Below, piece after piece: positions 1 to 34,686 of a stretch of 34,686 nt of DNA. The notes under the pieces are model-generated. The model saw only the letters and a program-made list of their open reading frames with translations, was not told where the DNA came from and did not search any database. Origin of the DNA: Nitrospirota bacterium (GTDB taxonomy: Bacteria > Nitrospirota > Thermodesulfovibrionia > UBA6902). The DNA lies in NCBI GenBank assembly GCA_016222905.1, contig JACRPZ010000031.1:1-34686 (forward strand). The letters are read 5' to 3'. The position numbers and the translations under genes are program-made. Positions within the stretch are counted from its first letter, which is position 1. Every line of letters begins with the position of its first letter.

Positions 1-203
1 ATATCGCCTTGTACGACCGTAGTCTCATTGATTCGTACCTTCCTGCCGTGGCTCCTCAGCACATAGGAGGCATAACGTCTGCCATATCCTGTCAGTTCTG
101 TGAATTCATCAAGAATTACCCCCTTCTCCTTCTTCCTCACTATTTGATACCGGACAGCAATAACTGCTGCTGCTTTCTTCCTCTCTTGCATCGTCAGCCT
201 CAT
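1..203 (-). CDS. Transposase / integrase-core protein, N-terminal part, cut by window edge
   Basis: An open frame runs from an ATG at 203 to the left edge (67 codons, no stop), so the gene is truncated by the window. AGGAGG lies eight bases before the ATG. The translation begins MRLTMQERKKAAAVIAVRYQ and continues with a KKEKGVILDEFTELTGYGRR stretch and YASYVL. This resembles the N-terminal helix-turn-helix region of DDE integrase-core transposases, which often carry a K-K-x-K-x-x-I-L-D-E-F...T-G-Y-x-R-x-Y-A pattern. The DDE catalytic core would lie outside the window. The family call rests on recall of that N-terminal pattern only. Two imperfect direct repeats lie just upstream and may mark the element end. 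Confidence 0.7.
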   Translation of the reverse strand, partial: MRLTMQERKKAAAVIAVRYQIVRKKEKGVILDEFTELTGYGRRYASYVLRSHGRKVRINETTVVQGD

Positions 204-250
204 TTCTGCCTCCTGTCGCTTTTGCTTACAGAAGGCTATTTTCGATTATT

Positions 251-315
251 TTTCGTATCGATTTCTTATTTGAGGCAACGATCCTCTTTCGTATCGTTTT
301 TTAATGAGGCAATTC
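251..315. repeat. Two imperfect direct repeats upstream of the transposase
   Basis: Two ~29-base copies at 251-279 and 287-315 share TTTCGTATCG followed by a T-rich run and a TGAGGCAA core. Their place 50-110 bases before the transposase start suggests transposase-binding repeats or the end of the insertion element, but no target-site duplication can be checked because the other end is outside the window. The rest of 204-466 holds no gene I can support. Confidence 0.45.
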
Positions 316-466
316 GGAACATTGTCTTATAAAACTCTTTCTGATACCATACATCTATTCTTTAAATGACTGAAAAAATCGAAGACTGGATTCCCGCTCA
401 CGAAGCTTCGGGAGAAATGATAACAAAGGAAACCAAAAATAGTTATCCGGTATGGAGGAGCATAAA

Positions 467-1213
467 ATGTTAAACATTAACTTAGAAAAACTTAATCCTC
501 ATGCGGCAGAGAAGATCAAGCCTTTTTTTGAGGATATACTGGGCAAATATCATGAGAATATCCATTCAATCTATGTAACCGGCACAGCCATTACAGATGA
601 CTTTGACATTAAGAGGTCTGATGTCAATTCAATCTTTGTTCTGAAGGATATGGACCTTAAATTTCTGAAGCTAATAGCTCCGCTTGGCAAGAAATACAGC
701 AAACATAAAGTGGCCGCGCCGCTTATCATGACCCCGGAGTATATACGGACATCTCTTGATGTCTTTCCGATTGAATTTCTGAACTTTAAACTCATCCATG
801 CATCTGTGTATGGAGATGACATTCTTAAAGATATTGAGATCGGAAGAATAAACCTGAGGCTCCAGTGCGAAAGAGAGCTGAAGACAAAGCTCATCCTGCT
901 AAGGCAGGGATACATTTCATCTCTGGGCGATAGTAAGCTCCTGACTGAAAATATTGCAAATTCAATTACCGGCTATATCCCACTGTTCCGTGGAATCATT
1001 ATGCTGTTCGGAAAAGAACCCCCTGTCAGTCAGGGCAATGTAATAACGACTCTATCGGAAGCTTCGGGCATAAATACCGATGTCTTTGTAAAGGTGCTTA
1101 AGGAAAAACATGAAAGAATAAAGCTCTCTATTGAAGATCTCGACACAATATTTGAAGATTACTATACAGCTACAGAGCAATTAGAAAGAATGGTAAATGA
1201 GATCAAAGAATAG
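467..1213 (+). CDS. Nucleotidyltransferase-like conserved hypothetical protein
   Basis: 248-residue soluble protein. I place the start at 467 rather than the in-frame ATG at 452, because GGAGGAG (454-460) is well spaced for 467 and overlaps the earlier ATG. The N-terminal part contains YVTGTAITDDFDIKRSDVNS followed by a hydrophobic strand (IFVLKD), which looks like a nucleotidyltransferase fold (G-T/S...D-x-D region). The remainder is helical, as in minimal nucleotidyltransferase/helical-domain proteins. It overlaps the TPM-domain gene by 17 bases, so the two are probably co-transcribed with lemA. No substrate can be assigned. The fold call is moderate and the function is unknown. Confidence 0.6.
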   Translation: MLNINLEKLNPHAAEKIKPFFEDILGKYHENIHSIYVTGTAITDDFDIKRSDVNSIFVLKDMDLKFLKLIAPLGKKYSKHKVAAPLIMTPEYIRTSLDVFPIEFLNFKLIHASVYGDDILKDIEIGRINLRLQCERELKTKLILLRQGYISSLGDSKLLTENIANSITGYIPLFRGIIMLFGKEPPVSQGNVITTLSEASGINTDVFVKVLKEKHERIKLSIEDLDTIFEDYYTATEQLERMVNEIKE

Positions 1214-1988
1214 CCTCATCATTTTAATTCTCCTATCCTGCCTTTGCGCATCTGCGTTTTATGCGTCAGCCGAGGTCGTTATTCCCGAGAAGCCTTTTAA
1301 CCATGTGGTTGACCTTGCGGAGATTATAAATGACGATGTTGAGGCAAACCTGAATGGATATCTCCTTGAGCTTGAGCAGAAGACCACAGCACAGATGGTC
1401 GTGCTTACAATCAAGAGCCTTGAGGGAGAATCCCTTGAGGATTTCTCTCTAAGAACAGCTCATGATAAATGGAGGCTCGGGCAGAAAGGAAAAGATAACG
1501 GGGTACTCCTTCTTGTCGCGCTTCAGGAGAGGAAATACAGGTTTGAGACAGGCTACGGACTTGAGGGAGCGCTCCCGGACAGCCTCTCAGGCAGTATCGG
1601 CAGACAATATCTGGTGCCGTACTTTAAAAAAGGCGATTACTCAACAGGCATTCTTACAGCCTCATTAGCCGCTATAAGTGAAATCGCAGCCGATGCCGGT
1701 GTGGAAATCTCAGGAATGCCAAGTATCCAGTCCCCTGCAGCCTACGGAAGCGGAAGGGCAGGCAAACCTTCACTTGCAAGCGTTATCTTCTTAATACTCT
1801 TTTTCTGTTTCATAATCTATATGTTCATAAAACATCCGAAACTGATGCTGCTTTTTATTATGATGAATATGATGGGCGGCGGCAGGAGGAGCGGATGGAG
1901 CGGAGGAGGAGGTTTTAGCGGAGGCGGCAGTTTTGGAGGCGGCGGTGGAGGCGGCTTCGGAGGAGGAGGATCATCAGGCGGATGGTAA
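1197..1988 (+). CDS. TPM-domain (DUF477/YgcG-like) membrane protein with Gly-rich tail
   Basis: 263 residues. A signal peptide covers residues 1-25 (hydrophobic run ending ASAFYASA). The TPM domain spans about 33-165, with VVDLAEIIN at its start, the ELEQKTTAQMVVLTI strand, and the RFETGYGLEGALPD motif near 116-128. A strongly hydrophobic segment lies at about 192-225. The tail from 227 is almost pure Gly/Ser with Trp and Phe, a hallmark of this family. TPM proteins are exported membrane proteins often encoded next to LemA; some family members have acid phosphatase activity, but no activity can be read here. Start 1197 overlaps the preceding gene and lemA follows after 60 bases, so a three-gene operon is likely. 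Confidence 0.88.
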   Translation: MRSKNSLIILILLSCLCASAFYASAEVVIPEKPFNHVVDLAEIINDDVEANLNGYLLELEQKTTAQMVVLTIKSLEGESLEDFSLRTAHDKWRLGQKGKDNGVLLLVALQERKYRFETGYGLEGALPDSLSGSIGRQYLVPYFKKGDYSTGILTASLAAISEIAADAGVEISGMPSIQSPAAYGSGRAGKPSLASVIFLILFFCFIIYMFIKHPKLMLLFIMMNMMGGGRRSGWSGGGGFSGGGSFGGGGGGGFGGGGSSGGW

Positions 1989-2048
1989 CTATTTACAATT
2001 TGCCATTTTTTGTTTAACATTTGATAAAGAAAAAGGAGGCTAATTAAT

Positions 2049-2624
2049 ATGTCAAAAGGTGTAAAGATTGCCCTGATTGTTATCGCTATTGTAGTGCTTA
2101 TCGGCTTTATGACCTTCAGCTGGTTTCTGAAAGGTTATAACAATGTGATTGCCATGGACGAGAATGTTAAGGGTTCGTGGGCGCAGGTTGAGAACCAGTT
2201 AAAGAGAAGGTATGACCTTATTCCAAATCTTGTTGAGACAGTTAAGGGATATGCTGCTCATGAGAAGGAACTCTTCGAACATATAGCCGATGCAAGGACA
2301 AAGTATTTTAATGCCGGTTCAGTTAAAGACAAGATCAACGCCTCCAACCAGCTTGAGGGAGTGCTCTCAAGGCTTCTCTTGTTAAACGAGCAATATCCGC
2401 AGCTTAAGGCGAATGAATCTTTCCTTAAGCTTCAGGACAGCCTTGAAGGCACAGAAAACAGGATCGCTGTGGAGAGAAAGAGATACAATGAGTCAGTGCA
2501 GCTTCTGAATACTTATATCAGGACATTCTTTGGTAGGTTCTTTGCTGCCTTTGCCGGCGTATCAAGCGCTGAATACTATGAAATACCTGAGGCTGAAAAA
2601 GAGGTTCCGAAGGTAAAGTTCTAA
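2049..2624 (+). CDS. lemA: LemA family protein
   Basis: 191 residues, the usual length for LemA. The N-terminal membrane anchor is at about 7-28. The LemA signature follows, with the conserved VKGSWAQVENQLKRRYDLIP block and NLVETVKGYAAHEKELF, then the coiled helical region containing SRLLLLNEQYPQLKANESFL and the RYNESVQLLNTYIRTF block near the C terminus. The start is supported by AAAGGAGG ten bases upstream. LemA has a short outside tail and a helical cytoplasmic or periplasmic domain of unknown biochemical role. Its pairing with a TPM-domain protein is a recurrent gene neighbourhood. A strong hairpin terminator follows 18 bases after the stop. Confidence 0.95.
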   Translation: MSKGVKIALIVIAIVVLIGFMTFSWFLKGYNNVIAMDENVKGSWAQVENQLKRRYDLIPNLVETVKGYAAHEKELFEHIADARTKYFNAGSVKDKINASNQLEGVLSRLLLLNEQYPQLKANESFLKLQDSLEGTENRIAVERKRYNESVQLLNTYIRTFFGRFFAAFAGVSSAEYYEIPEAEKEVPKVKF

Positions 2625-2642
2625 AGACAATTTTTCTTGAGT

Positions 2643-2690
2643 AAAAAAAGGGAAGTACGGCAAAGACTGCGCGTACTTCCCTTTTTTATT
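2643..2690. terminator. Bidirectional intrinsic terminator between lemA and DGR target 2
   Basis: A-rich tract, GGGAAGTACG, 12-base loop, CGTACTTCCC, T-rich tract. The A and T runs on both sides make it usable from both strands, which suits its place between the convergent ends of lemA (2624) and the large target gene (2716). An almost identical copy lies at 10879-10921. Confidence 0.9.
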
Positions 2691-2715
2691 GTTTAGTAAA
2701 AGATTGAATTACGCT

Positions 2716-5700
2716 CTAATTGCTGCACCCTGCGTTTATCACTTCCGTCACCCTGCCCTGAAACTCCGCTGAGTCTACATAAAGCTGCAGCATCTCCGCT
2801 CTTGTATAAGCGCCTCCGTCAAGCTCTCCAAGCCAGTACAGATACCCCGCAAGGTCCGCACCTCTTCTAAGTATGCCGTTATAATAGTCCTCTATGCACT
2901 CGCTGTTGCTCGTATTCCTGTCCGCATATTCCTGACTCTGCAGAAAATTTAATGCTATCTGTGATGTGAGGTCTCTTATCGCCTGAGCATTACCATTGCA
3001 CTGGGCTGTCTGCATCTCTCCAAGCCAGTAGTTGAATCCTCCATTGTCCGGCAGTCTGCTCAGAAATCCCCTGTAGAGGTCATTTACAAGGTTATACTCA
3101 GGCCTTACTGTTGTGTCACCGAATATTCCGTCCATGTACGTCTTGAACTCCGCGCTGAATATGAAGTAGTTCATAAGCAGGTTCCTTGTTAATCCTCCTG
3201 AAAGCTCTCCTGACCAGTAGCCTGCTTCTCCCTGTGTAGGCGTCCTGCCGAGGAAGGTCTCATACAGGTCTGTTACATATGCACTATTCGTTGTGTTCAT
3301 ATTCAGATACTCACCTGAATTGAAGAAGAGTTTGCCGAGCGCTATGAATCCTTCTTTTATGTCTATACCGTCTGCGTCAATCCGTTGTATCTCGCTTGTC
3401 CAGCCCTCTGCTCCTCCGGGTTCAGGAGACCTGTTCAGGATGCTGTTGTAGTAGTAAGTTACAAGATTATTCATTTTTGGAGAGTTCTTATCTAACGGAT
3501 CTGATCCAGCCTGAACTTCATCATAATCGCTGTAGCCGTCACCGTCAGTATCCGTAATAAATGGATTAGTGCCACGTGTATATTCCTCGCCGTCCGTGAG
3601 TCCGTCTCCGTCCGTGTCAGGATTGCTCACGTTTGTCCCAAGCGCCGTTTCCTCTGCATCGGTCAGTCCGTCATGGTCGCGGTCGTTGTTTTCTACCATG
3701 TCCGACAGGAAGCTCTCTGTGCCGTCCGCTTTTATTGCGGATACAGCATATTGGCTTGTCACAATGGCTGCGTCTTCAACCCATGCATCACCGGGGTTGA
3801 AAGAGTTCGTGACAGAAGTCCCTATTTGTGAAAGATATGGCTCGTCCTCGAACTTGGCATAGATGTTATACCCTGTGACAGAAGGGTCTGCGCTTGCAGT
3901 CCACGTGAGTGCTGTCTTCAGACCGCCTGCATCATAGGCCTCTGCCTGAAGGCCGGTCGGCGGAAGCGGCGTGTGGTTTACAGTGATTTTGTCGGCAGAG
4001 GCTGAATTTACCATGATGGTGAAAGATATCGTCTCTGCGTGGTTGAATCCATGATAATTATAATTCTCCGTCTCTGTGCTATCCATATATCCGATATTTA
4101 ACCGGTAGTCTTCGCTATAGATACCCTTAAGGTAAACTGTGTATGTTCCATCAACAGGATTGTTTAAAGATATATTTCCTGCCTCTATCCCGATAGAAAC
4201 ATCCGTATCCGGAATATAATTTTCCATATCTCCGGTGTTTGGATTTATGCCGCTTCCATTTCCATTAGGGTCAACAATGTATGGCTGTACACGTCCGTCC
4301 ATCCCTAATGAAAGAATATTCGTCAATGCCTGCGGTTGTGCATGAATTCTCAATACAGGGCTGAGCGGCGCAAATGGCTCGTCTCCTGTGATGAAGACAA
4401 TTATCTCCCCCAGGAATGTATTGATTAATCCGGCGTGGCTTCCATCTTTTGGCGCAGGCGGATCAAGAAAACTCAATGCCGCGCTCTCATCTTTTAATAC
4501 GGTACCATCACCGGTTGTGGGTCTGTCAGGATATTTAAAAAGCCTTGAAACCGGCACACCATCAGGGTAAAGATCACCGCTCTGCGGAGGGTTGCCGACA
4601 TATATTTTACTGATCGTCTTTTCGTTGTTGCCCGCGAATATTTTTGTCCTGACGCCTGTGCCGTCATTGGTCATTCTGTCTGTATCATTATCACTATTCA
4701 GATTCTTCAGGGATGTATTCTCTTCTGCGGCAATACTCCCTTTGCTCAGCACGCCGCTGAATGTGGGCATGAGCCATTTTAAAGCAGGCACATGGGTATG
4801 CGCCATATCATAGGCTTCCTTCTCGTCGCATTGCCATCCGATTACAGGCTGCTTCACGCAGAGCGGATATTTTTTATAAACAATATGCATGGCGTTAAAA
4901 GTATTCATGTAGAAATTCAGAAATTCCAGATACCACGGCTCATTCAGATCATCGGCAAGTTTCGGATCGCCTCCTTCCCACATATAATAGGCGGTTGCCG
5001 CTCCATGATTAGGAGTACCGACCATAGCAAACCTGTTTATGTCGTCATCATACTGATCGCTCTGTATATATGTCCGCGTCAGCAGTCCTCCCATGCTGTG
5101 AGCAACAATGTTCACCTCTGTTGTCCCTGCCTTTGCCTTTGCATCATCAATCCAGGGCTTGAGATATTTGACCCATGCGTCATTTAAGTCCATTCGCCAG
5201 TCATAAGGCACGTCAAACATGGTGCAGTTCTCTTCATAGCCATAATCAACTCTCAAAACATACTTGAGATAAAACCAGCCTGTTGCTCCCAAAGGATTAG
5301 GCGGTATTCCCTTAGGGTCATGCAGGACGAGTTTACCGCTGTTCCATTTGGGCGCGTCTTCCGGCAAGCGCGGATAAATAGAAAAATGATACTTGCTGTC
5401 AGAGCCTGCTATCCCCGGCACAAGGAGTATCGGGAGCCTGCCGTCAGGGTTGCAGTAAGAGATCATTAAGTTTTCCGCCTCTGTTCGTCCGCAGGCAACT
5501 ATTACCTCATGCACCTGACTATATTTGCCGTTATGTTCAGCCCTCACATAATATTCCCCGCATGATTTATTGTTGAAATAATAATACCCATTGGCTGCTG
5601 TCGTTGAACTGACCGGCTCTCCCCCGTCTTTAGGGGATATGCGGTACAAATTGACAAGAGCGCCGTCTATCATCTGTTTGTCTGTATCTTTTACAGTGCC

Positions 5701-6450
5701 GTGAAGATTGCCGGTGCTTAACCCCCCGCCGGTCACATCAAACGTATTGCTCGTTCCGTATCTTCCGGTTGCGGTTGCGCCAAGGTAAATGCCTGTGCCG
5801 CCTTCATAGAGCGTTACATCCCCTGTCCATGTCCCGTTGTTAAACCATGCTGTTATAGGGGTCACCGAGCCTGCGTTGCTATAGAGAGAGACCGGCCCAT
5901 TGTAATTAACATCCTCTGCCGTGATAGTCACGATGAAGGGCGTGCCGACTGATTTGGGAGAAGAGATATAAGAAAAATCAAAATAATCAAATGACCCAGA
6001 CTGTCCGCCCCGAACGCACCGCACGTAGTTGCTATTGAGCTTACTGTAGCCGTTGACGTAGCCATAGTAGAAGCCCACGTGCCACGCGCCGTTCGGACTG
6101 CCTGCGTAGGTAGTAGACGACCAGTAGTAGGACGCAAGGGCATTCGGGAAATAATTAGTATCTATTGCGGGATTATAGCGTGAATCATCAGTAATGGATT
6201 CAAGTTCCTTGCTATTCGGCAGACGCCAGTCTGTGCTGCCTCCGAGGGAAAGCCCGTTACAATATGACAAGGCCGAACCCCATGTCATATAACCCGGCTC
6301 ACCCTGCTGCCACACAAGTCCTGTCCTGATGTCAGTCACCGTGCCGTTGCCGTTGTTCGTAAAAGGCGCGGCAAAAGATAGCGCAGAACAAAAGAGCAGC
6401 AGGCAGCAGACCATAGTAAGAATTAATTTTAGTTTCATCATCTTTTTCAT
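2716..6450 (-). CDS. DGR target 2: secreted DUF1566/lipase/TSP3/DUF4214 protein with internal variable region
   Basis: 1244 residues from ATG 6450, chosen because GGAGG lies seven bases upstream; an upstream in-frame ATG at 6495 has no such site. Order of parts: signal peptide 1-27; DUF1566/Lcl-type domain about 30-149 with NGTVTDIRTGLVW, DWRLPNSKELESI, YYWSSTT and the closing YVRCVRGG; VR2 covers about 105-150; Ig-like region about 155-240; carboxypeptidase-regulatory-like repeat about 247-330; alpha/beta-hydrolase of LCAT/lipase type from about 338 with LLVPGIAGS and the nucleophile elbow AHSMGG (Ser452), then GTPNHG; FN3-like about 830-920; three thrombospondin-type-3 Asp-rich calcium repeats about 921-992 (DHDGLTDAEE, DTDGDGLTDGEE, DTDGDGYSDYDE); three to four DUF4214-like repeats 993-1244 with LYxxxLxRxPDxxGxxYW cores. 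The DGR places the hypervariable surface beside an enzyme rather than at the C terminus. Ligand and lipid substrate are unknown; I did not assign the Asp and His of the triad. Confidence 0.93.
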   Translation of the reverse strand: MKKMMKLKLILTMVCCLLLFCSALSFAAPFTNNGNGTVTDIRTGLVWQQGEPGYMTWGSALSYCNGLSLGGSTDWRLPNSKELESITDDSRYNPAIDTNYFPNALASYYWSSTTYAGSPNGAWHVGFYYGYVNGYSKLNSNYVRCVRGGQSGSFDYFDFSYISSPKSVGTPFIVTITAEDVNYNGPVSLYSNAGSVTPITAWFNNGTWTGDVTLYEGGTGIYLGATATGRYGTSNTFDVTGGGLSTGNLHGTVKDTDKQMIDGALVNLYRISPKDGGEPVSSTTAANGYYYFNNKSCGEYYVRAEHNGKYSQVHEVIVACGRTEAENLMISYCNPDGRLPILLVPGIAGSDSKYHFSIYPRLPEDAPKWNSGKLVLHDPKGIPPNPLGATGWFYLKYVLRVDYGYEENCTMFDVPYDWRMDLNDAWVKYLKPWIDDAKAKAGTTEVNIVAHSMGGLLTRTYIQSDQYDDDINRFAMVGTPNHGAATAYYMWEGGDPKLADDLNEPWYLEFLNFYMNTFNAMHIVYKKYPLCVKQPVIGWQCDEKEAYDMAHTHVPALKWLMPTFSGVLSKGSIAAEENTSLKNLNSDNDTDRMTNDGTGVRTKIFAGNNEKTISKIYVGNPPQSGDLYPDGVPVSRLFKYPDRPTTGDGTVLKDESAALSFLDPPAPKDGSHAGLINTFLGEIIVFITGDEPFAPLSPVLRIHAQPQALTNILSLGMDGRVQPYIVDPNGNGSGINPNTGDMENYIPDTDVSIGIEAGNISLNNPVDGTYTVYLKGIYSEDYRLNIGYMDSTETENYNYHGFNHAETISFTIMVNSASADKITVNHTPLPPTGLQAEAYDAGGLKTALTWTASADPSVTGYNIYAKFEDEPYLSQIGTSVTNSFNPGDAWVEDAAIVTSQYAVSAIKADGTESFLSDMVENNDRDHDGLTDAEETALGTNVSNPDTDGDGLTDGEEYTRGTNPFITDTDGDGYSDYDEVQAGSDPLDKNSPKMNNLVTYYYNSILNRSPEPGGAEGWTSEIQRIDADGIDIKEGFIALGKLFFNSGEYLNMNTTNSAYVTDLYETFLGRTPTQGEAGYWSGELSGGLTRNLLMNYFIFSAEFKTYMDGIFGDTTVRPEYNLVNDLYRGFLSRLPDNGGFNYWLGEMQTAQCNGNAQAIRDLTSQIALNFLQSQEYADRNTSNSECIEDYYNGILRRGADLAGYLYWLGELDGGAYTRAEMLQLYVDSAEFQGRVTEVINAGCSN
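6001..6136 (-). repeat. DGR variable repeat 2 (VR2), internal to the lipase target
   Basis: Aligns without gaps to the TR (constant offset of 3010 bases). I count 20 differences, all at plus-strand T in the TR, meaning coding-strand A: 11 A-to-G, 6 A-to-T, 3 A-to-C. No other TR base is changed. The encoded segment runs from ASYYWSSTT to YVRCVRGGQ. The final variable codon is CAG (Gln150), where TR has AAG and VR1 has the stop TAG, so the frame continues. Confidence 0.96.
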
Positions 6451-6520
6451 ATATAAACCTCCATTCGTAAAATTAAGTAAGCGCCTCAGTGCCATAAACT
6501 ACAGTTCCACAGGCCGAAAA

Positions 6521-6546
6521 TAACAGGTGTTCTATTGCCTGTGTTA
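6521..6546. promoter_or_regulatory. Imperfect inverted repeat, candidate toxin-antitoxin operator
   Basis: TAACAGG on the left and CCTGTGTTA on the right form an imperfect inverted repeat immediately before the extended -10 of the antitoxin gene, and a wider CACAGGC/GCCTGTG pair (6508-6514 and 6537-6543) overlaps it. Antitoxins commonly autoregulate through such sites. It also lies in the divergent region upstream of the target 2 gene, so it could affect both directions. Assignment is by position and symmetry only. Confidence 0.35.
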
Positions 6547-6550
6547 CTTG

Positions 6551-6559
6551 TGATATACT
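6551..6559 (+). promoter_or_regulatory. Extended -10 promoter of the antitoxin gene
   Basis: TGATATACT matches the extended -10 form TGnTATAmT. The ATG at 6566 falls where transcription would begin and no Shine-Dalgarno sequence precedes it, so the mRNA may be leaderless. Confidence 0.5.
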
Positions 6560-6565
6560 AAAAAT

Positions 6566-6790
6566 ATGAATACCGCAACAAAAGAGATCAATGACATCAG
6601 TGAAGTGCTCCCTGAACTCCCGGTTGACGCATTGCGCGAAATCAGGGATTTTGCATTCTATCTTGCCAACAGAGAGCAACGCCGCAGAAAATTCGTCAAA
6701 GAAGTCCGCAGAGCCGAACAGGAACGGCCTATAAAATTCAAGTCTGTCGAAGATGCAATGGCCGCTATCAGGAATGAAGCGGGAATTTAA
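6566..6790 (+). CDS. Antitoxin-like small protein of a type II toxin-antitoxin pair
   Basis: 74 residues. The middle has LPELPVDALREIRDFAFYLA, a helix typical of DUF2281-like and related antitoxin N-termini. It is followed by a very basic/acidic linker (NREQRRRKFVKEVRRAEQE) and a C-terminal SVEDAMAAIRNEAGI, similar to the toxin-wrapping tails of small antitoxins. It overlaps the downstream RelE-like gene by 17 bases, the usual antitoxin-first arrangement. No ribosome binding site is visible. Alternative: a stand-alone DUF2281-type protein; the tight coupling makes the antitoxin reading more likely. Confidence 0.75.
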   Translation: MNTATKEINDISEVLPELPVDALREIRDFAFYLANREQRRRKFVKEVRRAEQERPIKFKSVEDAMAAIRNEAGI

Positions 6791-7043
6791 TTTTGCGCCC
6801 TCCTTCCTTAAGAAGGCAGGAAAACTGCTGCAAAAGAATCCTTCGTTAGACCCTGAATATGAAGTAACACTAAGCAGGCTATTGAAAAACCCCTTTGATC
6901 CGGAACTACATTCCCATCCTCTCAGCGGGGATTTAAAAGACCGGTATGCCTGCTCTGTTACATATAAAATCCGCATTGTATTCAGGTTACATGACAACAT
7001 TATTCACCTTCTCAACATCGGCAGCCATGACGAAGTTTATTAG
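6774..7043 (+). CDS. RelE/YafQ-like toxin (mRNA interferase fold)
   Basis: 89 residues from the ATG at 6774, which overlaps the antitoxin end; a longer in-frame start at 6753 would add seven residues read from inside the antitoxin gene. RelE-superfamily features are visible: an N-terminal helical FLKKAGKLLQKNP segment, the HSHPLSGDLKDRYACSVT block (L-x-G...R-x-x-R/Y pattern), a YKIRIVFRL strand and a final IIHLLNIGSHDEVY strand where many family members have the catalytic or near-catalytic His/Tyr. Such toxins cleave mRNA on the ribosome. The 3' end overlaps the end of the convergent RT gene by 32 bases. The pair sits between the DGR RT and the second target, where it could stabilise the locus; this role is inference. 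Confidence 0.8.
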   Translation: MKREFNFAPSFLKKAGKLLQKNPSLDPEYEVTLSRLLKNPFDPELHSHPLSGDLKDRYACSVTYKIRIVFRLHDNIIHLLNIGSHDEVY

Positions 7044-9075
7044 TTTCACAGCGCAGTAGAGCCGTAGGCAAAATAGTATCTTGGTGTGCGGCTGGTCTGC
7101 CCGCCTGCGATACTCGGCATTCTCTGAATATCTCCGTAATCACTCTCTTCTTCAATCCCGAAGGGTAATAGCCCCGTTCACCAACGACTACATAAGGCAG
7201 ACCCGCATTAAGGGCCTTAGCCTTGAATGCCTTCAGATGCCTGACCGGAAACCCGCAGAAGATGTCAAAATTTCTCCCTCGCCCCTTGGGGGAGAGGGTT
7301 GGGGTGAGGGGTGACAGTCCGAAAAACCTTCCATACCGCTCAGCCTGTTCCCCATAAAACTCGCAGAATTTCCCCACCTGAAAAAAGATGCAATGCTCCG
7401 GATATTGTTCCATAGCCCACCGATACTGCCTGCGAAGATTTGCAGGCTCAAAGGTAGGCTCATATAGCGATACAAGGCGGCCTTCATCGTTTATGGCAAA
7501 AACATATTTAAGATATTCATATTTTTCAAACAGACTGCGGGTAAGTTTATATGAGTTTGCATATTTGAAGTGTCCCAGATAGGAAGCAAGCGTCTGCCTG
7601 AGCTGCCGGACTTTTTCCTCACGGAGATGAATGCGAAAAAATCCCCCCTCGCCCCCCTTTGCCAAAGTGGGAATTTCTAAATATTCCCCTCTTGAGAGGG
7701 GATTAAGGGGTGTGTTATTTCTCTTTGACACATTCTTGTTTTTTGTCCCCCTCTTTGGCAAAGAGGGGTTAGGGGAGATTTTCTGATAGGCCTGCACCAT
7801 CTCCTCTTCAAAACTCCTCAGCCGTGCCCTCAGATTTCCAATCACCCTGTCGCGCACCAGAACATAATCCGGCCGCACAATGTAGCCAAGAAAATTTGCG
7901 CCTTCAGATACCCGCTTAAGAGTGGTCTCAGGTTTCAGTTGCAGCGCGAGTTTCTCATTGAGAAATTTAGCTATCTTCTCCTTCATTTCAAGAAGCCTCT
8001 CACGGTTTGTATCAAGCAGGATAAAATCATCCACATACCTGAGGTAATGCCGCGCCTTCAATGTATGCTTCACAAACTGATCCAGTTCATTGAGATAGAC
8101 ATTTCCGAAAAACTGTGAAGTGAGATTGCCGATTGGAAGCCCCTTGCCCGGCGGAATGGTAAATAGCGACTTATGCGGCGGAATCCCCTTAAGAAGGCTG
8201 GGGTCGCCTTTGTAAACATAGTCTTTTGTGCAGTCCTGATTCACGATGATTTCAGCAAGCCGGAGAATTGCATCGGCAAAAGAATTTTGATCATAAAATC
8301 CCCCCTCGCCCCCCTTTTTCAAAGTGGGGTCACAGGCATTATCCCTCTTCAATAAAGTGGAGTTCAAATTACGGCATTGTCTGAATGTAGTTTCCCCATT
8401 TGCCAAACTGGGAATTTCTAAATATTTCCCTCTTGAGAGGGGATTAAGGGGTGTGTCACTTCTCTTTGACGCATTCTCGTCTTTTATTCCCCTCTTTGGC
8501 AAAGAGGGGTCAGGGGAGATTTTCCTATTGTTTAATCCCTTCCTTACATTCTTCTCCAGAATCCCCATCAAAATCTCCCGGTCTATACTCATAAAGAAAC
8601 TCCTGATATCAAGCTGCATAAACCATGCGGCCACGCGCCCGGACTTTGTGACACGATGCATAAATATCTTCAGCCGCTCAACAGCGGCATGAGTGCCTTT
8701 TCCTGTCCGGCAGGCATAGGAGTCGTGGATAAACTTGGGCTCGAATATCTTTTCAATCTGCGGCACCAGGAGATGATGCACCACCCTGTCCCTGAAATCG
8801 GCGGCGAATATCTCTCTGAGTTTCGGCTGTTTTGCGACAAAGCAGACAGAGCGGGAAGGACTGTAGGAGCCGTCCTGAAGACTGCTGCTGAGGTCTGTGA
8901 GGTTGTCAAGCAGAGACGCCTCGAACCTCAGAGCATTAATGGTATTCCGCTTTCTTCTCCTGCATGAGACATAGGCGTCATGCAGAGACCTGAAGGAATA
9001 CAGGCGATCACTTTCCGCCCCGAACGCACCGCACGTAGTTGTTATTGTTCTTATTGTTGTTGTTGACGTTGCCAT
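7012..9075 (-). CDS. DGR reverse transcriptase with MutS-I-like C-terminal domain and in-frame repeat insertions
   Basis: 687 residues from the only in-frame ATG (9075), which lies inside the TR; a CTG at 9003 is another possible start. The RT homology begins at about residue 25 (LYSFRSLHDAYV). Visible motifs: FRDRVVHHLLVP (94-105), DSYACRTGKGTHAAV (118-132), QLDIRSFFMSID with first catalytic Asp156, GLPIGNLTSQ (312-321), which contains the IGxxxSQ pattern of DGR RTs, and the YVDD active site (347-350). The thumb region includes YLGHFKYANSYKL (499-511). Residues about 555-650 (CIFFQVGKFCEFYGEQAERY...FCGFPVRHLKAF) resemble MutS domain I. Three stretches are in-frame palindromic repeats: about 185-261, 432-480 and 588-602; these explain much of the unusual length. 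Adenine-specific change in both VRs argues that an active enzyme existed. Confidence 0.93.
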   Translation of the reverse strand: MATSTTTIRTITTTCGAFGAESDRLYSFRSLHDAYVSCRRRKRNTINALRFEASLLDNLTDLSSSLQDGSYSPSRSVCFVAKQPKLREIFAADFRDRVVHHLLVPQIEKIFEPKFIHDSYACRTGKGTHAAVERLKIFMHRVTKSGRVAAWFMQLDIRSFFMSIDREILMGILEKNVRKGLNNRKISPDPSLPKRGIKDENASKRSDTPLNPLSRGKYLEIPSLANGETTFRQCRNLNSTLLKRDNACDPTLKKGGEGGFYDQNSFADAILRLAEIIVNQDCTKDYVYKGDPSLLKGIPPHKSLFTIPPGKGLPIGNLTSQFFGNVYLNELDQFVKHTLKARHYLRYVDDFILLDTNRERLLEMKEKIAKFLNEKLALQLKPETTLKRVSEGANFLGYIVRPDYVLVRDRVIGNLRARLRSFEEEMVQAYQKISPNPSLPKRGTKNKNVSKRNNTPLNPLSRGEYLEIPTLAKGGEGGFFRIHLREEKVRQLRQTLASYLGHFKYANSYKLTRSLFEKYEYLKYVFAINDEGRLVSLYEPTFEPANLRRQYRWAMEQYPEHCIFFQVGKFCEFYGEQAERYGRFFGLSPLTPTLSPKGRGRNFDIFCGFPVRHLKAFKAKALNAGLPYVVVGERGYYPSGLKKRVITEIFRECRVSQAGRPAAHQDTILPTALLRCETNKLRHGCRC
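7271..7314. repeat. GC-rich palindromic repeat in the RT C-terminal domain
   Basis: TCTCCCTCGCCCC and GGGGTGAGGGGTGA arms around a GGGGGAGAGGG centre. On the minus strand it reads in frame as SPLTPTLSPKGRG. L-T-P-T-L-S-P-x-G-R-G-like peptides are a familiar product of a widespread bacterial palindromic repeat. It sits in the MutS-I-like domain between FFGL and FDIFCGFP. Confidence 0.85.
7637..7783. repeat. Interspersed palindromic repeat, in frame in the RT thumb region (copy 2)
   Basis: About 147 bases (49 codons). It is bounded by ATCCCCCCTCGCCCCCC and AGGGGAGATTTTC arms and contains TTTGCCAAAG, TCTTGAGAGGGGATTAAGGGG and CTCTTTGGCAAAGAGGGG modules. It shares most of its sequence with the copy at 8296-8524. 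On the minus strand it reads NPSLPKRG...TPLNPLSRG...TLAKGGEGG without a stop. Confidence 0.9.
8296..8524. repeat. Interspersed palindromic repeat, in frame in the RT palm region (copy 1)
   Basis: About 229 bases with the same outer arms and inner modules as 7637-7783, plus an extra ~80-base part around CTTCAATAAAGTGG and TTTTTCAAAGTGGGG that looks like a second, nested element. It is read through in frame as DPSLPKRG...TPLNPLSRG...TLKKGGEGG. It lies between the first catalytic Asp region and the GLPIGNLTSQ motif. Confidence 0.88.
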
Positions 9076-9146
9076 TGTTGAAGTTCACGTTCCACGCGTT
9101 GTTCGGATTGTTTGCGTTGGTAGTAGACGACCAGTAGTAGGACGCA
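9008..9146 (-). repeat. DGR template repeat (TR)
   Basis: The donor copy for VR1 and VR2, recognised because it is the common ancestor of both: every VR difference falls on an adenine of its minus strand. It reads as ASYYWSSTT, then a run very rich in AAC/AAT Asn codons, then YVRCVRGGK and TGA. AAC/AAT codons are the usual DGR design because mutating both adenines reaches many amino acids without a stop. The TR is not part of a target gene. Its 3' part overlaps the RT open frame, and the transcript presumably serves as the template RNA. Confidence 0.96.
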
Positions 9147-9270
9147 TTTACCCGGCCTCTTTACGGCCCTTTGGCCCTCCGCAGGCCGATCCTGAAGGAG
9201 CGTACGGCCTGCTGTTCTTGATGCCAGCAATAGATTACTGACAAGCATAAAAGCAATATGACATATTTCG

Positions 9271-9349
9271 AAAAATCTCCCCGCACCCCTCTTTGAAAAA
9301 GAGGGGCATGATACCTCACTTTGGCAAAGGGAGGATAGGAGGGATTTTT
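9271..9349. repeat. Palindromic repeat between target 1 and TR
   Basis: AAAAATCTCCCC and AGGAGGGATTTTT outer arms with inner CCCCTCTTTGAAAAAGAGGGG hairpin and a TTTGGCAAAG module. It belongs to the same repeat group as the copies inside the RT gene, and here it is intergenic. Confidence 0.85.
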
Positions 9350-9430
9350 CATTTAATGTCTTCATACCTCTAACCCCTTCAGTAATAAATCTGCGGGCGG
9401 GCCGGGCGCACAGTGATCATAGGCTCGCTC

Positions 9431-9451
9431 GCTGAAGCATCATGCATCAGC
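9431..9451. other. 21-base palindrome 80 bases past VR1
   Basis: GCTGA-A-GCAT-C-ATGC-A-TCAGC is self-complementary except for one A/A mismatch. Some DGRs need a hairpin or cruciform just after the VR for target recognition. This one is further away (about 80 bases) than the classical case, so the role is uncertain. Confidence 0.3.
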
Positions 9452-9530
9452 AATTCCGGCCTTGGCTCTACATCCTTTCCCCGCTCTGTCTGCTCTATCA
9501 AAAAAATCATCAAAGTACCAAATTACCAAG

Positions 9531-9668
9531 TCACTATCCGCCCCGAACGCACCGCACGTAGTAGCTATAGTACTTACCGTAGTAGTAGACGTAGCCATCG
9601 TAGAAGTTCACGTTCCACGCGTAGTACGGATAGTAGGCGTTGGTAGTAGACGACCAGTAGTAGGACGC
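9531..9668 (-). repeat. DGR variable repeat 1 (VR1), C-terminal end of target 1
   Basis: Aligns gap-free to the TR at a constant offset of 523. I count 18 differences, all at TR adenines of the coding strand: 13 A-to-T, 4 A-to-G, 1 A-to-C. Twelve Asn codons of the TR have become Tyr. The last change turns TR AAG into TAG, the stop codon of target 1, with TGA immediately behind it. Confidence 0.97.
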
Positions 9669-10220
9669 TACTGTATTCGAAAAATATGTTGCATTAATTG
9701 TCGGGCCCGGATATGGAATTGAATAATCTACAATCGTTATCAGTTCCTTCTTGGAGGGCAGACGCCAGTCTGAATAACCGCCGAGGTTGAGCGAGCCGCA
9801 GACATACTGTGAAGATGGATTATACGTCGCGTTATATGTGCCGGATGCCTTATACCAGTTGTAGGTCACAGCCGTGCCGCTGCAAGTCGCATCGTTGTTC
9901 TGCCCCACACTGCACTTCTGCCACATCATCCCTGTATTGTTGTCCGTCACAGTTCCGTTGCCGTTGTTAGAGAAACTCATCGGATTGATGTTATATTCCC
10001 CATCCTGCCCGGTGCCTGCGCATGGGATTTCATCATATGGACTAACGTCCCTGTAGCACCGAGTCTGTCCGGTGTCGGGCTGCTTGAAGGCGTAAGACAG
10101 AGCCACAGAACAGCAGAGCAATAGTGCCACAGAGCAAAAGACCAACAACCCCCTTAATCCCCCTTTTCTAAGGGGGAAGTTTAAACTGCCGATCCCCGTG
10201 ATTCCTAATAATCTACGCAT
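9534..10220 (-). CDS. DGR target 1: secreted DUF1566 variable protein
   Basis: 228 residues. The start at 10220 is supported by AAGGAGG nine bases upstream. A hydrophobic export signal lies at about 25-44 (GLLVFCSVALLLCCSVALSYA), preceded by an N-terminal extension whose FPLRKGGLRG part is encoded by a palindromic repeat. The mature part has the DUF1566/Lcl pattern: FSNNGNGTVTDNNTGMMWQK, GGYSDWRLPSKKEL, then the variable end YYWSSTTNAYYPYYAW...YVRCVRGG. VR1 encodes residues about 185-228. DUF1566-type proteins are a common DGR target class, thought to display the variable face from a C-type-lectin-like fold. No lipid anchor motif is obvious, though CCSVAL cysteines lie in the signal region. 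It lies 65 bases after avd and before the TR and RT, in one probable transcription unit. Confidence 0.94.
   Translation of the reverse strand: MRRLLGITGIGSLNFPLRKGGLRGLLVFCSVALLLCCSVALSYAFKQPDTGQTRCYRDVSPYDEIPCAGTGQDGEYNINPMSFSNNGNGTVTDNNTGMMWQKCSVGQNNDATCSGTAVTYNWYKASGTYNATYNPSSQYVCGSLNLGGYSDWRLPSKKELITIVDYSIPYPGPTINATYFSNTVASYYWSSTTNAYYPYYAWNVNFYDGYVYYYGKYYSYYVRCVRGG
10143..10180. repeat. Palindromic repeat in the target 1 signal-peptide region
   Basis: CAACAACCCCCTTAATCCCCC followed by TTTTCTAAGGGGG; read in frame on the minus strand as FPLRKGGLRGLL. It is in inverse orientation to the copy at 10263-10299, so the two bracket the ribosome binding site and start of target 1. Confidence 0.85.
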
Positions 10221-10262
10221 ACTTCAATCCTCCTTAATAAATTCAATTCTTCAATCATGCCT

Positions 10263-10299
10263 TTATTCCCCCTTAACAAAGGGGGTCAGGGGGTTGTTG
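10263..10299. repeat. Palindromic repeat overlapping the avd stop codon
   Basis: CCCCCTTAACAAAGGGGG hairpin with TCAGGGGGTTGTTG; on the minus strand it begins CAACAACCCCCTGA, so the repeat supplies the last codons (TTP) and the stop of avd. Confidence 0.85.
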
Positions 10300-10648
10300 C
10301 TTTCCCCCTCACACTCTTTATCCATCCCTCGCTCTGCCTGCTGAGTAACACCGCCGCCTCAGCCGCATATTGAAACGAGCTGAAGCTTTTGAACGCCTTT
10401 ACTTCCTTGCATATCTGTATCGTCACCTTTAACTGCTCAATCGTGTTTCTGAGTACGACCAGCTCCTGTAATTTGGCTTCACTGGAATTTGCGGATATGA
10501 TGAGCCTGACAATCTCACGGGAAATATCTCTGAGGTCAGAGCCGATGCTGTATTTGTGATACCGTGAAAACCCTTTGACCATGTTTTCAATATAGACCGC
10601 AAGGTCCATCGCCTTTTTGTATATAGGCAGATGCTCATACCGCGCCAT
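10286..10648 (-). CDS. avd: DGR accessory variability determinant (Avd, four-helix bundle)
   Basis: 120 residues, the usual size. It begins MARYEHLPIYKKAMDLAVYI and continues with KGFSRYHKYSIGSDLRDISREIV and IISANSS, matching the Avd/S23-like four-helix family (P-x-Y-K-K-A-x-D-L...F-P/S-R-x-x-K-Y-x-I/L-G-x-x-L-R). Avd forms a barrel-shaped pentamer that binds the DGR RT and template RNA and is needed for mutagenic cDNA synthesis. It is the first gene of the DGR unit, 65 bases before target 1. GAGG directly abuts the ATG, so translation initiation may be weak. The C-terminal end and stop lie inside a palindromic repeat, which probably changed the last residues. Confidence 0.93.
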   Translation of the reverse strand: MARYEHLPIYKKAMDLAVYIENMVKGFSRYHKYSIGSDLRDISREIVRLIISANSSEAKLQELVVLRNTIEQLKVTIQICKEVKAFKSFSSFQYAAEAAVLLSRQSEGWIKSVRGKATTP

Positions 10649-10660
10649 CCTCAGAAAGAC

Positions 10661-10698
10661 AGAGCTATAGCTCTAAAGTTCCATAGCGCTATAGCTCT
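10661..10698. promoter_or_regulatory. Palindromic direct repeats just upstream of avd
   Basis: AGAGCTATAGCTCT (10661-10674) is a perfect 14-base palindrome; GCTATAGCTCT recurs at 10688-10698 next to a second palindrome ATAGCGCTAT. The pair lies 13-50 bases before the avd start, inside the leader. It could be an operator or an RNA hairpin near the ribosome entry site; the choice is open. Confidence 0.4.
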
Positions 10699-10727
10699 TT
10701 TAAAATTTTTTTCTTCTAAAAGGAAAA

Positions 10728-10755
10728 ACTGACTGACTGACTGACTGACTGACTG
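10728..10755. repeat. Tetranucleotide tract, (ACTG) x 7
   Basis: Seven perfect ACTG units (CAGT on the minus strand). It lies in the presumed avd leader, about 80 bases before the avd start and about 75 bases after the predicted transcription start. Tracts of this type change length by slipped-strand mispairing. Confidence 0.95.
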
Positions 10756-10838
10756 CGCAAGTTTGATACCATCTGTTTTATCCTGTGCTGTATTGTAGTT
10801 AAAACTCTTCAGCTAAGAAAAAATAGTATTACAAGGAT

Positions 10839-10866
10839 AATATAGCCGTAGTATGTGTATTGTCAA
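10839..10866 (-). promoter_or_regulatory. Sigma-70-like promoter of the DGR operon
   Basis: On the minus strand TTGACA (10866-10861), a 16-base spacer and TATATT (10844-10839). The predicted start is near 10832, giving a leader of about 185 bases before avd. The ompA terminator lies just upstream, so this is an isolated promoter. Confidence 0.7.
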
Positions 10867-10878
10867 GGGAAAAGACAT

Positions 10879-10921
10879 AAAAAAAGGGAAGTACGGCAAG
10901 ACTGCGCGTACTTCCCTTTTT
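10879..10921. terminator. Intrinsic terminator downstream of the OmpA-like gene
   Basis: GGGAAGTACG, short loop, CGTACTTCCC, flanked by A and T runs. It follows the ompA-like stop by 11 bases on the minus strand. It is the same sequence, with one loop base fewer, as the terminator at 2643-2690. Confidence 0.88.
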
Positions 10922-10932
10922 AGCGTTCTATA

Positions 10933-11967
10933 CTACTTTGTAATGATAGCTGAAATGACCCCGATTACGCGGCGGTTCATCTGCCTGCCTTCTTTTGTCT
11001 TGTTGTCGGCAATCGGTTTTGATTCGCCAAACCCCTCTGCCTTAAGCCGATCGGCCTTAACGCCGAAATTCTTTATAAGGTAAAGCCTGACATTTTCAGC
11101 CCTCTTGTGAGAGAGATTGTGATTATACTCCTCGCTTCCTATGCTGTCCGTATGCCCTTCTATTACTCCTTCAGCATCAGGATATGCGGTTAAAAAGTTT
11201 GCCACCTTCTGAAGATGGTCATTGTAAACCGACTTTATCTCAGCCTTGTCAAAGTCGAACTCCACTTTTAAATCAATCACTACTTTTTCGGTAAGCGGGA
11301 TAGGACAACCTACGCTGTCAACTTTTATCCCCTTAGGTGTATTCGGGCATTTATCTTTATCATCATAGACCCCGTCGCCGTCGCTGTCTGCTGGAGCAGG
11401 CGGAGCTTTCTTTTCAACAACAGGACGGACAGGTTCTTTCTTCCCGAAGAGATATGTAATGCCAACGGTGTAAATCTGGTGGTTATCAGAGCCGTCTATT
11501 TCATAAATATTACGGACATCCCCACGCAACTGTAACTTGTCGTTAATGGAATACTTTAGGCCTGCTCCGAAATCAAACAAGACAGAAAAACCATCTTCTT
11601 TGTTATCTGAGCTTACATCTATAAAACCGAGGCCCGCGGCAAGATAAGGCGCAAGTTTATCTTTTGGCATAAGATCATAAAGCCCGTCAAATCGCAGAAG
11701 CTTTGCATCAGCATTATGATTTGTTGATTTGGTTTTAAAATCAACATAATTAAAAACAGCTTCAACGCCCAACCTGTCAGTATAGTTGTATCCAAAACCC
11801 AGCCCAACGGCAGAGCCGTTTTTCATCCCCTCTTCATGGCTAAAAGAATACCCGCCTAAATAAGGAGTGAGCGTAAAAAAGCCCGCTTTGCTTTCTGCCA
11901 TGACATTGCCAAGTGAAACAAGTAAAACAAAAAACGTTGCAACAACCGCAATAAACATCTTCTTCAT
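10933..11967 (-). CDS. OmpA/OprF-like outer membrane porin with TSP3 linker
   Basis: 344 residues. Signal peptide 1-24 (ends VMAES). An eight-strand beta-barrel region spans about 28-175, with alternating aromatic strands ending TVGITYLFG. A Pro/Ala/Lys linker (178-193) is followed by a calcium-binding thrombospondin-type-3 repeat (DSDGDGVYDDKDKCP, 194-208, with Cys208 and Cys221). The OmpA C-terminal peptidoglycan-binding domain is at about 228-340, with VEFDFDKAEI, EGHTDSIGSEEYN, LSHKRAENVRLYL and the NRRV motif. It anchors the outer membrane to the cell wall and may form a small pore. It is monocistronic: its own terminator lies at 10879-10921 and the upstream gene is 120 bases away. Confidence 0.93.
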   Translation of the reverse strand: MKKMFIAVVATFFVLLVSLGNVMAESKAGFFTLTPYLGGYSFSHEEGMKNGSAVGLGFGYNYTDRLGVEAVFNYVDFKTKSTNHNADAKLLRFDGLYDLMPKDKLAPYLAAGLGFIDVSSDNKEDGFSVLFDFGAGLKYSINDKLQLRGDVRNIYEIDGSDNHQIYTVGITYLFGKKEPVRPVVEKKAPPAPADSDGDGVYDDKDKCPNTPKGIKVDSVGCPIPLTEKVVIDLKVEFDFDKAEIKSVYNDHLQKVANFLTAYPDAEGVIEGHTDSIGSEEYNHNLSHKRAENVRLYLIKNFGVKADRLKAEGFGESKPIADNKTKEGRQMNRRVIGVISAIITK

Positions 11968-12089
11968 CAGTTACATCCCCCTTTCCAAAGTTAACTTACT
12001 TAAATAATATTATTTGCTTATCATATTATCATAATTTAAAGACAAATTAAATGGTTTTTCTTGATCAAATGCTCCAATAATCCTGGGAA

Positions 12090-12449
12090 TCATCTATGAG
12101 TTACTATGCGGACAGCCTTTTTTCTTGCTTTCTCAAGCTGCTCAATAAGAAGGTCAGGCTTGAAGTAGCCTATCTTTCTGTAAATTTCATTGCCTTCCGC
12201 ATCAAGCACAATAAATGCAGGCGTAGCAGCCACTCCGTATCTGGAGAACTGCCCGGAATCAATTCCTGAAATATATTTAACCGGAATAAAGTATTTCTCA
12301 AGATATTCCTGTAAATCCCTGTTTGGAAACGTACCTGTCTCCATTCTCATGCATGCTTCTCATGTCGGCTTAAAAAAGAGAACAAAGACAAGCTTCACCT
12401 GAGCCTTTGCCGACTCCAAAGCCTTGCTGAGCTGATTTGTCCATTGCAT
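12090..12449 (-). CDS. Selenocysteine-containing thioredoxin-like protein (UxxC)
   Basis: 119 residues if the in-frame TGA at 12360-12362 is read as selenocysteine (residue 30). The start at 12449 has GGAG eight bases upstream and follows the preceding gene by one base. The thioredoxin pattern runs unbroken across the TGA: helix, hydrophobic strand (KLVFVLFFKPT), then U-E-A-C in place of the redox CxxC, MRMETGTFPN, a long helix, and the cis-Pro strand ATPAFIVLDAEG, ending in a C-terminal helix. Thioredoxin-like proteins with UxxC in exactly this position are a recognised bacterial selenoprotein class. A stem-loop with a GG-containing loop lies at the right distance after the TGA. A standard gene caller would start at 12350 and lose the active site. 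The alternative, a nonsense mutation, is less likely given motif position and hairpin. Confidence 0.87.
12324..12362 (-). promoter_or_regulatory. Candidate bacterial SECIS element after the in-frame UGA
   Basis: After TGA (12362-12360) and 16 bases comes TGGAGAC (12343-12337), loop AGGTAC, then GTTTCCA (12330-12324). The stem is seven pairs with one G-U. The loop begins 24 bases after the UGA and carries the adjacent Gs expected for SelB recognition. Confidence 0.7.
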
Positions 12450-12450
12450 C

Positions 12451-13296
12451 TTATACTCCAAAACCGGTTAAAAACATATGAACACACTCGGCTAAATCCG
12501 TACTATACCCTCCTTCAAGAACTGCAAAAGAAGGTGTATTCATGTCTGCCAACATACTGCCTATCTCCCTGTAAGTCTCCTTCTCAAGAGAGAGGTTCGT
12601 TATCGGATCAAGCCGGTATGAATCAAAACCTGCTGAGACCGCCAGCAGATCAGGATTAAATTTCTCAACCTGTTTAAGCCCTGCCTGAAATGAGTACAGG
12701 TACTCCTCAGGACTGGTATCCGGAGACAAGGGATAATTAATGCAGTTATCCCTGCTCACAAGACCTGTGCCGGGATACAGCGGGCTCTGGTGCAAGGAAA
12801 GATAGAGAAAATCTTTTTTGCCGAGGATAATATCCTCGGTGCCGTTTCCATGATGACAGTCAAAATCAATAACCGCTACTCTGCCGGCATCTTTTTTAAC
12901 CTTCAATGAAGCTATGGCAATATTGTTGAAGTAACAAAAACCGCCAAGCCCGTTCTTTGTGGCATGATGTCCCGGAGGACGCATAAGCGAGAATGTCTTT
13001 TCACCTTTCAGGCAGAGTTCAGCCGCATCAACTGCGCTGCCTGCCGACAATTTTGCTATATTGAATATGCCGTGAAATGAAGGCGTGTCTGGATCGTAAA
13101 ACTTTTCTTTCCTGACACTGTCAAGCAATGCTGAAGTATGCGCAAGGAGAATATCATCATCTTTGCAAGGTTTAGGCTCAATAAATTCATATCCCTTATT
13201 CTTCAGAAAATGATAAGTTGACTGCACCCTTACAGGGGACTCAGGATGTCCGATCTGTGAATACTTAAGACACTTTTCTGAAAAGAATATCTTCAT
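12451..13296 (-). CDS. Histone deacetylase superfamily amidohydrolase
   Basis: 281 residues, a little short for the class. Zinc amidohydrolase motifs are present: HPESPVRVQ (17-25), RPPGHHA (106-112) with the active-site His pair, the DFDCHHGNGT metal block (144-153, ligands Asp146 and His148), AGFDSYRLD with the second Asp ligand (225), and the LEGGY motif (260-264). Bacterial members deacetylate acetyl-lysine, acetylpolyamines or related amides (the AcuC/AphA group); which substrate is used cannot be told. The arrangement with the Sec-thioredoxin gene, whose start is one base past this stop, implies co-translation. Confidence 0.92.
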   Translation of the reverse strand: MKIFFSEKCLKYSQIGHPESPVRVQSTYHFLKNKGYEFIEPKPCKDDDILLAHTSALLDSVRKEKFYDPDTPSFHGIFNIAKLSAGSAVDAAELCLKGEKTFSLMRPPGHHATKNGLGGFCYFNNIAIASLKVKKDAGRVAVIDFDCHHGNGTEDIILGKKDFLYLSLHQSPLYPGTGLVSRDNCINYPLSPDTSPEEYLYSFQAGLKQVEKFNPDLLAVSAGFDSYRLDPITNLSLEKETYREIGSMLADMNTPSFAVLEGGYSTDLAECVHMFLTGFGV

Positions 13297-13357
13297 GGCT
13301 GGTATATTATCAAATATCCATTCAAAAATCTCTACCCCAATTCGATATAATAAACAT

Positions 13358-13444
13358 CAGCCTGTTGAAAAAGTCCATTCTTACGAAAAAATTGCCATGC
13401 CCGCGAACACGGGTATGACTACCAAATAGTTTTTCAACATCCTG
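13358..13444. repeat. MITE-like element with terminal inverted repeats
   Basis: CAGccTGTTGAAAAA at the left and TTTTTCAACAtcCTG at the right are inverted with two mismatches; a central hairpin ATGCCCGcgaacaCGGGTAT lies between. Non-coding, 87 bases, between divergently placed genes. The rest of the 13297-13520 gap shows no gene. Confidence 0.6.
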
Positions 13445-13520
13445 ACAAGGGTTGTATTTTCTCAGAGTCATATACTAATCTTTAGTATCTGCTTATGCAA
13501 ACGCAAAGTGTATAAATTCC

Positions 13521-14753
13521 ATGTATAACGATTATTTCGGCTTAAAAGAGACGCCCTTCTCCATTGCACCGGATCCGCGCTATCTTTACATGAGCGAGCA
13601 GCACCGGGAGGCGCTTGCGCATCTGATATACGGTTTTAACAGCGACGGCGGTTTTGTCCTTCTCACAGGGGAGGTTGGAACAGGGAAGACCACTGTATGC
13701 CGCTGTTTGCTGGAGCAAATACCCAATGATTCTTCAATAGCATTCATAATCAACCCGAGATTGTCCGTTGATGAGCTCTTAGCCACAATCTGTGATGAGT
13801 TCGGCATTAAGTACCCGGAACGAAACATCAGCACAAAGGTGTTCGTAGATCTTTTGAACGCATACCTGCTTGACGCTCACGCCAAAGGCCGTAAGGCTGT
13901 GCTGATAATTGACGAAGCGCAAAATCTAAGCGCAAATGTATTGGAAGAGCTGCGCCTGCTGACAAATCTGGAGACCAATCAGCGCAAACTCCTTCAGATA
14001 ATACTGTTAGGCCAGCCTGAATTAAGAAAAAAATTATCAAAGCCGGAATTACGGCAGCTCTCTCAGCGTATTATTGCCCGCTATCATCTGGGACCGCTCT
14101 CAAGAAAAGATGTCTCAGCTTATGTGACCCACAGGCTGGCGATCGCCGGAATGTCAAATGAGATATTCCCTCCATCAACAATACGCAAAATATACAGTTT
14201 AAGCGGCGGAGTTCCCAGGCTTATCAATGTGCTTTGCGACCGCGCATTGCTTGGAACATTTGTGCAGAAAGAGAGAAAGGTTAAAAAATCAACTCTAAAA
14301 AAAGCTGCCGGGGAAGTGTTTGAAAAACCCGGAGTAATAAAACAGTATAAGAATGCGCTTGCCTTGCTATTGTCAGTTGTCATAATTCTTATTGCCGCTT
14401 TTTTTATATTCAGACAGTTTAATAATAATGAATTGAAACAGGCTGATGTATATGAGTCGCCTACCCCCCCTGCACTTGATAAATTACATTGGCATGATAA
14501 CATCCCGATAGATCAGAGCGGCAGCCCCGCAGTTCTATGGCTGGATAAGGAAATATCCCTTCTGAATGGGCTAACAAAGGAGACCGGGTTTAAGAAGAGT
14601 TTTGACGGTGCATTACTCTATGAAATCCAACAATTTCAGCCTACCGATGGATTGATTCCTGATGGAGACGCCGGATTCAAATCAATTATAGAGATCAACA
14701 ATACTATTGGCATCAATGAACCTGGATTAACTGGTATTAGAGAGAATAAATAG
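13521..14753 (+). CDS. gspA: GspA/ExeA-type AAA+ ATPase
   Basis: 410 residues. The N-terminal MYNDYFGLKETPFSIAPDPRY matches the conserved ExeA/GspA opening. Walker A GEVGTGKTT is at 50-58 and Walker B LIIDEAQNL at 128-136, with the sensor-type LGQPELRKKL at 163-172. A single transmembrane helix (about 279-298) is followed by a periplasmic segment of about 110 residues that has lost clear length compared with full ExeA, whose tail carries peptidoglycan-binding and peptidase-like parts. With GspB it forms an inner-membrane complex that remodels peptidoglycan for assembly of the type II secretin. The start at 13521 has no clear Shine-Dalgarno. gspB follows after two bases. No other T2SS genes are in the window. 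Confidence 0.88.
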   Translation: MYNDYFGLKETPFSIAPDPRYLYMSEQHREALAHLIYGFNSDGGFVLLTGEVGTGKTTVCRCLLEQIPNDSSIAFIINPRLSVDELLATICDEFGIKYPERNISTKVFVDLLNAYLLDAHAKGRKAVLIIDEAQNLSANVLEELRLLTNLETNQRKLLQIILLGQPELRKKLSKPELRQLSQRIIARYHLGPLSRKDVSAYVTHRLAIAGMSNEIFPPSTIRKIYSLSGGVPRLINVLCDRALLGTFVQKERKVKKSTLKKAAGEVFEKPGVIKQYKNALALLLSVVIILIAAFFIFRQFNNNELKQADVYESPTPPALDKLHWHDNIPIDQSGSPAVLWLDKEISLLNGLTKETGFKKSFDGALLYEIQQFQPTDGLIPDGDAGFKSIIEINNTIGINEPGLTGIRENK

Positions 14754-14755
14754 CT

Positions 14756-15532
14756 ATGTCATTCATTCTTGACGCATTAAAGAAACTTGAAGAGAAACGT
14801 CACCAGAGCGCAGTGCCTGACCTGTTGACTGTTCATGCTCCCAAGCCTGAGAAACCGGAAAAGCGCTCTGTCTGGCTTTACCTGATCCTGTCGGCTTTAT
14901 TGTTGAATGCTGTTGTGCTGACGGTCTGGCTCCGTCCATGGGATTCGGAAAAACAGATCATTGCTAAAGAACCGCAAGTTATCAAAGAGCCCCGTAAGGA
15001 CGCCGACATTCATAAGCCGGTTTCCCCTCAGTTTGGCAAAACTGAAGAGTCTCCTCTTTATAAATCCGAATCAACCATTCAGAGAGAGTTTCATACATCC
15101 GTGAAGAGAGAGGCAAAGCCGGTTACAAAGCCCACGATAAATTCATCCAGGAAACAGGCTGAAGATAGCATGGCTCGAAAAGAAGATCCCACTGCTGTCA
15201 AAGAAGCGCCGGATGCCGGTTTAAAATTATTGCCTGAAACCCAGCCGGTTTCGGAGAAGCAAAATGAAGTGACTTACAATTATCAAACTGCTTCAGGAGA
15301 GAGACTCCCGGATTTAGAACAATTGCCATTATCAATCCGGAAGGAGATGCCCGAAATAAAATTATCAGGCCATATCTATTCCGACAGCCCATCCGCCAGG
15401 ATGGTGAACATAAACGGAAGCATAAGACGAGAAGGTGAAATTGTAGCATCCGGCATTCAGTTGACGGAGATTACAGAATCCGGAGTTATTCTCAGTTACA
15501 AAGACACCCGTTTTTACGTAAGAGGATTTTGA
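14756..15532 (+). CDS. gspB: GspB-type general secretion pathway protein
   Basis: 258 residues. It opens with MSFILDALKKLEEKR, the standard short cytoplasmic tail of GspB/ExeB, then has a transmembrane helix at about 39-60, a long Pro/Lys/Glu-rich periplasmic linker (60-185) and a compact C-terminal domain (about 188-258) with LPLSIRKEMPEIKLSGHIYS, ARMVNINGSIRREGE and GVILSYKDTRFYVRGF. That domain is the typical GspB ending. It partners GspA, whose stop is two bases upstream. The gene ends four bases before the convergent endonuclease IV gene. Confidence 0.92.
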   Translation: MSFILDALKKLEEKRHQSAVPDLLTVHAPKPEKPEKRSVWLYLILSALLLNAVVLTVWLRPWDSEKQIIAKEPQVIKEPRKDADIHKPVSPQFGKTEESPLYKSESTIQREFHTSVKREAKPVTKPTINSSRKQAEDSMARKEDPTAVKEAPDAGLKLLPETQPVSEKQNEVTYNYQTASGERLPDLEQLPLSIRKEMPEIKLSGHIYSDSPSARMVNINGSIRREGEIVASGIQLTEITESGVILSYKDTRFYVRGF

Positions 15533-15535
15533 ATA

Positions 15536-16396
15536 CTACCCTGTCTCTTTTAAGATCGTCCACACCTTCTTAAGATTTCCCTTATCATCCTCTTCCGACA
15601 GCTTCGGGGTCTCAAGTATTAAAGGAATATCTCTAAAGAACGGGAAGGAGAGTATTTTTTTAAACCCTTCAATGCCGATAGAACCCTCTCCTATATGTTC
15701 ATGCCTGTCAACCCCTGAAGAGAACCCTTTTTTTGCATCGTTTAGATGAATCAGCTTTATCTTTAACGGCGATAGATACTTAACAGTTTCATCCTTTAAC
15801 TTTGAAAGACCCTCGGCATTGACAATATCATATCCGGCCGCGTAAGCGTGGCATGTATCAAAGCATATGCCTCTTATTAATCCTGTTAATCCTGCCGGAG
15901 CCGCGCCAGCTATCTCCGCTATATCCTGAATTGAAGCAGATATGTCCCCTCTCTGCCCGGCAGTATTCTCAAGCAGTATGCCGGACTTATATTTACCAAG
16001 CCTTGCCGTAAATGAAAGCGCCTCTGATGCCTTTTTTATAGCAGTCTTCTTATCCTGTCCAACTGCCTTGCCCGGATGAAGTACAACGTAATCTATCCCT
16101 AAGAGGTCTGCCGTATGCAGTTCGTACGCAAGAAGCTCTATTGACCTTTCCCGTGTCTTATTATCGGGCGAAGAAAGATTGATAAGATAAGAGGCATGTA
16201 TAAATACAGGCTCTATGCCGGATGTTTTAGAATATTGCCTGAATTTTTCAGCCTCGTCATGGCTTATTTTACTGCTGAACCATCCCCTTGGGTTATGCGA
16301 GAATATCTGCATAGAGGTGCAGCCGAGTTCCTTTGCCCTCTCAAAGGAAAGATAACTCCCGCCTGCTATTGATACATGCACTCCAAGTCGTCTCAT
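15536..16396 (-). CDS. nfo: Endonuclease IV (AP endonuclease)
   Basis: 286 residues from ATG 16396 (MRRLGVHVSIAGG), the family start; in-frame ATGs at 16423 and 16462 would add residues with no homology. Metal-binding motifs of the TIM-barrel are in order: GVHVSIAGG, MQIFSHNPR, FIHASYLINL, VVLHPGK, LLENTAGQ, CFDTCHAYAAGYD, LIHLNDAKKG, DRHEHIGEGSIG and the final LILETPK. Endonuclease IV cleaves DNA 5' of abasic sites in base excision repair using three zinc ions. Ligands are present in all motifs, so the enzyme should be active. It stands alone, convergent with gspB. Confidence 0.96.
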   Translation of the reverse strand: MRRLGVHVSIAGGSYLSFERAKELGCTSMQIFSHNPRGWFSSKISHDEAEKFRQYSKTSGIEPVFIHASYLINLSSPDNKTRERSIELLAYELHTADLLGIDYVVLHPGKAVGQDKKTAIKKASEALSFTARLGKYKSGILLENTAGQRGDISASIQDIAEIAGAAPAGLTGLIRGICFDTCHAYAAGYDIVNAEGLSKLKDETVKYLSPLKIKLIHLNDAKKGFSSGVDRHEHIGEGSIGIEGFKKILSFPFFRDIPLILETPKLSEEDDKGNLKKVWTILKETG

Positions 16397-16570
16397 CTTT
16401 ATTTTGCCATTGCAGGTATACATGAAAGTCAAGCGTTCTGCGATTGCATGCAAAAAAACCAATTTAGCTTTATACTATTTTTACTATAAAAGGCGGCAAA
16501 AGGGAAGAAAAATAAGTCTCCTCTGCATTGATTGTTATTTATTTTTACAGCTATACTATTTATCTAATCC

Positions 16571-17611
16571 ATGAATAAAAAATATCTTCATCTCTTTATA
16601 GGACTGATTATCATCGTCTTCTCCCTCTATTACGCATTCAAGGGAGTTAAGCTGTCGGAACTCTCTGAAGCCTTTATGTCCGTAAATTATTTTTATCTCA
16701 TCCCCGCAATATTGCTGGTTATAATCAGTTACTTGCTCAGGGCAATACGATGGCGTTATTTAGTGCGTCCTGTAAAGGATATAAAAACTTCGGCACTTTT
16801 TTCCCCTTTGATGGTGGGTTTTATGGCTAATATGCTTCCCGCAAGAGCCGGAGAGTTTATCAGAGCTTACCTGCTCTCAAAAAAAGCAGAAATAAGTTTC
16901 AGTTCATCGTTTGCAACGATATTCATTGAAAGACTCTTTGACCTGCTGTTGCTTTTGCTTCTGATTGTCTGGATACTGCTTTTTATGCCCGAATCACTTA
17001 CTCCTAAAAATCAGGATGGCGCATATCAGATCCTCGACAAAGTTAAGCTCTTTGGAGCATTCAGCCTCCTGCTGTGCGTTTTTATCCTTCTATTCTCCGC
17101 CCTCCTCCAATTTAAGAATGACTGGGCTATGAAGATTGTTGGGATATGCATAAAGCCGTTTCCGCAAAGATGGAGAGAAAAGATTGTCGGGCTGGTTCAT
17201 TCATTCACCAATGGCCTTGATATTATAAGGGACAAACGCGGGTTTATGGCAACGATTATCCTCTCTTTCCTTATCTGGACAGTATTTATTGTTACGTACT
17301 ATCCGATTTATCTGGCATTCGGGATAGAGACACAACTTCCTGTCTTGCCGTCACTCATGATTCTCACTTTAATGGTAGCTGTCTTTATAACTCTCGCTCC
17401 TACTCCCGGATTTCTCGGATCGTATCATTTGGCCTGTGTTGCCGCTCTGCATGGAATATACGGCATTCCAAAACCTGTAGCATTGAGTTTCGGTATTGTT
17501 GCATGGTTAATTTCAATGGGAATGACCGTTATCATAGGGAGTTTGTTTATTGTTAAGGACGGCCTCTCTTTCAGACAGCTTGCACCGGTTAAGGAGACAG
17601 AGCAGCCCTAA
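16571..17611 (+). CDS. Flippase-like integral membrane protein (LPG synthase TM region, UPF0104)
   Basis: 346 residues with seven to eight predicted membrane helices. Family blocks are visible: YLLRAIRWRYLVRP (second helix end), MVGFMANMLPARAGEFIRAYLLSKK, SFATIFIERLFDLLLLL and the late LAPTPGFLGSYHLACVAAL. This is the YbhN/AglD type membrane domain also found in lysylphosphatidylglycerol synthases; several members act with glycolipid or lipid-linked sugar systems as putative flippases. The soluble aminoacyltransferase part of MprF is absent. It ends next to the convergent small gene at 17612. Confidence 0.88.
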   Translation: MNKKYLHLFIGLIIIVFSLYYAFKGVKLSELSEAFMSVNYFYLIPAILLVIISYLLRAIRWRYLVRPVKDIKTSALFSPLMVGFMANMLPARAGEFIRAYLLSKKAEISFSSSFATIFIERLFDLLLLLLLIVWILLFMPESLTPKNQDGAYQILDKVKLFGAFSLLLCVFILLFSALLQFKNDWAMKIVGICIKPFPQRWREKIVGLVHSFTNGLDIIRDKRGFMATIILSFLIWTVFIVTYYPIYLAFGIETQLPVLPSLMILTLMVAVFITLAPTPGFLGSYHLACVAALHGIYGIPKPVALSFGIVAWLISMGMTVIIGSLFIVKDGLSFRQLAPVKETEQP

Positions 17612-17896
17612 TCATCTGACAGCCTGCGCTTTCTGCTCCACTAACTGCCATTCAGAGTAGCCCTTTTTTCTACTGACAAGCCTCTTGTTTTTCATCTTCA
17701 CTCTGCTTATTGCCGGATGAGTCTTGACAGTTACATAAGCCCTTACAAGGTTTGCTACAGCAGCTTCCTGAAATGTTATCTCCATGCCATCATTTAAGAC
17801 TATTGTGGTGCGCAGGTGTTTATGACCTTCCGGTATCTCCGCGGTTAAACTCTTTATATCTTCGTTTCTGATGATCACCTTCTTCGCTCCTTTCAT
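17612..17896 (-). CDS. Conserved hypothetical small protein
   Basis: 94 residues, unrecognised. It has mixed alpha/beta character with an IPEGHKHLRTTIVLNDGMEI strand pair and a basic C-terminal half (SRVKMKNKRLVSRKKGYSEW). The ATG at 17896 has no Shine-Dalgarno; a GTG at 17878 has GGAG eight bases upstream and may be the real start, giving 88 residues. It is convergent with the flippase-like gene, with no gap. I assign no function. Confidence 0.65.
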   Translation of the reverse strand: MKGAKKVIIRNEDIKSLTAEIPEGHKHLRTTIVLNDGMEITFQEAAVANLVRAYVTVKTHPAISRVKMKNKRLVSRKKGYSEWQLVEQKAQAVR

Positions 17897-18075
17897 ATTT
17901 TTAATACAGCATGATTTTACCCGTGATTGAGAAGGAAATCAATTAATAACAGTTCCTTTCCTGAATAACTCTGATCTCAACAGGCCACAGTTTTCTTGAC
18001 AAAGCCGGACAAAGCATCTTAAACTTTTTTAACATATCTAAGCTATTCAAAACCTATCTTAAAAAGGAGTTGCAA

Positions 18076-18720
18076 ATGGAAGATTTGAAAAATTCCGAGA
18101 CATGGCGTGTCTTCAGAATTCAATCCGAGCTTGTGGAAGGGTTTGAGAATCTTAATAATCTCGGACCGGCAGTGAGCGTATTCGGAAGCTCCCGAGTGAA
18201 ACCAGGGTCATTTTACTATGAAAAGGCTGTAGAGCTCGGCAGGATGTTATCATTTGATAGATTTGCCGTTATTACCGGAGGCGGGCCAGGAATCATGGAG
18301 GGCGCGAACAAGGGCGCAAAGGAGGGCCAGGGCAAGTCTGTCGGGCTGAATATTGAGTTATCGGCGGAACAAAACCCCAATAAGTATCAGGACATCAGCC
18401 TATCCTTCAGATATTTTTTTGTGAGAAAACTTATGTTTGTAAAGTACTCTATCGGCTTTATAATATTTCCCGGCGGATTCGGAACAATGGATGAATTGTT
18501 TGAGGCTCTCACGCTCGCCCAGACAAAAAAAATCAGCCCGTTTCCGATAATACTTTTTGGCAAAGATTACTGGAGCGGACTGCTTGAATGGTTTAAGTCA
18601 AACCTTATCACAAATAATATGATAGAAAAGGAAGACATGGGATTAATCTCTCTTGTTGATGAGGTTCAGGAAGTATGCACGATACTGAGAGCACATAGAA
18701 GAATCGAAGATTTTGGTTAA
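18076..18720 (+). CDS. LOG-family (TIGR00730-like) Rossmann-fold protein
   Basis: 214 residues from ATG 18076, preceded by AAAGGAG at good spacing. LOG-family motifs: VSVFGSSRVKPGS, VITGGGPGIMEGANKGA and FPGGFGTMDELFE, the last being the PGGxGTxxE signature of the nucleotide-binding/phosphoribohydrolase site. Members hydrolyse cytokinin-type nucleotides or AMP/other NMPs; many bacterial ones are pyrimidine/purine nucleotide N-glycosidases. The substrate is not predictable. The next gene begins inside its last codons, so the two are translationally coupled. Confidence 0.92.
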   Translation: MEDLKNSETWRVFRIQSELVEGFENLNNLGPAVSVFGSSRVKPGSFYYEKAVELGRMLSFDRFAVITGGGPGIMEGANKGAKEGQGKSVGLNIELSAEQNPNKYQDISLSFRYFFVRKLMFVKYSIGFIIFPGGFGTMDELFEALTLAQTKKISPFPIILFGKDYWSGLLEWFKSNLITNNMIEKEDMGLISLVDEVQEVCTILRAHRRIEDFG

Positions 18721-19585
18721 CAATAAATCTGATGAAACAGGCGGATCAATTGTGGATATTAAGGTAACAAAGGCATCAGGCGTAGTTGAAAATCTCAACC
18801 TAAACAAGCTGCTTTCTTCTCTTACAAAGTCAGGGGCGGACAGGGAACAAGCGCAGGATATAATAGATATTATAGTAAGTGAGATAAAGCCCTACACAAG
18901 CACAAAGAAAATTTACAGACTCGCCCATAAATATCTAAGACAGTTTAATCACGCATCAGGGCTCAGGTACTCCTTAAAAAAGGCTATCTTCAGGCTCGGT
19001 CCTTCTGGTTATCCGTTTGAAAAGTATTTCGGGGCGCTTCTTGAAAATTACGGTTATAAGGTTAAAGTCGGCGTAACAATGGACGGCAAATGCGTTAAAC
19101 ACGAGGTAGACGTCCTTGCAGTTAATGAAAATGAGGTTTCTCTCTTTGAATGCAAGTACAGAAACAGGCCGGGCAATACTACTGATGTTAAGGTTGCGAT
19201 GTACGTGCGTTCCAGGTTCCAGGACATCAGGCCGGTTATCAAGTCCCAATACCCCGGAAAGACCTTCAAAGGTTGGCTGATTACAAATACCCGGCTTACA
19301 TCTGATGCAATCCAGTACGCCGGATGCGCAGGTTTGAATATAAAAAGCTGGAGCTACCCTGATAAGAAAAGCCTTAATGAAATGATAGAAGAAAAAAGGC
19401 TTTACCCTGTAACAATTATTTCAGGCATTAAATCCGGACTGATTAACTCTCTGATAAATCGTAATATCATCCTTCTTAAAGACCTGGCGGAAATGAATGT
19501 CGGCGAGATCGGAAAAATGCTCTCCCTTCCGGAAAACAAAGCCGCCGCACTTAAAAAACAGGCTGATGAACTTTGCCTGTGCTGA
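18713..19585 (+). CDS. ATP-cone plus Mrr-like nuclease fusion protein
   Basis: 290 residues if TTG 18713 is used; GTG 18752, right at the domain start, is an alternative. The N-terminal part (about 15-95) is an ATP-cone: IKVTKASGVVENLNLNKLLS, ...YTSTKKIYRLAHKYLR. Residues 100-200 hold a PD-(D/E)xK nuclease core: FEKYFGALLENYGYKV, HEVDVLAVNENE with Asp133, and SLFECKYR with Glu146 and Lys148. The C-terminal part (about 245-290) looks like helix-hairpin-helix DNA binding (LLKDLAEMNVGEIGKML). This is related to the Mrr/restriction-endonuclease-like group; the ATP-cone suggests nucleotide control. It may be a repair or defence nuclease; the function is open. Confidence 0.8.
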   Translation: MVNNKSDETGGSIVDIKVTKASGVVENLNLNKLLSSLTKSGADREQAQDIIDIIVSEIKPYTSTKKIYRLAHKYLRQFNHASGLRYSLKKAIFRLGPSGYPFEKYFGALLENYGYKVKVGVTMDGKCVKHEVDVLAVNENEVSLFECKYRNRPGNTTDVKVAMYVRSRFQDIRPVIKSQYPGKTFKGWLITNTRLTSDAIQYAGCAGLNIKSWSYPDKKSLNEMIEEKRLYPVTIISGIKSGLINSLINRNIILLKDLAEMNVGEIGKMLSLPENKAAALKKQADELCLC

Positions 19586-19670
19586 CCGCGTTAACATTCA
19601 GTTGATATTCAAAGAGACGACTGAATCTTTACTTCGGCGTGTCTTTGAATATCGCGTAAAAAAATAAAAA

Positions 19671-19690
19671 CCCCGCCATTAAAGGCGGGG
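19671..19690 (-). terminator. Intrinsic terminator after tRNA-Asn
   Basis: CCCCGCC, six-base loop, GGCGGGG. On the minus strand it is followed at once by a T-rich tract, eleven bases after the tRNA end; the plus strand also has AAATTTTT, so it may serve both. Confidence 0.85.
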
Positions 19691-19701
19691 AAATTTTTCA
19701 A

Positions 19702-19777
19702 TGGCTCCCGGGGAGGGATTCGAACCCCCGACAGGGTGATTAACAGTCACCTGCTCTGCCAGCTGAGCTACCCGGGA
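19702..19777 (-). tRNA. tRNA-Asn (GTT)
   Basis: 76 bases with encoded CCA. Acceptor TCCCGGG pairs with CCCGGGA; D arm AGCTCAGCTGGCAGAGC; anticodon loop CTGTTAA gives GTT; TpsiC arm GGGGGTTCGAATCCCTC. The cloverleaf is complete. Confidence 0.97.
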
Positions 19778-19790
19778 AAAAGACTAAATC

Positions 19791-19815
19791 CTCCTCTCCC
19801 ACAATGGGAGAGGGG
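19791..19815. repeat. Short GC-rich hairpin between tRNA-Asn and porB
   Basis: CTCTCCC (19794-19800) pairs with GGGAGAG (19806-19812) around a short loop. It resembles the small palindromic repeats of the DGR region and lies at the 3' end of the por operon on the minus strand. Confidence 0.5.
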
Positions 19816-19831
19816 AATCAAAAAGTGTTTA

Positions 19832-20779
19832 TTATTCTTCACCCCAGAATGCAGCCTCTTTCTGGAGACGCTCCCACTGGGCATCAACATATGCCTGTGC
19901 CTGTTCAAGCAAGTATTCATTGCCTGGGGCAAACATATGCTTGAACCTGCCTTGAGGTTTGAGGAAGTCTACAAGAGGCTTCTTCTCCTTCGGCTTGGCC
20001 GTTATCTTGGTAATGCCATTTTCTATTTCATAAAGCGGCCAGTAACATGTCTCAAAAGCAAGTTTAGCCAGGGCGATAGCATCATCTGTCCTGCTGCGCC
20101 ACCCGCGGTTGCATGGAGCTATGACATTCATGAACTTGGGACCCTTTATCTCAAATGCCTTCTGGACCTTCTTCATGAGGTCCATCCAGTTTGCGGGCGA
20201 TGCCTGCGCCACATAAGGGATGCCGTGCGCAGCCATTATCCTTGTAAGGTCTTTTCTATTCTGCAGCTTGCCCGGGATCACATCACCTGCCGGGCATGTA
20301 GTGGTATCAGCTCCAAAAGGCGTCGCGCTTGAGCGCTGAATGCCTGTATTCATGTAAGCGCCGTTGTCATAACATATATACATCATGTCATGGCCGCGCT
20401 CCATTGCGCCTGAAAGGGCCTGAAACCCGATATCATAGGTTCCGCCGTCACCGCCGAATGCTATGAATTTCACATTTTTATCTTCAAGCTTGCCCTGTTT
20501 GACCAGAGACCTGTACATCGCCTCAATGCCTGATATGGTTGCTGCTGCATTTTCAAAGGCGCTATGCATCCATGGTATCTTCCATGCCGTGAATTGCTGA
20601 ATGCAGGAGGAGACCTCAAGGCATCCTGTAGCATTTGCAGCGATAATGGGATAGTCAGTCGCCATAAGCACCTGCTTTACAACTATCGGCGCTCCGCAGC
20701 CGGCACACATCCTGTGGCCGTGAGCGAACCTGTCCTCTCCCTTTGCAAGCTCTTTTAGTTTGAGTGCTTTAGTTGTCAT
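19832..20779 (-). CDS. porB: Pyruvate:ferredoxin oxidoreductase, beta subunit
   Basis: 315 residues. MCAGCG near 24-29 is the start of the conserved Cys set that holds a [4Fe-4S] cluster in the beta subunit. The thiamine pyrophosphate site is FGGDGGTYDIGFQALSGAME with ICYDNGAYMNTG after it. Length and motifs match PorB of the four-subunit enzyme, which interconverts pyruvate plus CoA and acetyl-CoA plus CO2 with ferredoxin. It is the last gene of the order porC-porD-porA-porB on the minus strand and begins one base after porA. A 2-ketoisovalerate or 2-oxoglutarate enzyme is less likely by gene order but cannot be excluded. Confidence 0.93.
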   Translation of the reverse strand: MTTKALKLKELAKGEDRFAHGHRMCAGCGAPIVVKQVLMATDYPIIAANATGCLEVSSCIQQFTAWKIPWMHSAFENAAATISGIEAMYRSLVKQGKLEDKNVKFIAFGGDGGTYDIGFQALSGAMERGHDMMYICYDNGAYMNTGIQRSSATPFGADTTTCPAGDVIPGKLQNRKDLTRIMAAHGIPYVAQASPANWMDLMKKVQKAFEIKGPKFMNVIAPCNRGWRSRTDDAIALAKLAFETCYWPLYEIENGITKITAKPKEKKPLVDFLKPQGRFKHMFAPGNEYLLEQAQAYVDAQWERLQKEAAFWGEE

Positions 20780-20780
20780 A

Positions 20781-21959
20781 TTATTCCCTCACCCCGATAT
20801 ATTCTTTAATAGCTCCGACTTTTCCGGTTTCAGAGATCTTTATAAGCTCATTGATGACCTGCTCTGCCTGCTCAGGCAGATAGTCTCTTCCGCCAAGTCC
20901 GAAGATCTTGTTGATCATGGCAGGTTTATGATCCATTGACATTACCGCTCCGGCGATCTCTGAAAATAACGGCCCGTATCCGCCGAATGAATCCGCCCTG
21001 TCAAGGACTGCTATAGCATTCACATGCTTGAGAGCCTCTGCTATCTGCGTGAAAGGAAACGGCCTGAACATCCTCGGCTTCAGAAGTCCCACCTTTACGC
21101 CTTTTTCCCTGTACTGATCGATAATATCCTTGGTAGTTCCTGCCGCAGAGCTCATAACAACGATAGCTATCTCAGCATCTTCAAGCCTGTATTCTTCAAA
21201 CAGGCCGTATTTTCTGCCTGTCATCTTTTCAAATTCAGCCGCAACCTCAAGCACAACACCCGGGACTTTTGTCATAACTTCATGCTGCGCCCTTTTGTAT
21301 TCATGATAAAGATCCGTCAGGATCAGGGGGCCGTAGCTTTTCGGATGCTCCAGATCAAGCAGCGGATGCACCGCCTGAAATTTCCCTACAAAGTTCTTTA
21401 CATCCGCATCATCAATATATTCAACCCTCTCAATAGAGTGGCTGACGATAAAACCATCCATGCAGACCATCGCCGGAACTCTGATCTCAAGGTGCTCCGC
21501 GATCCTGAAAGACTGTACCAGATTGTCATATGCTTCCTGCGCATTCTCAGAATAGATCTGGATCCAGCCTGTGTCCCTGGCTCCCATGCCGTCAGAATGG
21601 TCGCCGTGAATATTCAGCGGAGCTGAAAGCGCCCTGTTCACCAGAGGCATGACTATCGGAAGCCTTGTTCCTGCTGCTATATAAAGCATCTCCCACATAA
21701 GCGCGAGGCCCTGTGATGATGTGGCTGTCGCAACTCTTCCGCCTGCTGCTGCCGCGCCTATACAGGCGCTCATTGCGCTGTGCTCGCTCTCTACGAGCAC
21801 CAGCTCTGTATCCACCTGGCCGTTTGAGACATAGCCTGAAAACCTCTGCATAAGGTCAGTGGCAGGTGTGATAGGGTATGCGGCACATACATCAGGGTTG
21901 ATCTGCTTAAGGGCATACGCGCATGCTTCATTGCCGGTAACTGCAACTATCTTACCCAT
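20781..21959 (-). CDS. porA: Pyruvate:ferredoxin oxidoreductase, alpha subunit
   Basis: 392 residues, the usual size. It starts GKIVAVTGNEACAYALKQI, with the AYPITPATDLMQ motif and the central VESEHSAMSACIGAAAAGGR and TATSSQGLALMWEML blocks that contribute to cofactor and substrate binding. The C-terminal half has the transketolase-C-like part (IAIVVMSSAAGTTKDII, GLLKPRMFRPFP). It forms the catalytic core with PorB. porD ends at the base next to its start. Confidence 0.94.
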   Translation of the reverse strand: MGKIVAVTGNEACAYALKQINPDVCAAYPITPATDLMQRFSGYVSNGQVDTELVLVESEHSAMSACIGAAAAGGRVATATSSQGLALMWEMLYIAAGTRLPIVMPLVNRALSAPLNIHGDHSDGMGARDTGWIQIYSENAQEAYDNLVQSFRIAEHLEIRVPAMVCMDGFIVSHSIERVEYIDDADVKNFVGKFQAVHPLLDLEHPKSYGPLILTDLYHEYKRAQHEVMTKVPGVVLEVAAEFEKMTGRKYGLFEEYRLEDAEIAIVVMSSAAGTTKDIIDQYREKGVKVGLLKPRMFRPFPFTQIAEALKHVNAIAVLDRADSFGGYGPLFSEIAGAVMSMDHKPAMINKIFGLGGRDYLPEQAEQVINELIKISETGKVGAIKEYIGVRE

Positions 21960-22256
21960 TTATTTGCCCTCCTCTTCCATCACAATTGCTTTGTTGCCCT
22001 TTTTACCGGGGCATTCGAGGGCACAGATCCCGCAGCCCTTGCAGTAATCATAATCAAAACCTTCTCTTTTGCCTTCCGCATTGACCTTGACCGACATGTC
22101 AGGGCAGTACATCCAGCAGAACATGCACTGTATGCAGTTCTCTTCTATCCACTTCGGCCTCATCGACCGCCATGTGCCTGTCTTGAACTTAGCTGAACTT
22201 CCGGCCTCCAATACAACAGAACCTTGTGGAAGTGTTTCCCAGAATTTCTTGCTCAT
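21960..22256 (-). CDS. porD: Pyruvate:ferredoxin oxidoreductase, delta (ferredoxin) subunit
   Basis: 98 residues. Two [4Fe-4S] motifs are complete: CIQCMFCWMYCP (Cys 41, 44, 47, 51) and CKGCGICALECP (Cys 72, 75, 78, 82). The arrangement and size are those of PorD, which passes electrons from the core to external ferredoxin. Its ATG overlaps the porC stop by four bases and it abuts porA, so the unit is tightly coupled. Confidence 0.94.
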   Translation of the reverse strand: MSKKFWETLPQGSVVLEAGSSAKFKTGTWRSMRPKWIEENCIQCMFCWMYCPDMSVKVNAEGKREGFDYDYCKGCGICALECPGKKGNKAIVMEEEGK

Positions 22257-22828
22257 CCTTCCCTTACCTCCTCATATCCTCGCTTTGCAGCGTTGAGGTT
22301 GCCGTCAATGATCTTCTGGGCAAACTTCTTGCCGAAACTCTTTTTGACATTTTCCAGAAGCACATCCATTCCTACAACTTCCGTTATCTTGCATATCGCG
22401 CCTAACATGGATGAATTCGGGAGCGGCCTCCCAAAGCTGTCAACAGCTATCTTTGTAGCGTCAACTGTATATACCTTCTGAGAATCTTTTACCTTAAGTT
22501 TCGCCCTGACCTCTTTAGGGTCTCTTGATGTGTTTACGAGAAATATCGCGTCATCAAGCGTGCCTTCTGTCACATTCACAGCGTCGATCAATGTAGCGTC
22601 TGCAATGCTGACTACCTTCGGATGAAGAACAGGGCCGTACATCCTTATCACATTGTCGCTTATCCTGTTAAACGCCCTGATAGGAGCTCCGGCTCGCTCA
22701 GGCCCGTATTCCGGGAATGCCTGAACATATCCTCCGCCGCTGAGACAGGCGTCTGCAAGCACCTTGGCAGCAGTGACTGTGCCCTGTCCGCCGCGGCCGT
22801 GCCAGCGAATTTCAATTGCTTTTGCCAT
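22253..22828 (-). CDS. porC: Pyruvate:ferredoxin oxidoreductase, gamma subunit
   Basis: 191 residues. The family signature EIRWHGRGGQGTVTAAKVLA is near the N terminus, followed by QAFPEYGPERAGAPIRAFNRIS, both standard for PorC. First gene of the por operon; GGGAG precedes the ATG. The 94-base gap to the divergent exonuclease gene is AT-rich and should hold promoters for both, though I cannot pick clear -35/-10 pairs. Gamma binds part of CoA in related enzymes. Confidence 0.94.
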   Translation of the reverse strand: MAKAIEIRWHGRGGQGTVTAAKVLADACLSGGGYVQAFPEYGPERAGAPIRAFNRISDNVIRMYGPVLHPKVVSIADATLIDAVNVTEGTLDDAIFLVNTSRDPKEVRAKLKVKDSQKVYTVDATKIAVDSFGRPLPNSSMLGAICKITEVVGMDVLLENVKKSFGKKFAQKIIDGNLNAAKRGYEEVREG

Positions 22829-22922
22829 ATCATTATTCTCCCAAAATACTACAGTTGAGTGATATTAATATAATTAAGGATATAATATTAGCCTAAAATC
22901 AGCACTATTTGCAAGCTGCCAC

Positions 22923-23657
22923 TTGAAGAAAAGTCTTGCAACTTTTACAAAGAAAATGTTAAAAACTCATGTGACTAAAAAGCTTGTCGTTGACATTGAA
23001 ACAATTGGAAGAGACTTTGACTCTTTTGATGATATGTCTAAGGAATATCTCCTGAAATTTGCCGATACAGAGGAGAAGATAGATGAGGCAAAGGATGGGC
23101 TTGCCTTCTCTCCGCTTACAGGCGAGATAGTTGCAATAGGCATCTTAAACCCTGACACAGTAAAAGGCGCTGTTTACTTTCAGTCGCCCAATATTGCGCA
23201 GAATGACCTGCACGAAGACGGTATAGAGTTCGTTTCCGACTCGGAAGCAGGCATCCTTAAGAAGTTCTGGGAAGCAGCAAAACATTATGACCAGATCATA
23301 ACCTTCAACGGCAGGGGCTTTGACGCTCCATATTTAATGATACGTTCAGCTATTCACAAGATAGCGCCGACAAAAGACCTTATGCCCAACCGTTACAGCG
23401 CTTCTTCGCATATTGATCTCCTTGACCAGTTGACCTTCTACGGCTCGGTAAGGAGAAAGTTCAGCCTCCATATGTGGTGCAGGGCATTCGGCATAAAGAG
23501 CCCCAAGGAGGAGGGAGTTACGGGACACGAAGTTAAAGACCTGTTTAAGAAGGGAAGACACCTTGACATCGCCAGATACTGCGTTGGAGATCTGCATGCA
23601 ACAAAAGAACTCTTTGAGTATTGGGATAAATTTGTAAGATTTCAGGGCCGCTCTTAG
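22923..23657 (+). CDS. DnaQ-like 3'-5' exonuclease (PolB exonuclease-like, RNase H fold)
   Basis: 244 residues from TTG 22923; ATG 22956 is an alternative that removes 11 residues without homology. The exonuclease motifs are: VVDIETIG with Asp24 and Glu26 (ExoI), DQIITFNGRGFDAPYL (ExoII) and YCVGDLHATKELFEYW (ExoIII-like, with Asp). HIDLLDQLTFYG and the LHMWCRAFGIKSPKE segment fit the predicted 3'-5' exonuclease group related to the PolB proofreading domain. No polymerase is attached. It is likely a stand-alone DNA or RNA trimming exonuclease. Divergent from the por operon. Confidence 0.85.
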   Translation: MKKSLATFTKKMLKTHVTKKLVVDIETIGRDFDSFDDMSKEYLLKFADTEEKIDEAKDGLAFSPLTGEIVAIGILNPDTVKGAVYFQSPNIAQNDLHEDGIEFVSDSEAGILKKFWEAAKHYDQIITFNGRGFDAPYLMIRSAIHKIAPTKDLMPNRYSASSHIDLLDQLTFYGSVRRKFSLHMWCRAFGIKSPKEEGVTGHEVKDLFKKGRHLDIARYCVGDLHATKELFEYWDKFVRFQGRS

Positions 23658-23715
23658 TTTTATTTCGTAATTATCATCATTAACCTGAATAAGGACTTGA
23701 CAGGAAACTGCAATT

Positions 23716-23906
23716 AACCACAGAGAACGCAGAGAAAACATATTAACAGTAAAAGAAGAATTGAACGTATTAAATGATTTTCTCTGTACACTCTTTTATT
23801 CAAGGGTAAAGTTGATTATTTCCCAAAAATACAAGAAGAGAACATAGAGCATTACTTGAAAATATAGTTTTTTTAAATCAACAATGTCTCTGTGAACTCT
23901 GTGGTT
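23716..23906. repeat. MITE-like element with AACCACAGAG ends
   Basis: AACCACAGAGAACGCAGAGA (23716-23735) is an inverted partner, with four mismatches, of the sequence at 23887-23906. This ACCACAGAGNACNCAGAG type end is a widely spread bacterial repeat. It fills most of the 315-base gap (23658-23972), which holds no supportable gene. Confidence 0.65.
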
Positions 23907-23928
23907 TTATTTCAATGCATTGTTTGGG

Positions 23929-23956
23929 TTGATATGTTTCTGACACAAGTGATAAT
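23929..23956 (+). promoter_or_regulatory. Likely promoter of tRNA-Leu
   Basis: TTGATA (23929-23934), 16 bases, GATAAT (23951-23956); the tRNA starts 17 bases later. Confidence 0.5.
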
Positions 23957-23972
23957 ATATAACTTCAAAATT

Positions 23973-24057
23973 GCCGAAGTGGTGGAACTGGTAGACACGC
24001 ACGTTTGAGGGGCGTGTGGGGCAACCTGTGCGGGTTCGAGTCCCGCCTTCGGCACCA
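23973..24057 (+). tRNA. tRNA-Leu (GAG)
   Basis: 85 bases with encoded CCA. Acceptor GCCGAAG pairs with CTTCGGC. The loop TTTGAGG gives anticodon GAG. The long variable arm (TGGGGCAACCTG) and GGGTTCGAGTCCC TpsiC arm are those of a class II leucine tRNA. Confidence 0.97.
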
Positions 24058-24128
24058 TCTTTTTTCTCTCGCTTGAGTTTTAGAAATCAGTAATTGTCTT
24101 AAGGCATTCAGAGAATACAATATTCTTT

Positions 24129-24596
24129 ATGATCAAAACTATCAGACAATTTTTTGAAAAAAATATTAAGCTGCCGGACAAGAGCCCTGAAAAGCTCCCT
24201 GAGCATTCTCTTCATGTGGCTACTGCTGCGCTTCTAATTGAGATGATGAGATCTGATGCATCTGTCAGTGAAGCTGAAAGAGAAACCATAACCGATATTA
24301 TAAGATTAAAGCTCGACCTGACAGCAGAAGAAATCAGCGAGTTGTTGAAACTTGCTGAAGAAGAGTTATGGAAATCCACCGGTTATTATGAATTTACGTC
24401 CCTTATCAATAAAGGATTCTCGTATGAACAGAAGGTTATGGTTATAGAACACTTATGGGAGGTCTCTTTTGCAGATAAAAAGGTGGATAAGCATGAAGAG
24501 CATATGGTGCGCAAGATTGCTGACCTACTGTACGTTGCACACAACGATTTCATAAATGCCAAACTGCGGGTCCGAAACAAATCTGAACAGCAATAG
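24129..24596 (+). CDS. TerB-like protein (tellurite resistance TerB fold)
   Basis: 155 residues. The helical TerB pattern is visible: HVATAALLIEMMRSDASVSEAERE with the acidic metal-site-like run, the middle EEISELLKLAEEE, and a second half repeat VIEHLWEVSFADKKVDKHEEHMVRKIADLL. TerB-fold proteins occur singly in many genomes and are linked to stress or membrane-associated metal sensing; only a minority are tied to tellurite. No other ter genes are here. A strong terminator follows. Confidence 0.85.
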   Translation: MIKTIRQFFEKNIKLPDKSPEKLPEHSLHVATAALLIEMMRSDASVSEAERETITDIIRLKLDLTAEEISELLKLAEEELWKSTGYYEFTSLINKGFSYEQKVMVIEHLWEVSFADKKVDKHEEHMVRKIADLLYVAHNDFINAKLRVRNKSEQQ

Positions 24597-24606
24597 TCAT
24601 ACAACA

Positions 24607-24649
24607 TAAGCCGGATAAACAGATTGTAATAAACTGTTTATCCGGCTTA
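24607..24649. terminator. Hairpin terminator after terB-like gene
   Basis: TAAGCCGGATAAACAG and CTGTTTATCCGGCTTA form a perfect 16-pair stem with an 11-base loop; there is little T tract, so efficiency is less certain. It lies between convergent genes. Confidence 0.75.
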
Positions 24650-24690
24650 GCTTACTTGTTAAACGTTAAAGGTTGAATATAATTTACCAA

Positions 24691-25008
24691 TCAGCAAGAA
24701 CTGCAGGACGGGCCGCAAGATGACGGTGAATTCCCCCTGACTACAAACCCCTGTTGCTCTCCTTCGCTGACAAAGTGTATCTCCATGCCGTTCAGTTTTT
24801 CCGATGCTGTTTTATCTACAAAGACCTTCAGACCGTTCTTCTCAAAGGTCTCGTCGGTTTCAGCAGGATTGTCGCTTATGTCCATTCCGAATGATGGTCC
24901 GCAGCAGCCGCCGCCGGCCAGGAAAATCCTTAAGCCTGAATCGCTTTTGCCCTCAGCAATAAGTATCTCCTTTGCTTTTTCAGCAGCTTCATCTGAAATT
25001 TTAATCAT
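24691..25008 (-). CDS. IscA/HesB-like A-type iron-sulfur scaffold protein
   Basis: 105 residues. HesB/IscA pattern: MIKISDEAAEKAKEILIAEG, GLRIFLAGGGCCGPSFGMD, the F(F/V)VDKTASEKLNGMEIHFV strand region and the Cys-rich C-terminal CGPSCSSC. The classical family has one central Cys and a CGCG-type C-terminal pair; here the central site is a CC doublet and the tail is C-G-P-S-C-S-S-C, so cluster binding may differ. This variant is commonly seen in anaerobes. Ribosome binding site AAGGAGG lies close upstream. Stand-alone; no isc or suf genes in the window. Confidence 0.88.
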   Translation of the reverse strand: MIKISDEAAEKAKEILIAEGKSDSGLRIFLAGGGCCGPSFGMDISDNPAETDETFEKNGLKVFVDKTASEKLNGMEIHFVSEGEQQGFVVRGNSPSSCGPSCSSC

Positions 25009-25267
25009 GTGTATTCCTCCTTGCTATATTTTTTCCTGGATTTGCTACTTTGTAATAAGCTATATCTGTAACATAAAGCATATACAGCTTAAAAAGCAAC
25101 AATTTCTTAATATCTTTTATTTTTGACAACCATGCATCAACAATGTTAGTTTACAAAATTGTGTTTCTCGGTTCTTTTTGTGTCTCTCTGCAATAGATAG
25201 GGACACGTCGTATTTTTGTCCATTCCACATATTCTGATCATGCTTTACGGGAAAGGCTTCTTATAAA

Positions 25268-26749
25268 ATGTTATCAACTAACACTGATAAGAAACGTAAA
25301 GAACTGAACATCATTTTAATATCAATTTTACTGATATTACCGTCCTTCTTATACTTCAGGCTATTCTTCTTTTTCCCTGGAATGGATGAAATACGGCATA
25401 TAGCAGATGGTATCCATCTAATATCCTGGAGACAGTTTGTCGGGATAGCTCCTTTTATAAGACCGGTTGATAAGATATTTAATGTAATAAATGCCCAGAT
25501 CTCCAGTCCTGAGACCAACCTTTTCGGCCATCTGGTTCTTTATACTGGTTTCATATGTTCTGTTTTTTTGGTTTTTGATATCGCCAAGAGGATTTTAAAA
25601 GGGCATACAGGATATGCATTTTTAGCAGGGCTTTTATTTGCTTTGCATCCCTTGAATGTTGTAAATGTATACCGTCTTGATCTGATAGCTCAACAGTATG
25701 CCACAGTCTTTTCTTTAAGCCTCTTACGATGGTCGTTAATTTACGATTTTCAAAACAGAAATGCTTCACATTTTTATGTCATTGCGTTTTGTTTTATAAA
25801 CTTGTCTGTTCTTTCCAAGGAGACATCTTTCGCACAATTGCTCTGCATACCGTTTTGTGCTTATGTCATACGGGATGCGATTGGGGACAAGTGCAGGTTC
25901 AGATATTTTCTGAATGTGTTGTACATGGTTATCTCCATCGAGCTTTTATATATGATAATAAGACACTATTATTTGCAGGGTTATGACCTTGAGTATTCAA
26001 CCAGATACACAATAGACCTTTCTCCATCGAATATCTTTAAAAATATTTACTTATATTTGGGAAGTTTGTTCTATCTGGGGGACACAATAGATTTTATGAT
26101 GAAGACTCACTTAAATAAAATTATCACCGGCATTTTTGTCAGTATGATCTTTTTATTAATGATCATAGGCGGCATCTACGCGGTCATCAGACAAAAAGAC
26201 ATTGCAAGCATTAAGATAGCAATGTCTTTCCTTTTGTTAGCTGTTGCCGGAGCGTTTCCAATCGTAGTGATATCACATATATCCGAACACTATGACTATT
26301 CTTCAAGCCCATATTTTTGTCTGCTATCTGTACTTTTGACCTGCAACATCTATACTTATGTTGCATCGAAGATGACAGATAAAAAAAGAAAACTTATTTC
26401 ATCATTATCTGTAACATGTATTGTGCTTATATTGATATGGATGGGCTACAGCGTGTCAGATAAGTTATCGTATGCGGACAGGAAAAGTGATAAGGCAAAG
26501 ATATATTACAGGGCAATTAATGAGTGGCTGGACAAAAAAGATTCCCATGAAACAGTCTGCATAAGAAAACCAGCTAATTTTACTACGCAGTCTTATAATT
26601 TTTTTATAACCCCTGATGATGATTTGGTAGCTAGGATTAAATTTTTAGTCGAATCTCTACGGGAAATTAACTTAACTTTATTAATACAAGAGGATTCTGA
26701 ATCCTGCCGTTATTTATTGTCTAAAACACCATCAGATAAAACGATTTAA
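25268..26749 (+). CDS. Polytopic membrane protein, GT-C glycosyltransferase-like
   Basis: 493 residues with about ten hydrophobic helices. An early GMDEIRH stretch follows the first helix, where GT-C enzymes keep an acidic D/E motif in the first outside loop. FALHPLNVVNVYRLDLIAQQY and INLSVLSKETSFAQLL resemble the LHP...and LSKE motifs of TMTC/PMT-like proteins. I therefore infer a GT-C-type sugar transferase using a lipid-linked donor, in keeping with the polysaccharide genes that follow. The family assignment is by weak motif only. Codon use is more AT-rich than in the housekeeping genes. Confidence 0.6.
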   Translation: MLSTNTDKKRKELNIILISILLILPSFLYFRLFFFFPGMDEIRHIADGIHLISWRQFVGIAPFIRPVDKIFNVINAQISSPETNLFGHLVLYTGFICSVFLVFDIAKRILKGHTGYAFLAGLLFALHPLNVVNVYRLDLIAQQYATVFSLSLLRWSLIYDFQNRNASHFYVIAFCFINLSVLSKETSFAQLLCIPFCAYVIRDAIGDKCRFRYFLNVLYMVISIELLYMIIRHYYLQGYDLEYSTRYTIDLSPSNIFKNIYLYLGSLFYLGDTIDFMMKTHLNKIITGIFVSMIFLLMIIGGIYAVIRQKDIASIKIAMSFLLLAVAGAFPIVVISHISEHYDYSSSPYFCLLSVLLTCNIYTYVASKMTDKKRKLISSLSVTCIVLILIWMGYSVSDKLSYADRKSDKAKIYYRAINEWLDKKDSHETVCIRKPANFTTQSYNFFITPDDDLVARIKFLVESLREINLTLLIQEDSESCRYLLSKTPSDKTI

Positions 26750-26825
26750 TTACTGCAAAACTTGCCATTACAGTTCTCCTGATAAATTGTCAGAGATAAA
26801 ACAGCTTGAATTGTTGATAGTTAAG

Positions 26826-27470
26826 TCAAATGTCAATAATTTTTTTAATCTCTGAAACAGTATCGTTAAAATTGTTATTTATTATCGACCTAACGCGATA
26901 TTTTTGCATGATCAATTGATATATCTTGTATTTAAGATCATAATCCTCATCGTCTATTAAGACCTCTGGTTTTCGCCTGATAATTTCATCTTTGTCTACT
27001 GAAACAAATATAACCGGAATGTCATTTGGAATTAACTTAAGGAAAAGTTTAGCAATCCTTTTATCCAATAAATTTAAATCCCTCGTCTCCACCATAAAAT
27101 CCGCCAGGATATCATAAACGAATTTATCGCAGAGTATTATATCATTCGTAAATTTCAGCGGAAGCCAGACCTTAATTATATACGCAAAGAAAGTATCAAC
27201 AAGGTGGAGATATTGCACTATAAAAGCTATTAATCTTGACTTATGAAAGTCATGTATACTGTAAATTTTATTATTTTTTCTAACTCTGCGGGTGATGCCG
27301 GTGATTCTGCAAAAAAGAAGAACTGGTTTCGTAATAAAGTAATTGAACCTCAGCCAGACCCTTCGAGCTTTTATCCCATTTCTTTCATACTCTGTAATTA
27401 ATTCATCAATAACCGATGACTTTCCGCATCCGTCAACACCTGCAAAATAAATAAAGCGAATATTCTTCAT
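26826..27470 (-). CDS. Thymidylate-kinase-like P-loop protein
   Basis: 214 residues. P-loop FAGVDGCGKSSVIDEL is at 9-24, and the CDKFVYDILADF segment takes the place of the DRY/DRF region of dTMP kinases. A full LID with the usual Arg set is not obvious. Proteins of this type recur in surface-polysaccharide loci next to APH-like kinases and are unlikely to be the housekeeping Tmk. The start overlaps the upstream kinase gene by four bases. The substrate is unknown; a sugar-related phosphate transfer is a guess from context. Confidence 0.78.
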   Translation of the reverse strand: MKNIRFIYFAGVDGCGKSSVIDELITEYERNGIKARRVWLRFNYFITKPVLLFCRITGITRRVRKNNKIYSIHDFHKSRLIAFIVQYLHLVDTFFAYIIKVWLPLKFTNDIILCDKFVYDILADFMVETRDLNLLDKRIAKLFLKLIPNDIPVIFVSVDKDEIIRRKPEVLIDDEDYDLKYKIYQLIMQKYRVRSIINNNFNDTVSEIKKIIDI

Positions 27471-28684
27471 AGTAATCTGTTTGATTTATTCCTTTCAATA
27501 TCGGGAATATTCCAATAATATTCAAGGCATTCCTGCCAATAATGTTCTGTATCAGTATCCCTTTTTTTGAGGTTATATAACAGATAGGTTTGAAATAAAA
27601 AAGAGATAGAGCTTTTATCAAGCTTACAATTATCTGCCAACTTTAAAAGAAGCTTATCCACTTTTTCAGAAATTTGAATATCTGAGAAATAGTTCAAAAA
27701 GTCGGTTGAATCTTTATTGAATGCTTCACCTGCATGAAAAGCGATCGAGAAAAAATCCCAGAGCGGAATTCCTCTCTCAGTAAAAAATTCCCAGTCTATA
27801 ATGCATATTTTATATTCACCTAACAGGATGCTTCCGCCCCATAGGTCGCCATGCATCCATACTGCGTTCAGTTTATCCTTAAGCATATTATCGGTATAGT
27901 TCATTATATTATTTAATTTTAAAGAGTATCTTTTCCCTGATGCAGTCTTTTTAAAATATTCAACAGGCTCATAGAAATAATCCTTAAAATATTGGATGTT
28001 AAGCGGCCCTTCTTGAGAATTAAATTTAATCAAAAAGTTTTCACATCTTTCTAAAATGCCAAGATATGAATCCATTTTTCTCTTTTTCCCGGTTATGAGT
28101 TTAAGATAATTATTAAGAGGCATCCCGTTAACAGGCCTTTCGAAATACATTACTGATTCATTAAAATCATGAAATGCCAGAGGTTCAGGGATTGCAAATA
28201 ACTTATCTTTACTGAACTTACAATAAACCGTCTTAGTCTTCCTGAATTCAGACTCTATTGAAATTTTATGACTGGCGGAACCGGCTTTTACAACGGCAAA
28301 AGGCCCTTTGCCGCCATTCAAAAATAAGAGAATAATAAATTTGTCGTTTCTCCTCTGCCACGAGGTCTTCCGGATTATAAATGTAATTTTATAATCAGTT
28401 ACACTGTCCGGTATAAATAGCTCTTTATTATTCTTAATAAATTCTTTTGAATATTCAACAGCATCATATAAATCCTTGGGCAGCGCTTCTTTTTTATGAA
28501 GAAATAATTTAAAAAGCAGGCATAATGCCGAATCCGGCAAAGCCGATCTTGCTATATTTATTAATGCCTGGATTCCTGCCTTCCTTGAAAAAAGAAAATT
28601 ATCAGCAAAATACCTGACAATGTTGATTCTGTCATGGAAAAGGTATTGGGGCTTATCTCGATGCGGAAACGCAAATAAACTCAT
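27467..28684 (-). CDS. Aminoglycoside-phosphotransferase-like (APH/choline kinase) protein
   Basis: 405 residues. The kinase part is in the C-terminal two thirds: a lysine-bearing strand (GPFAVVKAGSASHK), the hinge region, then the catalytic loop WMHGDLWGGSILLGEYKICI with HGDxxxxN-like Asp (the usual Asn is replaced by Ser in G-G-S-I-L-L), and IIDWEFF, the DFG-equivalent. The N-terminal ~100 residues are unassigned. The HGD-W-x-x-S form suggests that metal binding is altered or the protein is a divergent member. It is coupled with genes on both sides by four-base overlaps. Resistance to aminoglycosides is not implied; phosphorylation of a sugar or lipid carrier is more plausible in this context. 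Confidence 0.8.
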   Translation of the reverse strand: MSLFAFPHRDKPQYLFHDRINIVRYFADNFLFSRKAGIQALINIARSALPDSALCLLFKLFLHKKEALPKDLYDAVEYSKEFIKNNKELFIPDSVTDYKITFIIRKTSWQRRNDKFIILLFLNGGKGPFAVVKAGSASHKISIESEFRKTKTVYCKFSKDKLFAIPEPLAFHDFNESVMYFERPVNGMPLNNYLKLITGKKRKMDSYLGILERCENFLIKFNSQEGPLNIQYFKDYFYEPVEYFKKTASGKRYSLKLNNIMNYTDNMLKDKLNAVWMHGDLWGGSILLGEYKICIIDWEFFTERGIPLWDFFSIAFHAGEAFNKDSTDFLNYFSDIQISEKVDKLLLKLADNCKLDKSSISFLFQTYLLYNLKKRDTDTEHYWQECLEYYWNIPDIERNKSNRLL

Positions 28685-29805
28685 AAACGTCTGAAGTATG
28701 ACTGATACAGATTATTATAATTTTCAGTCATAGTTTCCACGCTGAATTTATCTCTGGCGGTTTCAAACCCGTTCTCAGCCAGTTCTTTTCTTAATACTTT
28801 ATCTGACAGCAAGAGTTCTATTGCTTTTGATAATTCCTCAGCATCAGCAGGCGGAACAAGCCAACCGTTTTTTTTATGTGCAATTATCTCAGGCGTGCCG
28901 TTAACATTTGTAGCGATTACAGGGCAGGAAGCAGCCAGCGCCTCAATTACAACCTGGGGCAAGCCTTCCCATAAAGAGGGCAGGACAAATATTTTCATTA
29001 CATGGAGCAGGTTATAAATATCATACCTTTGGCCCATAAATGTAAAATTATTCTCTAATTTATATTTAACAATTATTTTTCTAAGCGTCTCTTCTTCCGA
29101 GCCTTCTCCAATAATAAGACATCGCAAGTCCGGGAAATTTAAATTGAGCTTTCTAACTGATTCAATCAGGTATATTAAGCCTTTCTGCTTGGAAATGCTA
29201 CCGACAAATCCGATAATATTCTGACCTTCTTTTATTCCCAGTTCCTGTCTTAAAAGTTTGACATCATCTTCATTAATATCGCTGAATTTCTTGATGTCAA
29301 TGCCTATATAAATCGGATTTTCGACAAATTTTGCCGGTATTTTTTCCTCATAGAGCAAGTAGTTCTTTACAGACGTGGAGAATGGAACAATTGCATCGGT
29401 TAATCTTGACAAACTCCTGTCTAAAAAATGGTGGACAGCCCCGCCCCATTTGTTATGCACTGAATAGAGAACAACAGGAACCTTTGCAATTCTTGCTATC
29501 AATCTTCCCCAGAGGGCTGCGCGGAAGCTATGGAAATTAATGATATCAGGCTTAAATTTTTTTATGTACCTATAGAATCTGAACAATGCTGCAAAATCAA
29601 GATTATTCTTCATTCCGGTCACATCAACTGTAATGTCGGTATTCTTATTTAAATAGTCGGCATAAGGTGACAGGTTTCTGAGGCATAGAATTTTTATTTC
29701 GTAGGTATCTTTGGGAAGAGATGTATACAGGAACAACATTATTCTTTCAACGCCTCTGTCGCCGAAAACAGATGAAACCAGAAGAAGCTTTATTTTCTTT
29801 TTCAT
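28681..29805 (-). CDS. GT4-family glycosyltransferase
   Basis: 374 residues. The N-terminal domain is GT-B: KLLLVSSVFGDRGVERIML, and PDIINFHSFRAALWGRL. The donor-binding C-terminal domain has FVGSISKQKGLIYLIES, CLIIGEGSEEETL, FTMGQRYDI-like segment, and the GT4 ending LPSLWEGLPQVVIEALAASCPVIATNVNGTPEII with the E-x7-E motif. It is expected to transfer a nucleotide-activated sugar to a growing surface glycan. First gene of the three-gene minus-strand unit; the 238-base gap to the divergent methyltransferase gene carries promoter space for both. Confidence 0.93.
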   Translation of the reverse strand: MKKKIKLLLVSSVFGDRGVERIMLFLYTSLPKDTYEIKILCLRNLSPYADYLNKNTDITVDVTGMKNNLDFAALFRFYRYIKKFKPDIINFHSFRAALWGRLIARIAKVPVVLYSVHNKWGGAVHHFLDRSLSRLTDAIVPFSTSVKNYLLYEEKIPAKFVENPIYIGIDIKKFSDINEDDVKLLRQELGIKEGQNIIGFVGSISKQKGLIYLIESVRKLNLNFPDLRCLIIGEGSEEETLRKIIVKYKLENNFTFMGQRYDIYNLLHVMKIFVLPSLWEGLPQVVIEALAASCPVIATNVNGTPEIIAHKKNGWLVPPADAEELSKAIELLLSDKVLRKELAENGFETARDKFSVETMTENYNNLYQSYFRRL

Positions 29806-30043
29806 GAATATGACTGTCCCGAATTATTGTACCACAGTTTAAGCAGCATTGTGCGTTGAAATTCTAAACTAAAAGAGAGAACCAAACCAGAGAAACGTTG
29901 AAGAAATCACAAATTTTACTTATAATAAAAACAAGACTAAAAAAACTATTTCTTATATGTTTCATATGCAGAGATAATCATTGCGATGTACCATGTTAAA
30001 CCATTTGCTAATCAGGCCGATATACACAGCAATAACCCGATAA

Positions 30044-30922
30044 ATGAGCGACTCCCGAAGATTATTATCATCCGCTTCCTTGATAAGCAATATCAAGTAT
30101 CTGCTAAAGAGCGAATCATTCCGTTCTCAGCCTTTTACTGTAGCATTTAGAGGTTTACTCTGGAGCCTGTATTCAACCTTTAACTATTCACCAACTTTCT
30201 ATCTAACGCCCAATGGAGGCCGCATGAAAGTGGAATCAAACATTCCGCATATCGGTTCAAGTTCGGCCTTCATCTTTCGAGACTGTGTTGAACCTGAACT
30301 GAAATTTCTTGATCGGCTGCTGTCGCCGGGAGACGTTTTCATCGACTGCGGAGCCAATATAGGCGTATTCACAATTAAGGCCGCAACTCTTGTCGGACAA
30401 AATGGTCTTGTCATTGCCATTGAGCCGGGACTTGAGTCCATATCCCGTTTACAGAAAAATATCGCCCTCAATGGATTTTCCAATGTGAGAGTTATAGAGA
30501 AAGTGCTTTCTGATGAGGAAGGCATATTCCGTCTTTATCATACCGGAGGTGGACCAGTGGCTTACTCCCTGGTGGGCAATGAAGGTGCGGAGTTCGAGGA
30601 TGTCCAGGCCATTCCCCTTGACAAATTGATAAAAGAGCTCCGGCTTGATCGTTTTGACTGCTTAAAGATAGATGTGGAAGGCGCAGAACCTTTGGTAATC
30701 AGCGGCGCTGTCAATAGTATCAGTCGGTACCGTCCAAAGATCATATTTGAGATCAACAGTGCGGGAACAAGACGTTCAGGACGAAAACCCACTGCCGCAT
30801 GGGATATTTTACGGGAAATCGGCTATGACTTTTATCTCTTTAAGCAGGGGCAACTCTCCAGGATAGTTGACTTTCCGACTGCTTCTTGTAATATTGTTGC
30901 TATGCCCTCAAGAGATTCATGA
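30044..30922 (+). CDS. FkbM-family methyltransferase
   Basis: 292 residues. SAM-binding motif I is LSPGDVFIDCGANIGVFTIKAA, followed by AIEPGLESISRLQKNIALNGF (motif II region) and the C-terminal KIDVEGAEPLVISGA, all typical of FkbM methyltransferases that O-methylate sugars. No clear Shine-Dalgarno precedes the ATG, so the start may be slightly further down. It is the first gene of the plus-strand polysaccharide run. The target is presumably a glycan hydroxyl. Confidence 0.9.
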   Translation: MSDSRRLLSSASLISNIKYLLKSESFRSQPFTVAFRGLLWSLYSTFNYSPTFYLTPNGGRMKVESNIPHIGSSSAFIFRDCVEPELKFLDRLLSPGDVFIDCGANIGVFTIKAATLVGQNGLVIAIEPGLESISRLQKNIALNGFSNVRVIEKVLSDEEGIFRLYHTGGGPVAYSLVGNEGAEFEDVQAIPLDKLIKELRLDRFDCLKIDVEGAEPLVISGAVNSISRYRPKIIFEINSAGTRRSGRKPTAAWDILREIGYDFYLFKQGQLSRIVDFPTASCNIVAMPSRDS

Positions 30923-30974
30923 CCTTTATTTTATTCGTTTTTCGTTAATTTTAAGGATGGGAATATTAAAGATA

Positions 30975-32084
30975 ATGAATGTACTGATTACAGGCGGCGC
31001 AGGCTTCATCGGCTCGCATACTGCGGACCGTCTGATTTCTAAAGGCTATAAAGTTAAAATCCTTGATAATCTTCAAAAACCGGTTCATTTAAAAGGTAAG
31101 CCTGATTACTTAAATAAAGACGCGGAATTTATATTAGGCGATGTGAGAGATAAAGCGGCCCTTGAAAAAGCAATGAACGGGGTGGATGCTATTTATCATC
31201 TGGCCGCTTATCAGGATTATCTCCCTGACTTCAGCACGTATTTTCATGTCAACAGCGTAAGCACAGCGCTCATTTATGAAATTATTGTCGAGAAGAACCT
31301 TCCCGTAAAAAAAGTTATAATTGCATCTTCGCAGGCGGTCTTGGGCGAAGGTTTATACCGCTGTTCCGAACATGGAGAGATAAGCCCTGATATTCGTCTT
31401 GAAAAGCAGCTTTCAAAAGGTGATTGGGAGCACCACTGTCCTCAATGCGGCAAATACATGCAGCACCTGCCCACGCCGGAGAGCAGGATAAATCCTCAGA
31501 ATCAATATGCCATGTCCAAATATTCACAAGAACAGATCGCTGTTAACTTGGGCAAGAGATACGGCATACCCTCAACAGCCATGCGTTATTCCATTGTTCA
31601 GGGACCGCGGCAGTCTTTCTATAATGCCTATTCAGGCGCAATGAGGATATTTGCTCTTAATCTTTATTTCAATAAACAGCCTCACATATATGAAGACGGA
31701 AATCAGATAAGGGATTACGTGAATTATCAGGATGTTGTTGACGCAAATATTCTGGCACTGGAAGATGAGAGGGCTAATTATCAATGTTTCAATGTCGGCG
31801 GCGGCAGAGGATATACCGTAATTGATTTTTACGAAAGAGTACAGAATGTAACCGGCAAACGGATAGAGCCGGTCATCTCAAAATATTATCGTTACGGAGA
31901 CACGAGACATATTCTCTCAGATATAAGCAAGTTGAGAGCTCTCGGGTGGGGACCTAAAATCCCGATTGAAGAGAGCATAAAAGAATACTGGAAATTCCTA
32001 AACAGCCAGACTGATATTGAGGATATCCTCGATTATACTGAGAAGACCATGAAGAACAAGGGAGTTGTGAGGTCTGTCCAATAA
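30975..32084 (+). CDS. Extended SDR epimerase/dehydratase with zinc-ribbon-like insertion
   Basis: 369 residues from ATG 30975 (MNVLITGGAGFIGSHTADRL); an in-frame start at 30867 would overlap the methyltransferase gene and adds nothing homologous. NAD-binding GGAGFIG is at 8-14, DVRD and YHLAAYQDY follow, the active-site YAMSK gives Tyr and Lys, and RYSIVQGPRQ and FNVGGGRGYTV are late family blocks. Between the second half strands, an insertion CSEHGEI...CPQCGKYM carries a Cys/His-Cys-x-x-Cys arrangement resembling a zinc ribbon. Substrate is a nucleotide sugar, not further defined. The stop is adjacent to the hddC-like ATG. Confidence 0.9.
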   Translation: MNVLITGGAGFIGSHTADRLISKGYKVKILDNLQKPVHLKGKPDYLNKDAEFILGDVRDKAALEKAMNGVDAIYHLAAYQDYLPDFSTYFHVNSVSTALIYEIIVEKNLPVKKVIIASSQAVLGEGLYRCSEHGEISPDIRLEKQLSKGDWEHHCPQCGKYMQHLPTPESRINPQNQYAMSKYSQEQIAVNLGKRYGIPSTAMRYSIVQGPRQSFYNAYSGAMRIFALNLYFNKQPHIYEDGNQIRDYVNYQDVVDANILALEDERANYQCFNVGGGRGYTVIDFYERVQNVTGKRIEPVISKYYRYGDTRHILSDISKLRALGWGPKIPIEESIKEYWKFLNSQTDIEDILDYTEKTMKNKGVVRSVQ

Positions 32085-32804
32085 ATGAAAGCCTTTCTTC
32101 TTGCCGCAGGCAAGGGCACGCGTCTGCTTCCTCTGACTTTAACCACTCCTAAATGCCTCGTGCCTATATCTAAAAAACCCCTGATAGAATATTGGTTTGA
32201 TCTTTTCAGACGTTATGGTATTAACGATGTTCTGATCAACACCTCGCATCTGGCTGAGAAGGTTAAAACATATATCTCCGATTCTCCGGGCCGTCTTAAT
32301 ATAAAGCTGACATATGAAGAAAGCCTCCTCGGAAGCGGCGGGACAGTGAAAAAAAATTGGGATTTTGTAAAAGGAGAATCCTCTTTTTTTATATGCTACG
32401 CGGACAACCTGACGAATATAAACCTGAAGAAGATGCTTGAATTCCACAATAAACATAAAAAGGACTTTACCCTGGCGCTCTTGAGAGTGCCGAACCCGAA
32501 GGAATGCGGCATTGTTGAGTTGGATGAATCTTCATCCGTGGTTTCTTTTAATGAAAAGCCGGAAAATCCTGTCTCAGATTTGGCCTTTGCCGGCATAATG
32601 TTAAGCGGTCAGAATCTGAAGAATTATTTTCCTGAACGCGATTATTTTGATCTCGGCTTTGATGTGCTGCCACGTGTAACCGGCAATGCATCTGGATATA
32701 TTATGAGTGAGTATTTGTTAGATATTGGAACATATAAAAAGCTGGAGCAGGCTGAGGAAGATATTAAAAACGGCGCGTTGAGCGCAGGAAAAAGAGCTTT
32801 TTAA
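32085..32804 (+). CDS. hddC: HddC-like sugar-1-phosphate nucleotidyltransferase
   Basis: 239 residues. The nucleotidyltransferase signature is MKAFLLAAGKGTRLLPLTLTTPKCLVPI with the GxGTRL and PK motifs; LLGSGGTVKKNWD and FFICYADNLTNI (Asp of the metal site) follow, and VVSFNEKPENP is the sugar-binding block. Size and sequence fit the short guanylyltransferase-like group. Given the adjacent heptose kinase and isomerase, the likely reaction is D-glycero-alpha-D-manno-heptose 1-phosphate + GTP to GDP-heptose. A different hexose-1-phosphate substrate remains possible. Confidence 0.82.
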   Translation: MKAFLLAAGKGTRLLPLTLTTPKCLVPISKKPLIEYWFDLFRRYGINDVLINTSHLAEKVKTYISDSPGRLNIKLTYEESLLGSGGTVKKNWDFVKGESSFFICYADNLTNINLKKMLEFHNKHKKDFTLALLRVPNPKECGIVELDESSSVVSFNEKPENPVSDLAFAGIMLSGQNLKNYFPERDYFDLGFDVLPRVTGNASGYIMSEYLLDIGTYKKLEQAEEDIKNGALSAGKRAF

Positions 32805-32827
32805 ATGTTATTATAAAAAAACACCTT

Positions 32828-32894
32828 CTCAGGTGGATAGTCTGTAGGTGTTTAGGTGGCCAATCCTAACAGACTACAGTCTAAACAACCTGAG
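32828..32894. other. Long imperfect hairpin in the hddC-hddA gap
   Basis: Left arm CTCAGGTGGATAGTCTGTAG with TTAGG at its end; right arm CCTAA then CTACAGTCTA and ACCTGAG. The arms are about 28 bases with a loop TGGCCAAT. It lies 46 bases before the hddA start. Either a mobile-repeat remnant or an RNA structure acting on hddA and gmhA expression. Confidence 0.6.
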
Positions 32895-32939
32895 TTGTTA
32901 CATAAAAGAGTCTCTATCAGCATATACAGGAGTTAAGCA

Positions 32940-33929
32940 TTGATAATATCTCAAACACCATTAAGAATCAGCCTGGTCGGCGGCGGCACTGACCTCAAAT
33001 CATTTTATTCTCTGGAAGACGGAATGGTTCTCAGTTCGGCTATAGACAAGTACATTTATATAATAGTGAAAGAGAGGTTTGACGAGAAGATATACATCAA
33101 CTACAGCGAAAAAGAGATAGTTGACGAGGTGCCGGAGATCAAGCATAACCTTGTGCGCGAGGCAATGAAGAAGACCGGCGTTACCGGAGGGGTAGAGATA
33201 ACTACTCTGGCTGATATTCCCTCTGAAGGGTCTGGTTTGGGCTCGTCAAGCAGTGTGACTGTGGGCCTCTTGAACGCGCTATATAATTTCAAAGGCATTC
33301 CTGTCACCTCAGAGCATATCGCAAGAGAGGCATGCGAGATAGAGATTGATATCTGCAAAAAACCCATCGGGAAACAGGACCAGTATATTGCGGCCTACGG
33401 AGGCTTAAATAAGATAACTTTTCATCCTGATGATTCCGTATCGGTCTTCAGACTGCCTATCTTTAACGGCCAACTCAGGAGATTGGGCTCCAACCTCCTT
33501 CTCTTCTTCACAAACAAAACAAGGAAAGCGGACGTAATTCTTGAGAAGCAGAAGAAGAGCACGGAAAGCAACAGGGAAGCATTAAGAGCCATGAGAGATT
33601 TTGTTACAAAGCTTGAAGGCTACCTTATTGATGACAAGTTTGATGAACTCGGGAGACTCCTCCATGAAAATTGGATCTTAAAGAAATCTCTGGTTAATAC
33701 CATATCAAATCCTGATATTGATGCTATGTATGAAAAAGCGATAAAGGCAGGGGCCTTAGGCGGCAAGATATGCGGAGCAGGAGGCGGAGGTTTTCTTCTC
33801 CTCTACATTCAGAGAGACAAACAGGAATCCGTCAGGCACGCATTAAAAGACTACCGGGAACTCCCTTTTATGCTCGACTCCTACGGAAGCAGAATAATTT
33901 ATAATGTGAGAAGTTATTCGACAAAATGA
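32940..33929 (+). CDS. hddA: D-glycero-D-manno-heptose 7-phosphate kinase (GHMP kinase)
   Basis: 329 residues. TTG start at 32940 with GGAG seven bases upstream. GHMP motifs: MIISQTPLRISLVGGGTDLKSFYS at the N terminus, the phosphate-binding PSEGSGLGSSSSVTVGLLNAL (motif 2) and the late GGKICGAGGGGFLLLY (motif 3). The opening P-L-R-I-S-L-V-G-G-G-T-D is characteristic of the HddA group. It makes heptose 1,7-bisphosphate, the second step of GDP-heptose synthesis. Overlaps the gmhA-like ATG by four bases. Confidence 0.93.
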   Translation: MIISQTPLRISLVGGGTDLKSFYSLEDGMVLSSAIDKYIYIIVKERFDEKIYINYSEKEIVDEVPEIKHNLVREAMKKTGVTGGVEITTLADIPSEGSGLGSSSSVTVGLLNALYNFKGIPVTSEHIAREACEIEIDICKKPIGKQDQYIAAYGGLNKITFHPDDSVSVFRLPIFNGQLRRLGSNLLLFFTNKTRKADVILEKQKKSTESNREALRAMRDFVTKLEGYLIDDKFDELGRLLHENWILKKSLVNTISNPDIDAMYEKAIKAGALGGKICGAGGGGFLLLYIQRDKQESVRHALKDYRELPFMLDSYGSRIIYNVRSYSTK

Positions 33930-34504
33930 AAGATAAATTCAGTCTTAAATACCTGGATGAATTAAAGGAATTATTGAATATATTTCCTCATGACCGCTTT
34001 GAAGAGATTGGCAAGGCGCTGCTCTCGGCTTATGAGGACGAGAAACAGGTCTTCATAATGGGAAACGGCGGAAGCGGCTCTACAGCCTCTCATTTTGTCT
34101 GCGATATAAACAAGGGGAGCTGCTTTGATCTGGAGAAGAAGTTTAAGGTCTTCTGCCTGAATGATAATATCCCGACTATACTGGCTTACGCTAACGACCT
34201 GTCTTACGATAAGATCTTTGTGGAGCAGCTTAAAAACTATCTGAACAAAGGAGATGTTGTCATAGGCATCTCCGGCAGCGGCAATTCCGAAAATGTTCTT
34301 CAGGCTGTTTCCTATGCCAAGAAAAAAGGGGCGAAAACGATCGGGCTGAGCGGTTTCAGCGGCGGCAAATTAGCCAAGATGGCGGATATCCCCTTTGTTG
34401 CGATGATCAATGATATGCAAAAGGTTGAGGACGTTCATATGATAGTGGTCCATATGCTGATGCAGTATCTCTGCAAGGCTTTGCAGACTCAAAAAACCTG
34501 CTAA
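33926..34504 (+). CDS. gmhA: GmhA-like sedoheptulose 7-phosphate isomerase (SIS domain)
   Basis: 192 residues, the usual size. SIS motifs: VFIMGNGGSGSTASHFVCDI, the phosphate-binding GISGSGNSENVLQAV and DVHMIVVHMLMQYL, all aligning with GmhA. The reaction is sedoheptulose 7-phosphate to D-glycero-D-manno-heptose 7-phosphate. The start overlaps hddA by ATGA. Together hddA, hddC and gmhA give all steps of the GDP-heptose route except the GmhB phosphatase. Confidence 0.93.
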   Translation: MKDKFSLKYLDELKELLNIFPHDRFEEIGKALLSAYEDEKQVFIMGNGGSGSTASHFVCDINKGSCFDLEKKFKVFCLNDNIPTILAYANDLSYDKIFVEQLKNYLNKGDVVIGISGSGNSENVLQAVSYAKKKGAKTIGLSGFSGGKLAKMADIPFVAMINDMQKVEDVHMIVVHMLMQYLCKALQTQKTC

Positions 34505-34607
34505 ATAAAACTCTCCTTCGATTGAAAAATTATTTTTCCTATTTTTGCCGTCATCTATGAAAAAGTTTTTCAAGTATAAAGTGCACACTCCATAAGTCTT
34601 GTCTGGA

Positions 34608-34644
34608 GGAAGCAAAGAGACTTCACTTCAGTCTTGGAGCTTCC
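34608..34644. other. Imperfect hairpin near the right edge
   Basis: GGAAGC (34608-34613) pairs with GCTTCC (34639-34644), and an inner AAGAGACT/AGTCTT pair continues the stem. It lies 104 bases past gmhA, with no T tract, so it is probably a leader structure or repeat of whatever follows the window. Confidence 0.4.
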
Positions 34645-34686
34645 GAGAGACAATTTCTGTTTTTCGTCTCCTCCGTTGAGAAATCG

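Follow-up and report, generated by a model that had tools for sequence, protein, structure and literature searches.

Palindromic repeats from two dispersed families lie in frame in the reverse transcriptase gene of an apparently active DGR from Nitrospirota

Palindromic repeats that lie in frame within genes are already known from Rickettsia, Wolbachia, and other bacteria (PMC2229807, PMC10969869, PMC3733652). A guanylate kinase that carries one of these elements (an RPE) was reported to be translated and active (PMC2229807; PMC10969869). Intragenic REPs have been reported in several species, and the CGTC-1 REP superfamily includes RPE-6 of Rickettsia conorii (PMC3733652). Our search of the literature for the repeats described below turned up nothing relevant for Nitrospirae.

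We analyzed a 34,686-nt stretch of DNA from a Nitrospirota bacterium (the window), which is a draft contig from a genome of 2.84 Mb in 90 contigs. Around 7012-9075, the window contains a complete DGR: a reverse transcriptase (RT), an Avd protein, a template region (TR), and two variable regions (VR1 and VR2) with adenine-specific changes. We think it very probable that non-autonomous palindromic repeats from two unrelated dispersed families have inserted in the RT gene of this active DGR, and that they are tolerated in loops of the enzyme and read through.

The RT (7012-9075, reverse strand) is a 687-residue protein by its open reading frame and its Pfam matches (RVT_1, 1.3e-16; MutS_I, 3.5e-07). 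Its closest solved structure is the DGR RT 8ub7 (2.7e-39 by sequence; TM score of 0.85 on the target by fold). The other components are also on the reverse strand. Comparing TR to VR places the TR at 9010-9147, VR2 at 6000-6136, and VR1 at 9533-9668; the first ATG of the RT frame (9073-9075) falls within the TR. In order of position, the two target genes, as identified with Pfam, are 2716-6495 (Lcl_C, LCAT, and DUF4214), which contains VR2, and 9534-10220 (Lcl_C), which has VR1 at its 3' end. The Avd accessory protein is at 10286-10648 (Pfam bAvd, 41.4 bits, with a cut-off of 40).

The C terminus of the RT (7012-7440) is a MutS_I-like domain that contains GKFCEFY, which resembles the Phe-X-Glu motif by which MutS recognizes mismatches. 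MutS_I is also matched in 10 of 14 related RTs, and we found no paper that describes this fusion in the literature that we searched.

Two other features of the locus should be mentioned. Near-identical 43-nt hairpins (2644-2686 and 10879-10921) stand on both sides of the whole DGR cassette and are otherwise nearly absent from the genome (one additional match, with two mismatches); they might be terminators or insertion borders. Also, a pair of small genes lies on the opposite strand between a target gene and the RT (6566-7043), and the second of these matches the YafQ toxin in Pfam.

A sequence-only reading of this DNA had proposed that the RT contains three palindromic repeats in frame, and this was borne out: the frame stays open for 687 codons across all three, which are on the reverse strand like the gene. 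The insert at site 1 (8296-8524, about residues 184-260) is between RT motif 3, with the catalytic Asp, and GLPIGNLTSQ. It belongs to family B and, rather than being a single repeat, is a composite of several hairpins. The insert at site 2 (7637-7783, about residues 431-480) is also a family-B palindrome. It had been placed in the thumb, but it is outside the thumb helices: it occupies the loop of a beta-hairpin that immediately precedes the thumb helix. The insert at site 3 (7271-7314) is a family-A palindrome that encodes SPLTPTLSPKGRG and is in a variable loop of the MutS_I-like domain, the domain in which it had been noted. Sites 1 and 2 were delimited by comparison to relatives, by folding, and with a structural model, and site 3 from its matches in the genome and the model. 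Folded as inverted repeats, the three reach -76.0, -70.4, and -17.5 kcal/mol for sites 1, 2, and 3. Relative to an insert-free homolog (L021), the net gains by peptide span are 88, 42, and 7 amino acids, or 137 in total, which agrees with the original estimate of about 140.

The peptides from the two long copies had been described as the same. They are similar, with 92% identity over 131 nt (7653-7783 versus 8394-8524), but not identical, as 11 of the 131 nucleotides differ (10 nonsynonymous and 1 synonymous). Both are larger composites, and their middle unit and linker are not covered by any other match in the genome. Because the linker is common to both copies and we found it at no other place in the genome, one copy was probably duplicated from the other within the RT gene.

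Both repeats are dispersed in the source genome far beyond chance. The 147-nt repeat from site 2 matches 71 places (the best E value outside the RT is 7.6e-13), and the repeat from site 3 has 33 matches. Copies of family B are mostly solo hairpins about 77-85 nt long that have inverted ends (AAAATCTCCCC...GGGGGATTTT), and those of family A are palindromes about 37 nt long; both families are G-rich. A repeat search found a solo family-B hairpin, not assigned to either strand, at 9271-9349, between the RT and the second target gene in order of position. With E up to 1e-4, a family-B probe matched 32 of 37 genomes from the same taxonomic family.

Most of the 75 repeat clusters that we found are outside of long open reading frames. 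A minority of the copies are in frame within real genes: an O-methyltransferase, a Type ISP restriction enzyme, an NTP-transferase, a P-type ATPase (Ca-ATPase), and CobB. The Pfam matches of these hosts run through the insert or flank it on both sides. (The survey sought open reading frames that span repeats, so genes that were broken by repeats are not counted.) In CobB (L088:3037-4569; L109), an 18-residue family-B insert is at a loop, and the site is empty in eight of nine relatives; the ninth (G031) has extra residues at the same place, which look different. Elsewhere in the genome, two adjacent paralogous transglutaminase genes (L046:2319-5519 and 7187-9937) have family-B repeats in matching positions, one in each gene.

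The genome also encodes three Y1_Tnp (RAYT-like) proteins. In the loci that we read, no copy of family A or B is near these genes, so we rejected them as the drivers of these families. By eye, there is no clear target-site duplication at any of the three sites in the RT.

The relatives show that the repeats in the RT are insertions, because their sites are empty: all three in L021 (the same gene as in G353), L022, and L023, and site 1 in all of the more distant RTs. No close relative has the inserted residues as ordinary family sequence. Instead, some of them have unrelated repeats at the same places. At sites 1 and 2, the RTs of G022 and G025 have dimers of CGTCATTCCCGCGAAAGCGGGAATCCA type; G025 has an additional palindrome at site 3. 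Since the flanks are shared, the sequences suggest one ancestral event for each of sites 1 and 2 in these two genomes. Copies of this CGTC element are scattered through the genomes of G022, G025, G000, and G353, and in G022 and G025 the element fits the description of CGTC-1 REPs (a CGTC tag, an 8-bp stem ATTCCCGC, a 4-nt loop, a CCA tail, and dimers). The sequence-only reading had likened the window's repeats to the elements that enter Rickettsia genes, and the link is closer than it had supposed, as the repeats that fill sites 1 and 2 in these sister lineages fit the superfamily that includes RPE-6. The window's own repeats are outside of it.

In L022 and L023, the linkers that precede the MutS_I part are rich in repeats; within that part, G048 has a stretch that resembles an insert and folds strongly as a hairpin. 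We did not count two RTs from G207, which have about 30 extra residues at site 2, as repeat insertions because these residues do not have the look of a strong hairpin. Viral contigs yielded no relative, and phage records yielded only distant RTs.

All three of the events in sister lineages are no more than 10 residues away from the window's sites, which has a probability of 0.002 if insertions are uniform over about 510 residues. As loops are not uniform targets, we read this pattern as tolerance and not as targeting. Because repeats of other families have entered these same loops in sister lineages, where a repeat survives is probably decided by the tolerance of the loops and not by recognition of a single sequence.

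AlphaFold's model of the RT has a mean pLDDT of 72.5, from an alignment of just 14 sequences. The segments with pLDDT below 50 (residues 1-22, 186-260, 435-476, 594-602, and 656-687) correspond to both termini and the three inserts, so in the model the inserts are low-confidence segments that link folded elements. Site 1 is predicted to connect two helices, site 2 to be the loop of a beta-hairpin, and site 3 to be a loop of the MutS_I-like domain. When the sequence is aligned to 8ub7, site 1 falls between bRT residues 164 and 175 (a 10-residue gap) and site 2 between residues 287 and 294 (a 6-residue gap).

Is the enzyme that carries these inserts still active? VR1 differs from the TR at 18 of 48 template adenines and nowhere among 90 other positions. 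For VR2, the changes are at 20 of 47 template adenines and again at 0 of 90 other positions. Together there are 38 changes at adenines and none at the other 180 positions. We did not find a second DGR RT in the source genome; the remaining RT-like hits are weak and resemble the RTs of group II introns and CRISPR-type RTs. Because the TR and VRs differ only at template adenines, these data suggest that this RT, which is the only DGR RT that we found in the genome, was recently active and that the enzyme still works.

Homing likely continued after the insertions as well. If the VRs had aged for as long as the insert copies have, then about 15 differences at positions other than adenines would be expected, and there are none; this expectation assumes that the insert copies were identical at their origin, but they may have arrived diverged, and VR positions may be constrained. 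One point against this order of events is that two copies that had already diverged could have entered the gene separately.

A different view is that the RT is a decaying pseudogene, in which repeats pile up without selection, and that the adenine-only pattern is a fossil. The density of repeats in the RT would fit this (3 of the 75 clusters lie within 2.1 kb; Poisson probability of 2.6e-5), and the MutS_I part of the gene is frame-broken in G022 and G025. However, the window's frame is intact despite three inserts, each of which preserves it, and the absence of other differences in 180 positions is not what a fossil would show, given the roughly 15 expected. Also, the body of the RT is under purifying selection: compared to G022 and G025, dN is 0.06-0.08 and dS is 0.40-1.37, for a dN/dS of about 0.1. 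We consider a pseudogene to be improbable.

In G022 and G025 (L105/L106), the differences between TR and VR are still almost purely adenine-specific. Because this pattern persists despite the frame breaks, the MutS_I tail may be dispensable in these genomes, or else the breaks may be recent. In L021:3931-5987 (the DGR of Kmv42), both of the VR-bearing genes and the core of the RT are kept, and the N terminus of the RT is missing. We searched L021 for a TR and did not find one. With no TR found and an incomplete RT, the insert-free DGR of L021 is probably dead, while the insert-bearing DGR of the window is probably not.

Alternatively, the inserted peptides might have been recruited for a function, such as binding RNA or Avd, instead of being tolerated passengers. 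The peptides are basic and Gly-rich, and within each lineage the same kind of element is found at sites 1 and 2. On the other hand, the sequences of the insert copies give no sign of constraint at the protein level: the 10 nonsynonymous differences and one synonymous difference between them are consistent with neutrality (p = 0.22) and differ from the pattern in the body of the RT (Fisher p = 2e-4). The peptides in sister lineages are unrelated, many relatives have none, and model confidence is low at the inserts, so recruitment seems quite unlikely to us.

It also seems very unlikely that splicing or ribosomal bypassing leaves the inserts out at the RNA level to give a normal mature enzyme. 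Strong hairpins can border bypassed segments, and the hairpin of the 147-nt insert is very stable (-70.4 kcal/mol). But if inserts were removed from the RNA, they would not need to be in frame or free of stops, yet the verified copies within genes keep the frame, and an Rfam scan of 6000-11000 found no credible RNA family. Finally, although this is a draft contig and assemblies typically go wrong at repeats, we can hardly credit a repeat wrongly joined into the RT, as the flanks beside each insert are collinear with the relatives, independent assemblies (G022/SURF_45 and G025) also have these sites filled, and neither insert copy is identical to the other or to any further copy in the genome.

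We return to insertion of tolerated repeats as our explanation. Repeats of families A and B would have entered the RT gene, presumably by transposition. An insert would persist if it keeps the frame, if it has no stop in that frame, and if the loop tolerates extra residues. The inserts would then be translated as disordered peptides that are probably neutral. A broader proposal is that DGR RTs with MutS_I tails are recurrent landing sites for repeats, with at least three unrelated families arriving independently in the same loops while homing continued, and that the DGR locus or enzyme perhaps attracts or spreads repeats; we offer this tentatively and doubt that all of it holds.

To our knowledge, there are very few enzymes for which it has been tested whether the protein keeps working when it carries selfish palindromic repeats. 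The RT of a DGR logs its own activity in the VRs, so its function after an insertion can be judged from the genome sequence alone, and in many lineages. Where the same loop has received different repeats, nature has in effect replicated the test of where an enzyme can accommodate 30-90 extra residues. These results also extend the Rickettsia phenomenon to Nitrospirota-type bacteria.

How do these repeats compare to known systems? The RT has the same fold as 8ub7 (of Bordetella phage type), and the DGR has the same set of RT, Avd, TR, and VR, but 8ub7 has short loops where the window's RT has inserts and lacks the MutS_I-like tail. Like bacterial MITEs (ERIC, NEMIS, RUP, YPAL), family B has inverted-repeat units, of about 78 nt and ending AAAATC...GATTTT, that are open in some frames; for families A and B, we identified no target-site duplication or partner transposase. 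In contrast to the REPs of PMC3733652, the window's families have no CGTC tag and so fall outside CGTC-1, and in contrast to the GTAG REP/RAYT system they have no GTAG tag and do not flank Y1_Tnp genes in the loci read.

The closest parallel is to the palindromic elements of Rickettsia and Wolbachia. As with those elements, the window's repeats are short palindromic hairpins with many dispersed copies, both genic and intergenic, and they add peptides in frame to unrelated conserved genes whose homologs have empty sites. The likeness is in the way of working, and we do not claim that families A and B are homologous to RPEs; they are G-rich and do not bear RPE names. The host belongs to Nitrospirota and is not an obligate intracellular alphaproteobacterium. 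What is new here is the lineage, the host enzyme, a DGR RT that was struck three times and records its own activity in the genome, and the parallel colonization of the same loops by unrelated families in sister lineages.
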